Positions 1 to 64,000 of a stretch of DNA of 64,000 nucleotides are shown here, one piece after another (within the stretch, counting starts at the first letter, position 1; each line of letters begins with the position of its first letter). The notes under the pieces were generated by a model. That model ran no database searches, had not been told where the DNA came from, and was given only the letters and a program-made list of their open reading frames with translations. Both the position numbers and the translations under genes were made by a program. The DNA is from Xanthostigma xanthostigma (Eukaryota > Arthropoda > Insecta > Raphidioptera > Raphidiidae). The DNA lies in the NCBI GenBank assembly GCA_963575645.1, contig OY754473.1, positions 1,302,001 through 1,366,000 of the forward strand, written 5' to 3'.

Positions 1-295
1 AAAAAACACAGCTACTGATGAGAACCGTAGGATACAAAGGAACAAGAGAAAAGAAGAACAAAAAATTTAATTTGGAAAATAAAGATTCAGTACATCAAAC
101 ATCAATGAAAATTATAATAAATTGTAACTAAAACTAATTTTTTAGTGAATTAATTACTTTGATTGTCGTTATGATCATCATCATAAACTTCATTATTATC
201 TTAGTTTTCAACAATAAGACTATCATCATTTTCTTTATTGCCTAATTCATACAATAATTGAATCCTATAGTTCTGATCAGTAGCTGTGTTTTTTT
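1..295. mobile_element. TIR element cut by the window edge
   Basis: The first 33 bases match, in reverse complement, positions 262-294 with only a few differences; both outer ends read AAAAAACACAGCTACTGAT. This is a short non-autonomous DNA transposon or MITE. Its true left end may lie outside the window. The interior on the minus strand reads as a short acidic Asp/Asn/Glu stretch with a stop, possibly a transposase tail, but I do not recognise it. The superfamily is not assigned because no target duplication can be seen. Confidence 0.6.
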
Positions 296-1499
296 CCCAG
301 ACAAATTGACTGAAGGTATAGCATTTTCTTTCAAATTCTATTTTTTTAGCAGTATCTGTAGATAAAAAAATTAATTATAGACAATAAATTATTATATTAA
401 AACTATGAGGTTATATAGTATAATAGTAACGTTACACTTGTATACTTACTTGATAACATAAAATCATCTTTTTAAGCAAACGTTCATTGATTTTTTAACT
501 GCAGTTATTTTCAAAGCTTTTTATTTATTTCATTTTATAAGAATTTAAAAGTACGAATGGAGTACTGTTCACAGATGATAGATCGACTAAATGCAGTCAC
601 ATTTTATTTTTTATGTTAGCCACCAGATGTCAGGAGTGAGCATGTCAAAGCCCAATTGGGCTTCGTCAAATGGGTGTAGCTTTAAAAACATGGCGACGAT
701 GGAGTATCATTTCCCATAGTTACTATGGTTACTATATAGTAAACAGTGCAATTGTGATTTTTTTTTAAGTGCAATGGAATGATAAGTGTCAGTTTAATAT
801 GTAATTGGGCTGATACAAATCAGCGAAAAAGAAATTTCCTTGAAGGGGAACGTATATATTAATGCCGGCCATATCATAAAATTAGGCAAAAATTCAATTG
901 AAACAGAACCTTCAAGTACGATGAATTTTAATGCTTTCTGTTTACAAACTTTTGATTTAAAGAGTAATCCACAAGAATAAAAGTGGTAAATAGAGATATT
1001 ATATCAATGCAGTGTTGATGAACGTTGCAAACATTTATTGAAACATTACTTTATTGCAACAGGTAATTGTTCCCAACCTAAAAATAGTCATCTGTCAAAA
1101 TATATTTTCAACTTTATTTTTTTTCTATCAAAATTCTTGATGTTATTTAATAATAATAACTATTCAATTAATAAATCAAGTTTTCAATACTAAGACTAAG
1201 TATAGTACCTACTTACTTGGTAAAATAACTAATCATCTGCATTGAAATGACATGGTACTATTACAACCTTTTACAAACTTTTTATTTGTGTTTGCACGAG
1301 GTGAAAACTTCGCAGGTTCCATAATAAGTCATTTATTAATTTATCAACGTTTTTTTTTATTATTGTAAAAAAATCACGATAAACAGTATTCATTGACAGT
1401 ACGATTCATATACTTGTTTCTTACATGTTAGTAAGTAAGTTTCGCCGCCAGATAGAGTAGTCCATATCGCGGTTCCCAATAGTTGTCTTTTTCGAAAGG
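296..1499. other. Unassigned AT-rich sequence
   Basis: About 1.2 kb with no recognisable gene, RNA or element ends. Open frames are short and AT-driven. A slightly GC-richer patch lies near 620-700. Confidence 0.5.
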
Positions 1500-1680
1500 C
1501 GCTAGGATGTCGCTACATGTATTTTTTCGAGAAAACACCGCAGTTTTGTATAAAATATTTAATAAAAACTATCCTATAGCGTAAGTTCGACCAAGCAAGA
1601 CACATTTAGAAAATTTCATTAAAATCTGTTCAGTGGTTTCGGAGATTAGCGCGGCCAAAATTGTCACTATTCATAACATA
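1500..1680 (+). repeat. Interspersed repeat A, 3' part
   Basis: Matches 47585-47765 in the same orientation: both contain a GTCGCTACATGT-like start, an AACACCG block, AATAAAAACTATCCTATAGC, and the tail GGTTTCGGAGATTAGCG. The tail is a very common lepidopteran retroelement-type 3' end that I know from many moth and butterfly sequences. It has no coding capacity here. A third partial tail is at 33620-33706. Confidence 0.65.
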
Positions 1681-1689
1681 CCCTCAGTT

Positions 1690-2104
1690 ATTGAGTGTCA
1701 ATATTCTTCAATCACTTTCTTTGAAAATCAAAGGAGCAAGGACAAATGATACGATTATTGCGTGAATGATATGAACGCGGCTTTATGTGTACTAGTTCGC
1801 GTGTGTGATCCTGGCAACCAGCGCCTTCTACGATCTGTCACACGGTCTTCCAGCCGCCCATCACAAACAGGTGCCCTCCTCTCGCGACCTCATGTGCTGA
1901 AAAAATGACGTTTCAATTAAACATGGTAGTTTCTAAACAGAGAGAACAAAAGCAGAGAAAAGCAGAAAAAACGATGTGAAAGTTTGATTACCTAAAAAAC
2001 CGTCGAGTAACTTACAGTTTCAAACTAATCGCTCGTTTTAATATAATTTCACATTTGCACATACAATAATGCATTACAAATTAGATACATAGTAGATATA
2101 CTAT
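1690..2104. other. Unassigned sequence with a GC-richer patch
   Basis: Contains a GC-richer stretch at about 1790-1900 that is not repeated elsewhere in the window, then AT-rich sequence. No gene, RNA or element ends are recognised. Confidence 0.4.
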
Positions 2105-2106
2105 TA

Positions 2107-2615
2107 TAGGATGCTTCCAAAGTTGAAGTTATCCTTTCACCAGCGAATAGGGCTTCAACAAATAAGATTTTTTTCCTTTGGCGCTTTTTCGAAATATCAA
2201 CATCAACGGAGATACAGGGTGTCAAAGTTTTTATTTTTTTACTCGAAAACGGTGCACCGTACCGAAAAATAATGGCAGAGCTTTTCTTTTTAGAATTAAA
2301 CAAGGAATCCAATAATTTATTTTCAGAAAAATCAGTGGCGTACCATTTTTTTTTCCTAAAAACATTAACAATTTTTTTCTACGCGCGCCACTGCGGTCAA
2401 CTCAAAAATATTTTATTTATTAAAGAGTTTCCCTCCCACGTAGCTATTGACACCTACAACATTTTTTTTAAATATCTCAAGTAGTTTGGCAGTTATTATT
2501 TTTTAAATAAAACTGATACCCTGTATCTCCGTTGATGTGTATATTTCGAAGAAGCGCCAATGGAAAAAAACCTATTCGCTGGTTAAAGGATAACGTCAAC
2601 TTTGGAATCACCCTG
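2107..2615. mobile_element. Foldback MITE with TA target duplication
   Basis: The left arm from 2107 and the right arm ending at 2615 are inverted copies for over 100 bp, including the shared stretch around GAAGCGCCAAW and ACGGAGATACAGGGTG. Both edges are flanked by TA (2105-2106, 2616-2617) and the better-preserved end reads CAGGGTGATTCC, which suggests a Tc1/mariner-type MITE. A second CAGGGTGTC/CACCCTG-like pair, also flanked by TA, lies inside at about 2214-2521, so one element may sit in the loop of another. The small open frames on both strands here are products of the palindrome. Confidence 0.7.
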
Positions 2616-3699
2616 TACTATATAATAGGGTATTTTGCACCATGTAAGAAAAAATCTAATAATACATATTTTTGATAGATTTTGTAAAAAGCAAGCGAGA
2701 AATGTTGATTTCATTCATAACAGCGCACTATAAATTTTATAATTCAATTTTAAGAATTTTATTTTTTTTCTGTTCTTCAAAAGTCTGAAAACGCTGTTCG
2801 CCATATTGGATTTCGGCGTGACGTCACTTCGTCTGTAAACCAGCTACGTTTATGTTGTGCTGTGTGTTATTTTGAAGTTCTTTCAAGTTATTATCACGTT
2901 CTAGCCCGTATTTTATTGATCTCGCATCATAGAAGACGGTTTCGTAAAAGCAGAAAGTACTAATCTACCAAGGATAAATACGTTTAATAAATAAATAAAG
3001 TTTTACTAACTTGTATCCTTTCTTACACTAATTGTAATGTAATAGTCACAGCAATCTTAAATAATTTTTAATTGTACAGTGTTACTATGGTTACTGTGCA
3101 CTGTCATTATTATTTACAACCATAGTGACGTCACGGGTCGTTTTCGCGCGAATATTCATAATGATAAATTTAAAGTCGTTTTTATGACACTATTCGGTTA
3201 TAAAATATTATTATAAAAATTGTAGTAGTGTTTCTTTATCACTTTAGGATTCATAACACTTTTCAAAAAACGGTGCAATAGCATATCATCAAATTATTTT
3301 TTTTTGTGTCTGTGCTCTATTTTCAAAGTTTACTTTGTTGTCGACTGACATTTTGACAGTATATAATATTTTAGTGGGTACTGCACGCTGAACAACACGC
3401 ATTTTAGCAGTTTATATAAAGAATTGTTTGTTTTATTTTTTTTAGATTTAGCGAAAATAATTTATAGTTGACGATATGAAACAACAATAAATGTTCATAG
3501 CACGTGTTACAGTAGGCTGTGCTTTTTTATACCGGGTGTGTTTTTATTGACGGCTACGAGTTTTTCAAACAAACTTTATTACGATGTAACAAGATTTTTT
3601 AATCGACATAAAAAAAATCCAGCCAATTGGGCGACGGGACCAATTTCAAAAATATTGACATTTGAAATAGTACTATAAAGAAAATAAAATATCTGATAT

Positions 3700-3875
3700 C
3701 TCGTGAGGTGACGCGGTTAATGGCTAGTATTAATATGATATTTGATATTCGGTGCCGGGGTTACCTACATAATATGTTCCACGTCATCAATTAATCAAAG
3801 CATGCTTAACTAGTTTATTTCTGACAGATCTATACAAAGCAAAAGAACAGCTGATTTTTTTTTAATCTCAAATTA
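3700..3875 (-). repeat. Repeat M fragment
   Basis: Reverse-complement match to the region around 50690-50760 and 51480-51550: shared features are GGTTACCTACATAATA, AGCATGCTTAACTA and AAAAGAACAGCTGATTTT. In the 50-kb copy the same repeat is interrupted by a TTAA-flanked element, so this copy serves as an approximate empty site. Confidence 0.55.
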
Positions 3876-3899
3876 TTTCCGGAATTATATTGTTCAGAA

Positions 3900-4150
3900 A
3901 AAAAATTTCTAACGAAACTTTCTTGAAATAATAAAAAGAATAATAAGCCGTTATGAAAAGTATACCATTATTTTATAAAAAAACACCGTTATAGCATATA
4001 TCTCTTCTGTGCATGCGCCGATTTTCCCCAAAAACAATAGGGCTCTTCATATTTGCATACCAAACATCCTCCCAAAATTTGATTTCAATCAGTTTGACCT
4101 GTATTGTGTTCACAGACTAACAGATTAACAGACACACTGAGTTTTACAAA
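3900..4150 (+). repeat. Repeat B tail
   Basis: Shares the block ATAGCATATATCTCTT, CATGCGCCGATTTTCCC and the AAACATCCTCCCAAAATTTG run with 26190-26449, and with the long A-run elements at 21.05-21.3 kb and 32.39-32.63 kb. It looks like the 3' part of a retroelement-type repeat. No coding content. Confidence 0.55.
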
Positions 4151-4696
4151 AATATATTTTTTGGATTCGGGGGACCTCAAAACGGAAAGATATTGTAAAA
4201 TTTTTGCAAAGTAATTTTTAATTTAAACTAGTATTATTCCCCACTTGTGGGTTGGAATGGTAAAAGATGTTATATATTTGTTCCGCCATAACGTTGTTGA
4301 GTGCCAAACGATATAAAAAATTTCGACGGTATTGTGTTTAGAATGTTATGGAATAGTCCCCGCGTATAATTTTGAATAAAATCGGTTAAGTCAAAAAAGG
4401 CGATTTTCTTATTATATTTATTATAGGATAGAAGTCTATGAAGGTTATAATAATTTGAAAGAACTTCAAAATAACACACAGCACAGCATAAACGTAGCTG
4501 GTTTACAGTCGTAGTGACGTCACGCCGGGATCCAACATGGCGAACAGCGTTTTTGACTTTTGAAGAACAGAATATTATTAAAAAATGCAATTCTTAAAAT
4601 TGAATTATAAAATTTAGAGTGCATTATTATGAATAGAAATCAACATTTCTCGGTTTCTTTTTAGAAAATCTGTCAAGAATATATATTACTAGATTT

Positions 4697-5402
4697 TTAA
4701 GCTATTGCATAGCTTCTATCGCGGGCTTTGAGCGCGGCGACCGAATCAAGAAATTCCGTAACGAAAAAACCTAACGGATTGTCTAACGTCGTTTCAGTTC
4801 GGCAGACTTCGGCACGGTTGCGTGCGCACATAGCGAATAAGCTTTGACAAAACATTAAGAGATGTCGCTATGCATCCAGGTTTCGTAAAACTACACATTT
4901 ATAAAATTACATGCAGCCAGTCACTGGATGTAATTTTTTAAATTTGTAGTTTTACGAAACCTGAGTACATGGCGACATCTCTTAAGGAATTTTTTGCACT
5001 GCATGTAACTTATATTGCTACTAGCATCTAGCGAATTTTAGTATATGTACTGCCGAAGCAAGTACGGTAGACCGTCCCAACAACTCATCATGGTTTCGTG
5101 ACCCTGACGCGTCAGATCTGACGCGATTTTAACAGTTTTTACCCATTGGCCATTTTAGGTTATGTGCAGAGAAAGTATATATGATATTATATCTATATAA
5201 ATGTACATCGCGCGAAATTCCATGATCAAACTCTTAATATCGTTCTTTTTGTTCAAATTTTTTGAATGAATAATTGTTTTGGTGTGTAATTACACTATTT
5301 ATACCTAGCTATTTTCGTTTTATAGAGAAGAAAAACTTAAAGACCTAAAAAGAATATGCAATAGCTTTACCGCGGCAGTCCCCGAGTGCCACACATGTTT
5401 TT
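4697..5402. mobile_element. Repeat inserted in the right arm of the foldback element
   Basis: Splits the arm sequence that should read straight from TTACTAGATTTTT to TCTTACATAGTGC. Its edges carry inverted GCTATTGCATAGCTT / ATGCAATAGCTTT, and the right edge continues into a CCGCGGCAGTCCCCGAG block that I recognise as a common lepidopteran repeat end. No coding frame. It contains the hairpin at 4858-4985. Confidence 0.55.
4858..4985. repeat. Hairpin of ~128 bp
   Basis: TAAGAGATGTCGC on the left pairs with GGCGACATCTCTTA on the right, followed by a long match through GTTTCGTAAAACTACA. The loop is short. It is either a small MITE or part of the host repeat. Confidence 0.65.
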
Positions 5403-5429
5403 TTTCTTACATAGTGCAAAATAGCCTAT

Positions 5430-5850
5430 TGCGAAATCTCGGAGTCCCGGTATGGAAGTTTTATAATGTATCAGATTATTTGCTGTGCGAATAGAGTATA
5501 GCAAGCAGTTCATCATCTCAATAGGCTTTAGTGTCTAAATTGGGACAGATTGCTGTTGTGTGTGTTTTGTCTCTCCCTCTATGAGCAGACGGAGAGACTT
5601 TAAAGAGAGACTGCAGAAGTATTATATCATGTAACAGTTATGGCGCATTATTGCCAAACATAATTCACGTCTAATGAATATGAACTGCCCATAAAAAAAC
5701 AGTCGCTATTATAAATAATCATTTGCGGCGATAATTTCAAATTTATGAAAAAGTTCAAATTTCTTTCACCAAATACAATATTTCAATATATTGTGTGATG
5801 GGCTCAAAGTGTCATCGGATTAATTAATGATTTATTAAATACTAGCAGCT
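5430..5850. other. Unassigned sequence
   Basis: About 420 bp with no match elsewhere in the window and no recognisable feature. A short GAGAGAC-rich patch lies near 5570-5610. Confidence 0.4.
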
Positions 5851-5854
5851 CGTC

Positions 5855-6165
5855 CGTGTTCCCCCGGGTGGGATAGATATAATTCTGCAAAATGTATTTC
5901 GTTTGCGGCCCGGCGTCTGAACTAATAGCTTTGAGCAAATTCTACCAGATTTGTTTCTGAACTAATAGCTTTGAGCGAATTTTAACAGATGTCGCTACTT
6001 GGTACTAAAACAGTTTTTTGTTTGCTTCCGAATAGCTTTGAGTGAGTTCTATCAAATGTCGTTACTTGCTACTAAAACAGTTTGTTTGTTTGCTTCTGAA
6101 CTAATAGCTTTGAGCAAATTCTATCGTGACACGATATATATATTCTAAATATATTAAAGGAAACC
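5855..6165 (+). repeat. Repeat A with internal tandem units
   Basis: Second copy of the repeat also seen at 47316-47790 (both start near GATATAATTCTGCAAAATG and share TTTGCGGCCCGGCGTCTG). The motif AACTAATAGCTTTGAGC or a close variant recurs at about 5919, 5957, 6026 and 6098, separated by GATGTCGCTACTTGGTACT-like blocks, so this copy is an irregular tandem array. It ends at GTGACACGATATATA, the usual family tail. Confidence 0.6.
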
Positions 6166-6166
6166 G

Positions 6167-6185
6167 TGACTGACTGACTGACTGA
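6167..6185. repeat. (GACT)n microsatellite
   Basis: Short run of GACT units at the end of the repeat A copy. Confidence 0.8.
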
Positions 6186-6210
6186 TCTATCTATTATTAT
6201 GACGTAGGAT

Positions 6211-6696
6211 CGGCGTTGCCAGTTTTTTTTTTGTGCCAAGTCGGGATTTTGGAACTCTTTGAGTGAAAACAGCGGGATTCTTTCGTCGAAAACGGGACAT
6301 AGTAAAAAAACGTATATAATCAGAAGTTTTCAAATACCTATTTATCTTTTTATTTGAATTAAAATTACGTTTACGTGACAATAGATAGCAAAAATAGCCA
6401 TAGAAAATGACGTATTTTAATAAAAATATAATATATTAAATCAGATTTACCCTATCGTTAAATAGTTGAGTCTTATTCGTCTTCAGAATAAAAAAAAAAA
6501 ACAGAAAAAATTAAAAAAACTAACTTACAATAAGAGAATAATTATTTATAAGAATTTATTCATGATATATCTGTGAAGATTTAACTTCTTTTAAAGTTAT
6601 CCCCGAAAAGCGGGACTGAGCCTGTCCCGCTGGGACATTTAATTTTGATTTAAAAATCGGGACGTCCCGCCAAAATCGGGACGTCTGGCAACGCTG
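6211..6696. mobile_element. hAT-type MITE, 486 bp
   Basis: The ends read CGGCGTTGCCAG on the left and CTGGCAACGCTG on the right, followed inward by related GGGACGTCCCGATTTT-type repeats. They are flanked by CGTAGGAT (6203-6210) and CGTATGAT (6697-6704), an 8-bp target duplication with one mismatch. CAG-type termini plus an 8-bp duplication are the hallmark of hAT elements. The interior is AT-rich and non-coding; the small open frames on the minus strand do not resemble a transposase. Confidence 0.75.
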
Positions 6697-6704
6697 CGTA
6701 TGAT

Positions 6705-6970
6705 TACTCCTGTCAACAAATAAATAAACAAGTATTTCATGCTTTTTCAAAAACAACTTCTTCAGGGGGTGAAAAGAGGTAAATAGTCTAAAAATCAACA
6801 AGGTTTGCCAAGACGTTGATCACGTGAATGCCATCAATTTTTAAATGTATTAGGGGAGTCTCCGTTGAGAAAGGAGTAACTATGCCAAATAATGGGAATG
6901 CATCCGTGAGTAATGACCAGCACTTTATATATAAGAATAGTCTCTCTCTTCCCCTCTCACTGTTTCTTGT
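6705..6970. other. Unassigned sequence
   Basis: Not repeated elsewhere in the window; nothing recognised. Confidence 0.35.
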
Positions 6971-6971
6971 G

Positions 6972-7165
6972 GTATAGAATAATTCTATCTCCACTTCTGA
7001 TAATTGATACAGAAACAATTAATCCCACTTCTGATAATTGGTAGAGAATGATTCTATCTCCACTTCTGATAATTGATACAGAAACAATTAATCCCACTTC
7101 AGATAATTGTTAAAGAATAATTATAGCCCACTTCTGAATAATTGATATATGTATATTTATCCCTA
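6972..7165. repeat. Minisatellite, ~34-bp unit in 69-bp higher-order period
   Basis: The phrase CCACTTCTGATAATTG recurs about five times with alternating spacers ATACAGAAACAATTAAT and GTAGAGAATGATT. The ATTCTATCTCC phase point repeats at 6982 and 7051, giving a 69-bp period made of two related half units. Later units are more diverged. Confidence 0.8.
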
Positions 7166-7535
7166 ATTTATTCCTCTTGTCAGGATGGAAATAAATTTAA
7201 ATAAACAATCTTGACTTTTTACAACTTTATTTACAATATTTACAATTTCACTTAACTCTCAGCTTACATTTCCAACTCCAATCTTCAACTTCAACCTCAA
7301 CCATCAACTTACTTCAACCAACTCTATCCAACTATATCCAACATCACTTACTTACTTACTATCAATATCTTAAAAAATCATCTTCACTCATTCAATACTT
7401 TCTCACACACACCCACGATGGCCAATCACATTCAAAAACCCTTCAACTGTCATTCTCTCTCAACCAATCATACCAAAACACATTGCAATTGTCACTCATT
7501 CATACATAATTCTTAGAACCCTTTTTTTAATTGCT
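7165..7535. other. Strongly G-depleted tract
   Basis: The plus strand is almost devoid of G for about 350 bp and is rich in CAACTT, CAACC and TTTACAATA motifs. A similar G-poor stretch with TTTACAATA motifs lies at 15255-15523. The two may be related repeat ends, possibly remnants of a retroelement terminal region, but no protein or boundary supports that. Confidence 0.4.
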
Positions 7536-7539
7536 TTAG

Positions 7540-8045
7540 CGTGACAAATTTAAAGCAGTTAATCATTTTAAGGGTTAAACTGTCAATCTCAAGTTCTTGA
7601 ATTTTGTCAACATGTGGCCGGTTCTATTTTGTCCGTCTTTCTAAATTCTACAAAATAACTATACAGTCATAAAGCAATAAACTAATACATTTTTTTTAAA
7701 AACTATAACACTTGCAATAAAGAAAATTAAAAACGCGTCCCAGTCATTGCGCACCTAAAAATTTCCTGTCAGCATTAGCCATCAGGTCTATTTTATGGGA
7801 ATAAGGGGTGTTGTTAACTTTCTCACGTAACCCTGTATACTATTTATTATATGTTCTTCTAAGTATCTTAATTCAATGTCGAGTAAATTAAGTTTTCTTA
7901 AACAAAACACAAGAAGATCGCATTAAAACAAAAGTTTTATTTTCCGTTTAAATATAACTTCTTTATCGTTGTTCGTATGTCTATTTGTTCGTTTTCATTA
8001 CACTATCGGCTAAATGTGAAACATTTTAAATTAAAACGTGCAATA
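7540..8045. other. Unassigned sequence
   Basis: About 500 bp of AT-rich DNA with no recognisable gene or element. Confidence 0.4.
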
Positions 8046-8048
8046 GCT

Positions 8049-8160
8049 AAAGGACCCCGCACAAAGCTTATGGGATTTGGCTCTCGGTGAAATTGATCTA
8101 AAATGGTTTTATTTTATAGTTTAAAGGTCACTAAGATAAAGTGTCTATGGGCGCTTCATA
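8049..8160 (+). mobile_element. MITE G, left arm only
   Basis: Reads AAAGGACCCCGCACAAAG and continues through GGTTTTATTTTATAGTTTAA to TGTCTATGGGCGC, matching the left arms at 55397 and 61379. The right arm is missing, so this is a truncated copy of a palindromic MITE. Confidence 0.7.
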
Positions 8161-8448
8161 TGTCATTGAGCAATGTTTATTAAAAGTGAAAATAGTTTTA
8201 GTTTTATAATGTTTTTAATTACAAAGAAAACATGAGCAAAACTAGGCGATCTCTCACTTGTATTCCGGGCTTTTGCGCTGATGGTGATTTAACTAAAATA
8301 AAGATCATTGGCGCCATAATTTGACGTTACGCTGTAACAACAAATTATAATTATTTATATATTGTACGTCCTAATTGATAAATAAATAATTCTCACGTAC
8401 CTTTTATGTTATACTATTTATATAATGGTTTACAATCTGAATTTTATC
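8161..8448. other. Unassigned sequence
   Basis: AT-rich, no features recognised. Confidence 0.35.
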
Positions 8449-9130
8449 TATACTAATATATAAAGCTGAAGAGTTTGTTTGTTTGTTTGGTTGAACGCGC
8501 TAATCTCAGAAACTACTGGTTGGATAGCCCATTTATCGAGGAAGGCTATAGGCTATATAACATCAAAGAAAACATCTAAGAAAAATGCTGCAAGATGTAT
8601 CTCAAAATTAGTCGATCCGACGAATTATATCAGGCGAAATGCCTTAACTAAATATTGCAATATTAGCGCGTTACGTTTACAACCCCGGATAGCTCAGTTG
8701 GTAGAGCGTAAGACTCTTAATGCCAGGATCTTGGGTTCAAGCCCCACGTCGGCGAATATATTTTTATTTTTTTTATTTTCTACATTGCTTTCTTCTAAGA
8801 TTTACATTTCAATTTTTTTTAAATTTTATTACAACTAAATAAATAAATCTAATTAATAGCTCATTTACAATAGATAGGTACCTATATAAAAAAAATCCTA
8901 TAGTGTTTTCAATTAAATATTTATTATATTAAAAGAAATTTATTACTTAAAAAAAGTATAAATACTGCTTTTTAACGTCAAAAACGTTTGAACTGTAACT
9001 CCAATCATTATGAAAGTTTGGACACAACATTCATCTCGGTAAGCTAAGATGAATGTGCGTACTCATGTCCCTTCCTTCCTCACTCGTTCTTTTGCACTCT
9101 GGTAAAACCGGGCGGGACCGCTATTATATA
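8449..9130 (+). mobile_element. R1 repeat, copy 1, carrying a tRNA-Lys-type SINE
   Basis: Starts TATACTAATATATAAAGC, goes through GAACGCGCTAATCTCAG and TCGAGGAAGGCTATAGG, and ends GTAAAACCGGGCGGGACC. This is an abundant lepidopteran interspersed repeat. Compared with the uninterrupted copy at 10850-11127, copy 1 holds an insertion that carries a tRNA-Lys-like sequence. The 119-codon open frame running through here crosses repeat and tRNA-like DNA and is not a gene. Confidence 0.75.
8682..8754 (+). pseudogene. tRNA-Lys(CTT)-derived SINE head
   Basis: Box A-like TAGCTCAGTTGG and box B-like GGTTCAAGCCC sit at tRNA spacing, and the anticodon loop reads CTCTTAA, as in tRNA-Lys(CTT). The acceptor ends do not pair and the anticodon stem has several mismatches, so it is not a working tRNA. 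The same block at the same place in R1 at 17301-17372 and 22800-22951 shows that it belongs to a SINE, with the boxes acting as its RNA polymerase III promoter. Confidence 0.75.
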
Positions 9131-9395
9131 TAAAACTAGCCGCTACCCGCGGCTACGCCCGCGATTGAGATGGAAATCGACTTTTGACATGCATATCAGG
9201 GGTTGAGGTATTGCACATATTTTGACAAACAATTTTCTTATTTTTCGTAAAAATTTTTTATTTTTTTTTAATAAAAAGTATCCTATGTTACTTCTAATAC
9301 CTTCAAGAGTGTATGTGCAAAGTTTCATGATGATCGGTTAAGTAGTTTTTGCGTGAAAGCGTAACAAACAAACTTACATTCGCATTTATAATATT
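9131..9395 (+). mobile_element. Retroelement 3' end, copy 1
   Basis: Begins ACTAGCCGCTACCCGCGGC and ends AAACTTACATTCGCATTT with the block GATGATCGGTTAAGTAGT in between. This pattern is typical of RTE-like and related retroelement 3' ends in insects. No reverse-transcriptase frame remains. Confidence 0.6.
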
Positions 9396-9718
9396 TCGTT
9401 TTCATAAAATTTGTAAGTCCGGTCCTGTCGGGCCGATTTTAATGAAATTTTAATAGCACATTTTAATCATTACTAAAGGGTTAAATTTCAATTTTGAAAC
9501 GATTCGGAGAAATTTTTCGGTATTTTTGGGCCCAAAAAATGTTTTCAACCCTTTCTTATTTTTCGTAAAAAATTTTTATTTTTTTTTAATAAAAAGTATC
9601 CTATGTTACTTCTAATACCTTCAAGAGTGTATGTGCAAAGTTTCATGATGATCGGTTAAGTAGTTTTTGCGTGAAAGCGTAACAAACAAACTTACATTCG
9701 CATTTATAATATTATAAT
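9396..9718 (+). mobile_element. Retroelement 3' end, copy 2 in tandem
   Basis: The 150-bp block from CTTATTTTTCGTAAAAA to TTCGCATTTATAATATT at 9556-9710 is almost identical to 9239-9395, 317 bp upstream. The intervening bases begin with TTGTAAGTCCGGTCCTGTC. Head-to-tail duplication of the tail segment, or two insertions, would explain it. Confidence 0.65.
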
Positions 9719-10245
9719 ATGATAAATTAATATGATATGATATGATTAACAGGAGTTTTTCTTATTTACTTTTGACACATCATAGCTAACTAAAGTTTAG
9801 AAACATGTCGCGATTTCCATAAAAAGTGAGTTAAATAATTCTCCATTACCCACTAGTGGCGCTAGTAGGCTTCGTGCACACATCCTATACAAGAGCGAAA
9901 AAGGACCTGTTAGTTTATAATTTTTTAATTACTGTTGACCGGTAGTGTATTTGCGTTATGTGTATCCAAGACAAGTAACAATATTGTCTTTCACATTATT
10001 GTATTAAGTTGTGTTGTTCTCTTTGCTATCTCAAAAGAAACTGACAACTGTAGCTGTGTGTGTGTGTGTGTGGGGGGGCGGTGGAGGCGGCGGAGGAAAA
10101 CGAGTCGCCCGCGGCTATCCGCACGCGGAGGAGACGGGGTTTTTAAATCGTCAGTTGTCAGCAGCAAAAGACGTCCTTTACTCGTAACTCAATTGTGACA
10201 AAACGACTGGCTGTCTATACAGCCTGTATCGAGAATTGTTCTGTT
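9719..10245. other. Low-copy sequence with (GT)n and G-rich patch
   Basis: Contains a (TG)9 run at 10055-10072 followed by a G run and a GC-rich, purine-rich segment to about 10140. No coding frame is convincing. The GC-rich segment is not repeated in the window and may be host sequence. Confidence 0.4.
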
Positions 10246-10826
10246 GAGTAGAGTGATGTGTCCACATGACTCCCTATTGGGAGCTGGCTCCGTGCGCTCC
10301 GCTCACTAAAAAAAGTCGCTTAGAGGGAGCTGTTCGAAGGAGCGACACTAGACAGTACGCACTACACAAGAGTGCAGACTGCAGAGGTGTGAACTGTCAT
10401 CATGCATGCTCAGGAGTCATGTAGCATTGCACAGCACAATACACACACTCAGCTCTGAGCTCATTTTAATATGATTCTGATCTTATATTATTCGCATTTC
10501 GAATAAACTATAATAAAAGCTTAACAATAATAATCTTTATTGTTGCAATAGGTATTATATTTTTGTCAACGACGTCAATGTTAATGGTTTAAGTCATTCA
10601 ACATTAAATGACTCAGCAAATATAACTCCGTACGTGCAAAATTCACTAGTGCCTCTGTGGTCTGTGCTGTGTGCGCTCTGTAAATGTGCGAATGCAACAG
10701 TACTGAACAGCTCAGCACAGAGCAATGGCGCTCGGAGTGAGTCATACACAAAAAAAGAGCGACTCGCTCCGCTTCGTGAAAAGAGTTGTTCATTATAAAC
10801 GACTCGCTCAGGAGTGACACATCGCT
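10246..10826 (+). mobile_element. MITE D (TGTGTC ends), copy 1, complete
   Basis: Left end AGTGATGTGTCCACATGAC and right end AGGAGTGACACATCGCT are inverted. The interior contains paired GAGCGACTCGCTCCGC-type segments and CATGCATGCTCAGGAG. Flanks GTTGAGTA and GCTGAGTG are a possible 8-bp target duplication with two mismatches, hinting at hAT. It carries no transposase. Copies 2-4 are at 13347, 34676 (split) and 37848. Confidence 0.7.
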
Positions 10827-10849
10827 AGCTGAGTGGTTTTGCTTATCGA

Positions 10850-11127
10850 ACACTAGCGGTCCCGCCCGATTTCACCCGAATGCAAAAGAACGAATGGGGG
10901 GAGGGGGTCGTGAGCACGCACGTTCATCTTCGTTTACCGGGATGAATGTTGTGTCCAAATTTCATGATGATCGGAGTTACCGTTCAAAAGTTTTTGTCGG
11001 ACGGACAAATTTTGAGATATTTTGCAACATTTTTCATTGATGCTCCGCTCCTATTGGTCGTAGCGTGATATTATATAGTCTGTAGCCTTCCTCGATAAAT
11101 TAACAAACAAACTCTTCAGCTTTACAT
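10850..11127 (-). mobile_element. R1 repeat, copy 2, without the SINE
   Basis: Runs from ACTAGCGGTCCCGCCC to AAACTCTTCAGCTTTACA on the minus-strand orientation of the family. At the point where copies 1, 3 and 4 hold the tRNA-Lys-type SINE, this copy reads straight through TTTTTGTCGGACGGAC, so it is the empty site. Confidence 0.75.
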
Positions 11128-11167
11128 ATTAGTAAAGATTTACAGTGTGGTAATGTTCTTATACTGA

Positions 11168-11290
11168 ACTAGCGGCCCGGTCCGGCTTCGCTCGAATTTG
11201 TAGATTGACACCGTTTTTTCGTCGACTTACGTTGCTAAAATTGATATCCACAAAAATGGCTCAACATTAAAATGGGTATAGTAATTGCTA
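11168..11290 (-). repeat. Retroelement-type tail fragment
   Basis: Starts ACTAGCGGCCCGGTCCGGC, the GC-rich motif that opens R1-like and RTE-like repeats in the minus orientation. The rest is not matched in the window. Confidence 0.4.
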
Positions 11291-11470
11291 TTCTTATATG
11301 GCCCATGCGGGGATCGAACCTGCAACCTTCGCGTTGTGAGCAGGATAATAATAATAATAATAATAATAATAAGCTTTTATTTTAAAAAACTGTAAAGTAC
11401 AGATGCTCTAACTAATTTATATGTGTCTTACAACGGTAAATAAGTAAGAATGAATTTTATGTATTTATTA
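11291..11470 (-). mobile_element. tRNA-derived SINE split by a (TTA)n-tailed insertion
   Basis: 11293-11345 is the T-arm half of a tRNA-like sequence on the minus strand, with box B GGTTCGATCCCC. The other half resumes near 11403 at GATGCTCTAACTAA, and the tail TTACAACGGTAAATAAGTAAG is shared with 57193-57220. Between the halves lie (ATA)n and a stretch whose reverse complement reads AATAAAAGC followed by (TTA)n, like the 3' end of a short 5'-truncated LINE. Confidence 0.6.
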
Positions 11471-11660
11471 AAATTTATTTATTTCTTTTATTATTTTCTT
11501 CTTTATTTTAATATTTTCTCGTATTGTCATTTAATTCTGAGTTACGTTAAAAATTTCAAGTCTCTATCTCATTAGGAAGTTAGTTTAAAATCAATTACAA
11601 AGTTCCGCCCGACATACACGAAAAGCAAGTTAATATAAACGTGGTAAAAATAGTTATCAT
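11471..11660. other. Unassigned AT-rich sequence
   Basis: Nothing recognised. Confidence 0.3.
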
Positions 11661-11661
11661 G

Positions 11662-11981
11662 TATAATACCCGCCACGCATCTAAAAGGTTCGGAAGCTAG
11701 TCACAAACAGCGTTGCAAAGGCACATTTTAGAGTCGTTGATACTCCCACCACCTCCCAGCTACCTGCACGGAACGTGCGCTCGTCGGTGATTGGCCATGA
11801 TCGCTCGTTGCCTTTGTCACTTTCCTGCTTTAAAGTACAGTCGAGTACGCTATTGTCAAGTTGTTATCGCTATGTTAGTTTTGTTGAGTTGCGAGTTTGT
11901 AGTTTTTCAACAGAATGTACAAGCGCAAGCCTGCATTCGCATCTAACTTCCGAGCCTTTTAGATTCGTGGGGCGTACTATA
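11662..11981. mobile_element. MITE I, copy 1
   Basis: TIRs of nearly 40 bp: GTATAATACCCGCCACG on the left and CGTGGGGCGTACTATAC on the right, with inner TTCGGAAG / CTTCCGAG. About 90 percent identical by eye to 28292-28618. No coding capacity; the open frame through it is a by-product. TA-rich termini leave the target duplication unclear. Confidence 0.75.
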
Positions 11982-12515
11982 CACCGCGCCATGAGACTGC
12001 CGCCAACGCGGCTCCGTTTAGGGCCCGTGGTGGGTACGAAACCCTAAACCAAGTGTCACAAAATAAAGTTTTACAAAAAATTACACTCAAACAGCTTCTC
12101 ATAAAGGCTAATTCCAAGCCAAAATTACGTTTTTAAATCAGACAGGCAGCGCCACTATTGACGGCACGGCACTTTTCAAAACAACGTCACTCATAATGGA
12201 AGATTATTAAAAACAGACTAAAATAGATCAAACTTTATAAAATAGCTCCGTTATGTGAGCTATATTATGTGCTGTAATGTAACCTGTTTAAGAACCCTCT
12301 GTCGACAGACATTCCTCAATTCTCTCTACAGTGTTTATGCAGTGGCGTTCGCTCGACGTCGCGACGCCCGTTAGAATGAACTGATATCACGGGACTAAAG
12401 AAAGCATCGCTAGAAAACGTGATTTGACAATGGTCTTAGATTGTGATCACTCATATTTCTCCATAAGAAGTGCATTGTAGAATGTTTACAAGTTTCACCT
12501 GTCTCGACGTCTGTC
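11982..12515. other. Low-copy sequence
   Basis: Moderately GC-rich around 11985-12045 and 12300-12380, not repeated in the window. No gene recognised. It may be host intron or intergenic sequence. Confidence 0.4.
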
Positions 12516-12519
12516 TGTC

Positions 12520-12900
12520 TGTATGTAATCAAATCTTGCAAGTTAAATTTGACCCACTTTCCGGTTTCCGATTAAGCTGAAATTTTGCACACGTATGTAG
12601 TTCCGATGACAATACAATGTTATAATTACTAACTGACCGTCCCGGCCTTCGCCCGGTTGAAAATCGTACTTTTACTACTTCCCGTTATCCGATGGAGTTG
12701 AAATTTGGCATACGTATGTAGTTAAGATAACAATACAATATTATAATAACTAACTGACCGTCCCGGCTTTCGTCCGGTTGCAAATCGCATTTTTAATAAA
12801 GCACACTAAAAACTTAAACATTAATAAATGATTTTTTTTTGAAAACAAGCTTTTATTAGTAATTCATAAAAAGAGCTAAAATGTTAAAAATAATTTTATT
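12520..12900 (+). repeat. Tandem repeat F, two units of 121 bp
   Basis: The block around TTGAAATTTTGCATACGTAT recurs at 12579 and 12700. Each unit ends in ACTGACCGTCCCGGC and CGCCCGGTTG-like sequence. The flanks match the array at 52325-52840: CAAATCTTGCAAGTT upstream and AAAGCACACTAAAAACTT downstream. The 52-kb copy has three units, so unit number varies between dispersed copies. A diverged single unit lies at 14435-14525. Confidence 0.75.
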
Positions 12901-13009
12901 TCATATATATTTTATTTTAATAGAATGATAGAACTTTAAATTGAAATAAACATTTAATTAAGTTAAAATTGAAGCCATTTTTTTTATTTAAAAGATAATT
13001 TTATGACAT

Positions 13010-13346
13010 TTAAGTTTTAAAAATAATTTTCGACATATTATGTCCTCCACGACAAGTTTTGAGGATCCGCATTCGATCAAACCAAATTTGGACCACTTTT
13101 TCGAGTAATTCAGGCCTTATTTCATCAATAACACGAGTTATGTTGGCTTCCAAAGCATCTATTGTTTCTGGTTTATCGGCATAAACCAATGACTTCACAT
13201 AACCTCAAAGATATACGGCAATTTTGCTTGTTTACGTAGCCATTCAACGAGAAATAAGGTTCATCACCAAACACAATTTTTCGAGAAAAAGGTGGATCAA
13301 CTTCAAGCTGTTCTAGGGCCCAATCAGCATAGAAACGACAAATGAC
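13010..13346 (-). pseudogene. Decayed mariner-type transposase
   Basis: The 62 codons at 13010-13198 encode a mariner-type C-terminus (KSLVYADKPETIDALEANI, CRGGH, IIFKT). Just upstream in another frame, 13205-13345 encodes VFGDEPYFSLNGYVNKQNCR, which holds the first catalytic Asp in the family's DE-x-F-x-LNGYVNKQNCR setting. About 110 residues that should separate them, including the second Asp and the last acidic residue, are missing, so this is an internally deleted IS630-Tc1-mariner relic. The 5' part is cut off by MITE D copy 2. No TIRs are recognised around it. Confidence 0.8.
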
Positions 13347-13893
13347 TCTATTGGGAGCTGGCTCCGTGCGCTCCGCTCACTAAAAAGAATCACTCAGAGG
13401 GAGCCGTTCAAAGGAGCGATATTAGACAGTACGCACTACACAAGAGTGCAGACTGCAGAGGTGTGAACTGTCATCATGCATGCTCAGGACAATACACACT
13501 CAGTTCTGAGCTCATTTTAATATGATTCTATTCTTATATTATTCGCATTTCGGATAAACTATAAAGTATAATAAAAGCTTTACAATAATAATGTTTATTG
13601 TTACAATATTATATCTTTGTCAACGACGTCAATGTGAATGGTTTAAGTTAAACAGTGTGTCATTCAACATTAAACGACTCAGTAAAGATAACTCCGTACG
13701 TGCAAAATTCACTAGTGCCTCTGTGGCCTGTGCTGTGTGCGCTCTGCAAATGTACGAATGCAACAATACAGAATAGCTCAGCACAGAGCAATGGCGCTCG
13801 AAGTGAGTCATTCACAAAAAAAGAGCGACTCGCTCCGCTCCGAGAAAGGAGTCGTTCATTATGAACGACTCGCTCAGTAGCGACACATCACTA
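13347..13893 (+). mobile_element. MITE D, copy 2, left end missing
   Basis: Picks up at GACTCTATTGGGAGCTGGC and runs to GCGACACATCACT. It lacks the AGTGATGTGTC start. The left junction abuts the mariner relic. Otherwise collinear with copy 1, including the inverted GAACGACTC segments near the right end. Confidence 0.75.
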
Positions 13894-14434
13894 CGCTGCA
13901 CACGAGGCTGGTTTTGAGGTTAGAATCACTGTTGGAACTTGTGCTCTGGCGCGCTGGCTACGAGGATGGAAATGACGTCACTGCGGGCTCGCGTGCGTGA
14001 TGACTCGATGGATGTCAAAATTATAGAAACGTGGCTATTTTCATCGCAACAATTAACTTTAAGTGTAAAGGCCCCAGACGCACGGCACTGGAGATGACAC
14101 ATTACCCGCCTTCTGTGATCTCTGTTTCCCTAGTCGGCCTCCGCCCCCAACCTCACCTCGCTTCACCGACTGCCGCCAATTTAGCCTCGAGATGTTTTAC
14201 AAAAGACACAACTGCTGTCCGTTTTGACGAAAATTGTTTCATTTTTATACAACAATGACTTTTGTCAATCTGATTCATTTGTGGAAGGTAGCGTTTGACA
14301 GAAAGAAAGCCCTTTCACTCTTGCAGGGTTCATTTATTTTCTTTAAACTTATACTTACACTCGCAACAAGACAAAATCGGTTATGTCGTATTTTCACAAA
14401 CTTTTATTAAACTACAGATGTTAGTCAGTTTGCG
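13894..14434. other. GC-rich low-copy segment
   Basis: Not repeated in the window and much less AT-rich than its surroundings, especially 13900-14200. An open frame of 75 codons at 14031-14258 exists but shows no recognisable domain. Candidates are host regulatory or untranslated sequence. Confidence 0.4.
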
Positions 14435-14527
14435 TGAAATCTTGCAAGTCGATTTGAATCACTGCTACTTGATCTGTTATTTTGAAATGTTGCATACTTA
14501 TGTAGTATCGATGACAATATTGTAACA

Positions 14528-14990
14528 TAAAATATTTTTAACAAAATAAAGTCGGTTTACGGACGATAGTTTTACGTGATAACGTCATTAAGAAACATTG
14601 AAATGCGTACAAGCCGACGCTTGGGCCGATCGTGCCTCTCTATCGCGTATACCGCGCTCTCGCTTGCACGCTCAGGCTCAGGCGGAACGTGACACTTTTT
14701 CGTGCGTGCAGCCGGTGTTTCATCAATTTATTATTATTTCGTCAAAATTGAACCGACTTAAAAAAATGCACTAAAAAGTAAAAAATAATTGCGTATTGAA
14801 ATGTTTTGGAGTCGGTGTCACATCGGAATTCGAAAGTAGCAGTTTAAATCTTACATGTCTCTAGTTCTCGGAATAGATTTCATTTTGGCTGACACCGACT
14901 CCAAAACATTTCAATACGCAATTATGTTTTACTTTTTAGTGCATTTTTTGAAGTCGGTTCAATTTTTTTGTTAAAAATATTTTATTTTTT
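14528..14990. mobile_element. Palindromic MITE with an A-run element in its left arm
   Basis: The right arm (14884-14985) in reverse complement reads AAAATATTTTTAACAAAAAA, then ATTGAACCGACTTC and onward to GTATTGAAATGTTTTGGAG. The left arm has the same bases at 14528-14545 and 14745-14815, separated by the A-run element at 14546-14745. The outer motif AAGTCGGTTCAATTTTT is a familiar lepidopteran repeat. Confidence 0.75.
14546..14745 (+). mobile_element. A-run element, copy 1
   Basis: Contains GTCGGTTTACGGACGATAG, TTTTACGTGATAACGTC, CTTTTTCGTGCGTGCAGCC and the end TTTCGTCAAAA. The first ~12 bases of the family (TTGGTTGTCTG) are lost. It sits exactly in an A-run of the host palindrome, as shown by the intact opposite arm. 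No coding capacity. Confidence 0.75.
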
Positions 14991-14999
14991 CTTTTTAGT

Positions 15000-15237
15000 G
15001 TTAATCTAACACTAAAAATCGGTGCCTTTGAAATTTGAGTTTCCCTCGATTTCTCCGGATTCCACCATCAGATCCTGACATGGTTCCGATGGGACCACCT
15101 CGGAAGTGCACTCTTTCGAATAAAAAAAAAAATTTCAAAATCGGTCCATAATTGACGGAGAAATCGGTGAACATACATAAAAAAAACAAAATTTATACAG
15201 ACGAACATAGAACCTCCTCCTTTTTTGAAGTCGGTTA
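15000..15237. repeat. Lepidopteran repeat ending GAAGTCGGTTAAAAA
   Basis: The stretch through TCGGAAGTGCACTC and CCTCCTCCTTTTTTGAAG is a very common lepidopteran repeat. It is the best single clue to the order. No protein can be read from it. Confidence 0.65.
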
Positions 15238-15239
15238 AA

Positions 15240-15523
15240 AACTGTTGTGGTTTGTGGTGGAAATAATTTATTTACAATAATAAACCTTTAACAAAACAGT
15301 TAAACACACAAATCAAAGCGTACTTCTTTAACAACAGTAATAATAACATTAACAGAAATAAAATAACGACAGTTCTAAATAATAAAATAAAAGACTAAGT
15401 AACAGAGAATATAGTCACTAAATTATGTACACAAAATATTTACAACACACAAACACAACAAAGTTTATCTAGTACACTTATTCACACTATTATTTACAAA
15501 AAGTAATTTAAACCAAATGCAAT
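15240..15523. other. G-poor tract, second occurrence
   Basis: Strongly G-depleted on the plus strand from about 15255, with repeated TTTACAA and ACAACACACAAACACAAC sequence. Comparable to 7165-7535. It resumes after the inserted elements at about 16110. Confidence 0.35.
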
Positions 15524-15536
15524 ACATTTCACTTAC

Positions 15537-16096
15537 AAATCTTTGATTAACGTCTGAATACAACTCTTCAAATAAATAAAATTATAGAGCAGTTTTTTTC
15601 AGACTATATATTGACAAAAAAATAATATAAAATTATAAATCAACATTTCACTAGATGACGTTTCGATCCGGATTTGGATCTTCTTCAGAAATAATCTAAA
15701 AAATATAAAAATTAATTAGTATATCTACTTATAGTATATATTAATATATCTACTTATATACTCCTACCCTAGCACTGACTTAAGGCAAGTTGAGTAGGAA
15801 AATTCCGTAATTTTAGATTTATAATTTGTTTTGTTTTGTAACATTTGTGTGGGAATAAAATTTATTATTATTTATTTATATATATTTCATATTTTCTAAT
15901 AATTCAAACTCCATTCTATTAGAAAATATAAGTAGATATACTAATTAATTTTTATATTTTTTAGATTATTTCTGAAGAAGATCCAAATCCGGATCGAAAC
16001 GTCATCTAGTGAAATATTGATTTATATAATTTTATTATATTTTTTTGTCAATATATAGTCTGAAAAAAATTGGTCGATAATTTTATTTATTTGGAA
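15537..16096. mobile_element. Palindromic retroelement with hammerhead-like cores and 13-bp target duplication
   Basis: Flanked by a perfect 13-bp direct repeat ACATTTCACTTAC (15524-15536, 16097-16109). Inverted arms (about 15590-15735 and 15915-16075) each contain CTGAAGA, a GATCC/GGATC stem, then GAAACGTC; the plus-strand copy has CTGAAGA at 15972-15978 and GAAA at 15996-15999. This matches the two conserved boxes of a hammerhead ribozyme. The loop holds CCTACCCTAGCACTG, AAGTTGAGTAGGAAAA and AATAAAATTTATTATT, which resemble a LINE 3' tail also present at 62110-62215. Variable-length target duplications of this kind point to target-primed reverse transcription; hammerheads are known in Penelope-like retroelements. 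Confidence 0.65.
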
Positions 16097-16123
16097 ACAT
16101 TTCACTTACGTTGTTGCTAAATA

Positions 16124-16500
16124 ATAATAATGCGTTTAACGTCCGTTTCTCGACCTTATATCATAACAGACGCCATTCGCACCGTTACTATTTTCCATCT
16201 ATCACACTTCCCGTTATATTCTACATTTTTTTGAACTTTCACTTAATTAATAGCAATGGGCGAATTTTAGGGTATTAGGCAAATTTTGAGCATAGGAGTT
16301 TGACAGGTAATCGGCCATGGCCTTGAATGAGGAACCATGTCGATATACATCTCAACAAGATGGCCGATACAGAACTTACCGCTTTTCGGCGAGAGGCAGC
16401 AGAAAAAGTCCCAGCCACATCTGCCCCCGCCGGGATTCGAACCCGGCACCTTCTGTATACAAGTCAAGTGCTCTCACCACTACGCCACCCCGATCGCTTA
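16124..16500 (-). mobile_element. tRNA-derived SINE with 14-bp target duplication
   Basis: Bounded by GTTGTTGCTAAATA at 16110-16123 and 16501-16514. On the minus strand the head (16497 to about 16430) has a box A-like GGCGTAGTGGTGAG and a perfect box B GGTTCGAATCCC. The body includes CAGGTAATCGGCCATGGCC and the 3' end finishes in TTATTAT. A related copy is at 46673-46919. The ATT-rich tail suggests mobilisation by a LINE with a (TTA)n end. Confidence 0.8.
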
Positions 16501-16514
16501 GTTGTTGCTAAATA

Positions 16515-16911
16515 GAGACACTGATATTGTATTTTTTCAGTCAGTAAACAAAAGGAAAAAAAAGAGTCCATAGATTAAATGGCGGCGATTAGTGGGAAGA
16601 AGTGAGGTTATTTTTTCTCATTTGTCCGTTTCATTTTATCGTCCGGCCAGTCTATTAAGAAACAAGTGAGAGCGGCGTCACGTGTTTGTAATGTTGGTAC
16701 GACTGTCTTCATTAAGCAGAATTGCCATCAGTAACAATATAAGGTCCTAAATCCTGCCATAATGAGTTCGCAATTCGATTCTCTCCGCAAATAAACGGGC
16801 TCTTCTTTACCGACAGCCAACCGGCGTACAGAAAACAAAACAAACCGACAAATCAGTATATCTATAATGTCGCAATAGACAAAGCGGGACGAATTAAAAA
16901 ACATATATTGT
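16515..16911. other. Low-copy sequence
   Basis: Moderate GC content, no match elsewhere in the window. Possible host sequence. Confidence 0.35.
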
Positions 16912-17633
16912 ACTAGCGGTCACGCCCGGTTTCACCCGGGTGCAAAAGAACGAATGGGGAAGGAAGGGACATGAGTACGCACATTCATCTTAGTTTACCG
17001 AGATGAATGTTGTGTCCAAACTTCATAATGATCGGACCGTTCAAAAGTTTTTGTCGTTAGAAAACAGTATTTATACTTTTTTTAAGTAATAAATTTCTTT
17101 TAATATAATAAATATTTAATTGAAAACACTGTAGGAAATTTTTTTTTTATGTAGGTACCTACCTATAGTTTTAACAGTTTTCAAATGACCTATTAATTTG
17201 ATTTATTTAATTTTAATTAGTCGTAAAAAATTCTAAAAAATTGAAATGTAAGCCTTAGAAGAAAGCAATGTAGAAAATTAAAAAAATAAAAATATATTCG
17301 CCGACGTGGGGCTTGAACCCAAGACCCTGGCATTAAGAGTCTTACGCTCTACCGACTGAGCTATCCGGGCTTGTGAACGTCACGCGTTAATATTGCAATA
17401 TTTAGTTTCACCTGATAATATTTGTCGGACGGACTAATTTTGAAATACATCTTGCAACATTTTTTATTGATGTTCCGCTCCAACTGGTCGTAGCGTGATA
17501 ATTATATAGCCTATAGCCTTCCTCGATAAATGGGCTATCCAACAAAAAAAACATTTTTCAATTCGAACCAGTAGTTTCTGAGATTAGCGCGTTCAATCAA
17601 ACAAACAAACAAACTCTTCAGCAATTAGTATAG
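16912..17633 (-). mobile_element. R1 repeat, copy 3, with the tRNA-Lys SINE
   Basis: Minus orientation from CTAGCGGTCACGCCCGG to CTCTTCAGCAATTAGTATAG. Interrupted at TTTGTCG (17050-17056) by a 371-bp insertion that ends with the same TTTGTCG (17421-17427), giving a 7-bp target duplication relative to the empty copy at 10.98 kb. Confidence 0.8.
17057..17427 (-). mobile_element. tRNA-Lys-derived SINE (cleanest copy)
   Basis: The head at 17301-17372 on the minus strand reads GCCCGGATAGCTCAGTCGG, has anticodon loop CTCTTAA and box B GGTTCAAGCCC. The anticodon stem has mismatches and the acceptor does not close, so it is a retroposed tRNA-Lys relative. The body is AT-rich, 250 bp, ending at the 7-bp duplication TTTGTCG. 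The conserved sequence on the other side of the head (TATTGCAATATTAACGCG in reverse) is present in all three copies. Confidence 0.7.
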
Positions 17634-17870
17634 ATTATAGACGTCCGACAACTAAAAAGGCATATGTCTCGGCACACACAACCGAAATAAAACTTCTATC
17701 GGTATAATTGATTCTAAATTGTAGAAATTGTTACAATTTTTTAAAATTTAGATTATAGACGTCCGACAACTAAAAAAGGCAAATGTCTCGGTACACACAA
17801 CCGAAATTAACTCAAATCGGTATAATTGATTCTAATTGTAGAAATTGTTACAATTTTTTAAAATTCGCGT
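17634..17870. repeat. 118-bp tandem duplication
   Basis: The block starting GACGTCCGACAACTAAAAA occurs at 17640 and again at 17758, with more than 90 percent identity through CGGTATAATTGATTCTAA and GTTACAATTTTTTAAAAT. Confidence 0.85.
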
Positions 17871-18394
17871 CACTAATTTTTGTGACTCAAAAAAGTCACC
17901 AATTTTTGTCACACATTTCGTTTCATCTATCTAGTTCTGTTCAGCTTTTCACTTTTCAAATCGTCGACGCAGTGCCACCTAAGAAGTTTTATTTATTAAA
18001 AAAAATCTAGCAATCAGTGTTCGTAAAAGTCACAGGCTTAGCCCTGCTTCGTTCAGTTCAAAGGCAAGCGTATGCACTGCAACACGTCGAGCTAGAAACA
18101 GACACGGCGAATAGGGCGCTAACGAAGGTCTAATTTAGCACTGTACACATACGGGCAACGCGTGCCGCCACCGCCAACACCGCCTCCCCCCCTCCTCCTC
18201 GCTCGTTTGTTGCCCCGCAGCACACGCCGGGCTATCAGTACTAATGAATTGCCCGCATTACGCGGTTTAGTCCGGACTCCGGTCCTCTCCGTGTCTCTGG
18301 AATGTTTTACAGAACCGTATCAGAATCATATCTTGAGTTAAATTTTCTGAAATGCTACGATCAATGTTCAATGCTTATAATAATAAGTATTTTC
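17871..18394. other. Low-copy sequence with GC-rich island
   Basis: 18040-18310 is GC-rich with a C-rich run near 18185-18200 and no match in the window. It lacks a coding frame. Together with similar islands at 13.9, 21.75, 23.45, 36.75, 49.3 and 58.6 kb it is a candidate for host regulatory sequence. Confidence 0.4.
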
Positions 18395-18600
18395 TCTCGT
18401 TTTTAGGATTCCGTACTTCAAAAGGAAAAAAGGATCCCTTATAGGATCACTTTGTTGTCCGTCTGTCTGTCTGTCAAGACTCTTGGGAATCAAAACCTAT
18501 AGGGTACTTCCCATTGACCTAGAATCATGGGCAAGAAGCAATGTCTTATAGCACAAGTAAAGGAACAAATGCGGAAACAGTAAATTTGTAGTTAGGTACA
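18395..18600 (+). repeat. Retroelement-type 3' fragment (GATTCCGTACTTC)
   Basis: TTTTTAGGATTCCGTACTTC followed by AAAAGGAAAAA, GGATCACTTTGTTGTC and a (GTCT)n run is a widespread insect interspersed repeat pattern that I recognise. No protein frame. Confidence 0.5.
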
Positions 18601-18612
18601 TATAAAAAAAAT

Positions 18613-18825
18613 TGGTTGTCTGTAAAGTCGGTATACGGACGATAGTTTTACGTGATAACGTATTCTGTAATACATAACCTAAATTTTAGTAGCTGTCAAA
18701 CTTGGGCCGAAGCATACTGCGCTCTCGCTTGCACGCACAGGGTCAGGCGGAACGTTAGGAACGTTACACTTTTTCGTGCGTGCAGCTGGTGATTCATCAA
18801 TTTATAAGACGTTATCACGTCAAAA
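18613..18825 (+). mobile_element. A-run element, copy 2
   Basis: Starts TTGGTTGTCTGTAAAG after an A-run and ends TTATCACGTCAAAAAA. It contains the shared ACGGACGATAGTTTTACG, GCGCTCTCGCTTGCACGC and CTTTTTCGTGCGTGCAGC blocks. Internally deleted compared with the ~1-kb copies at 20.5 and 32.2 kb. Confidence 0.75.
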
Positions 18826-19120
18826 AATAATGTTTTTAAACCCCAACAACATACACAGTAATAGTTCTAATACAAAACAAGCGTCCGCTACCGGTGCGTT
18901 TATACAGCACAATATGAGAACTCTCGCATACAACACGGTACGACAACTAGGCTATCAGATATAGCCACGAGTTGTAATACAGTTCATAGTCCATCTGAAC
19001 TTATTGCAATAATTACACGCTTAGTTGGCAAACTGACTGCGACGTTTGTCGATGTATGGGGGCAACAGTGGGAAAAATCTTCGATAGGTACTCGATTCCC
19101 GTGATGGACGAACGATTTAC
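18826..19120. other. Unassigned sequence
   Basis: No match within the window; nothing recognised. Confidence 0.35.
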
Positions 19121-19209
19121 ATATAGTCCAGGAGGCAGTGAATTTTTTTTGTACTTATTTTCCCAGTCGGTGAATATGAAATAGTTTCTTCGGATGGTGA
19201 CACAAAACG

Positions 19210-19870
19210 ACAATTTGTGAGTCTGGCTAAAATTTTCGAATAGGTTCACCAGATTAAAAAAAGACAAGTCCACTTATTTTCTCAGTCATAAATATTCGAC
19301 ATTAATTAAATGGAAATAACAGTCTGGCACAACCCAAGTGGAGGAAAGTCAGTCTGACTGAAAATTTGCGGATGCAAAAATTTGACCGATTTTTGAAATC
19401 TGTAACCCTTACTTTTCCATGCTTAAAATTTAACGTATCATTTGATACTATCATAAACTATAATCACAAGTAAGTCTGGCTGATTTACGAAATTGGCAAA
19501 TGAGTCTGGCGGCATCTTGAAAATAGTAAAAATTACAAAATTTTTGTTCTTATTTTCCCGGATTTGAAAATTTGTCACATGATAAATAATACTATAATTT
19601 CATAGAAAATACACGTCTAGCTGTCATTTACAATCACGAAAGCCCCGCCAGATTCACAAGTTAAATGAGCGCGCCTGACGAGCATTGGACGAGTCTGGCA
19701 AGGGGTGTTCCAAATTAGCCAGACTATATTTGCAGCTGTAATTATAATATAAACTATCATCTGACAAATTTTTAGGACTGCGAAAATAATCGCAATGGTT
19801 CTGATTATTTTTTTCCAATTTTTTACCTGCCAGACATACTACCCATACTCACAGATTAGCCAAACTATTT
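19210..19870. repeat. Segment dense in AGTCTGGC motifs
   Basis: The octamer AGTCTGGC, or a one-base variant or its complement GCCAGACT, occurs about a dozen times in 650 bp (for example near 19221, 19322, 19472, 19502, 19692, 19722 and 19840) with irregular spacing. This looks like a cluster of binding sites or a degenerate array rather than a plain tandem repeat. Confidence 0.55.
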
Positions 19871-19872
19871 TT

Positions 19873-20480
19873 GAAACAAAACTTCTTTACGCACGCTTGA
19901 CTTGGGGAGTAAGCTGGTAAATGCTTGACGAAATCTTTTACGGAAGTGTGATCAGGCGAGACGAACGGAAGTTGAGAAGGTGATATAAGTTAGTGAAGAT
20001 AGAAAGAGGATGACAAATACTTCGCTGGCTAGTGGCGCCATCAGCTGGCCGAAACAAATACTTCACTGGCTAGTGGCGCCATCAGGTGGCCGAAAATATA
20101 AGCAGTACTAACAATAGAATGACACATACTTTACTTGCCAGTGGCGCTATCGGGTGACAGAAATAAGTTTTGTAAACCTACTTAATTTTGCAGAGCTAAA
20201 TAATATTTCATAAAGATTTACGCTTAAAATCCAACGAGGGCTAAGTAATTGCAATGTATTATACTTTTGTTTTCATTATCTTTATGTTTATATTTCTTTC
20301 TTCTTACTGTTCATTTCGTTCTTGAAGAATTTTATAAATTAATATTTTATTCAATACATTAAATATTCTACGTTTAAAGTGAATAAAATTGTAAATTCAT
20401 GTTAAAATTTATATTTTGTGAATTTTCGGGTGTTAATAATAACAAATTATGGCAGGAAGAAGTTTTACTTTAGTTGCGTG
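19873..20480 (-). mobile_element. Family C element, copy 1
   Basis: Begins AAAACTTCTTTACGCACGC and ends GGCAGGAAGAAGTTTTAC; collinear, in reverse, with 53706-54262. Here a 42-bp unit containing TACTTCGCTGGCTAGTGGC is tandemly repeated (20012 and 20054) with a diverged third copy near 20128; the 53-kb copy has fewer units. No transposase. Confidence 0.65.
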
Positions 20481-20495
20481 GTCTAAAGCACACTC

Positions 20496-21492
20496 TTTTT
20501 TGACGTGATAACGTCTTATAAATTGATGAATCACCAATCTTATAAATTGATAAAACACCGGCTGCATGCACGAAAAAGTGTAACGTTTCTAACGCGTAAC
20601 GTTCCTAACGTTCCTAACGCGTAACGTTCCGCCTGACCCTGTGCGTGCTTTTTGCTAATTTCTCGCTCAATTTAAATCAGATCGGTTTGAAACCAGTCTT
20701 AAACGAAAGAGGAGAACATTTTACATAGATTTCGTATAACAGAATTTGCCTAAACAGTTTTTTTATACAAATTTATATAGAAAAATAGCTGTATAAATGC
20801 AATGTTGTCTAATGCATGGCGCGACGCGGTTGGTCGTCTTTGTTTGCCGTGCATGGAAATTAGAAGAGAACGTATGTCTTGTCTTAACATGAAAACGGCT
20901 GCATTTCTAATGTTTAATTCAATTTTTTGACATTAGTATTTTGTGAAATGCAACGTCTTCTAAGTTAAGTATTGGAATAACTAATTATTATTAGAACATA
21001 ATACTTTGACAGTTGCAAACGTCACTTTTGACATTTCTTATCATTCCGACACCAAGGATAAGCGGATTGAAACCAAATTTTGGGAGGATGTTTGATATGC
21101 AAATATGAAGTGGCCTATTGTTTTTGGGGAACATCGGCGCATGCGTAAAAGAATATATCTCTTACATATAATGATGTTTTATATAATAATAATATAGTTT
21201 TTAAAACGGTTTTTACTCTATCTATTTTTACTAGAAATTTTTGTAAATTTTTTGGGGAAAATCGGCGTATGCGCAAAAGAGATACATGCTATAGTTGTTT
21301 TTTATATAATAATAGTATACTTTTTATAGTGTTTTATTATTCTACTTAATAAAATTTACCTAAATTTGAAGCGAAAGATGCAATATCATAGATTCGAATT
21401 ATTATAATTATTATATAAATTTAGGTTATGTATTACGGAATACGTTATCACGTAAAACTATCGTCCGTAAACCGACTTTACAGACAACCAAT
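20496..21492 (-). mobile_element. A-run element, copy 3, long form (~1 kb)
   Basis: Minus orientation: starts after a T-run with TGACGTGATAACGTC and ends CTTTACAGACAACCAA. About 97 percent identical by eye to the plus-strand copy at 32185-33156. It contains a nested repeat B segment with CATGCGCCGATTTTCCC-like motifs and GC-rich TAACGTTCCTAACG repeats near one end. The flank AGCACACTC then T-run matches a site at 53.69 kb without the element. Confidence 0.8.
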
Positions 21493-21724
21493 TTTTTTTT
21501 GTAACTTCACTATATCTCTCACTACCTAATAGAACTATTTTTATCACTGGAAAAAAAGTGCAGTATATTTGAACTTTCTAAGGCATTTTCCGCCTCAACC
21601 CATCGGAGCCCCCCCCCTTTTATATATGAATTTTCCTTAGAATAATTAACTGAATAATTCATATCGGTGTTTGCTGACTAGGAAAATAACTACCTAAAAT
21701 CTTCACTGCCTCCTGGACTAATAC

Positions 21725-22190
21725 CTACATGTTTGTACGGAACCGGAGTACGACTCGCGCTTGACCGTTTTTTTCGTTACGCTGTAAAACGAAATTACTC
21801 TCATAGTGACTTCAGAAACTCGAGTTTGGAGGTGATGGGGTCCTGTCGATGTGGGCCAGAGAATCAGCGAAGCTCCAAACACACACAGAGTGAGCGAGAA
21901 CGGACGGACAGACGGCTTAGAGCCAGCGACAACTAATCGACCATTTAATCGATCTGACTGTTGTGACGAGAATAACAAATATTGTTGTCATCTATTGTTA
22001 ATGCGCGCCGCTATCATTATCTCTCCGTCTCACTCACTCTATCTCTCTGTGTTTGTTGTTATTTATCGACAACACACGCTCCGCTAATTAATAACAACAA
22101 ATATCGACATTAATTAAACATTTCCAGTCATCTCTTTCTAATGTACTTCTCGATTCAACGGATTCCCGTGTACCTAAAGGATAATGACCA
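21725..22190. other. GC-rich low-copy island
   Basis: 21730-21950 is GC-rich, non-repetitive, and has overlapping open frames on both strands without recognisable domains. 22060-22110 holds several TAATTAAT-type homeodomain-like cores. Possible host regulatory DNA. Confidence 0.4.
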
Positions 22191-22417
22191 GTGGCGTAGC
22201 AATATAGGGTGGCAGAACGGGTAAAATGCCACGGGCCCCGGGCCTGAGGAGGCTCCCGGCCCGAGAGACAGGAGGAACCTAATTATCATGGCTGAATCTT
22301 AAATTTTTTTTTTAAATTTGGCAGTTTTTTGGATGAAGTAATGACAATTTTTTGATGAATCCTAGACCGTTTTTGGGTGATTAATGACCATGTCTTGACT
22401 TATTTTATAGTATTATT
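22191..22417 (+). repeat. Fragment of a CAGTGGCGTAGC-ended element
   Basis: CCAGTGGCGTAGCAATATAG followed by a C/G-rich CACGGGCCCCGGGCC stretch is a common end type of insect DNA elements. The opposite end is not seen, so it is truncated by R1 copy 4. Confidence 0.4.
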
Positions 22418-22845
22418 AGCGGTCCCGCCCGGTTTCACCCGGGTGCAAAAGAACGAATGGGGAAGGAAGGGACATGAGTACGCACATTCATCTTAGTTTA
22501 CCGAGATGAATGTTGTGTCCAAACTTCATAATGATCGGAGTTACCGTTCAAACGTTTTTGTCGTTAAAAAGCAGTATTTATATTTTTTTTAAGTAATAAA
22601 TTTCTTTTAATATAATAAATATTTAATTGAAAACACTGGAGGAAAATTATTTTTATATAGGTACCTATAGTTGTAACAGTCTTCAAATGAGCTATTAATT
22701 AGATTTATTTAATTTTAATTAGTCGTAATAAAAATTAAAAAATTTGAAATGTAAGCCTTAGAAAAAAGCAAAGTAGAAAATAAAAAAAATATATATATTC
22801 GCCGACGTGGGGCTTGAACCCAAGATCCTGGCATTAAGAGTCTTA

Positions 22846-22920
22846 GGCCTAGTTTATATGAGAGGCGTTCAACGCGCGTTGAGCCAACGCGCGTTGAACG
22901 CCTCTCATATAAACGAGGCC
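22846..22920. mobile_element. 75-bp hairpin MITE with TTA target duplication
   Basis: GGCCTAGTTTATATGAGAGG pairs with CCTCTCATATAAACGAGGCC at the other end, and the arms continue as GCGTTCAACGCGCGTTG on both sides of a 3-base loop. It is flanked by TTA on both sides (22843-22845, 22921-22923). The empty site GAGTCTTACGCTC is preserved at 17.34 kb. A 3-bp TTA duplication is typical of PIF/Harbinger elements. Confidence 0.85.
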
Positions 22921-22981
22921 TTACGCTCTACCTATTGAGCTATCCGGACTTGTGAACCTAACGCGCTAATATTGCAATATT

Positions 22982-23078
22982 TAATAATAATAATAATAAT
23001 AATGATAATAATAACAATAATAATAATTTATTACTTCCATGAAAATACAGTTATTTATAAACAAACAAAATACACATT
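22982..23078 (-). mobile_element. 5'-truncated LINE tail
   Basis: Absent from the two other SINE copies. In reverse it reads CATGGAAGTAATAAA then (TTA)n with variants, i.e. a short 3' end with a polyadenylation-like signal and a trinucleotide tail. Confidence 0.5.
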
Positions 23079-23312
23079 TAGTTAAGGCATTTCACCTGAT
23101 AATATTTGTCGGACGGACTAATTTTGAGATACATCTTGCAACATTTATCATTGGTTTTCCGCTCCAATTGGTCATAGCGTGATATTATATAGGGTATAGC
23201 CTACCTCGATAAATGGGCAATTCGACAAAAAAAAATTCAATTCGAACTAGTAGTTTCTGAGATTAGCGCGTTCAAACAAACAAACTCTTCAGCTTTATAT
23301 ATTAGTATAGAC

Positions 23313-23990
23313 TCGTTTGACCAGGTCAACAAATTTTAACCCTGATTTTGATGTTTTTAAAAATGAATTTTAAACCCCACTTCAAAGACTCTTAATCTAA
23401 CACAAAACGGGATACCATTAAATAAGCCCTAGGTCTCTCCCCTCCCGTATTGGATACCTGCGTTCAAAACAACAATTCGATTACCGCGACTGTACTGTAC
23501 TCAACTGAAATCGCACGACAAATTTAAGACGGTCAACTCGTTTAAGCAGGTGCTGTCACAGAATACGGTGACTTGATCTATCGTCGATCCGGGACCGTCG
23601 GTGTCAGTCCGGTGTAAGTATTCACCAGTAACACGGCCCCAACGCTGCCACAACACAAACAAACAAGCCAACAGCATTGCCAACTGTGTAGCGCACAACA
23701 ATCTCAGTTAGATTTATAACTTAGTTATCTGTAACTGTGCCCAGGGGTCCGGAGGCGGTCGTCCGGCCAGGTGTGATGGATCCTTATGGCCCTTAAACCG
23801 GTGTCCACCGTGACCGCGCGGCGTCCGCCGCCAGGGACTCGTATATCTTCACGCCCCCAACAGAATCGCCTCTTCCTCCTCCCACCGCCGCCGCCGACGC
23901 CCGTCGTTGTTTGCTGTGCTTAACTTTGCCGCCGTCCGTCGCGTCTACAGAACGATTGGCAATTCTCTTATCTTTCACGTTTAATCAATA
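23313..23990. other. GC-rich low-copy island with minus-strand open frames
   Basis: 23450-23990 is the most GC-rich part of the window and is not repeated. On the minus strand an open frame from an ATG at 23675-23677 to 23501 reads MLLACLFVLWQRWGRVTGEY and onward for 58 codons, with four Cys in all. Another at 23793-23978 is Ala/Gly-rich but starts without ATG. Neither resembles a known family. This could be a first exon or promoter region of a host gene. Confidence 0.35.
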
Positions 23991-24162
23991 GGCGATGACA
24001 CTATAAAATAGTTGGCAAAACCAAAAGTGCACATCCCGCAAGTTTTCCACTGTACATATTATAATGAAAAAAATTGAGAAAATAGATTTAAAAACACAAT
24101 TACAAAAATAGAAAAAAAATTAAAAATAAAATGGAACAGAAAAAAAATATTACTTGTCTCAG

Positions 24163-24240
24163 CGGGAATCGAACCCGGCACCTTGCTATTACTGGACTAA
24201 CGCTTTAACCGCTCGGCCATACCGATATCGCAGCTTGCGT
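24163..24240 (-). pseudogene. tRNA-derived SINE head (Leu/Ser type)
   Basis: On the minus strand the box A-like TGGCCGAGCGGTTAAAGCG and the box B GGTTCGATTCCC are at tRNA spacing. TGGCCGAG is typical of class II tRNAs but the long variable arm is missing. The A-rich stretch at 24060-24150 lies on the 3' side, as expected for a SINE body. Not a working tRNA by stem pairing. Confidence 0.6.
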
Positions 24241-24404
24241 TGTTATTGTGGTATAGAAGTGTAGCAGTTATTCTACGTAATACACTACATTTACAATAAC
24301 AGTAATAGGTATTTTTTTGTTTTTTTTTTTTTTTTATTTTAACTATAAGCTGTCAAAAATAATAAAATAAAACTGTTTTTAAAAATTAAACTACTGAACA
24401 CATT

Positions 24405-24515
24405 TATGTGAATTTAAATAGGGTTCTGGTCTGATACTAAACAAAGTGAATAAAATATAACCCAAGACAATCCGACCAAAATTGCGATCTGTAGAGTCGT
24501 GACGTACATACGTAC
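24405..24515 (+). repeat. Repeat N, copy 1
   Basis: Shares AAACAAAGTGAATAAAATAT and ATCCGACCAAAATT-like blocks, then GACGTACATACG, with 56660-56765 in the same orientation. Function unknown. Confidence 0.55.
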
Positions 24516-24960
24516 AGACCAACCGATAACTGCTGTTTGTAATTTTCAATTACAATTTTAATATTATTTATGAACTCGAATTGATTTAAAAATGGTTCTG
24601 TTTTATAGATCAGAATCTCCTCTTTTCAAAAAGCTTCAATTTGAATGGATTTCGTGTGAAATTAACTTAGATAATATAACTTCTTATATGAACGAAAGTC
24701 AGCTCTGACGCACAAAGCGATAATAAAAGCACATACCGCTAGTTTAGAGGTATGTGCAATAATCAAAGAATAAATAAAACATATGTTGAAAGGATTCTAA
24801 AAAATGACCCAGTTTTAATATAAGCATTGAGATTAGTATGATTTTTAACAAAATAAAATATGAATCAGTGATTTCTCACTAATTACAAGTGCATATTCAT
24901 TATTTGTCAATGCTGGAATCGAACCACGTAGAATTAGTGAATATACTCACGATACGAATT
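24516..24960. other. Unassigned AT-rich sequence
   Basis: 24895-24925 contains a box B-like GGTTCGATTCC on the minus strand, possibly a leftover of another tRNA-derived repeat. Otherwise nothing recognised. Confidence 0.3.
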
Positions 24961-24961
24961 A

Positions 24962-25048
24962 GTGAATATAAAAATTCACTTATTTAATAAGTGAATATAA
25001 AAATTCACTAATTATATAAGTGAATATAAAAATTCACTAATTATATAA
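24962..25048. repeat. 29-bp tandem repeat of small palindromes
   Basis: Three units start at 24962, 24991 and 25020. Each holds GTGAATATAAAAATTCAC, a hairpin by itself. Diverged part-units precede the array. Confidence 0.85.
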
Positions 25049-25059
25049 GTGACCATTAA

Positions 25060-25540
25060 ATGTCATCTGAGATCAACATTTTTTTGAAAACAGATTTTTA
25101 TTAAATCTTTATTCATTCGTTACTTTCACTAGTATAATTAACTTTTATATTATATTACCTTAATGCGTTAAACGGCTCGCCCTCGTTTAAGACGCTACAA
25201 CTTCAAAAGCAAGCACTGCACTGTTCTAAATACGACAATTAATTATTCGACCTGATCGTACCGAGCACACCCGGTATTGTGTGTGCGTCCATTATTATAG
25301 AGTAACGGCTACACAACTTAATCCCTGCAATCCCGCGGGAACGGACTCTGAGGCTGTGTCACGGGACGTTACAGATCGGCCAACAATGACCACTCCATTA
25401 TTTAACTGGACCTGAACACAAACACCAACCGCTCGCGTACTCTATATACCCTTGACCGCAAAACGCTGCAGGTGCAATCGAAACGTCGGTCTGTGTATCG
25501 GGTTCGTTCTGTATGTATTTTTATGAATTTTGATTTTGAA
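25060..25540. other. Low-copy sequence with GC-rich patch
   Basis: 25180-25440 is moderately GC-rich and non-repetitive. No gene recognised. Confidence 0.35.
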
Positions 25541-25544
25541 TGTA

Positions 25545-26059
25545 CAGTGTAACGTCACTCGATATAACGACAAACTCCTTAAAACGTCGAAATTACTTAA
25601 CTCTAGTTGGTTTACCTTGTTGCTCATGCAATGATACACTCTTAACCACACGCCCGCACTCTAAAAAAGACAACATTAAGCAATAAACAGTACTTGTTTG
25701 TTATTTTGTTGCTTTGTTATCGGCACCATGCGTACCGAAGATTCTAAGAAATTCGTTTTTTTGTTTGTTGGGATTATCTTTCATATTAAGTTTAGCTCGA
25801 ATAGTTATCATATTCTTAGTTGCCCACAAACTTGCAAACTGTGAACATGGCGAGTAAAAGAAAATCTTTGTGTATTGACGAAAAATACGCGCAATAGAGG
25901 CGGGAGAAAAGATAAGTGATGTTGGAAGATGCTTTGGATTAAATACATATTATAGTAAACAAATATTAATGGATTATTTCTTCTCTCCGTTTAATGACAA
26001 CTCTCAATAACGCCACAAGTGCACAGTCCCTTGAGTGTCGTTATATAGAGTTTACACTG
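25545..26059 (+). mobile_element. pogo/Tigger-type relic with transposase N-terminus
   Basis: TIRs CAGTGTAACGTCACTCG and (reverse) CAGTGTAAACTCTATA share the core ATATAACGAC and are flanked by TA (25543-25544, 26060-26061). From the ATG at 25847 the plus strand reads MASKRKSLCIDEKYA, then after a frameshift AIEAGEKISDVGRCFGLN, which matches the CENP-B-like helix-turn-helix N-terminus of pogo/Tigger and jerky-type transposases. The DDE domain is absent, so it is an internally deleted dead copy. Confidence 0.8.
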
Positions 26060-26182
26060 TATATAGTTACAAAATTTTCCACTCAATGAACCTTTTTTTT
26101 GAGAGAAGTGTCTCGGATTCCATTCAAAGATCTAGTTAAAATGTTTGATGTGACTTAATCATGTGAGAATACTTTTCTTTTA

Positions 26183-26449
26183 TAAATTGACTAGCGGGCC
26201 GACCCGGTTTCATCCGGGTGCGACAGATATATTTTGTGTTATGATTTATCGGAAAATTCTGCAAAACTTTCTTGAACAAATAAATAGAATTATGAAAAGT
26301 ACACTATTTCTATATAAAATCAACGTTATAGCATATATCTCTTTTGTGCATGCGCCGATTTTCCCTAAAAACAATGAGGCTTTTTATATTTACGTATCAA
26401 ACATCCCCCCAAAATTTGGTTTCAATCCGTTCATCCGTTTATACATATA
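26183..26449 (-). repeat. Repeat B, most complete copy
   Basis: Opens with CTAGCGGGCCGACCCGG, continues with ATAGCATATATCTCTTTTG, ATGCGCCGATTTTCCC and ends at TTTCAATCCGTTCATCC. The same tail is embedded in the A-run elements and in the 2.6-5.4-kb foldback. Confidence 0.6.
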
Positions 26450-27021
26450 CAGTATGTAAACGCGTAAGGTGCACATAGGGAAATTAGCATTGGTAAAAAA
26501 TACTTGGATCAGAGTTAGCCATGACTGCATTAATTGTTATTTCTATTGAATTATCGTGGTAATCTTGAGGATTTCTATTTTATTTTGATTTATTTTTATT
26601 TTACTTGGCTTTTTTAATAATAAAAAGCTCTTATAAATCATTATTTTAATTTATTTGTACAAAAATAAAACAAAAAAACAACTCCATCTGTTTGGAAACA
26701 TTTCATTCAAAAATTGTCTGACTGGTATGACGTATGCGCGTTGGTAAATCAGTGACCCAATGTCTTTAGGTTCAACACGAATAGGCGGAGATATTTGATC
26801 TCGCACCATATTTAAGTATTTTTGGGAATTTAATGTTCCATTAATAAAAAAAGTCCGATTATGTTGTAATCATTTGAATATTTTCTTCGGTAGTATACAC
26901 ATTCGTTTTGCAAAAGAATATTATCTGTCAAATTAAAAAACAAGATTTCAAGGCTCACTCTGACCCAGTCATTTTTCCCAATGTTAATTTCCCTATGTGC
27001 ACCTTACGTGTTTACATATTG
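26450..27021 (-). mobile_element. Tc1/mariner-type element E, copy 1, 572 bp
   Basis: TIRs CAGTATGTAAACGCGTAAGG and (reverse) CAATATGTAAACACGTAAGG extend about 45 bp to CCCAATGCTAATTTCCC-like bases; TA flanks both sides (26448-26449, 27022-27023). On the minus strand the interior encodes pieces FINGTLNSQKYLN and PVRQFLN, typical of the stretch before and after the second catalytic Asp of Tc1/mariner transposases. Other copies: 33707 and 57252. Confidence 0.8.
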
Positions 27022-27023
27022 TA

Positions 27024-27657
27024 TAAACATACTTTTCCAAAAATAGTGCCAAACTTCTAAGGAGGCTATGAAACGTCTAGAAATTTAGGTCCGACCCCTA
27101 GGTCCCGCCATCCGACCGACGCCAATAGTGTAAGTGCCTTATGGCAAATACACTAATTAAGAAAACAGTCACTTGTTGACAAATTACCTGTTGATATTAT
27201 ATTGAAACAAATGATTTCAACAAGGCGGAGTGAAACAGCAAAATTAGATTTAAGGCAATTAAAAATCGCTACGGTAATATTTTTACGATGTTGGCAGCTG
27301 CATAGTGATGCAATTTTACATTATTATTTATCGGTTCGATATTTTAAATAACGACCAGTTGCAGATGTTTTATTGGTTAATTTTGTCAAACTAATTACTT
27401 GTGCGCCGCTGTTGCATTTTTGTCATTTCAAATGTCAAAACGCCGATTCACAGCCCTCTATTTAATATGTAAAAATAAACGAAATACCTTTTCAAAGGCA
27501 CGAACGTGTTTTGTTATCAATATTGTAACTTATTTCACTCCGAATCCATTGTTTTTGCCGCATAAATATTGCATGCTTTGAAAAAGAAAAAAATAACAAT
27601 ACAAATATCTGAAAAACGTTTATGTACGGTATCAGTTAAAAGTTTCTGATTTTGGAG
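27024..27657. other. Unassigned sequence
   Basis: Not repeated in the window. A short run at 27060-27130 is moderately GC-rich. No gene recognised. Confidence 0.35.
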
Positions 27658-27659
27658 TA

Positions 27660-28192
27660 CACCTATCCCCCGATTTACACGGTAGATACGTTCCTGAGAA
27701 AAACGTGTAAATCGAAAATTAAAAATTTTCAAGTCAAAACCGTGTAAATCGAAAAGCTTGCAGAAAATGCATAATTTTGCTATTTAACCTATTTGGTAAA
27801 TTGCCATCATTTCCCTCCAAATTTTCCCGCATTTTTTCCCTCTGAATTTTACTTTAATCACAGCCGTTAATTTATAATAATCTAAATTATGCACTCACTT
27901 GTAATTTACGAATGTGGAAAATTAAATCTTTCTGAAACTGTGAAAATTTCACTCAAATACAGTTTTCCGTAGATAAAACTTTAATTTCATGCGAAGAAAT
28001 ACAGACACAGTGTGCGTGTGCAGCAAGTCAGCACATAAGCTCGGGATTCCCCGTGAGATGTGTACACAGCGCACGTGTTCAATCACAGTAGCATTTAGTA
28101 GAGTGCGATAAAAACAAAAAAAAACTTATTTGGAAAACCGTGTAAAAGCGAAAACGTGTAAAACAAGTACCGTGTAAATCGGAGGATGGGTG
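27660..28192. mobile_element. Tigger/pogo-like MITE, 533 bp
   Basis: Ends CACCTATCCCCCGATTTACA and (reverse) CACCCATCCTCCGATTTACA are flanked by TA (27658-27659, 28193-28194). Next to the end lies a GTTCCTGAGAAAAACGTG then TAAATCGAAAA hairpin arrangement that is common in pogo/Tigger MITEs. No transposase frame remains. Confidence 0.75.
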
Positions 28193-28258
28193 TATTAGCG
28201 AGGTGTCGAAAAGACAGCGAAGTCTATCCTTCATGTTAGTACAATCTCAGATGCCCTA

Positions 28259-28724
28259 CAGGGTGTCCCAATCGACGTTGGCTAACATGGGTATAATACG
28301 CGCCACGGATCTAAAAGGTTCGGAAGTTAGTCACAAACAGCGTCGCCAAGGTGCATTTTAGAGCCGCTGATACTCCCACCACCTCTCAGCTACTTGCACG
28401 GAACGTGCGCTCGTCGGTGATTGGCCGTGATCGCTCGTTGCCTTTGTCACTTGTCGCTTTCCTGCTTTAAAGTACAGTCGAGTACGCTATTGTCAAGTTG
28501 TTATTGTTATTTTAGTTTTGTTGAGTTGCGAGTTTGTAGTTTTTAAACAGACTGTACAAGCGCAAGCCCGCATTCGCATCTAACTTCCGAGCTTTTTAGA
28601 TTCGTGGCGCGTATTATAACTTTGTTATTAGTGGAGCTAGAAAGTCGGTTTAATGAGCAAAGTAGTGCAGAAAATTGTGCTCGTTAACGCCCCGTCGAAA
28701 AAACAATTGAATTTTGACACCCTA
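28259..28724. mobile_element. CAGGGTGTC-ended element hosting MITE I
   Basis: CAGGGTGTCCCAATCG at the left and TTTTGACACCCTATG at the right are inverted ends of the same type as at 49811 and 2107. The middle is taken up by MITE I copy 2. Confidence 0.5.
28292..28618. mobile_element. MITE I, copy 2
   Basis: TIRs TATAATACGCGCCACG and CGTGGCGCGTATTATA are near-perfect for about 38 bp. It is better preserved than copy 1 at 11662. Its loop includes CCTTTGTCACTTGTCGC and TACAGTCGAGTACGC. Confidence 0.8.
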
Positions 28725-29095
28725 TGAATTTATTTAGAAAATAGTGAAAATTGCTGTTTTTGAAAACTGATCATAACTTTTTTATTTCTGAAAATAACTG
28801 TGAATGTCTTTTACCATTTTTTGATAACTTTTTAAGGTCTTTTCAGTGGCGTGGGTAGGTATATTTTTTTTATATCCACTACATAAACTTGACATAAACT
28901 TTGGTTTTTAATAGAAGCTATATTGGAATTTTATTCGAATTTTGCTTATTTTTTTGGTTAATTTGATATATCATAACCTAGGTATATCTAACTGAAAACA
29001 AAGTTACAAAACTGATCAAAATAGCTTTTTGACGTTATACTATATACGTCTTGTGAAAAATAACTCTAATAATTTAGAGTGATGATGATCCTGTT
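28725..29095. other. Unassigned AT-rich sequence
   Basis: No match inside the window; nothing recognised. Confidence 0.35.
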
Positions 29096-29099
29096 TTAA

Positions 29100-29400
29100 T
29101 GTCGGAAGATTAAAGGAATAATCCTGGTGGCATAGGATCAATGAACTAAGCAAATACTGAAGGTTTTTTTATTGCATTTTATTGTCTGACGTTTCGGCCA
29201 ACTTTATGCCATCTTCGGAGAATCTAGAAGATTTATATATAAAGTTTTAAATTTTTGTTGTAAAGTTGTTATTGTTAAAGTCATTGTTGTAAAAGTTAAA
29301 GTTAAAAAATTGGAAGTAAAATAAATAAACTTACCAATGCTGTCTGTTTTCTCAGTATTGTTATGTATAAAATAAATTAAAATAAAAAATGTCATCAACG
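29100..29400 (-). mobile_element. Hammerhead-like element, single arm
   Basis: Shares with 39055-39506 the order: GGCATARGATC, AATACTGA, T-run, then ACGTTTCGG-type core, then AACTTACCAA(A)TGCTGTC and TCAGTAT. On the minus strand the core reads CCGAAGA (29212-29218), a TGGC/GCC-capable stem, then GAAACGTC (29188-29195). The second arm is missing, and the first box has one change from the usual CTGAAGA. Confidence 0.5.
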
Positions 29401-30005
29401 GGTATTAAAATTACTATTTTTCTTGAAAAAACGACTGATTTTTACTGAAAAATTATTGTATAAATGTGTCAAATGTAACTTGTTTAAAATTATACTAACT
29501 GAAAAAATGTTTTTGAATTTAAAAAATACGAAAGATAGAATATTGATAAGTTTATGTTTGTTATAAAATAGTTTTACAATTTTTCAATTAATCAATTAAT
29601 TATATATACTGATCAGAGTGTGCCTTGTAAAACAAAATTTCTTGAAACAAATGAATACCGACAGTTTAATAATCTGTCAAGGGATCGCTGCGGTTTTGCC
29701 AGTTCGTTTTATTTAATTTACTCTCTAAAATGGCTCAAGCATATTGAAATTTTCATACATAAAAAAATACCAGTTGTACAGTGGTCTTTAGATATCAATA
29801 TTTTACAAGCAGCCGTACTGGGGACCGGTAGTGTACGTTCGATTTGAAAAAGAACGTTTCGTGTTAAAAACACATAAAGTAATATTTGCGTCGCGGAAAA
29901 AAGAAAAACAATTAATAAAACGGCAGTCGCAGGTATGCGTTGTTACGTTGGCCACACTGGGTGAGCTATATGAGCGGAGGGCGCTGAGCTATGTCTGTTT
30001 GTTTG
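29401..30005. other. Unassigned sequence
   Basis: AT-rich with a few short open frames; none recognisable. Confidence 0.35.
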
Positions 30006-30384
30006 TGTGTGTGATGCCCATATTCACCGAACACTATTAAAGATAGAAGCTATACTAATCTTGGAAAGATAGAAGTTACTAATCTTGGAACAAATTTGTT
30101 CGTTAGAATAAAATTTACTTTCAATTCACCAAGCAAATTATCAGGTAAAAAAGTTAGTTAAAGAACAAATATTCACTGCACTATACTCCTTGCTCTTTTT
30201 GTTGAATAAAAATCCGATCGATGGCGTTAGTGCAAACGTCAAAAAAAGTTTCAATAAAATGATAATGTTTTATCCTAAATTGCACACAAAACTTCCACAA
30301 AAGGTTAATAAACAACACATAAATGCATTCACAAGAGCAACTGTAGATAGAATACTCCACTTTTATAGGTTATGTATTGTGATC

Positions 30385-30640
30385 ATATATTTAATAATAA
30401 CCTATATGAATCATTGCCTATCTACTCAATGTGCGGTGAGTGTACGCAACAAAGCGTATCGAGAATATATCTGCGTCTCTTTCTTCGATGTAATTCCCTG
30501 ATTTCTCCGATGATAGGATTGGTTGGTGTACTTGCATTCAATCCGAATAAAGTATCTCTGTTTCAAAACTTTGTCTTTTTCTATGACGTTAACATGGGCG
30601 TACCCAGCTTTTGGCCCAAAAGGGGGCAAATTAGAAATTT
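30385..30640 (+). repeat. Repeat L, copy 1
   Basis: About 85-90 percent identical by eye to 43055-43300: TGAATCATTG, CTACTCAATGTGCGGTGAGT, TTTCTTCGATGTAATTCC, CGTACCCAGCTTTTGGCCC. Open frames on both strands run through it but are not shared between copies with coding-like constraint. Confidence 0.65.
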
Positions 30641-31071
30641 TTAAGCTGGGTTCTCCGTACTTGTTTTGCCCTTCTGGATACGACAGTGCTTACGGCGTAA
30701 AAAAAGACAGAAGTATATGTTTGCACCCTAATGGTTCGGTTGCGATTTTATTCCTATGCTCGGTATAGAATAAAAGTATATGATTATGATTTATGTGGCG
30801 GCCATTATTATTTTATCAGACAAATAAATATAACCCTGGAAGTAAGACATACTAGATTTATACCTGTAGTAAACATAATTAGGCTTTTGAAAAGAAAAAT
30901 AATTATCGATTTTTTTATTGTATTTTAAAACTTTATTATAAATAATATTGATAATTGATGCGAAAAACTTTCAAAAAACTTTTTTTAAATTAATTATAAG
31001 CAATTTAAAATTGATAAAATATTTAAAAAAATCACGTGACTGCAAACGCACTAAAATTGTTTTTGACAGTT

Positions 31072-31158
31072 GTGACGTCATAATGGTAAAATGTATATAC
31101 GCAGTATACTATCAATGGCTTCTACATGTGTGTATTGACTAAAACATTATGACGTCAC
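31072..31158. repeat. Inverted TGACGTCA pair
   Basis: GTGACGTCATAATG at 31072 and CATTATGACGTCAC ending 31158 form a 14-bp inverted repeat around a 59-bp loop. Each holds a perfect CRE-type octamer. Confidence 0.6.
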
Positions 31159-31436
31159 ATTATGTTCGGGAAATGTCGGCGCGTTCTCGGAACTGGGTAC
31201 AAAAATTTATTTTTAATTTGATATAACTTTTGAATTATAACGAAAATAAAAAAAAGAAAATTAGTTTTGTTATAAAACTTATATACGATCTTTCCATTTA
31301 TGACAAAAAAAATTTCATTCAAAAGCCCAATTGTGGTTGGTGAATTGAATTATCGCTATTTAGTCGGAGGAATAGCTACCTGAAGAACAAATGAACCGAA
31401 TAAATAACTACTTACGTTCGGTGAATATGGCCATCA

Positions 31437-31950
31437 GTGTGTTAAATATGTCGACTGCGAAACACTCCAGCAGCAAGCAACATTCATTTCCGGAGCGACT
31501 TAACATCAGTTTTTCGTTTATTTTTTTTTACATAAATCCCCCGAAGGTGATAAATAATTTACTCTAATTTCCGGGACGCTCCTACAGGTGCAGAGTTTGA
31601 CATTTTTATTTCCTTTTATTTCTTCACTTTTTTTTCGATTATATTTTAAAATGCGCTGTTTACTGTAAAAACGTCGTTTTCCGTTTCTCTCTTGTTTCAA
31701 GCGTTTTTCTATTTCCGTCGCTTTCTTATTTCAATCTTTTTTCCAAACTACTTCATTTCTTCACAAATAATGTGGTAAAAAATAGATTAAATACATTCAG
31801 AGGCTAAGATTTGATTTGGGGGGTGGGGTTGCGTTAGCGAGGGGGCAAAGACATTAAAAATCTACTTATTCAAAATACGTTATTTTTTTCGTAATAAACA
31901 CCATTACGCAATTAGGTATTTTGTAATTATAATTATAAAGTGAATTTCAT
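31437..31950. other. Unassigned sequence
   Basis: Nothing recognised. Runs of T and A dominate. Confidence 0.35.
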
Positions 31951-31954
31951 TTAA

Positions 31955-33493
31955 GGTAGTACGAGCACCAAGGCAATTTTAAATAAAAGGCTTGATTTTT
32001 TTTATATGAAGTTGGACTAAGTCTAAACCAATTCTGAAAATGTTAGGGGGGTTGCCCGATTATTTAAATAAATAAATGACTTCAAAAGTAGGCATATTTA
32101 ACATTGGCTTTATGGTAAAACGGTAGATGGATGATATGTTTTCATTGATTTCTCCAAAACTAGTCGGTGGAAATTAAAAAAAAAATTGGTTGTCTGTAAA
32201 GTCGGTTTACGGACGATAGTTTTACGTGATAACGTATTCCGTAATACATAACCTAAATTTATATAATAGGTAATTACAATAATTCGAATCTATGATATTG
32301 CATCTTTCGCTTCAAATTTAGGTAAATTTTATTAAGTAGAATAATAAAACACTATAAAAAGTACACTATTATTATATAAAAAACAACTATGGCATGTATC
32401 TCTTTTGCGCATGCGCCGATTTTCCCCAAAAAATTTACAAAAATTTCTAGTAAAAATAGATAGAGTAAAAAGCGTTTTAAAAACTATATTATTATTATAT
32501 AAAACATTATTATAAGAGATATATTCTTTTACGCATGCGCCGATGTTCCCCAAAAACAATAGGCCACTTCATATTTGCATATCAAACATCCTCCCAAAAT
32601 TTGGTTTCAATCCGCTTATCCTTGGTGTCGGAATGATAAGAAATGTCATAAGTGACGTTTGCAACTGTCAAAGTATTATGTTCTAATAATAATTAGTTAT
32701 TCCAACAGTTAACTTAGAAGGCGTTGCATTTCAGAAAATACTAATGTCAAAAAATTGAATTAAACATTAGAAATGCAGCCGTTTTCATGTTAAGACAGGA
32801 CATACGTTATTTTCTAATTTCCATGTACGGCAAACAAAGACGACCGACCGCGTCGCGTCATGCATTAGACAACATTGCATTTATACAGCTATTTTTCTAT
32901 ATTTTGTATAAAAAAACTGTTTAGGCAAATTCTGTTATACGAAATCTATGTAAAATGTTCTCCTCTTTCGTTTAAGACTGGTTTCAAACCGATCTGATTT
33001 AAATTGAGCGAGAAATTAGCAAAAAACGTTACGCGTTAGGAACGTTAGGAACGTTACGCGTTACGAACGTTACACTTTTTCGAACATGCAGCCGGTGTTT
33101 TATCAATTTATAAGATTGGTGATTCATCAATTTATAAGACGTTATCACGTCAAAAACTATTTAAATTAAAGTTAAAACCTTAATAAATTATTGAAAACAA
33201 AAAAAAACCGTTGTGCCCGACTAACTAAAAAGATATTTAATCATTTTAATTAAATATCTTTTTAATGATTAAATATCTTTTTAATTAGTCGGACACAACG
33301 GTTTTTTTTTTTGTTTTCAATAATTTATTAAGGTTTTAACTTTAATTTAAATAGTTTTTTTTTATTTCCACCGACTAGTTTTGGAGAAATCAATGAAAAC
33401 ATATCATCCATCTACCGTTTTACCATAAAGCCAATGTAAAATATTAAAAAAATCAAGCCTTTTATTTAAAATTGCCTTGGTGCTCGTACTACC
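31955..33493. mobile_element. Palindromic MITE J, TTAA-flanked, split by an A-run element
   Basis: Ends GGTAGTACGAGCACCAAGGC and its inverse are flanked by TTAA (31951-31954, 33494-33497), the duplication used by piggyBac elements. The arms are each about 250 bp and meet at a hairpin near 33200-33290 (ACCGTTGTGCCCGAC / GTCGGACACAACGGT). The left arm is interrupted at an A-run by the 972-bp element at 32185-33156. A half copy lies at 46330-46632. Confidence 0.8.
32185..33156 (+). mobile_element. A-run element, copy 4, long form
   Basis: Starts ATTGGTTGTCTGTAAAGTCG and ends ACGTTATCACGTCAAAAA. The intact right arm of MITE J reads GGAAATAAAAAAAAACTATT in reverse across the site, so the element can be delimited to the base within the A-run. 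It contains two copies of a CGCATGCGCCGA motif about 135 bp apart and short AACGTTAGG-type tandem repeats near the 3' end. No coding frame. Confidence 0.85.
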
Positions 33494-33519
33494 TTAAGAC
33501 GCAATAAAAAAATTTTAAA

Positions 33520-33605
33520 AAATTTAATATACCACGTTTTTAGAGCGAACAAAAAATATAAAATAATTTCTTTACAGACAGATTTTTGACTTCCTTAATC
33601 GTTTT
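33520..33605. repeat. Half of palindrome K
   Basis: ATATACCACGTTTTTAGAGC and TTCTTTACAGACAGATTTTT match the left arm of the palindrome at 56778-57026. Confidence 0.6.
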
Positions 33606-33705
33606 ATCTCATACATTATCAGACACATTTACAAAATTTCATTAAAATCGGTTCAGTGGCTTCGGAGATTAGCGCGGTCAAAATTGTGACACGGGAATTT
33701 TATAT
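33606..33705 (+). repeat. Repeat A tail fragment
   Basis: ACATTTACAAAATTTCATT, AATCGGTTCAGTGG and GGAGATTAGCGCGG are the family 3' end. The Tc1-like copy 2 follows directly. Confidence 0.65.
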
Positions 33706-33706
33706 A

Positions 33707-34268
33707 CAGTATGTAAACGCGTAAGGTGTACATAGGGAAATTAGCATTGGGAAAAAATACTTGGATCAGAGTTAGCCATGACTGCATTAATTGTTATTTC
33801 TATTGAATTATCGTGGTAATCTTATGGATTTCTATTTCATTTTGATTTATTTTTATTTTATTTGGCTTTCTTAATAATAAAAAGCTCTTATAAATCATTT
33901 TTTTAATTTTTTTGTACAAAAATAAAACAAAAAAACAACTCCATCTGTTTGGAAACATATCATTCAAAAATTGTCTGACTGGTATGACGTATGCGCGTTG
34001 GTAATTCAGTGACCCAATGTCTTTAGGTTCAACACGAATGGGCGGAGATATTTGATCTCGCACCATATTTAAGTATTTTTGGGAATTTAATAAAAAAAGT
34101 CCGATTATGTTGTAATCATTTGAATATTTTCTTCGGTAGTATACACATTCATTTTGCAAAAGAATATTATCTGTCAAATTGAAAAACAAGATTTCAAGGC
34201 TCACTCTGATCCAGTCATTTTTTCCCAATGTTAATTTCCCTATGTGCACCTTACGTGTTTACATACTG
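33707..34268 (-). mobile_element. Tc1/mariner-type element E, copy 2
   Basis: Same ends as copy 1, TA on both sides. On the minus strand a 149-codon open frame (33800-34249) includes LNSQKYLNMVRDQISPPIR and PVRQFLNDMFPNRW, i.e. a transposase middle section around the second catalytic region. The QDGAPAH-type motif with the Asp is replaced by unrelated residues and both the HTH and C-terminal parts are gone. A defective, internally deleted element. Confidence 0.8.
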
Positions 34269-34269
34269 T

Positions 34270-34675
34270 ATATAGATATGGTGTACCTACATTGCGACTC
34301 GTTAAGTATATTTTCAATGTCAAAAACTAATTGCACTTTGTAGTGCCAAAAGAAGTTTCACTTTAAAAAACACGCCATTGAGGTGGTGTGGCGGTGATCT
34401 GTCGTTTATATAAATGACATAAACGATTAATGACCGCCCCGTGCAGCACATGAATACGGCCGCCGCCCCCTCTCTCTGCGCCCCGCTCTGTTCAATATAC
34501 CACATGTAGTAGAGCGGATAAAGATAAAATTCAAGTCCCAATGGTCCAGCGGCCGGCATTCATTGTATGCCGTCAGAATGAAAGGGGGTTAGACAGAGAC
34601 AGGGGGGGGGGGCGATAGTGAAAGATGCGGGGGATTGAGAGTTTAATAAAAACGTTTATCAAGTGATATCTGCTA
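34270..34675. other. Low-copy sequence
   Basis: Includes AAGAAGTTTCACTTTA at 34350, the kind of motif that ends family C-type elements, and a GC-rich patch at 34430-34480. Otherwise nothing recognised. Confidence 0.35.
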
Positions 34676-34999
34676 TAGTGATGTGTCGCTTTTGAACGAG
34701 TCGTTCATAATGAACGACTCCCTTTTGGAGCGGAGCGTGTCGCTCTTTTTTTGTGAATAACTCACTCCGAGCGCCATTGCTCTGTGCTGAGCTGTTCTGT
34801 ACTGTTGCATTCGCACATTTACAGAGCGCACACAGCAGAGGCCACAGAGGCACTAGTAAATTTTGCACGTACGGAGTTATCTTTGCTGAGTCACTTAATG
34901 TTGAATGACACACTGTAAGTGTAATAGTACTAAGCTTACAGTGACTTAAACCATTCACATTGATGTCGTTGACAAATATATAATATTGTAACAATAATA

Positions 35000-35445
35000 G
35001 TAAATTGTGCGACTAGTGAGAGAAGGAGAAGATTCTATGAGGGTGAAATTTGCCGCACGAGCGTAGCGAGTGCGATAACACGCGAGTGGAATATGCTCCT
35101 TCGATCAATGGTCGCACATAATACTTTATTCAACTAGCACGAGTAACATGTAATCGGGGCCCTGATAAAAGAGGGAAAAATAATAAATCACTTCATTGAT
35201 TGACGTACCTACCGCCCTCGATGCACACAAGATGGCCCTGACTTTCGCTGAATTGCGATGCTGTTTTCATATAGGTATACAAATCGCTACCGCGTTTCTA
35301 TTGGTCCAGAAACTATGCAGTAATACATTATCGTACAGTTTCGGCTCATTATTAGCACTCTCCGCGTCAACGTGAAGTAATTTATTATTTCTCCTGAATT
35401 TAGCAGGGTCCCGAAATTATATATTACTTACTCACGCGTGTTAAA
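35000..35445. mobile_element. Insertion 1 in MITE D copy 3
   Basis: Unrelated to MITE D. Moderately GC-rich, including GCACGAGCGTAGCGAGTGCG. No ends or family recognised. Confidence 0.45.
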
Positions 35446-35481
35446 TAAACATTATAATTGTTAAGCTTTAATTATACTATA

Positions 35482-36062
35482 GCGGCCCTGTACGTGCTTC
35501 GCTACGTATAAAGTGAAATAATAAAACAATTTAATTGGAAGCTATTTTAAAATATACATGGGCGTATATGTGTGTATGTCGGCTCGAAAAAAAATAGCGT
35601 AAAGTATTCGTGGATAACTGGTCTTTAAAACACTTGCTCTATTTCGAGGGTTCACTCCGGCTGCGCCGTCGTGCTCGAAAAAAAAAGCATTTGTTTTAAA
35701 CGATATTCAGTTTTTTTACATCCTCGATCTAGATATATGGTTGTTAAGTTCGTTGCGCCATCTATTGAATATTCACTCAATCCAGTCAACAGGTATCGCC
35801 ATCTTATATGGTTGTTAAGTTCGTTGCGCCATCTATTGAATATTCACTCAATCCTGGAGCTAACAGATAATTATGACTGTCAAGGAATAGACAAATAATT
35901 TGCAATAAAATAATATTGCGACTATAAATTGAAATGTAAGCTATCCTATCTTTCAAGTTGGGTCGAATTGCACACGGTGTGCAAATCAAATTTAAAATCG
36001 GTTTAGTAGTTTAGGAGTTCATCGCGGACAAACATGTGACACGTAATTTTTATATATTATAC
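35482..36062 (+). mobile_element. Insertion 2 in MITE D copy 3 (retroelement-type tail)
   Basis: Begins AGCGGCCCTGTACGTGCTTC and ends CGCGGACAAACATGTGACAC then ATTATACTATA; the flank ATACTAT is present on both sides, an apparent short target duplication. Inside, a 71-bp unit containing TGGTTGTTAAGTTCGTTGCG is duplicated in tandem (35738 and 35809). Confidence 0.6.
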
Positions 36063-36312
36063 TATATAGTTTATCCGAAATTCGAATAATATAAGAACAG
36101 AATCATATTAAAATGAGCTCAGAGCTGAGTGTGTATTGTGCTGTGCAATGCTACGTGCCTCCTGAGCATGCATGATGACAGTTCACACCTCTACAGTCTG
36201 CACTCTTGTGTAGTGCGTACTGTCTAGTGTCGTTCCTTTGAACGACTCGCTCTGAGTGAGTCTTTTTAGTGAGTGGAGCGCAAGGAGCCAGCTCCCAAGA
36301 AAGAGTCATGTG

Positions 36313-36725
36313 CTGCTGTTCAACTTGTGGCCGATTCTAAAACTCTATTGATTTAGTGATAATAATCCCGTCAAAAACATTTCATGTAAAAATGAAGGGG
36401 TTAACTGATTTTAAAATTTCCGACGTCATTTTGTTCAGAATATTTCCGAGCTGGTACTATTATTTATATAAAAATCGGTTCAATTGTCCTTAACTGTCTT
36501 CAAAAAAGCATTTTTTTTATATATGTCACCTGATATCTTCCGCATTTATGAATCGAATTTGACGAATCTTTTTCTGTTCAATAGGGAATACCTTCATAAA
36601 ATTTAAGAGCAGTCAATATTTATAATGATTAGTGAGGTTATCGAACTTTATATAATTGGATACCTGAATAGAGATATTACTTCAGCTTTATAAACAGCAA
36701 TAAATTAGATATAAGCCGCAAAATC
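36313..36725. other. Unassigned sequence
   Basis: Nothing recognised. Confidence 0.35.
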
Positions 36726-37118
36726 GTGAGCGATTTGCGAGTGCAAGTGAGACAGACAAACATAATATTAAGTGTCTTTCTCTCTCGTCGGTTACCGATA
36801 ACCTCACGAGTGCATAACAGAAGCAGTTCATATTCGCACCATCTCTCTTTCTGTGTGTATAATGGTTGTCAATCAGCGGGGGACGCGTGTATTGATGATC
36901 GATTAGAAATCAATTCACTGCCGCAGCTTCTCACCTCCCCATACTCTCGATAAACAACACGCATAAAGCGTGAGGGCTCTTGTTAACGACCGTTTTATTC
37001 AACGGGTAACGGGCCAACGCGAAACAGTTACCTTTGTACACGATCCGCGTCCATTGTCGATATCAGTTCTATACTTGAAGGGCGAAGAAGTGCAAGTGCG
37101 TTATGTCTTGGTTGTTTA
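36726..37118. other. Low-copy GC-richer segment
   Basis: Non-repetitive sequence with higher GC content and short open frames (75 and 64 codons) that have no recognisable domain. It leads directly into the 259-bp tandem duplication. Possible host regulatory or untranslated sequence. Confidence 0.4.
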
Positions 37119-37625
37119 TTTTTGTAATTTTCTAAAGTCTTGTCCCAACACTGGCCTATTATGAACAAGGCTAATTAATAAATTCATATCAATATCAATT
37201 TTAAACTCCATATTCACAATGAGCAGCACAAGATAGTTAGGTAGGTATAGGTAAAAACGTGCGCGCACCTCTGTCGTCGTCAACCGACTTCTATGAAATT
37301 ACGTGGTCCACTGCATCAGAGCGTGCCGTCGCGCCGAGGGGCGACGTGCGGGTATCCGTTGCAACGGTCACATGCCATTTTTGTAATTTTCTAAAGTCTT
37401 GTCCCAACACTGGCCTATTATGAACAAGGCGAATTAATAAATCAATATCAATTTTAAACTCTATATTCACAATGAGCAGCACAAGATAGGTAGAGATAAA
37501 AACGTGCGCGCACATCTGTCGTCGTCAACAGACTTCTATGAAATGACGTGGTCCAGTGCATCGGACCGACCGCCGTCGCGCCGAGGGGCGACGTGCGGGT
37601 ATCCGTTGCAACGGTTACATGCCCG
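37119..37625. repeat. 259-bp tandem duplication in low-copy sequence
   Basis: Unit 1 starts at 37119 and unit 2 at 37378, both with TTTTTGTAATTTTCTAAAG. They share CCCAACACTGGCCTATTATG, the GC-rich CGCCGAGGGGCGACGTGCGG and TATCCGTTGCAACGG at over 90 percent identity by eye. The unit includes AACGTGCGCGCAC. It is not found elsewhere in the window, so it is a local duplication rather than a transposon. Confidence 0.85.
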
Positions 37626-37847
37626 TCGCGTTAACAAACACCCACACTAATCTATCCGTTATCCGTTGTCGTTAACAAGAACCTGAAGCTTGTAAGCGAT
37701 GTGTACAGTTCGTCCCGTCATCAGTGACTAGTTATATACATATATACTGGTCGTTACCCGCGGCTTCGCACAAGTTTGAGACGAAACGCGGATGCATTCC
37801 CATTATTTGGCATAGCTTACTCCTTTCTCGACGTAGACACTAGACAC
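37626..37847. other. Low-copy sequence and retroelement tail fragment
   Basis: 37749-37790 reads CTGGTCGTTACCCGCGGCTTC, trimmed here, like the GC-rich start of RTE-like 3' ends. The rest is unassigned. Confidence 0.35.
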
Positions 37848-38245
37848 TAGTGATGTGTCCACGTGACTCCTTATTGGGAGCTGGCTCCGTGCGCTCCGCT
37901 CACTAAAAAAAGTCGCTCAGTGGGAGTCGTTCAAAGGAGCGGCACTAGACAGTACGCACTACACAAGAGGGCAGACTGCAGAGGTGTGAACTGTCATCAT
38001 GCATGCTCAGGAGTCACGAAGCATTGCACAGCACAATACACACTTAGCTCTGAGCTCATTTTAATATGATACTGATCTTATATTATTAGCATTTCGGATA
38101 AACTAAAAAGTATAATTAAAGCTTTACAATAATAATGTTTATTGTTACAATATTAAATATTTGTCAACGATGTCAATGTGAATGGTTTAAGTCACTGTAA
38201 ACAGTGTGTCATTCAACATTAAACGACTCAGCAAAGATATTGTAT
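37848..38245 (+). mobile_element. MITE D, copy 4, right end missing
   Basis: Begins CTAGTGATGTGTCCACGTGA and is collinear with copy 1 until AAACGACTCAGCAAAGATAT, where the match stops. Confidence 0.75.
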
Positions 38246-38581
38246 CTATTTTTATTATACTTTAGGTTGTCTTAAAAAAAATGGTAGCTGTTATTTATTG
38301 AAAATAGACGAAAGTTATAATCGAACACACTGTAGGTATATATAGCTATATATTAGCGTGTGAGTGACGGCATTCAATAAGCGTGTGACGTCATTTCCTT
38401 TATGTAGCGCTATCGTGTCTCTTCTGCTCCATAACCCTTACACAATCGCGCGCTTAACGCGGCTTTTATTATTGCTGCCAACCTAACATAACACATATAA
38501 CTATGTAATGTGTAATGTGTCGAAGGTACTACTAACTACGGCCACGAGACAAAAGGCCTACGTCGACATTTTCTAAAATGT
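38246..38581. other. Unassigned sequence
   Basis: Nothing recognised. A TGACGTCA-type site is at about 38385. Confidence 0.35.
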
Positions 38582-38589
38582 CTATATAG

Positions 38590-38863
38590 CAGGCTTGGGC
38601 AAATGGCGGCCCGCGGGCCGGATCCGGCCCGCAGTAGAATTTTCTCCGGCCCGCGAAGCATTTTATAAATGACTATTAAAAGCAAAAATATTACTGTTTG
38701 GCGCATAAAAAGAATTTTAGAAAAATAGTAAATATGTAGTGTTAAAAAACTTGAATTTGTTATTTCAAAAAGACTATACCTACTTAAAATTAGAAAAAGA
38801 AATTGTTTGGTCAAATTTTCATCCGTAATGTGGCCCGACGATCTAAAGATTTGCCCACCCCTG
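38590..38863. mobile_element. hAT MITE, 274 bp, perfect 8-bp duplication
   Basis: Ends CAGGCTTGGGCAAA and (reverse) CAGGGGTGGGCAAA, with the GGCCCGCGGGCCGGATCC block just inside. Flanked by CTATATAG at 38582-38589 and 38864-38871. The end type and GGCCCGC block are typical of Charlie-like hAT MITEs in many animals. The intact duplication suggests a fairly recent insertion. Confidence 0.9.
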
Positions 38864-38871
38864 CTATATAG

Positions 38872-39040
38872 GGTTCCGTACATACGAAGAAAAAATTAAA
38901 CCCTTATTGGCCGGGTGCAGAGTATAGAGTGGGGACAACTAAATCGATCGCAGAGTGAGCTGTGGACTAAAGGAATCGTGCATGCCATATCGTTTATTGA
39001 GAAAGTTCGCGGTTGCAATGATAACTGATTGTTGTGATCG
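38872..39040. other. Unassigned sequence
   Basis: Starts GGTTCCGTACATACG, possibly a stub of the GATTCCGTACTTC-type repeat. Confidence 0.3.
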
Positions 39041-39054
39041 TCATTAATTTTTAC

Positions 39055-39506
39055 ATGAAGATTGACTCTATTCAATAAATAGAGTAACTGTGATCCATTG
39101 AAGTTAATGATGAGTATTTGGAAAGAATGTCGTGGCATAAGGATCGAAAATGAAGCAATACTGAGATTTTTTTTAAACTACTAACGTTTCGATACGTTTT
39201 ATAACTGTAATTATATTTTTTGAGTTATAAAATTGTTTTGAATTAAAATGTAATTGTTCGTAAATGTTAGAAAACTTACCAAATGCTGTCACATGTTATC
39301 AGTATATTGTTGTTGATGGATTGAGAACAATTTAATTCAAACATTTTAATTCAAAACAATTTTATAACTCAAAAAATATAATCACAGAACACTCTGAAGA
39401 TGATACAAAACGTATCGAAACGTTAGTATTAAATGCAAGTTTAAAAAAAATCTCAGTATTGCTTCATTTTCGATCCTTATGCCACGGAATTCTTTCCAAA
39501 TACTCA
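39055..39506. mobile_element. Palindromic retroelement with hammerhead-like core and 14-bp target duplication
   Basis: Flanked by TCATTAATTTTTAC at 39041-39054 and 39507-39520. Long inverted arms meet near 39300. The plus-strand core has CTGAAGA (39394-39400), a GATAC/GTATC stem, and GAAACGTT (39417-39424). The left arm has only the GAAACGTT part of the core. The left 50 bases (39055-39103) lie outside the palindrome, as in the 15.5-kb element. Penelope-like or similar non-autonomous retroelement is the best guess. Confidence 0.65.
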
Positions 39507-39520
39507 TCATTAATTTTTAC

Positions 39521-39760
39521 GTAAAAAACAGACTTACCTCACTTTGTCCTGCAGCCGTAGACACAACAGTGCCCGTATAATGACAGTGGAATCTATTCAA
39601 AGCAAGGTAACTCGCCTTATCTGTCGTCGACAACGACGCGCGGGGTCGTCGTGTCGGCTTCCGCAGCCCACCTGATATCCTGATGAAGTCGTTACGTTGC
39701 GTCGCGGCGCTCGAATTGACTCGATATAACGACTGTTACATACAACAGCAACTAATCGTT
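39521..39760. other. GC-rich low-copy segment
   Basis: Non-repetitive and GC-rich (39540-39720). No coding frame recognised. Confidence 0.35.
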
Positions 39761-39761
39761 C

Positions 39762-40332
39762 TTATACGCTAGGAAAGTATCTTTGACATGCGATCTTTGC
39801 GCCATCTCGTGTTTGATTTTTTAAAATCTGGTTCACTCAAAACTTACAAACTCATGGAAACCAGCGTTATTCTTAATTATAAAAAAAAATATTTACGCAC
39901 AATGGCAGTAAAAAAACTACATAAATGATATACATTTTTTATTTTAAAATTTTTTAAATCTTATTTTTGTTAACAAAATAACAATTATGATATTTTTCAT
40001 GTATTTAATAATGATTACAGACGTAAAATAAAATTTAATTACCCTTGACGACGTACTGCTGCAGTTCAATTTTTTTCCTCTCTAATTCATAAGAAAATCC
40101 AGGAAAACGGTCGAATTGTAATTCTGGATGTTTAGTTGGTGTATCTTTACAATTCACAACACAGCACTTCCGATTTGATAGCTTTTTACCCATTTTATTC
40201 AACAATTAATCCTTATTAAAATGCACGTATAACATAATATGACACTAAGGTTTTGACTGAATCAGAATTAAAAAAAAAAAAACAGGAGAGGGCGCAAATG
40301 TCGCTTGTCAAAAGATACTTTCCTAGCGTATA
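39762..40332 (-). mobile_element. TIR element carrying a THAP-domain exon
   Basis: TATACGCTAGGAAAGTATC is at the left end and its inverse at the right end, and the match continues through CTTTGACA and the GCGCC block (about 35 bp). The flanks allow a TA duplication; no 8-bp duplication was seen. A THAP-type open frame lies on the minus strand at 40035-40193. THAP domains form the N-terminus of P-element-type transposases, but the catalytic parts are not present, so the copy is non-autonomous. Confidence 0.65.
40035..40193 (-). CDS. THAP zinc-finger N-terminal exon
   Basis: 52 codons from ATG to TAA without interruption. Residues 10-15 (CCVVNC) give the first Cys pair of a C2CH zinc finger. 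They are followed by P-x3-HPELQFDRFPG, the conserved Pro and the F-x-RFP segment of THAP domains. The later C-x2-H pair and the AVPTIF box are missing; the frame ends shortly after QQYVVKGN, where GTCAAGGGTAAT could be a splice donor. So this is likely the first exon of a P-element-like transposase. A host THAP gene exon is less likely because TIRs flank it closely. Confidence 0.65.
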   Translation of the reverse strand: MGKKLSNRKCCVVNCKDTPTKHPELQFDRFPGFSYELERKKIELQQYVVKGN

Positions 40333-40347
40333 TTACAAGTTACATAT

Positions 40348-42052
40348 TATAAAACAAAATTAAAAATATTGAAAAAACCCACGACGAATGTAAATGTTAT
40401 AATAGAAAAAAAATTGGTTGTCTGTAAAGTCGGTTTACGGACGATAGTTTTACGTGATAACGTACTGCGCTCTCGCTTGCAGGGTCAGGCGCAGGCAATG
40501 CTCACTTTGTATACCTTCCATTAGAATTTCTAATTTAACTCTTTCTTAGGACACGGCAAGGCGCGTCGATCGATTTTTTATTTTAATTTTAATTATAGGT
40601 AAATGATCCAGAGTTCACTGACTGTCATTTCAAAAATTCATTTTTGTTTTCCTGTCATTTTTTCATCCATAGATAACGATTTTGTGTTCAAGCCATCAAT
40701 GTTAACAAAATTTATTATTTTTATAGTAATTTTTATAGTTAATAATAATATTTACTACTGAAAAGTGTTTTGGATTGTCTGTGGAAAAACCTAAAGTGAG
40801 ATTCTACACTTTTTTTCTGGTAATCACAAGGTAAGAAATCTGTTTTTATTAATTTAATATCCCCTTCAATAAATATCCAAACAACAATATTCTCATGTAA
40901 TATTCCGAGTATTTTATATAAATATAATATCCAAAAAAATACGCATTTAATATTTTTAGATACATTTCTTAAAAATTCTTGTTGACTTGAAACCAAATTA
41001 TTATAATTTTGTCCAATATGCAACCCATTTTAATACAAGTTTTTCTCAGTATTCGCTTTAATCTTCTGATTTTGTTGCAGGTTCACGTTATGAATATTAG
41101 AATATGCAGCAGCTGTAGATGGAACTAATTCACAGGCCCCGGTTCGAATTTATATGTCTGCGAAATTTAAATCACTGGATAATAATTTTTTTCGTGTTTG
41201 AGATCAAATATTTCTTTTTTATAAATGGACTTCCATAGCTAATATTTTAAAAAAGATGAAATATTTACCATAAATAAAGTTAACAATTTGTAATTTAATA
41301 TTCAATTGATAATGAAACTGTATATAAGAAATTAGTCTAAATAAATCATCATTTGGAAGAGAAGTAAGAATTTATATTATTCTAAACCTACAAATATTAT
41401 CCTTTCAGGTGTCTATTCAATTTATTTTTTTATAATGAATTGAAAATCCAATTGATAATTTTAATAATTATCAGTTTAGTACCTGGGCATAGGGGGGCTT
41501 GTAATAGTCTAATAGAAGAGCCATGGAAACGCTAGTAGCATCAGTAACGCCATTAGCATCAGTGACCTAAGGAAGAACTAAAAACTAAATTTGACCTTGA
41601 ACGTCAAGTGAACTATCTATAAAACTATGTAATCTATGGTTAGGCGGAACGTGACACATTTCGGAACGTTACACTTTTTCGTGCATGCAGCCGGTGTTTC
41701 ATCAATTTATAAGACGTTATCATGTCAAAAATTAAATAGAATTCTAAAATCCCGCGACATAACGCAGGTAAGTAACCAAAGAAAATCCGTCGGGGGCTGC
41801 CATTCGCTGCCCTGAAATGAACTAAAATATTGCAATTTTCGAGTATGTGGCTGATTGAAATCACGTTTGGTACCTAAATAACGGTAGTCTAATTTATATT
41901 TTTCTATTCAGCGAATGGCAGCCCCTGACGGATTTTCTTTGGTTACTTACCTGCGTTAAGTCGGGGGATTTTAGAATTTTATTTAATGCTTTTTCTATTA
42001 TAACATTTACATTCGTCGTGGGTTTTTTCAAAATTTTTAATTTTGTTTTATT
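40348..42052. mobile_element. Palindromic MITE with an A-run element in its left arm
   Basis: The right arm (about 41880-42052) in reverse reads AAAACCCACGACGAATGTAA then TGTTATAATAGAAAAAGC and ATTAAATAAAATTCTAAAAT. The left arm has the same bases at 40348-40410 and 41732-41800 but is split by 40413-41731. Near the arm ends is a CGCAGGTAAGTAACC block, a good donor-like match but present in both arms as part of the repeat. Confidence 0.75.
40413..41731 (+). mobile_element. A-run element, copy 5, itself interrupted
   Basis: Starts ATTGGTTGTCTGTAAAGTCG and ends AGACGTTATCATGTCAAAA. The middle (about 40499-41640) is a 1.1-kb insertion between GGGTCAGGC and GGCGGAACG, two halves that are continuous in copies 1 and 2; a short AGGCG repeat may be its duplication. 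The inserted DNA is AT-rich and unrecognised. Confidence 0.75.
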
Positions 42053-43050
42053 TTAAACTTTTTAGAGATTTTGTATAAGTGAGTTCAGATGGTCTGAACT
42101 AGCGTACACAGTGTAGCTATTATGGTGTAGTATATAATATTAGGTACCTACAGAAATTAACACTGTTACAGAGAAAGCCGATTAAATGCCCGTTGTGTAG
42201 GCAACCCAGCATACGTTGCTGTACAATTCAATTTTTTGTGCAGTGCAGCGCCCCCTGGGGCGTAACCATCGTAATATCTATTTAAGAACCACCTCAGATG
42301 AATTACAAACCCTTTACAGAAAACCGCATCTGAATTGATCAAACCGTTTTCCAGATAAATGGCGACATTCGAGTGTACAAACAAAGAAACAAGCAATCTC
42401 TCACGCTAAACGCATATACCTGCTCCGTTCCGTCGTGGGTAAAAAACAAGTGTGAGTGTGTCAGCTCTGACGCACGACTGGAGTTTACTCGTTAGATACG
42501 CTGTGTAATGTATTCCATCTCATTCTTTCGCACGTTAAATCCTACAGATATATATGTTTGTCTCTTTTGAAGCGGACGAGCGTAACGCCACACTTGAAGC
42601 GGTGGAGCGTAACGCCACACCAGCTGATTTTACAACTCATAAAATTTCCGTACCGGGCCTTATAACTCAAAATCGTTTCTTAAACAATAAAACTGTGTAG
42701 GATCGATTTTCCAGGTAAATGTGACAATCGTGTCGTTGCAAAACTCGGTCAATTCTGACAGTACTTGTTTTTTCTTTTTCAACTTTCAATTAAAAACAAT
42801 TACGTAAACGGTATCGCACGCCACCGCCAGACCGATAACTTTATTCTGCTTTTGACATTATTATTAATCGCTTATTATTTCAGCGTGAATAATTTCATTT
42901 GATATCTTTTTAATTCAACGTTTTATTAATTTCACTGTGACTGACAGATGCGGATTAATCCATTCGCATGCGTTCAATTGTTTTAGTTTGACAATAGACG
43001 ATCGCCGTTGCATTTTGAAAAAACGGAGACAAGTCAAATGTCTTATATTT
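42053..43050. other. Low-copy sequence
   Basis: Not repeated elsewhere in the window. A 26-bp unit GAAGCGGACGAGCGTAACG, trimmed here, is doubled at 42569 and 42595. No gene recognised, although GC content is moderate across 42400-42650. Confidence 0.4.
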
Positions 43051-43054
43051 GCAT

Positions 43055-43300
43055 ATATTTAATAATTTACTGTATGAATCATTGTCTGTCTACTCAATGT
43101 GCGGTGAGTGAAGGCAACAAAGCGTATCGAAAATATAACGGCGTCTCTTTCTTCGATGTAATTCCTTGATTTCTCCGATGATAGGATTGGTTGATGTACT
43201 TGCATTCAATCTGAATAAAGTATCTCTGTTTTCTGTGTCGTTAACATGGACGTACCCAGCTTTTGGCCCAGGAAGGGGCAAATTTCAAATTTCTTAAGCC
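43055..43300 (+). repeat. Repeat L, copy 2
   Basis: Matches 30385-30640 in the same orientation, ending at CGTACCCAGCTTTTGGCCC. Confidence 0.65.
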
Positions 43301-44415
43301 AGGTCTGGGTAAGATGGCTGTTTAAGTTTTTTTTTTACGGTGTTATTGAAGTGAAACTTCTTAACTCGCGATACCGCAAATTTTCTGTCACTCAAAGGAA
43401 GTTTTCACTTGACCAAAAATGTCACATTGTCATCTTGTCTAAACATTATTCTGTAGATTTTCCGTAAGATTTAATAACTGCCATTTCTTTTTTCTTGCGT
43501 GTAGTACGAAAATGTCTCGGCATTTGTAATCGACAGTGCAGTCTCTTGTCACTGTAACAAAAAATCAAAAACTTAGTCGTAAAATGAACTCTAGAATCTA
43601 AATCGTATTTTACAATAAAAATCGACGTACGCGATTCTGCCTTGTGACCTGCAATACAGATATTGAATAATTTAAAAAATATGTCCTAAGTTATGTAACT
43701 ACTTTCTACTTGTACAATTTGCATTCATTAGATTTTTAAAATGCAGTTTTTGGTTTTTTGTGATCAATTGCTTGCATTAAGTTCTTAAGTGTTGTTTTTG
43801 GTTTTTTGAAGACAAGTGCTCTAAGAAGGTCTTTTAATTTGGGGTCTGCTGGGAGACGAGCTGAAGCTAATCTGGACAAAAACTAGAATCGAAATAATCA
43901 TATCGAAAATCTTCGAAGAACGTTTTCTATATAAGTAAGTTTTTTTAAATTTTTTTTTATTAATTTTAATAATTTTGAGCAGAAATTGTTTGTTTTCCAT
44001 TTTGAAATTCTACTATAAATGAAAATTATATCAGTTTGGAAGCGTTAATATCATATTTTTAGTGTTCCGTATTTCGTACCAGAACTCTGGAAATTTCTAT
44101 CTGTATAACTGTGTCAGAGAACATTTGACATTGAAAGTTAAAACTTGGTATAGTTGTAAGAAGTAGTGGCTTAATTACGAACGTGAGGTCATATTTCGAG
44201 GGCAGTTTTTACAAAGCCGAAATGGGGACCAAATAAAAAAAAAATTCAGGGCCATCGTGTTGGGTATCATATAAAAACTTCTATCCAAAAATAGGATATA
44301 GTTCCGAATATTCGTTCGGGATGAAACTTTGAGTATTTGTTGCTCATGCTGGTGTGAGACTCGTGCATATAAGCTTACGGGGGAAGTGGAACTTCTTCAT
44401 TTCAATGATGCATTA
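43301..44415. other. Unassigned sequence with GAAGTGAAACTTC motifs
   Basis: TTGAAGTGAAACTTCTTAAC lies at 43346 and a variant GGAAGTGGAACTTCTTC at 44385; AAAAGTTTCACTTCATT follows at 45429. This short self-complementary motif ends several lepidopteran elements, including family C here with one base changed. No protein recognised between them. Confidence 0.4.
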
Positions 44416-44418
44416 ACA

Positions 44419-44773
44419 GGGTTGCCAACTCTCGAAAGGATCAGCCCGGCAGAATTTTAAGAAATCGAGTAAAGGAGTGAGGTTGAAATAAAATCGCAAT
44501 TATTTATTAATTTTTAAATTTATATTTACTTTGCTTTCGAACAGCATCTAATATTTGATGGTTTTTTACTATTACAAAATAAATAAAAGGTTTTACATGA
44601 AAATCGAAGTTTGATGGTATTAGTAACACTGCTTTTACTAAAGAAATATTAATTCGGTTTCTTCCCTGCATAGCGAGCAACGGATGCGTATAATTTAAAA
44701 AAATCGGAGAAATTATTGCATCCCAGGCGGTTAACCATTATTACCGGAGTCTTCCGGGCAATCTGGGGGTGTT
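44419..44773. mobile_element. hAT-like MITE
   Basis: CAGGGTTGCCAACTCTCG at the left and GTTGGGAACCCTA at the right are inverted ends. Flanks TGCATTAA and TACATTAT would be an 8-bp duplication with two mismatches. Interior non-coding. Confidence 0.55.
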
Positions 44774-44843
44774 GGGAACCCTATACATTATCCATTTTGC
44801 GTTACAGAGATTTCTCTCTGCATTTTTCCCCGCGGGTCCAGTA

Positions 44844-45344
44844 CGATAACTCGATGTGCCCAAATTTTGACTTTTTTTAAGTCATGGAAAACGCTAAATT
44901 TTGACGTATCAAAAAAAAAACTGCGGGCTATTCACAAATTTCCCGAAAAATACGAAACAAAAAATGGAACTACTTTTCGTCCTTCACTGTCGTTTTGTGA
45001 ATCTAACCAATCAGAAATCACATATACACACGTCATAGCAACTGGTGTAGAATTATTGTATTACTATCTCACTTTGTATACACGACCCCGTAATTGTTTT
45101 TTAAAAAACTCCCCCCAAACGCCCTCCCCTTTTCACTGCGCAAAAAGAACGCCATCGCCCATCGCATCGACACGACTCCGTAATTGTTTTTTAAAGAAAT
45201 CTCTCCAAACGCCTTCCTCTTTTCACTGCGCAAAAAAAATAATTTATAAAATTCAATTTAACACTGCAGCTAATAACACTGTTATATGTTATATAAAATA
45301 AAAATTGTGTATTTCCCGTGGATATTTTGCACATCGAGTTATCG
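44844..45344 (+). mobile_element. TA-flanked TIR element, 501 bp
   Basis: CGATAACTCGATGTGC and its inverse are flanked by TA (44842-44843, 45345-45346), suggesting Tc1/mariner type. A 144-codon frame (44867-45301) contains a 90-bp duplication, seen in the peptide as RNCFLKN and RNCFLKK followed by FHCAK. It has no recognisable domain and is probably not a transposase. Confidence 0.65.
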
Positions 45345-45346
45345 TA

Positions 45347-46120
45347 TACTCTAACTGTTCCCTGCCGTTAAATCATTCCCCTTTAACGTTACACAAAAAA
45401 ACAAACATCTACCGCTACGTCGCTAAAAAAGTTTCACTTCATTAATAAATGTAAAGTATGAATCGGTACTAAATCTAAATAATTCATAAAAAAAAATATT
45501 TTGATGGAAAGTGTAGCTTATGGATCAATTAAATACCGTACTTTTGATATTTTTCTTTTTTTATATATATCTAACGTTTCGATACAAAGGATTGCAATTT
45601 CTACTAATAGTAGTTAACAGATAACACAAAAAATATACACTAAAGTTTTTTATTTCGATGGTTTCTGTAAAACGGATGTCAACAGGGTTAATGTCTAAAA
45701 ACAAATGATTGTCCAATGACGTCATCTTAAAACTCTGATCGTATAATACGACATGTGTTTCTAACGTTTTAGTGCCCCTGCGTCGACGCCATTTAAAACA
45801 TCTGACAGTAGTCAGTCAACCAAACAATTGAATTCTATTCTGGTTGAAGCAAATTATAATTAATTTTCGCTATAAAAATATAACGTTAAGAAAAGCTATC
45901 CTTTTATAGTATACTTATGAATTATTCGACACAGTGTAGCAAGTATTGTTACATTAACTCTCTCTCTCTCTCTTTTGTAATATTGTCAAAATTAGTTTTC
46001 CTTAGCTACGCAGGAAAAATGAATGTTATCAATTTGGAAAAAAAATAATATAATTAAACAGATCTTGAGAAAACAGTTTATCAAGAATTGTTCACAATTC
46101 AAGTTTAACACTTTTTATTT
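45347..46120. other. Unassigned AT-rich sequence
   Basis: Contains CTAACGTTTCGATACAAAGG at 45571, a possible stub of a hammerhead-like element, and a (CT)n run at about 45958-45973. Confidence 0.35.
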
Positions 46121-46127
46121 ATTTGAA

Positions 46128-46290
46128 GTAAGGACTTTTTCAAGTGCTTACAATTGGTGACCCCTGAAAGCTGATTGAACACGATTTTTATTTTTGAAAT
46201 AAGTAATTTTTTATCACGTCGTGGTTACCAATTGTAAGCACTTGAAAAATTTAGTTTATTTGAAGTAAGAACTTTTTCAAGCGCTTACTA
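46128..46290. repeat. Hairpin of ~120 bp with flanking direct repeat
   Basis: TTTTTCAAGTGCTTACAATT near 46135 pairs with AATTGTAAGCACTTGAAAAA near 46230. TTTATTTGAAGTAAGRACTT occurs on both sides. Confidence 0.65.
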
Positions 46291-46329
46291 TAGATAATTC
46301 GACTGAAAACAAAAAACTAAAAAACCAAT

Positions 46330-46632
46330 GATACAACGGGTTTTTTTTTGTTTTCAGTAATTTATTAAGGTTTTAAGATTTTAATTTAAATAGTTTTTTT
46401 TTTTAAATTTCCACCGACTAGTTTTGGAGAAATCAATGAAAACATACCATCCATCTACCGTTTTACCATAAAGCCAATGTTAAATATGCCTACTTTTGAA
46501 GTCATTTATTTATTTAAATAATCGGGCAACACCCCCTAAAATTTTTAGAATTGGTTTAGACTTAGTCCAACTTCATATAAAAAAAAATCAAGCCTTTTAT
46601 TTAAAATTGCCTTGGTGCTCGTACTACTTTAA
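46330..46632. mobile_element. MITE J, right half copy
   Basis: Collinear with the right arm of 31955-33493 from ACGGGTTTTTTTTTGTTTTC to TGGTGCTCGTACTACTTTAA. It keeps the middle block (CTTTTGAAGTCATTTATTT) that the right arm of the first copy has lost. The left arm is absent. Confidence 0.75.
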
Positions 46633-46672
46633 TTAATATTAATGGACAATTAATTAGGACATTAGGATAAGG

Positions 46673-46919
46673 TAGGCAAATTTTGAGCATAGGAATTCGA
46701 CAGGTAATCGGCAATGGCCTTGAATAAGGAACCATCTCCATATTTACCTGGAATTATTGAGGGAAACCGTGGAACACCTCAATTACACGGCCGGTACAGG
46801 AATTACCGTTTCTCGGCGAGAGGCAGCAGGAAAAAGTCTCGCAGCCACATCTGCCCCCGGTCTGGATTAGAACCCGGTACGTCTCGAATGCGAGTCTAGT
46901 GCTCTCACCACCCCGCTCG
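46673..46919 (-). mobile_element. tRNA-derived SINE, copy 2
   Basis: Same family as 16124-16500: shared GGCAAATTTTGAGCATAGGA, CAGGTAATCGGC and TTCTCGGCGAGAGGCAGCAG. The tRNA-like head is near 46850-46915 in minus orientation, with a diverged box B. The block GAATTATTGAGGGAAACCG, absent from copy 1, is present. Confidence 0.75.
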
Positions 46920-47315
46920 GTCGAAGCTTTAATTATTAACAGGTGGGTTGGCGCGTTAATGAGACGGGTAAACAGCGTGCGGGATTGAAGTGTTTAGATG
47001 ATACTGCGTCGCATAATTTTGATCCGCACGCGTCAGACAGACAGACAGACAGAGTGACGGATAGACGCAGAGCGAGAAAGAAAGACGCGTGCAAATGTGT
47101 GATGATCTAAGCATCTTTATTTGATCAAAGCTTGCGCATACATCACTTCCGGTCCGCTGGTCAGCACGCGCTACAAACCCCGCGAATCCACTCTGCGTCA
47201 TAGACGTAGGTACCGATAATAATAATATCCGGGAGAAGATAACAGTTAGCTTTTGGATCAAACCGTCGCGGGTTCGAATTCCACCTCCGCTCGTAAATAT
47301 TTTATCATATACTAA
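46920..47315. other. Low-copy sequence with a tRNA-like 3' half
   Basis: A (CAGA)n run is at 47034-47052. At 47262-47290, GTCGCGGGTTCGAATTCC is a box B-like T-arm on the plus strand, probably the stub of another tRNA-derived repeat. Confidence 0.4.
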
Positions 47316-47790
47316 CCGGTCCGTTCAGGTTTCGATAGATATAATTCTGCAAAATGTATTTTGTTTGCGGCCCGGCGTCTGAACTAATAGCTAATTTTAC
47401 TAGATTTGCTTCCGAACTAATCGTTTTGAGAGAATTTTAACAGATGTCACTACTTGGTAATAAAACAGTTTTTTTTTATGTGAATTGAAATGTAATATCC
47501 ACGCAAGATAAATTAATTTATTGATAAATCATGAGCGACATGTTTTTTTTGTTTGCTTCTGAACTAATAGTTTTAAGTAAATTTTATCAGATGTCGTTAC
47601 ATGTTACTATAACAGTTTTTTCAGAAAACACCGTAATTTTGTACAAAATATTTAATAAAAACTATCCTATAGCGTAAGTTGCACCAAGCAATACACGTTT
47701 ACAAAATTAAATTAAAATCGGGTCAGTGGTTTTGGAGATTAGCGAGGCCAAAATTGTGACACGAGATTTTTATTTATATATAATATATAG
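47316..47790 (+). repeat. Repeat A, longest copy
   Basis: Runs from CCGGTCCGTTCAGGTTTCG through GCGGCCCGGCGTCTG to GGTTTTGGAGATTAGCGAGG and a TGTGACACGAGATTTT tail. Collinear with 5855-6165 at its start and with 1500-1680 at its end, so it links those two fragments into one family. Confidence 0.7.
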
Positions 47791-47795
47791 ATATT

Positions 47796-48245
47796 CAGAG
47801 TGACCGGTAATTGCTCGTATTCTTTTCGGCAGAAGAAGCTATGACTAATATATTTGAAATCATTTAACATCTATCAGTTGAAGGCTGGAAATGTATCACT
47901 TTCGAGAAAATCTACTTCGGTATTTTTTTACAAAAATCCGAATTTTGGGAGTTAAAAATAAAAAAAAAATATTCTCACTTTTTAGCCTGAATTTTTCCAT
48001 GATCTGATAGCTGACGAATGGACCAACCTTCCTAAAGCTAAAAACAACGAAATTTACTGTTAGATTTTATGTTGTCTGTTGAAACTTACAATAAATAAAA
48101 AAGATAAAATAAAAAATCTTCGCAGAAGTGTCATTATCATAAAAAAATGACGCATTTACGACCCCTAAGTGATAAGGTTAAATCATTCCAAATTAGTCAT
48201 AATTTCTTCTCCCGAGAAGAATACGAGCAAATACCGGTTACCCTG
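47796..48245. mobile_element. MITE with CAGAGTGACCGG ends, 450 bp
   Basis: CAGAGTGACCGGTAATTGCT and its inverse (reverse CAGGGTAACCGGTATTTGCT) extend about 30 bp to CGTATTCTTCTCGG-like bases. No coding frame. The target duplication is unclear. Confidence 0.7.
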
Positions 48246-48473
48246 AATCTAAAATAAAGTTCCTCCGCAGCGTCTGTCTGTCTGTCTGAACGCGATAAAC
48301 TCAAAAAAACCGAAAGTTTTACTGCGAAGGTGGCAATAGATGTTTCATATCAAAAATCGTTTCAATCGATCAATTATTTATCGAGCAGGATCGATATAAA
48401 ATTTTACAACGCCTTTTTCGTGCAGAAATATGTATCTATAATATGGTCACAATCTAATCTCAATGTCAAAACC
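48246..48473 (+). repeat. Retroelement-type tail fragment
   Basis: Includes AAGTTCCTCCGCAGCGTC, a (GTCT)n run, and GAACGCGATAAACTC, a layout typical of insect retroelement 3' ends. Confidence 0.45.
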
Positions 48474-48664
48474 ACAGAGATATAAATAACTAGAGTAAGC
48501 TAGTGCGTATGCTTGCCATACGTCCTCAGTTAAGAGAGAGAACGCTGCAGAAAACCTAAAGTTTGTTTACTCAAATCAGCATCATTAATTACCATAGAGA
48601 TAAGGAACTGTTCTCTCTCTTAATTACAGACACTTTCACCGCTCTCTTGCGTAATCTACTTTAA

Positions 48665-49247
48665 TATCATAAATATTAATACGCTAAGGTTAAAGATGTT
48701 TGCCTCCCTTTTTAGAAAAAACCTCACAGTTTCTCCACATAAATTATATATCATTTTACAGATAATTGCTTGCTCTACTGACATCGACAACTAAAAAATT
48801 TATTATTGCTTTTGTTTTTGTAAATTAATTAAAATACAGCAACGCTGAACAACGTCTGCCATTTAACGGCTTTAATTTTAAAACAACGTCAACACTTCGA
48901 TCTGTCATCTGACCTTCATATTGTAATACAACAGACACAATACTGCATACTGACATCTGACGGTTTTAATTTTGAAACAGCGAGCAACGCTAAACAACGT
49001 CACAGCAATGCTGCATGATGCCATCTGGCTTAACTCAACGCTTTTGCTGTTTGCGCCTCTATATGACAATTTTAGTAAAATATTTCTTCGATCTGTCAAC
49101 TGACTTTCATATTGTAATACAACAAAAAGAAGAACGTTATAAGCAGTGTGCAAAATTAAAAACGAATTGAATACCTGCAATCATATTTAAAAAATAATTT
49201 TGTAAAGTGATAATTATTATACTTATTTAGTGCGAATAATTCACACA
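48665..49247 (-). repeat. 583-bp dispersed repeat, copy A
   Basis: Matches 60007-60596 in opposite orientation over nearly its whole length. It ends at a GTGCGAATAATTCACAC hairpin-like border. It contains repeated AAATTAAAGCCGTCAGATGG-type units. The minus-strand frame starting MQVFNSFLILHTAYNVLLF is shared by both copies, but their differences change the amino acid as often as not, so I do not call a gene. Confidence 0.65.
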
Positions 49248-49252
49248 TGTCA

Positions 49253-49640
49253 CAAAATGTGGTTAACATTTTGTGACAACGCGATCTGTAATCACAAGTC
49301 AATTTGTGATTTTTTCGGCGCGACGTTCATTCTAGACGCGGTAATCTTAACGCAAGATTAGAACAGTTCGCACCGTGCAGTGCTCGTTGCGTGCGACGCC
49401 ACTGGCGCCGCCACCGTCGTCGTTCTCTGCGGCACACATCGACGCGTCATTTTTGCTGAACATAATTCAATATACAGAATGTTAAATGTAGCGAAAAGAA
49501 TTGACATCAGCAACGGTTCGCTCAGTTGGCTGTTTCGCTTTTGCATACGAATTAGTCTGTGCCTAGTTTACAGAACCCTGCCTCCGTGTGTTTGTGTGTG
49601 CGTTTACACGCACGCGGTTAGTGCAGTCGAGCCGTGACCA
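49253..49640. other. GC-rich low-copy island
   Basis: 49320-49440 is GC-rich with GCCACTGGCGCCGCCACC; overlapping open frames of 62 and 85 codons on opposite strands lack recognisable domains. Possible host promoter-type sequence. Confidence 0.35.
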
Positions 49641-49810
49641 TACAGATATAAGTAGCTAGAGTACGCTAGTTCGCATGCTTGCAATAAGTGATGTGACAAC
49701 GGGTGTTTCCTAACAATAGCAGCAAACAATAATCTATACTGTTGTTAATAGAAATACGAACTATACAGCTCGTACCGAAATTTACTAATCACTACATCTA
49801 TACTAATATA

Positions 49811-50576
49811 CAGGGTGTCCCATTAAGAATAGGACATAGAACAACCGCAGATTCTCCAATTCAAAATAAAACGATTAAGCGAAATATGCTTAGATAAAAT
49901 GTTACTTGCTCTACCAGTGGCGTACGGCAGGAGTAAGTAATGCTTGTACCCCTTCTAAATGTTACGCCGCTGTCTGAATTTTAATTTGGACTATAATTTT
50001 AATTTTTTTGATATTTTCTAAGTCAATAATGCACACTTGTTAGTTTGTTGTAAAGTCATTGGTTTTCGAGATATTCGCAGTTAAAGATAGATAGACATGT
50101 ACTTTTTATTTGTATTATTATTAATAATATTCATTTTTACAATTTTGCTTTAAAAAAACTGCGAATATCTCGAAAACCAATGACTTTACAACAAACTAAC
50201 AAGTGTACATTATTGACTTAAAAAATATCAAAAAAATTAAAATTATAGTCCAAATTAAAATTTAGACAGCGGCGTAACATTTAGAAGGGGTACAAGCATT
50301 ACTTACTCCTGCCGTACGCCACTGGTAGAGCGTACTGAACTATTTTTTTTTATTGTTAGGTGCATTTTATGATATTTAACAAGTGTGCCGATTTGAGTAA
50401 AATTATACGGTGTATTAAAAAAATTATGGACATTAATAATTTTTCAGTTTTCAACTTCAACACCCCGTATTTCGGAAACGAGTAACATTTTATCTAAGCT
50501 TATTTCGCTTAATCGTTTTATTTTGAATTGGAGAATCTGCGGTTGTTCTATGTCCCATTCTTAATGAGACACCCTG
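49811..50576. mobile_element. CAGGGTGTC-ended MITE with TA duplication and nested palindrome
   Basis: CAGGGTGTCCCATTAAGAAT and its inverse are the ends; arms are about 100 bp, extending to TAAAATGTTAC. TA flanks at 49809-49810 and 50577-50578; R1 provides the empty site. A 424-bp palindrome sits next to the left arm, and 50335-50480 is single-copy loop. Confidence 0.85.
49908..50331. mobile_element. Inner palindrome, arms of ~190 bp
   Basis: GCTCTACCAGTGGCGTACGG pairs with its inverse at the right edge, and the arms match through TTAGTTTGTTGTAAAGTCAT and GGTTTTCGAGATATTCGCAG. The short centre lies near 50095-50145. It probably entered the outer MITE. Confidence 0.8.
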
Positions 50577-50683
50577 TATAAAGCTGAAGAGATTGTTTGT
50601 TTGTTTGAACGCGCTAATCTCAGAAACTACTGGTTCAAATTGAAAAAAAATTTTTTTGTTGGATAGTCCATTTACACAACTTT

Positions 50684-51549
50684 TTTAAAAAATATTTTGA
50701 AAATCAGCTGTTCTTTTGTTTTGTAGTTCTGCCAGAAAGAAATTAGTTAAGCATGCTTTAAGGAGGTTGATGCGTTACAGTCCCAATCAAAAGTAAGCCG
50801 AATTCTAAACGGGAACTTTTCCATTATAAATTTCTACAAAAGGGTATAAGATCGATGATACCAATAAATTATTGTCATAAAGGCATAAATAAATATATTT
50901 TTTTTAATATTATTATTTATTTCAGTATTTTACTTAATGGACTAACTTTTGAATTTTTTGTACAAAGTTAGGTTAAAAAAAATAAATTTATGTAAATATC
51001 TGTATTTTACATATTTTTTGCAGTAAATAATTAAAAAAAAAGAAATTATAAGTAATAAAAATTAAAATTAAATCATTAAAAAGTTGAAAATTCAGTTAAA
51101 ATTGTTAAAACAGTTATGAAAAAAAGTCCATAATCGAAAAGTGCTAAGGTTTAATAATCTTTTTTATTGATTAAAAGTCTCCTAATTAAATTGGAAAAAA
51201 TATTAAAATATGCGCACGACATCGATGCTTTACATAGTTAGTTTTCGGAACTGCTGACATTATTTGGTTATTTGCAAAAAATTAAAATGAACAGTTTGCA
51301 TGCTAGGTTGACATATTTTCCATAAGACTACATGTAAAAGTTTTTTTTCATTTTTAACTTTATAAATCTCCTAACGATTTTGGATTTTTTACAGAAAATT
51401 TTGTCATAAAAAAATCTATTAAAAAAACTTTATTTCAGATTTTTTTCATTATCTTCGTAAAACGGCTCAACCTCCTTAAATAATTTTTACAAGACGCGAA
51501 ACTTATTATGTAGGTAACCATAGCAACGAATAGCAAATATCATAATATT
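50684..51549 (-). repeat. Repeat M, split by a TTAA-flanked element
   Basis: The left part ends at TTAGTTAAGCATGCTTTAA and the right part starts at TTAAATAATTTTTACAAG. Both flank the element 50762-51475 and match repeat M at 3.7-3.87 kb. Confidence 0.6.
50762..51475. mobile_element. TTAA-flanked element, 714 bp (piggyBac-like duplication)
   Basis: Ends GGAGGTTGATGCGTTAC and (reverse) GGAGGTTGAGCCGTTTTAC are flanked by TTAA at 50758-50761 and 51476-51479. TTAA is the piggyBac target. The interior is AT-rich with no transposase frame. Confidence 0.65.
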
Positions 51550-51552
51550 TAA

Positions 51553-51960
51553 TACTAGCTGTTACCTGCGTCCCTGCACGTGATAACAGAAATTTTATGT
51601 TCTTCATTATATACTATATCAAATGTCCATATTTTTGAAGTTGAAATTGGCTGGAATTTTTTGTTGTTAAAATGTATTAAAAGAAGTTTTTTTCTATTGA
51701 AAACCCGATCCGGGGCATGTCCCCGGATCGGATTTCCAATAGAAAAAACTTTTTTTTTCATCACGCACTATTTTTTCGACGGCATAACAAAGCTTCCTTA
51801 TATGAAACACGCTACAGATCTAAGTTTACGAGCGTCTATAATCTACAATCTTTCAATTCTTACGAAAACAAAATAAAAAAATAACGTTTAACCGTTTAAG
51901 CCGTGAAATGAGCTCTAAACAAAGTACAGAATTTAAAACAAACCAGAACGCCGTACGACG
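51553..51960 (+). mobile_element. Retroelement-type fragment with an inserted hairpin
   Basis: Starts ACTAGCTGTTACCTGCGTCC, the GC-rich opening of RTE-like tails. At 51683-51754 a near-perfect 70-bp hairpin reads CCCGATCCGGGGCATG and onward to CGGATCGGATTTCCAATAG, with A/T runs at the base. The hairpin could be a terminator-like fold or a tiny MITE. Confidence 0.5.
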
Positions 51961-52324
51961 CGCGTCATTTGTTATTCTCTAAACGATTGCCGACTGTAAT
52001 GCCGCCTGTAATACCGACGAGACTCGGGGATACAAAATAGAAAATCGCCCGGAGATGTTTTAATATTTTTATCTCTGCATTTAAAAACGTAACTTCATGC
52101 AGGATTACTGTTACTCGATACGCCCGACCCCCGGCCTCCGCCACCCACTTTATGCGCTGCAACGAAAAAAAGTTGACCGGAAGCAGGATGTGCTTTTTTT
52201 TAAATAACAAAACAAAAGTTTTTCCTCTGTTGAGCTTTACAGATATGGCATTTGTTCGAGCTTACGTCGTTCACTCGGTTCTGAACTCTGGTGGGTATAA
52301 AATAGTTGCTTTTTGCAAGCTTTT
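51961..52324. other. Low-copy sequence
   Basis: No match in the window; moderately GC-rich at 51960-52160. No gene recognised. Confidence 0.35.
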
Positions 52325-52840
52325 CCCGGTGTCTGTATGTCTGTCTGAAATCAAATCTTGCAAGTTCAATTTGACCCACTTCCCGTTATCCGATTGAGCT
52401 GAAATTTTGCATGCGTGTGTAGTTCCGATGACAATACAATATTATAGTAACTAACTGACCGATTCGGCTTTCACCCAGTTGAAAATTGCATTTTAACTAC
52501 TTCCCGTTCTCCGATTGAGTTGAAATTTTGCATACGTATATGTAGTTCCGTTAACAATACAATATTATCTGACCGGTCCGGCTTTCGCCCGGTTTTAAAT
52601 CGCACTTTTAATTACTTCACGGCATCCCATTGAGTTGAAATTTTGCATACGTATGTAGTTCCGATGACAATACAATATTATAATAATTACTAACTGACCG
52701 GTCCGGTTTTCGTCCGGATGTAAATCGTACTTTTAACAAAGCATTCTAAAAACTTGAAAATAAATAAACGAAAAAAAGAAATTTAAAAAAAGCTTTTATA
52801 GTAGTTAATAAAAATGACCTAAAAGTTAAAAATAATTTTA
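52325..52840 (+). repeat. Tandem repeat F, three units of 115-121 bp
   Basis: GAAATTTTGCA recurs at 52401, 52522 and 52637. Units share ATACGTATGTAGTTCC, GACAATACAATATTATA and ACTGACCGGTCCGG. The same flanks as at 12.5 kb show that the array is a fixed part of a dispersed element. Confidence 0.8.
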
Positions 52841-53144
52841 TTTTCCGATTATAAATAAGCCATTTTATACGTACAGTCTCAAGTTTTAAAATACATATAC
52901 ATATATTAATTTTCCACAAATATATAAATTTATTATCGGTTTTTATTGATAAATTAATATTTTTGAATAGATTTTTTATTTTTTTTCATTATTAAACGCA
53001 CTTACCTTTGTCGAGAGTAGAATGCCGCGTATTAGTAGAGGGAGAAAATAGACAAGGAAAAAGGAACGCTGCATATTATGACGCTACGATGCCAACAACT
53101 AGTATGAGAAAGAAAATGTGCGCGCGCACCTCTCTCTCTTGCCC
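52841..53144. other. Unassigned sequence
   Basis: Nothing recognised. Confidence 0.35.
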
Positions 53145-54262
53145 CTACAATAATATACGAAACATAACTCTCTCACTTTCTATCTTCACTAACTTATATC
53201 TCCCTCGCTCGATCACACTTTTCGTAACGCTTTCCGTTAGCCTCGCCCGATCACACTTTTCATAACGCTCTCGTCACGCATTCACCAGCTTACTTCCCAA
53301 CACAAGCGTGCGTAAAGAAGTTTTACTTCAAAAAAAAGATGGTATCACGCTTTTATTTAAAAGCAAACAGTTCGGTGTTAACATAGTTCGGTGCCGTGCT
53401 CACATCTGCATGTAGGGTTAGTACACATATGAGGATTTAAATCCCACTTATTCCTGTCGTACGAGCATTTTTTTTTTATTTTAAATGTTTAAATTCCGCC
53501 TCTTTTACCTAATCTAATCGTAGTGTGTTGTTTGTTGGCCACAAAATGAAAAATCACGAGTTTTGTTATTGGCTCTCCAGTGACGTACTCGAAAAATTTT
53601 TAAAATATAAAACTATAATACATTACTATTGAATGTGTGGACAAGACTAATTTCAAAAATATTATATATAATAATAATAATAATAAAAAAACGAGTGTGC
53701 TTTAGACCACACGACTGAAGTAAAACTTCTTCCTGCCATAATTTGTTATTGTTCACCCGAAAATTCACAAAATATCAACTTTAAAATGACTTTACAATTT
53801 TATTCAATTTAAACGAAGGATATTTAATGTATTGAACAAAATATTAATTTATAAAATTGTTCAAGAACGAAATGAACAGTCTAATGTAAGAAGAAAGAAA
53901 TATAAACATAAAGATAATGAAAACAAAAGTAATACATTGCGATTACTTAGCTCTCGTTGGATTTTAAGCGTAAATCTTTATGAAATATTATCTAAAGTAG
54001 GTTTACAAAACTTTTTTCTGTCATCCGATAGCGCCACTGGCAAGTGTGTGATTTTATTGTTAGTACTGCTTATATTTTCGGCACTTGATGGCGCCACTAG
54101 CCAGTGAAGTATTTGTCATCCTCTTTCTATCTTCACTAACTTATGTCTCCTTCTCAATTTCCGTTCGCCTCGCCCGATCACACTTTCCGTAAATGCTCTC
54201 GTCACGCATTCACCAGCTTACTCCCCAAGTCAAGCGTGCGTAAAGAAGTTTTACTTCAAAAA
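53145..54262 (+). mobile_element. Family C element, copy 2, with direct repeats
   Basis: The block from CTTTCTATCTTCACTAACTT to GCGTAAAGAAGTTTTACTTC occurs twice, at 53170-53330 and 54115-54262. The core 53706-54262 (GAAGTAAAACTTCTTCCTGC to AAGAAGTTTTACTTC) is collinear with copy 1 at 19873-20480. AACTTCTT-type self-complementary motifs end both copies. No transposase. Confidence 0.65.
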
Positions 54263-54269
54263 CGCAAAG

Positions 54270-54714
54270 TCCCAATTGGATACTTTTGATAATCCCAAAA
54301 ATTTGGCGTAAGCGATTCTGTCGGAAAAAGTATATCTGCTTCCAGTGTGTCTGGGTGCAAGAAGCGTTAACCCTTTCGCGCTACTGACGGCGACAGCGAA
54401 TGCGCGGCAGGTGAAGGGGTGAAGAGAAAGCTCTCTCGCTCACGTTCAGAGCTTTAACTGAAAGCTCTCATGGGGACAACTTGCCTATGAATAAATTAAC
54501 AATTATCTTAAGCTCTCTATACAGTGAACTACTGTATATACCTGCAGCTGCTATTATAGCGATTGTTGTAGCTAACCGGTTTGCACTGATACACTGTATT
54601 GATGTCTCTTCTAATTAAATCGTTATACAACTTAAATTGAGTTTTCATTGAAAAAAGACAGAAACTGCGACACGGGATTTGCGAATTGCATCTCCCATTA
54701 TTGCGTTGCATTTG
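54270..54714. other. Unassigned sequence
   Basis: 54370-54420 is GC-rich; the rest is AT-rich. No gene recognised. Confidence 0.35.
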
Positions 54715-54746
54715 TTAGATCTCGTGATTGTTGGTGTTAGTCAGAG

Positions 54747-55252
54747 TGCCCGTCGGTAAAAATTTTATTGTTACATACTCTCCCCAAACTTTGTATATGG
54801 CTTCATTAGGCCTGGTCTGACACCTATTTCCTCTATGACTTTTCTTGATTTTGGGGAGTTTTCTCTCTAAACTTTCCGAAAGGTGTCGTTTTGACGACAC
54901 ATAAAAATTTATAGATACTGTCTGTTTTTTTAATTGGGTAGCTTAAAAACTTCAACCAAAACGCTAAAATAATGTTCTCTGACAAATAACATGAACCGAT
55001 TAAAATGTCTCACACCTCGAATATGTTCGACATATTCGAGGTGTCAGACATTTTAAATTTACCCAATTAAAAAAACAAACAGTATCTATAAATTTTTACA
55101 TGTCGTCAAAACGGCATCTTTCGGAAACTTTAGAGGGAAAACGCTCCAAAATCAAGAAAAGTCATAGAGGAAATAGATGTCAGACTAGGCCTAATGAAGC
55201 CATATACAAAGTTTGGGGAGAGTATATCAATACAATTTTTGCCGACGGGCAA
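54747..55252. mobile_element. Palindrome O, each arm encoding the same small peptide
   Basis: Arms of about 190-200 bp diverge from a central hairpin (CACCTCGAATATGTTCGAC region, 55014-55047). The minus-strand frame starting at 54900 and the plus-strand frame starting at 55100 both encode MSSKRHLSE, then KIKKSHRGNRCQTRPNEAIY and KVWGEY. A 60-bp stretch in the left arm (54942-55003) is absent from the right. I do not recognise the peptide; its basic start would suit a nuclear protein. Confidence 0.65.
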
Positions 55253-55396
55253 ACATGGTATCCTGTCATTTTATCGCACGAAAATTTATCGTACGATAAC
55301 CCATAGCCGTCAACTCGTCGCACGACAATTCATCGCGACGACGATTTCTCGCGAAACAATACATCGGAAAATATTCTGTTTTCACGATTTTTTTAA
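55253..55396. other. Short sequence with TCGCACGA motifs
   Basis: TCGCACGAAAATTTATCG and CGTCGCACGACAATTCATCG are diverged repeats of one motif, a pattern I associate with lepidopteran repeat ends. Nothing coding. Confidence 0.35.
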
Positions 55397-55606
55397 AGGA
55401 CTCCGCACAAACCTTATGGGATTTGGTTCTGGGTGAAAATGATCGAAAATGGTTTTATTTTATAGTTTAAAAGACACTAAAAAAAGTGTTCATGGGCGCA
55501 TAGTCTAATCACCAATAGATTTTTAGCTATAGATATATATTTATAGCTAAAAGTCTATTGGTTTTAAGCTGTGCGCCCATGGACACTTATATCTTTTTCT
55601 ATTATT
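55397..55606 (+). mobile_element. MITE G, copy 2, right end missing
   Basis: AAAGGACTCCGCACAAACC at the left; palindromic centre ACCAATAGATTTTTAGCTAT / ATAGCTAAAAGTCTATTGG; the right arm stops after TGTGCGCCCATGGACACTT. A hAT element begins just beyond. Confidence 0.75.
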
Positions 55607-55615
55607 CATCTAAGA

Positions 55616-56126
55616 CAGTGATTCCCAAAGTGATCTATATCGACCCCCAGGGGTCGACGACAACTTGCAGGGGGTCCATGTCTGCGGGAAAAAAAATTGG
55701 GGGTCCATGAAATGAAAATGGGGGTCAGCGATAGTGAAGAAACAAACTGGACATCGTTAACCGAAGAGATTTAATATTAAATCTACCTAAATTGATGCCA
55801 AATGTTGAAAATTTATTATTAAAGCATCAGGTTCATCCCTCACACTAAAAGCATTTACTTTTTGCTTATAGTTATTTTATGTAACAGAAAGTAAATTTTA
55901 ATTTGAATCTAATTAATAAATGTATATAAAACTAAACATTTCACACTACATTTCACTACCGTTATAAATTTAAATCGTTCAAAGTGAGTAGCACTATACC
56001 GGTTGTCAAAAATACATTTGAAATTAATAAATTTGCAAAAAATCAATATCAGATAAGCAGGGGGTCTACCCAAATCCGGAAAACATGGCAAGTGGTCTAC
56101 GAGGCAAAATAGTTTGGGGACCTCTG
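55616..56126. mobile_element. hAT element, 511 bp, perfect 8-bp duplication
   Basis: CAGTGATTCCCAAAGTG at the left and AGTTTGGGGACCTCTG at the right are inverted hAT-type ends. Flanks ATCTAAGA are identical (55608-55615, 56127-56134). Subterminal GGGGGTC repeats occur near both ends. No transposase frame. Confidence 0.85.
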
Positions 56127-56204
56127 ATCTAAGATTTTAACCAAATACTTGTCATTTTGATAATATTTTGTTTTTAAATTGTTAAGATAAATTAAAATGT
56201 ATGA

Positions 56205-56323
56205 TTCAAATCTTTGATTAACGTCTGAATAGAACTCTTCAAATCTAGCGAAATATTGATTTATAATTTAATATTTTTGTCAATATATAGTCTAAAAAAA
56301 TTGGTCGATAATTTTATTTATTT
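56205..56323 (+). mobile_element. Short relative of the 15.5-kb hammerhead-like element
   Basis: Shares AATCTTTGATTAACGTCTGA at the start and TTGGTCGATAATTTTATTTA at the end with 15537-16096 but lacks the palindromic middle. Direct repeats AAAATGTATGA (56194-56204, 56324-56334) flank it. This shows the end sequences are mobile without the cores. Confidence 0.65.
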
Positions 56324-56334
56324 AAAATGTATGA

Positions 56335-56777
56335 AGTTCTGTTAAAATATGTCATTAATTTTGGAGTGATTCCGTCACCTAATTAGCTCTATTTTGTCCA
56401 TTTAAATAACAACCTTATTGAATGTCAATTGTTGAAATTAAAATCACGACGTTTCGAGCGAATTTCTTTAGGGCGCCAGACGTCCGTCCAAGTCGAGTGC
56501 ATCAATCAACGCGAAGAACATGAAACAGTGCTGATTATTCATTAATAATAACTGATCAATATGTATTTATGTGTGTATAGAAACAGTTGAACATCACAAC
56601 GTCGCTACAGTCATGGACAAACCATATCACTTTTAGTAGCAGATTATTTCGTAACAATTGTATTAAATAGAGTTCTAGTCTGATTGTAAACAAAGTGAAT
56701 AAAATATAAATTAAAGCTATCCGACCAAAATTACGATCAGTAGAGCTCGGACGTACGTACGAAATTAAAAAAAAAAC
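56335..56777. other. Unassigned sequence with repeat N copy 2
   Basis: 56660-56765 matches 24405-24515 (repeat N). At 56443-56475, ACGACGTTTCGAGCGAATTT is the complement of a diverged hammerhead-like core. Otherwise nothing recognised. Confidence 0.4.
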
Positions 56778-57026
56778 TTTTAATATAAGTACCACGTTTT
56801 TTAAAACGAACTAGAAAGTATATAATAATTTCTTTACAGACAGATTTTTAACTTGTACGAAAAACGTGGGGTGCATTATTCGTTTTATTTCATAAATACA
56901 TTTTTTCATTGATAGCTACTCTCTACACTTTTTTCGTCTCAAATCCTTATAAGTTAAAAATCTGTATTTAAAGAAATTATTTTATACTTTTTAGTTCGCT
57001 TTAAAAACATAGTGTATTAAAAAGTT
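56778..57026. mobile_element. Palindrome K, 249 bp
   Basis: ACTTTTAATATAAGTACCAC at the left, TTAAAAACATAGTGTATTAA at the right. Inner arms match through TTTCTTTACAGACAGATTT and its inverse. A half copy is at 33520. Confidence 0.7.
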
Positions 57027-57103
57027 CTCTTTATTTCTTTTATTATTTTTATACATTTAGTAAGAAAAAATAAAAATACATCGTAAAAAAATAAAAATAT
57101 TAT

Positions 57104-57235
57104 GTCCCATGGGGGATGGAACCCGCGACCTTTGCGTTATTAGCACGACGCTCTAATCAACTGAGCCATAGACCAGTGACTGCTACGTGCCTTACAACGG
57201 TAAACAAGTAAGAATGAATTATATGTATCTGTCCA
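57104..57235 (-). mobile_element. tRNA-Ile-derived SINE
   Basis: On the minus strand 57104-57176 has box A TGGCTCAGTTGATTAG, anticodon loop CTAATAA (AAT, Ile), intact anticodon stem, and box B-like GGTTCCATCCC. One acceptor pair and one T-stem pair are mismatched, so function as a tRNA is doubtful. The adjoining TTACAACGGTAAACAAGTAA is shared with 11.43 kb, which makes it a SINE. Its distal part is interrupted by the Tc1-like copy 3. Confidence 0.65.
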
Positions 57236-57251
57236 CATATATGTCCCCATA

Positions 57252-57827
57252 CAGTATGTAAACACGTAACGTGCACATAGGGAAATTAACATTGGGAAAA
57301 AATGACTGGATCAGAGTGAGCCTTGAAATTTTGTTTTTCAATTTGACAGATAATATTCTTTTGCAAAATGAATGTGTTATACTACTGAAAAAAATATTCA
57401 AATGATAACAACATATTCGAACTTTTTTTATTAATGGGACATTAAATTCCCAAAAATACTTAAATATGGTGCGAGATCAAATATCTCCGCCTATTCGTGT
57501 TGAACCTCTAAAGACATTGGATCACTGATTTACCAACGCGCATTCGTCATACCAGTCAGACAATTTTTGAATGAAATGTTTCCAAACAGATGGGGTTGTT
57601 TTCATGTTTTATTTTTGTACAAAAAAATTAAAATAATGGTTTATAAGAGCTTTTTATTATTAAAAAAGCCAAGTAAAATAAAAATAAATCAAAATAAAAT
57701 ACAAATCCTCAAGATTACCACGATAATTCAATAGAAATAATAATTAATGCAGTCATGGCTAACTCTGATCCAAGTATTTTTTCCCAATGCTAATTTCCCT
57801 ATGTGCACCTTACGTGTTTACATACTG
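57252..57827 (+). mobile_element. Tc1/mariner-type element E, copy 3
   Basis: Opposite orientation to copies 1 and 2. CAGTATGTAAACACGTAACG and its inverse flanked by TA (57250-57251, 57828-57829). The plus-strand transposase remnant can be recognised as LNSQKYLNMVRDQIS but is frameshifted downstream. 576 bp. Confidence 0.8.
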
Positions 57828-57843
57828 TATGTATCTGTGCCAT

Positions 57844-58437
57844 AGATATATATATATATATATTTAATAGATTGCGGATACACTAGCGCCTCCTGTACCT
57901 TTTAGAAGCCATTTTGTACGTGGAAAACGCCGTAAAAAGCGCGCGAGATTCAAAAATATTAATTATTTTATAATATGATTTTGTTGAGAAAAACAACAAA
58001 ACTCACAGTAAACAGTGATATTTCGCTCCAAAACCTATTTTTATACTGAAACGTTTCAAAAATTACAAAATTGAGCCATAAATATAATGTAAAAGCTTAG
58101 AACATTTTACATTGTCAGATTGGCAACAATGCTTGTCAACCTTGATGCCAAATTGACAACGTAAAATTTTCTAAGCTTTTACATTATATTTATGCTCAAT
58201 TTTGTAAATTTTGAAACGTTTCAGTATAAAAATAGGTTCTGGAGCGAAATATCACTGTTTACTGTGAGTTTTGTTGTTTTTCTCAATAAAATCATATTAT
58301 AAAATAATTAATATTTTTGAATCTTGCGCGCTTTTTACGGCGTTTTCCATGTACAAAATGGCTTCTAATTGGAACCATTCCGCACAATGCTCAAGGATAG
58401 GCATCCGCTATCTATTAATATATATATCTATGATCTG
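57844..58437. mobile_element. Large palindrome P, ~590 bp
   Basis: Arms of about 265 bp: CATAGATATATATATATATA on the left, its inverse on the right, and a nearly uninterrupted match through GCGCGCAAGATTCAAAAATA and AGCTTAGAACATTTTACATT-type bases. The loop is about 40 bp near 58130. No coding capacity. Confidence 0.8.
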
Positions 58438-58439
58438 TA

Positions 58440-59078
58440 CACAAGAAAGCGAGTTAAATAAATAAATACATAGATAAATAGATGATGAGAAACGTTGAGG
58501 ATGTTCTTATTGAGACTTGACTGTAGTAGCAGCATAAAACGTCCGCAACCGTACATCGCATGACCCGACGTATTCTGTGGCATCACTTGTATGTATGTAA
58601 TATATCCATTAGGGCTGCATTAATAGCATTTTCCATGGCATTCCGCGATACAATCATGATTGAGCGGTCGGATGCGAATGCATTCTCCATCTCCCAACCC
58701 GTTTCGCCGCCTCCCGCCGCCTCCCTACATGCGTTCCCTCTCTGCACCCCCAAACCCGACCGACGCCGGCAGAGTACCTATACTGTTTGTGTCTGTTGCA
58801 GAAACAAAACGGCGAGCGATAATTGCGACCGCCCCCGCGCCGCCCCCCGTCGCCGCTTATCGCAATTGCACCCGGTTCAAAACAGTTGACATTTGAACGC
58901 ATCGACTGCACTGCTGCGTATGTGTTTTGTTTCCGAAATATTGTGGACGCTAATTAAATTTCACGACACAATGCAAAACAGTTCTGGCGTAGAAAGCGAT
59001 TGGGGAATTTTCGAGATTATTTCGTATTACTGTACGCTGCGATTACTAATCTGACTGCAGTGAAATGCAGGCATGCAA
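58440..59078. other. Low-copy sequence with GC-rich island
   Basis: 58640-58900 is GC-rich with CCGCCTCCCGCCGCCTCCC, not repeated. Open frames on both strands (up to 109 codons) lack domains. Possible host regulatory or untranslated sequence. Confidence 0.4.
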
Positions 59079-59083
59079 AGAGG

Positions 59084-59160
59084 GTCGCGTAGAGTAGTGG
59101 TTAGCGCGCTGGACTCACGATCTATAGGTGCTGGGTTCGATTCCCGACGTAAGCAGGTTG
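59084..59160 (+). pseudogene. tRNA-derived SINE head
   Basis: GCGTAGAGTAGTGGTTAGCG resembles box A and GGGTTCGATTCCC is a perfect box B at the right spacing. Stems do not close well, so it is a tRNA-like repeat rather than a gene. Confidence 0.6.
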
Positions 59161-59206
59161 TAGTTAGGGCTTTTTTACACGCTTTATATTAACTTCAGTT
59201 GTAAGT

Positions 59207-59298
59207 TTGTATGTATGTATGTATGTATGTATGTATGTATGTATGTATGTATGTATGTATGTATGTATGTATGTATGTATGTATGTTTGTTTGTTTGT
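59207..59298. repeat. (ATGT)n microsatellite
   Basis: About 20 uninterrupted ATGT units followed by TTTG units. The open frame across it (repeated MYVC) is an artefact. Confidence 0.95.
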
Positions 59299-59339
59299 AA
59301 CCTTCCTTTGGACTACAGCAAGTGGTTTATTACTGTTAG

Positions 59340-59445
59340 TACGTTATGCCACTACTGTAAGAGCAATCGTTGACGCGGGTCTTCGCTGACGTCAACTCTC
59401 GGATTCACGGGTCGTGGGTTCTAATCCCGTCCACGCCGAAATAAA
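59340..59445 (+). pseudogene. tRNA-like 3' half
   Basis: GGATTCACGGGTCGTGGGTT followed by CTAATCCCGTCCACGCCG has a box B and a T-arm-like fold; no matching 5' half is obvious. Probably part of the same SINE complex as 59084. Confidence 0.4.
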
Positions 59446-59480
59446 AAAATTGTTTTTTTTCGGCAAATTTTTGACAATAA

Positions 59481-59800
59481 ACGAACTAAAAAGTGGAAAA
59501 TAAATATAGTTTAAAAAAAACTAAAAAACACGCTTTATATCGAACTAAAATGTAAAAAATATTTTTTTTAAAATAAGCTTAAAACAATAATGAATAAAAA
59601 ATACAAATGTTATTGTGAAAAAAGCGTGGGGCGCTCGATGTACGAAAATGTGGAACAAAGTGCCCTACGCTTTTTTTGCAATAATAGTTGTATTTTTTAT
59701 TCATTATTGTTTTAAGCTTATTTAAAAAAAAATATTTTTTACTTTTTAGTTCGTTATAAAGCGTGTTTTTTAGTTTTTTTTAACTATATTTATTCTACTG
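59481..59800. mobile_element. Palindrome of ~320 bp
   Basis: GAACTAAAAAGTGGAAAATA near the left pairs with TTTTTTACTTTTTAGTTCG; arms of roughly 130 bp also share AACACGCTTTATA and TAAAACAATAATGAATAAA. The central loop is about 45 bp and is GC-richer. Confidence 0.7.
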
Positions 59801-60006
59801 TATTTCGTCGGGAAATCGTAATTAGATTGCCATCTTTGATGCAACTTAACGTACAAAATTAAAGTATTCCACGGAATCTTACAATCTTTCAGTTAATTAT
59901 ATCTCTATTCTTTCTGGCAATGAAATTAAAGAGCGGTATAAAAATTAGAAAAACCAAACAATTACTCTACTTTCTTTATTCCAATAAGCAAAAACTAGAG
60001 TGACCT

Positions 60007-60596
60007 GTGCGAATTATTCGCACTAAATAAGTATAATAATTATCACTTTACAAAATTATTTTTTAAATATGATTGCAGGTATTCAATTCGTTTCTAATTT
60101 TGCACACTGCTTATAACGTTCTTCTTTTTGTTGTATTACAATGTGAAGCTCAGATGGCAGATCGAAGAAATATTTTACTAAAATTGTCATATAGAGGCGC
60201 AAGTAGCAAAAGCGTTGAGCTAAGCCGTCAGATGGCATCAGGCAGCATTGCTGTACGTTGTTCAGTGTTGCTCGCTGTTTCAAAATTAAAGCCGTCAGAT
60301 GGCAGTATGCAGTATTGTGTCTGTTGTATTACAATATGAAGGTCAGATGACAGACCGAAATGTTGACGTTGTTTCAAAATTAAAGCCGTCAGATGGCAGA
60401 CGTTGTTCAGCGTTGCTGTATTTTAATTAATTTACAAAAACAAAAGCAATAATAAATTTTTTAGTTGTCGATGTCAGTAGAACAAGCAGTTATCTGTAAA
60501 ATGATATATAATTTATGTGGAGAAATTGTGTGGTTTTTTCTAAAAAGGGAGGCAAACATCTTAACCTTAACGTATTACCTAATATATATGATAAGC
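60007..60596 (+). repeat. 590-bp dispersed repeat, copy B
   Basis: Inverted partner of 48665-49247, about 11 kb away, with over 85 percent identity by eye. Includes three phrases of the GCCGTCAGATGGCA type. Border hairpin GTGCGAATTATTCGCAC at 60018. Confidence 0.65.
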
Positions 60597-60646
60597 CTTT
60601 TCGAATTAAAGAAACAAAAGTCCACTATCGTTTCTTTAAAAAAAAA

Positions 60647-60799
60647 ATGGTTGTCTGTAAAGTCGGTTTACGGACGATAGTTTTACGTGATAACGTATTT
60701 CGCTCGAATATCATATTTAATAATACATCGGAACGTGACACTTTTTCGTGCATGCAGCCGGTGTTTCATCAATTTATAAGACGTTATCACGTCAAAAAA
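60647..60799 (+). mobile_element. A-run element, copy 6, shortest (153 bp)
   Basis: ATGGTTGTCTGTAAAGTCGG to ACGTTATCACGTCAAAAAA, between A-runs. It has both family ends and almost nothing else, so it shows the minimum mobile length. CTTTTTCGTGCATGCAGCC is retained. Confidence 0.8.
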
Positions 60800-61046
60800 G
60801 ATTTATCTAGTCAAATTAAAGCGCGGACTATAAACAAAACCCAGCCCAGACGCTCCACGGACGTCCTTAAAAAGAAGACAAATCCGGGGAAACCCTGACG
60901 GAATGCAACCCTATATGGAAACATTCAAAATAGTTCAGATTTTAGAGACCCGTCTTTCCACCACGACCCGTTCTTCCGCCGTATGTCGACTAACATCAGA
61001 TGGCCGACTACAAAAAAAATCCCGTCGTGCGCTAAAGTGTATGTGG

Positions 61047-61080
<34 letters not shown>

Positions 61081-61378
61081 GTTGTCATTGAATATTTTCC
61101 CTTGGTACGATTATTTCCGGTCCATAATAAAGCGTTTTGACATTTTAGTGCGGCCACTTTTCACGACGTCTTCTCGCACAGATACAGTCTATTGTGGTTG
61201 AATAACATGTGTATATATATAAATTCGATGCGATGTTTAAGGGTGCTCGCAACTCTAAATATTTAAGTTACATTTGAAATAATCGCCATTGAACAATTCG
61301 TTTTGAAATAGCCCTGAATACTCTGCTTTAAAATACTATAACTGTCTTCCTACTTACATGAAGACATTACCGTTTCCT
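60800..61378. other. Low-copy sequence with (GT)n
   Basis: A (GT)15 run is at 61048-61078. No gene recognised. Confidence 0.4.
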
Positions 61379-61446
61379 AAAGGACCCCGCACAAACCTTA
61401 TGGGATTTGGTTCTCGGTTAAATTGATCGAAAATGGTTTTATATTA

Positions 61447-61701
61447 TATGCCAAAGCAGTTTTATCCATATTTCATAAAAAACCTGAAAACATGTCCCTA
61501 TCGTCAACAAAAACAGGAATCCTATATAATATACAAGTACCAAAAATGACGAAAACTTTCAGCCAAAACCACGCGGTATTCCTTGGTCCCAAATTATATA
61601 ACAACATACCTGTAAAGCTCAAAACAATTAAAAATAGAAAAATATTAAACTGGCTGTTCCATGACGACGAATCAAAAATTATATACGACATCCTCAACTA
61701 A
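61447..61701 (+). pseudogene. LINE reverse transcriptase, C-terminal fragment
   Basis: About 84 codons to a stop at 61699-61701. KTFSQNHAVFLGPKLYNNIP and VKLKTIKNRKILNWLF match the conserved tail of CR1/L2/jockey-like reverse transcriptases (hydrophobic residues, GPKLWNxLP, then K/L-rich helix). The catalytic part (YADD box) is absent because the insertion is 5'-truncated. Closest clade cannot be told from this fragment. Confidence 0.7.
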
Positions 61702-61832
61702 TCTGACTGGACTTATTGACTGGCTAATAACATTCTGCACATTATAACATCCATAAAATGTTTATTTTACTATTATTATTATTATAATTATTCAGTTAAA
61801 GTAGTGTTGATCCAATAGAATATTAAGATGAA

Positions 61833-62024
61833 GGAAGGTTTTTGGTTGAGGATCGCAAAATAAGCTTTGCCAGTGTTTCGCTAGTGGCCAACGTTTCGAA
61901 AAATTTATTTTCATCTTGAGGCCCTGAAGATGAAAATAAATTTCTCTAAACGTTGGCCACTAGCCAAACACTGGTAAAGCTTATTTTGCGATCCTCAACC
62001 AAAAACCTTCCTTCATCTTAATTA
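61833..62024. mobile_element. Palindrome with hammerhead-like boxes
   Basis: AAGATGAAGGAAGGTTTTTG and its inverse are the ends; the arms match through GAGGATCGCAAAATAAGC and GGCCAACGTTT. The right arm has CTGAAGA (61924-61930) and TAAACGTT; the left arm in reverse has CTCAAGA and GAAACGTT. Taken together the ancestral core was CTGAAGA-stem-GAAACGTT, but neither arm now keeps both boxes perfect. Confidence 0.6.
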
Positions 62025-62685
62025 TAATAATAATAATAATTATTATTATTATTATTATTATTTTCGTTTATTTACCAGACAGCACAATAATAAATTAGCT
62101 CATAAGAATCCCTACCCTAGAACTGGCATTGCCAAGTTGGGTATGAAAACTCAAATAACTATTATATTGAATTGTATTGTATAATAAAATTATAATAAAA
62201 AAAATAATAATAATATAATTTCATAGTTTAAAGGTCACTAAGAAAGAGTGTCCATAGGCGCATAGCTTAAAAACCAATAGATTTTTAGCCACATAATATA
62301 TGTTTAGCGAGATTTTAGATATAGGAATTCACAAACATATTCTATGTTCAACTTTTGTGCTTTTTTTTGGAAATAGAAAAATAGTCGAAAACTAGGTAAT
62401 GTTGAAAGGCGTCACTCTGTATAAAATAATAATGTCATATTCGGATTCAGCGCACTCGAAAACGTATTTCTAGAGCTTAGTATTTTTTAAGATTGTGAAC
62501 TCAATGGATATCCCTATATCTAAAATCTATAAGCTAAACATAATATCTGTAGTTAAAAATTTAGTTGTTTTTAGGCTATGCGCCCATGGACACTTTTCCT
62601 TAGTGACCTTTAAACTATAAAATAAAACCATTTTCGATCAATTTAACCGAGAACCAAATCCCATACGGTTTGTGCGGGGTCCTTT

Positions 62686-63476
62686 AAAAGAGAGCTTCTT
62701 AAGTCACAGGTTAATTTAATTAACTGGTTAATTAAGCCTTATTCTGCTAATTAATTTACTTGATGTATTTTTTTAATGTAATTGACGAATCCTGTGTATA
62801 GCTGTTACGGATAATAAATTTATTCTGTTCCATTCTAAAATGTTCTTCGTATGATTAGCGAGATAATAATAAAGTTACTATCCGTTTGTGTAAATAAGGT
62901 TTAACACTATGATAAAGTTTGGTACTATGACGATAATATATAAGATATGTCAGTTTTTAAGCTACATCAAACTATTTTTGACCAAATTGTTTTGTAACAC
63001 TTTTTTTCATTTGTTTCAGGTGAGTCAACGCTTCAAATATTTCAGATTTTTGGAATTTTGGAAACGTTCCGTGGATCGAAAATAACGGTTAGTTATTTAT
63101 TTTAATTTGTTTATTATCATGTTTTATCATAACGGGAAAAATTGATAATTCTAAAGGAGGCTCCCTTCAGGTCTGTGTTAGTACTACTTACTCACGCATC
63201 TTGTCCATAGGATATTTATACCCCCGGCTCTTGGCCTATGTCATGACAAATTAAAACACGAAGATAGGTTATATTGTAATTAATGAATGCTTATTTTATT
63301 TATTTAATAATAAATTGATAATATTTTAAATTCAGCGATTTTTATAGTTAATTGTAAACATTATTTTTTGCATTATAGAAATATACCTAATTTATTTTTG
63401 TAATATTTGCACAATGCGATATTGTTGAAAAAAAAAACGTTCATAAAATATTTAAAAAAAAACTCTTTCTAGTAAA
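62686..63476. other. Low-copy sequence holding the candidate ratchet site
   Basis: No repeats recognised. Contains the juxtaposed splice sites at 63002-63025. The sequence just after reads open for 21 codons from the donor GTG, then stops. Confidence 0.45.
63002..63025 (+). promoter_or_regulatory. Candidate recursive splice site
   Basis: A pyrimidine tract (TTTTTTCATTTGTTTCAG) ends in CAG at 63017-63019, immediately followed by GTGAGT at 63020-63025. The junction CAG|GTGAGT is a perfect acceptor joined to a perfect donor with no exon between, the layout of ratchet points in long insect introns. A TGTAAC branch-like sequence lies about 25 bases upstream of the AG. If real it means the window is in a plus-strand intron. 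Confidence 0.5.
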
Positions 63477-63757
63477 TATACTTTTCTTCATACCTCGATC
63501 GAGAGTACATACTTTCGGCATCAATTGTAAGGCAGAAAGTCTAACATTTACGCATTGGTGGGGTTACACGCACTTATGCGGTAAGTACGTACATTTTTAG
63601 CTAATAGTCGCGACCAGCTGTCATTCGTGTTTTTACGTATAACATCAAATCTGCCTGTTTGGAATTTGTCTGTGTTTTTGGGTAATTAAAAAGTAATTAA
63701 TTACCTAATGTATTTAATAAGCAAACTTACGACTGAGGTATGAAGAAAAATAGTATA
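63477..63757. mobile_element. MITE, 281 bp
   Basis: TATACTTTTCTTCATACCTC on the left and GAGGTATGAAGAAAAATAG then TATA on the right are inverted ends. Interior non-coding. TATA at both edges may include a TA duplication. Confidence 0.65.
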
Positions 63758-63763
63758 CACCAC

Positions 63764-63838
63764 ACTGGCCGAAAGTTTGATATCCTTGCACTGCGCCTCT
63801 GGTATCATGGCGCGCAGGGCAAGATATCAAACTTTCGA
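63764..63838. repeat. 75-bp hairpin
   Basis: CGAAAGTTTGATATCCTTGC pairs with GCAAGATATCAAACTTTCG; the loop includes CGCCTCTGGTATCATGGCG, which folds again. No function assigned. Confidence 0.75.
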
Positions 63839-64000
63839 CCTTTGGGGTGTAATATATTATTTATGAGCGATAAAAATTACCGTTTTGTATTTTGCATTTA
63901 AAATGGCGGCCTCCGGTAAATTGGCCACACTTTGTTGATACCATATATTTAATACCCTCTATATTGCTAGCAAAGATCGGGAGAAAGACTTAAACACTAC
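63839..64000. other. Unassigned end of window
   Basis: AT-rich sequence with AAAATGGCGGCCTCCGG at 63900. Nothing recognised. Confidence 0.3.

Follow-up and report, generated by a model that had tools for sequence, protein, structure and literature searches.

Five short elements in the window (the whole stretch of Xanthostigma xanthostigma DNA analysed, 64 kb), designated A to E, are probably insertions of an end piece, or pseudo-LTR, of a Penelope-like element (PLE), and the palindromic form of A, C, D and E is best read as a footprint of insertion. A hammerhead-type motif is carried by four of the five elements (A-D), the copies in B and D being damaged. The motif and the elements are real, lie above chance and are mostly known in kind. 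All five were filed under pseudo-LTR fragments of PLEs and are not called complete PLEs.

Structure of the Elements

The coordinates of all features are collected in Table 1. Element A had been described, in a reading made from the sequence only, as a palindrome with CTGAAGA, a GATCC/GGATC stem and GAAACGTC in both arms, bounded by a perfect 13-bp repeat, and it was found exactly as claimed. Its arms are approximately 165 bp long and 95% identical, and the motif reads CTGAAGA-A-GATCC-AAATCC-GGATC-GAAACGTC. Stem I is weak in A, with a single pair adjoining the core, and the right arm has an inverted repeat at its end. Within the centre, positions 15763-15806 resemble, by eye, a stretch just right of element D at 62106-62150 (CCTACCCTAG...GGCAAGTTG); to judge from this visual likeness, the stretch may be another repeat captured by A or nested in it.

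Element E was retrieved by BLAST of A against the window. It was absent from the earlier list of related arrangements, has no ribozyme core and measures only about 120 bp between its repeats. Positions 15536-15573 of A and 56207-56244 of E match at 97%, while the sense arm of E is identical to A 16004-16092 at 80 of 81 aligned letters, with eight gap positions. These two are the only copies of the A/E family in the window. Both ends are common to them to within a few bases, but the inner junction is different.

Three further places had been listed in the sequence-only reading as related arrangements. Element B is indeed related, but it is a single arm and not a palindrome, with CCGAAGA in place of CTGAAGA, and no convincing repeat was found at its flanks (best 8 bp). 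The 14-bp repeat of element C is present as described, but only the right arm has kept CTGAAGA; the motif in this arm has the stems ACU/AGU (I) and GATAC/GTATC (II). Element D is a near-perfect palindrome, but its boxes are not intact: one box per arm is damaged, reading CTCAAGA in the minus arm and TAAACGTT in the plus arm. The centre of D is a self-complementary GGCC. All core letters are intact only in both arms of A and in the right arm of C, the copies in B, D and the left arm of C being damaged. Elements B and C also share a similar putative exon end followed by GTAAGT, with an AG just upstream of the motif. A small intron in the 5' UTR is a known feature of Penelope.

Long target duplications had been proposed for the whole group. 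They are perfect in three of the five copies, A (13 bp), C (14 bp) and E (13 bp), while none is convincing in B and that of D is unreadable, lost in an (ATT)n tract. Among 1000 random placements with the same geometry, a direct repeat of at least the observed length was found in 2 for A, 3 for C and 26 for E.

The arms are laid out in a regular way. In every arm the 3' side of the RNA is directed outward, and a tail is present at one end only in all four palindromic elements (A, C, D and E), the evidence being weak for D. Measured from the predicted cut, the tail-less end lies 93 nt away in A, 82 in C, 67 in D and 79-81 in E, and the tail end 120 nt away in A, 128 in C and 97 in D, so that the tail length, as the difference of the two distances, is 27, 46 and 30 nt, respectively. 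No fold shared by the elements between cut and tail is claimed, since the predicted hairpins differ from family to family.

Table 1. Positions of the features of elements A to E within the window (strand left empty where none applies).
Feature	Position	Strand	Remark
A, left target-site duplication ACATTTCACTTAC	15524-15536		perfect 13-bp repeat with 16097-16109
A, tail, this end only	15537-15568	-	beyond the inverted match
A, left arm, sense outward	15569-15733	-	BLAST self-match to 15927-16093, 95%
A, left-arm hammerhead-type motif	15657-15688	-	CTGAAGA-A-GATCC..GGATC-GAAACGTC, core letters all kept
A, centre between arms	15734-15926		not in the inverted match
A, right arm without tail	15927-16096	+	inverted match
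A, right-arm hammerhead-type motif	15972-16003	+	predicted cut after 16003
A, right target-site duplication	16097-16109		repeat of 15524-15536
B, single PLE-type arm, ends approximate	29054-29400	-	C-only profile matches B 3' region, E 0.0073
B, degenerate hammerhead-type motif (CCGAAGA)	29188-29218	-	stem I UCU/AGA, stem II GGC/GCC
B, putative UTR intron, GTAAGT...CTAG, 111 nt	29224-29334	-	resembles C in its exon end
C, left target-site duplication TCATTAATTTTTAC	39041-39054		14-bp repeat with 39507-39520
C, tail, hairpin ACTCTATT..AATAGAGT, this end only	39055-39103	-	
C, left-arm remnant motif, CTGAAGA box lost	39183-39205	-	matched in part by the model, E 0.12
C, putative UTR intron, 75 nt	39205-39279	-	
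C, right-arm hammerhead-type motif, core letters all kept	39394-39424	+	predicted cut after 39424
C, right target-site duplication	39507-39520		its start, TCATTAA (7 letters), fits the element end as well
E, left target-site duplication TTAAAATGTATGA	56192-56204		perfect 13-bp repeat
E, tail, antisense as in A	56205-56244	-	36/37 identical to A tail
E, sense arm	56243-56323	+	starts at +1 to +3 relative to the predicted cut
E, right target-site duplication	56322-56334		perfect 13-bp repeat
D, tail, left end only, boundary approximate	61793-61825	-	B+C profile without D reaches in, E 0.06; weak
D, palindrome	61822-62022		94.5% self-complementary
D, degenerate hammerhead-type motif (CTCAAGA)	61890-61920	-	
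D, degenerate motif (TAAA for GAAA)	61924-61954	+	stem I GGCC/GGCC

The Hammerhead-Type Motif

A descriptor of the motif (CTGANGA, one base, a stem II of at least 3 bp, GAAACGTH), which was chosen after the copies had been seen, gave five matches at up to one mismatch in the 64-kb window, three of them exact and all within A-D. No exact match arose in 60 dinucleotide shuffles, and five of the 60 contained one match at up to one mismatch. At two mismatches the shuffles average 1.6 matches, so this level is uninformative. The box GAAACGTC alone, allowing up to one mismatch, was not enriched in the window (42 observed, 48 expected), and a descriptor with zero insertion gave no match at 0 or 1 mismatch and a single one at 2.

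The alignment used for covariation consisted of five rows, A, B, C-right and the two arms of D, four of which are independent as the D rows come from one element. Six of the eight pairs in stems I and II were changed on both sides, a count reached by 16 of 500 shuffles. Paired cells made up 85%, compared with 28-48% when the stems were slid by one to three columns and 64% in shuffles, and none of the 500 shuffles reached 85%. The count of further pair types, reached by 168 of the 500, was not above shuffles. The earlier claim that the stems covary between copies is thereby supported.

A model built from B, C and D matched both arms of A, which had been left out of the build, at E 9e-4; the same model gives scores as high as that of A to chance occurrences of the core in contigs of bacteria and viruses (23.5 bits for L003 and 22.5 for A). 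Sixteen such stretches, picked for their boxes, came from three scans of viral contigs (0, 7 and 0 stretches) and one of genome contigs (9 stretches); they were rejected as relatives because they look like chance, and served as controls. Nine of the 16 were matched at E≤1, with up to 23.5 bits; stem II is 1-4 bp long in them, and in no case do both stems reach 3 bp. Outside the motif, homology among B, C and D was weak when each was left out in turn (E 0.0073 for B, 0.06 for D, and 5.4 for C from B+D).

In a canonical hammerhead CUGANGA is followed directly by stem II, and then by GAAA, helix III and UH. Elements A-D have one extra base between A9 and stem II, and their helix III would consist of at most two pairs, of ACGU, with no loop, which agrees with the boxes and nearly absent helix III of the original description. 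Judged by its letters, the motif is not a canonical hammerhead. The check by hammerhead covariance models that had been suggested came out against the sequence-only reading, as no Rfam hammerhead match was obtained at the gathering threshold in the whole window or at E≤5 in A, B, C and D. We do not take this outcome as decisive, since a base is inserted in the motif and helix III is missing from it. The strong Rfam matches in C and D were mostly to microRNA families, hairpin models falling on palindromes, and all lay below gathering; those in A were to CRISPR-DR7 and LPR69, also below their gathering scores.

In the predicted folds of the palindromes the core pairs with the opposite core at 32 of 32 positions in A, 18 of 31 in C and 28 of 31 in D. 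If these models hold, the ribozyme of a palindromic transcript would pair with its own mirror copy. The opposed ribozymes seen by the sequence-only reading are present as inverted arms in A, but they are probably not a replicating design, as the inner junctions of A and E differ. In a transcript of A, moreover, the core is predicted to be paired completely with the other arm.

Coding Capacity and Other Features of the Window

The search for PLE genes covered stop-to-stop open reading frames of at least 120 aa. None of the eight such frames in the 64-kb window matched reverse transcriptase (RT) or GIY-YIG, and none overlapped any of A-E. Their only Pfam match, below threshold, was to the unrelated DUF2232. 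A 40-codon open frame in D was rejected as evidence of coding, since 185 of the 1933 ATGs in the window are open for as long.

Four other large palindromes (49908-50331, 54760-55240, 57895-58375 and 59511-59783), picked among the 25 longest of 116 inverted repeats, were rejected as relatives, as they have no complete motif and no clean duplication. The sequence ACGTGATAACGT occurs near 14525, 18601, 32175, 40403 and 60636, and ends like ACGTTATCACGT occur near 14681, 18755, 33061, 41660 and 60727. These paired repeats with complementary ends, not all copies of which are intact, are perhaps a DNA transposon family. A tRNA-like Rfam match at 59083-59155, just above its cut-off (30.3 against 29 bits) and followed by a TGTA repeat, is perhaps the head of a SINE. 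Over positions 1-64000 the observed/expected ratio of CpG is 1.33 and the GC content 34%.

Comparison With Known Elements

The PLE-associated minimal hammerheads described by Lunse and co-workers in 2017 reportedly have a type I-like core with helix III missing, and cleavage as a dimer is said to have been suggested for them. Compared by description only, the motifs in A-D are like them in the type I-like core, the lack of helix III and the link to PLEs.

For Poseidon_Ac, a PLE of Anolis carolinensis (PAc), the comparison draws on part of one paper (PMC11167929). According to that part, the PAc hammerhead cleaved in vitro only with PAc protein present, and it no longer cleaved in the single mutants C3G and G8C, whereas combining the two changes brought back part of the cleavage. 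PAc protein cleaved and extended both target strands in vitro with the same start sites on both, two RT start sites bounded the tail, and ribozyme mutants had no effect on insertion in vitro; Anolis RNA-seq failed to show PLE ribozyme activity in vivo (PMC11167929). The commonest RT start lies 111-118 nt into the ORF (PMC11167929), and with a cut after ORF base 29 this is, by subtraction, 82-89 nt past the cut. From the printed template, with the stem as we draw it, we read the PAc motif as CUGAGGA-U-GCCUGC..GUGGGC-GAAACGUC.

PAc, to the extent described in this source, and A-D thus have in common the CUGANGA box, one extra base, stem II, GAAACGUC, a short stem I and almost no helix III. As in PAc, an AUG overlaps A9 in B, C and D but not in A. 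By this analogy, the motif matches the PLE hammerhead variant that has experimental support in PAc. The tail between two RT start sites and an RT start 82-89 nt past the cut are also like what is seen in A, C, D and E. Unlike PAc, which is tandem and coding in the part described, the present copies are short non-coding pieces, most of them inverted, and outside the motif no clear similarity between PAc and A-E was seen by eye.

Penelope of Adineta vaga, as far as the available text of PMC3846280 describes it, often has inverted, head-to-head pLTRs, one of which may carry a 31-bp tail at its 3' end, and 8-10-bp duplications in some copies. It is like A-E in its inverted pseudo-LTRs, duplications, one-ended tail, solo pseudo-LTRs and microhomology junctions. 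It differs from them in that its copies mostly keep ORF sequence, and the duplications here have 13-14 bp; the word hammerhead occurs nowhere in that paper (PMC3846280). A curation guide names inverted pLTRs and short 3' extensions, in the part available, as peculiarities of individual PLE copies (PMC8969392). The link to PLEs drawn in the earlier reading is supported by the inverted pseudo-LTRs, the target duplications, the one-ended tail and the PAc-like motif.

Proposed Insertion Mechanism

We infer that the palindromes were formed afresh at each insertion, since A and E share their ends and not their inner junction, the simplest route being reverse transcription that starts from both ends of the target. 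The outward direction of the RNA 3' side in every arm implies that RT ran inward from both target ends, and the different centres of A and E argue against a palindrome copied as a unit. The source RNA would have had a 5' UTR with a putative small intron, a minimal hammerhead of the PLE type, about 65-95 nt, a proximal RT start site, a tail of about 27-46 nt and a distal RT start site. The target would be broken with a stagger, and inward reverse transcription of PLE RNA would be primed by each of the two 3' ends, one target end starting at the distal site, so that the tail is kept, and the other at the proximal site. The two cDNAs, each ending at a variable 5' point, would then be joined into a head-to-head palindrome, and filling in of the stagger would give the 13-14-bp duplication. 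The enzyme would be supplied by a PLE elsewhere in the genome. Priming at two ends, this outside supply of enzyme and any role of the ribozyme are what we infer, and the pairing of one tailed with one tail-less end appears regular as judged from four elements. A search among openly licensed PMC papers, outside of which Cervera 2014, Lunse 2017, Arkhipova 2017 and Craig 2021 fall, brought up no derivation of PLE palindromes from two-ended priming.

In its fullest form the proposal is that the palindromes record a two-ended reaction with distal and proximal starts, perhaps with a protein dimer holding the two RNA templates, and that one of the RNAs copied in E had already been cut by its own ribozyme; we put this forward tentatively. 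The start of the E sense arm within +1 to +3 of the predicted cut is a possible trace of a cut template, and only a hint. Against it, PAc reverse transcription started at the same sites on both strands, and ribozyme mutants did not alter insertion in vitro (PMC11167929). E is also a single case, its junction being one among some nine arm ends that we counted and lying inside a 2-base microhomology.

The main rival to two-ended priming accepts that the elements are derived from PLEs and has the nascent cDNA prime itself on an antisense template to give the palindrome; this has been put forward for A. vaga Penelope, where the available text argues from palindromes at inverted junctions (PMC3846280). 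The self-complementary centre of D and the inverted repeat that ends the right arm of A would suit such a process. Self-priming copies one molecule, however, and does not predict the tailed and tail-less ends of the four palindromic elements (weak for D). The arms of A offer a slight hint of different templates, with four own substitutions in the left arm and one in the right over 89 columns (two in the right arm of E), counts that depend on gap placement and are not significant; the view of the two A arms as copies of two RNAs was itself rejected, as the differences are too few. On balance we consider self-priming rather unlikely.

It is improbable that A-E form a dedicated non-autonomous family of the retrozyme kind, making circular RNA by their own ribozyme and borrowing PLE enzymes. 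The model for such a family is found in metazoan retrozymes, which carry type I hammerheads and for which mobilisation by PLEs has been proposed (PMC7761336, PMC7229834, as far as available). Non-LTR retrozymes of metazoans are, in the part of the source available, like A-E in being short, low-GC, non-coding and ribozyme-bearing, with duplications of more than 4 bp (PMC7229834), and A lacks the AUG that overlaps A9 in B, C, D and PAc. Yet the retrozymes described there have canonical type I hammerheads and consist of direct tandem repeats (150-450 bp; PMC7229834), whereas the matches to our descriptor are inverted or single, with a minimal motif and no direct tandem. An inverted pair cannot release a circle, and the core is paired with the opposite core in the predicted folds. 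The non-autonomous family named in the sequence-only reading is accordingly one option, and fragments of coding PLEs are at least as likely.

A DNA transposon of the MITE type with long terminal inverted repeats, moving as a palindromic unit and resembling a hammerhead incidentally, could account for the long inverted repeats of A, C and D and the duplications of A and C, but is very improbable, as A and E share ends and not the inner junction, E has so little between its repeats, the duplications have 13-14 bp, the ends differ by the tail, stems I and II covary, and the four other large palindromes picked from the window have neither a complete hammerhead motif nor a clean duplication.

If the palindromes were indeed laid down by reverse transcription from two target ends, short palindromes that keep their duplications, bear a tail at one end and vary in their inner junction each preserve the footprint of a single insertion. 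In a genome rich in such copies, the distribution of inner junctions would test both two-ended priming and the use of a ribozyme-cut template. Should the cut-template reading of E be true, its cDNA end would record, in the genome, that a PLE ribozyme had acted in vivo. The mode of insertion of PLEs and the reason why they carry a hammerhead are the questions on which these copies bear.
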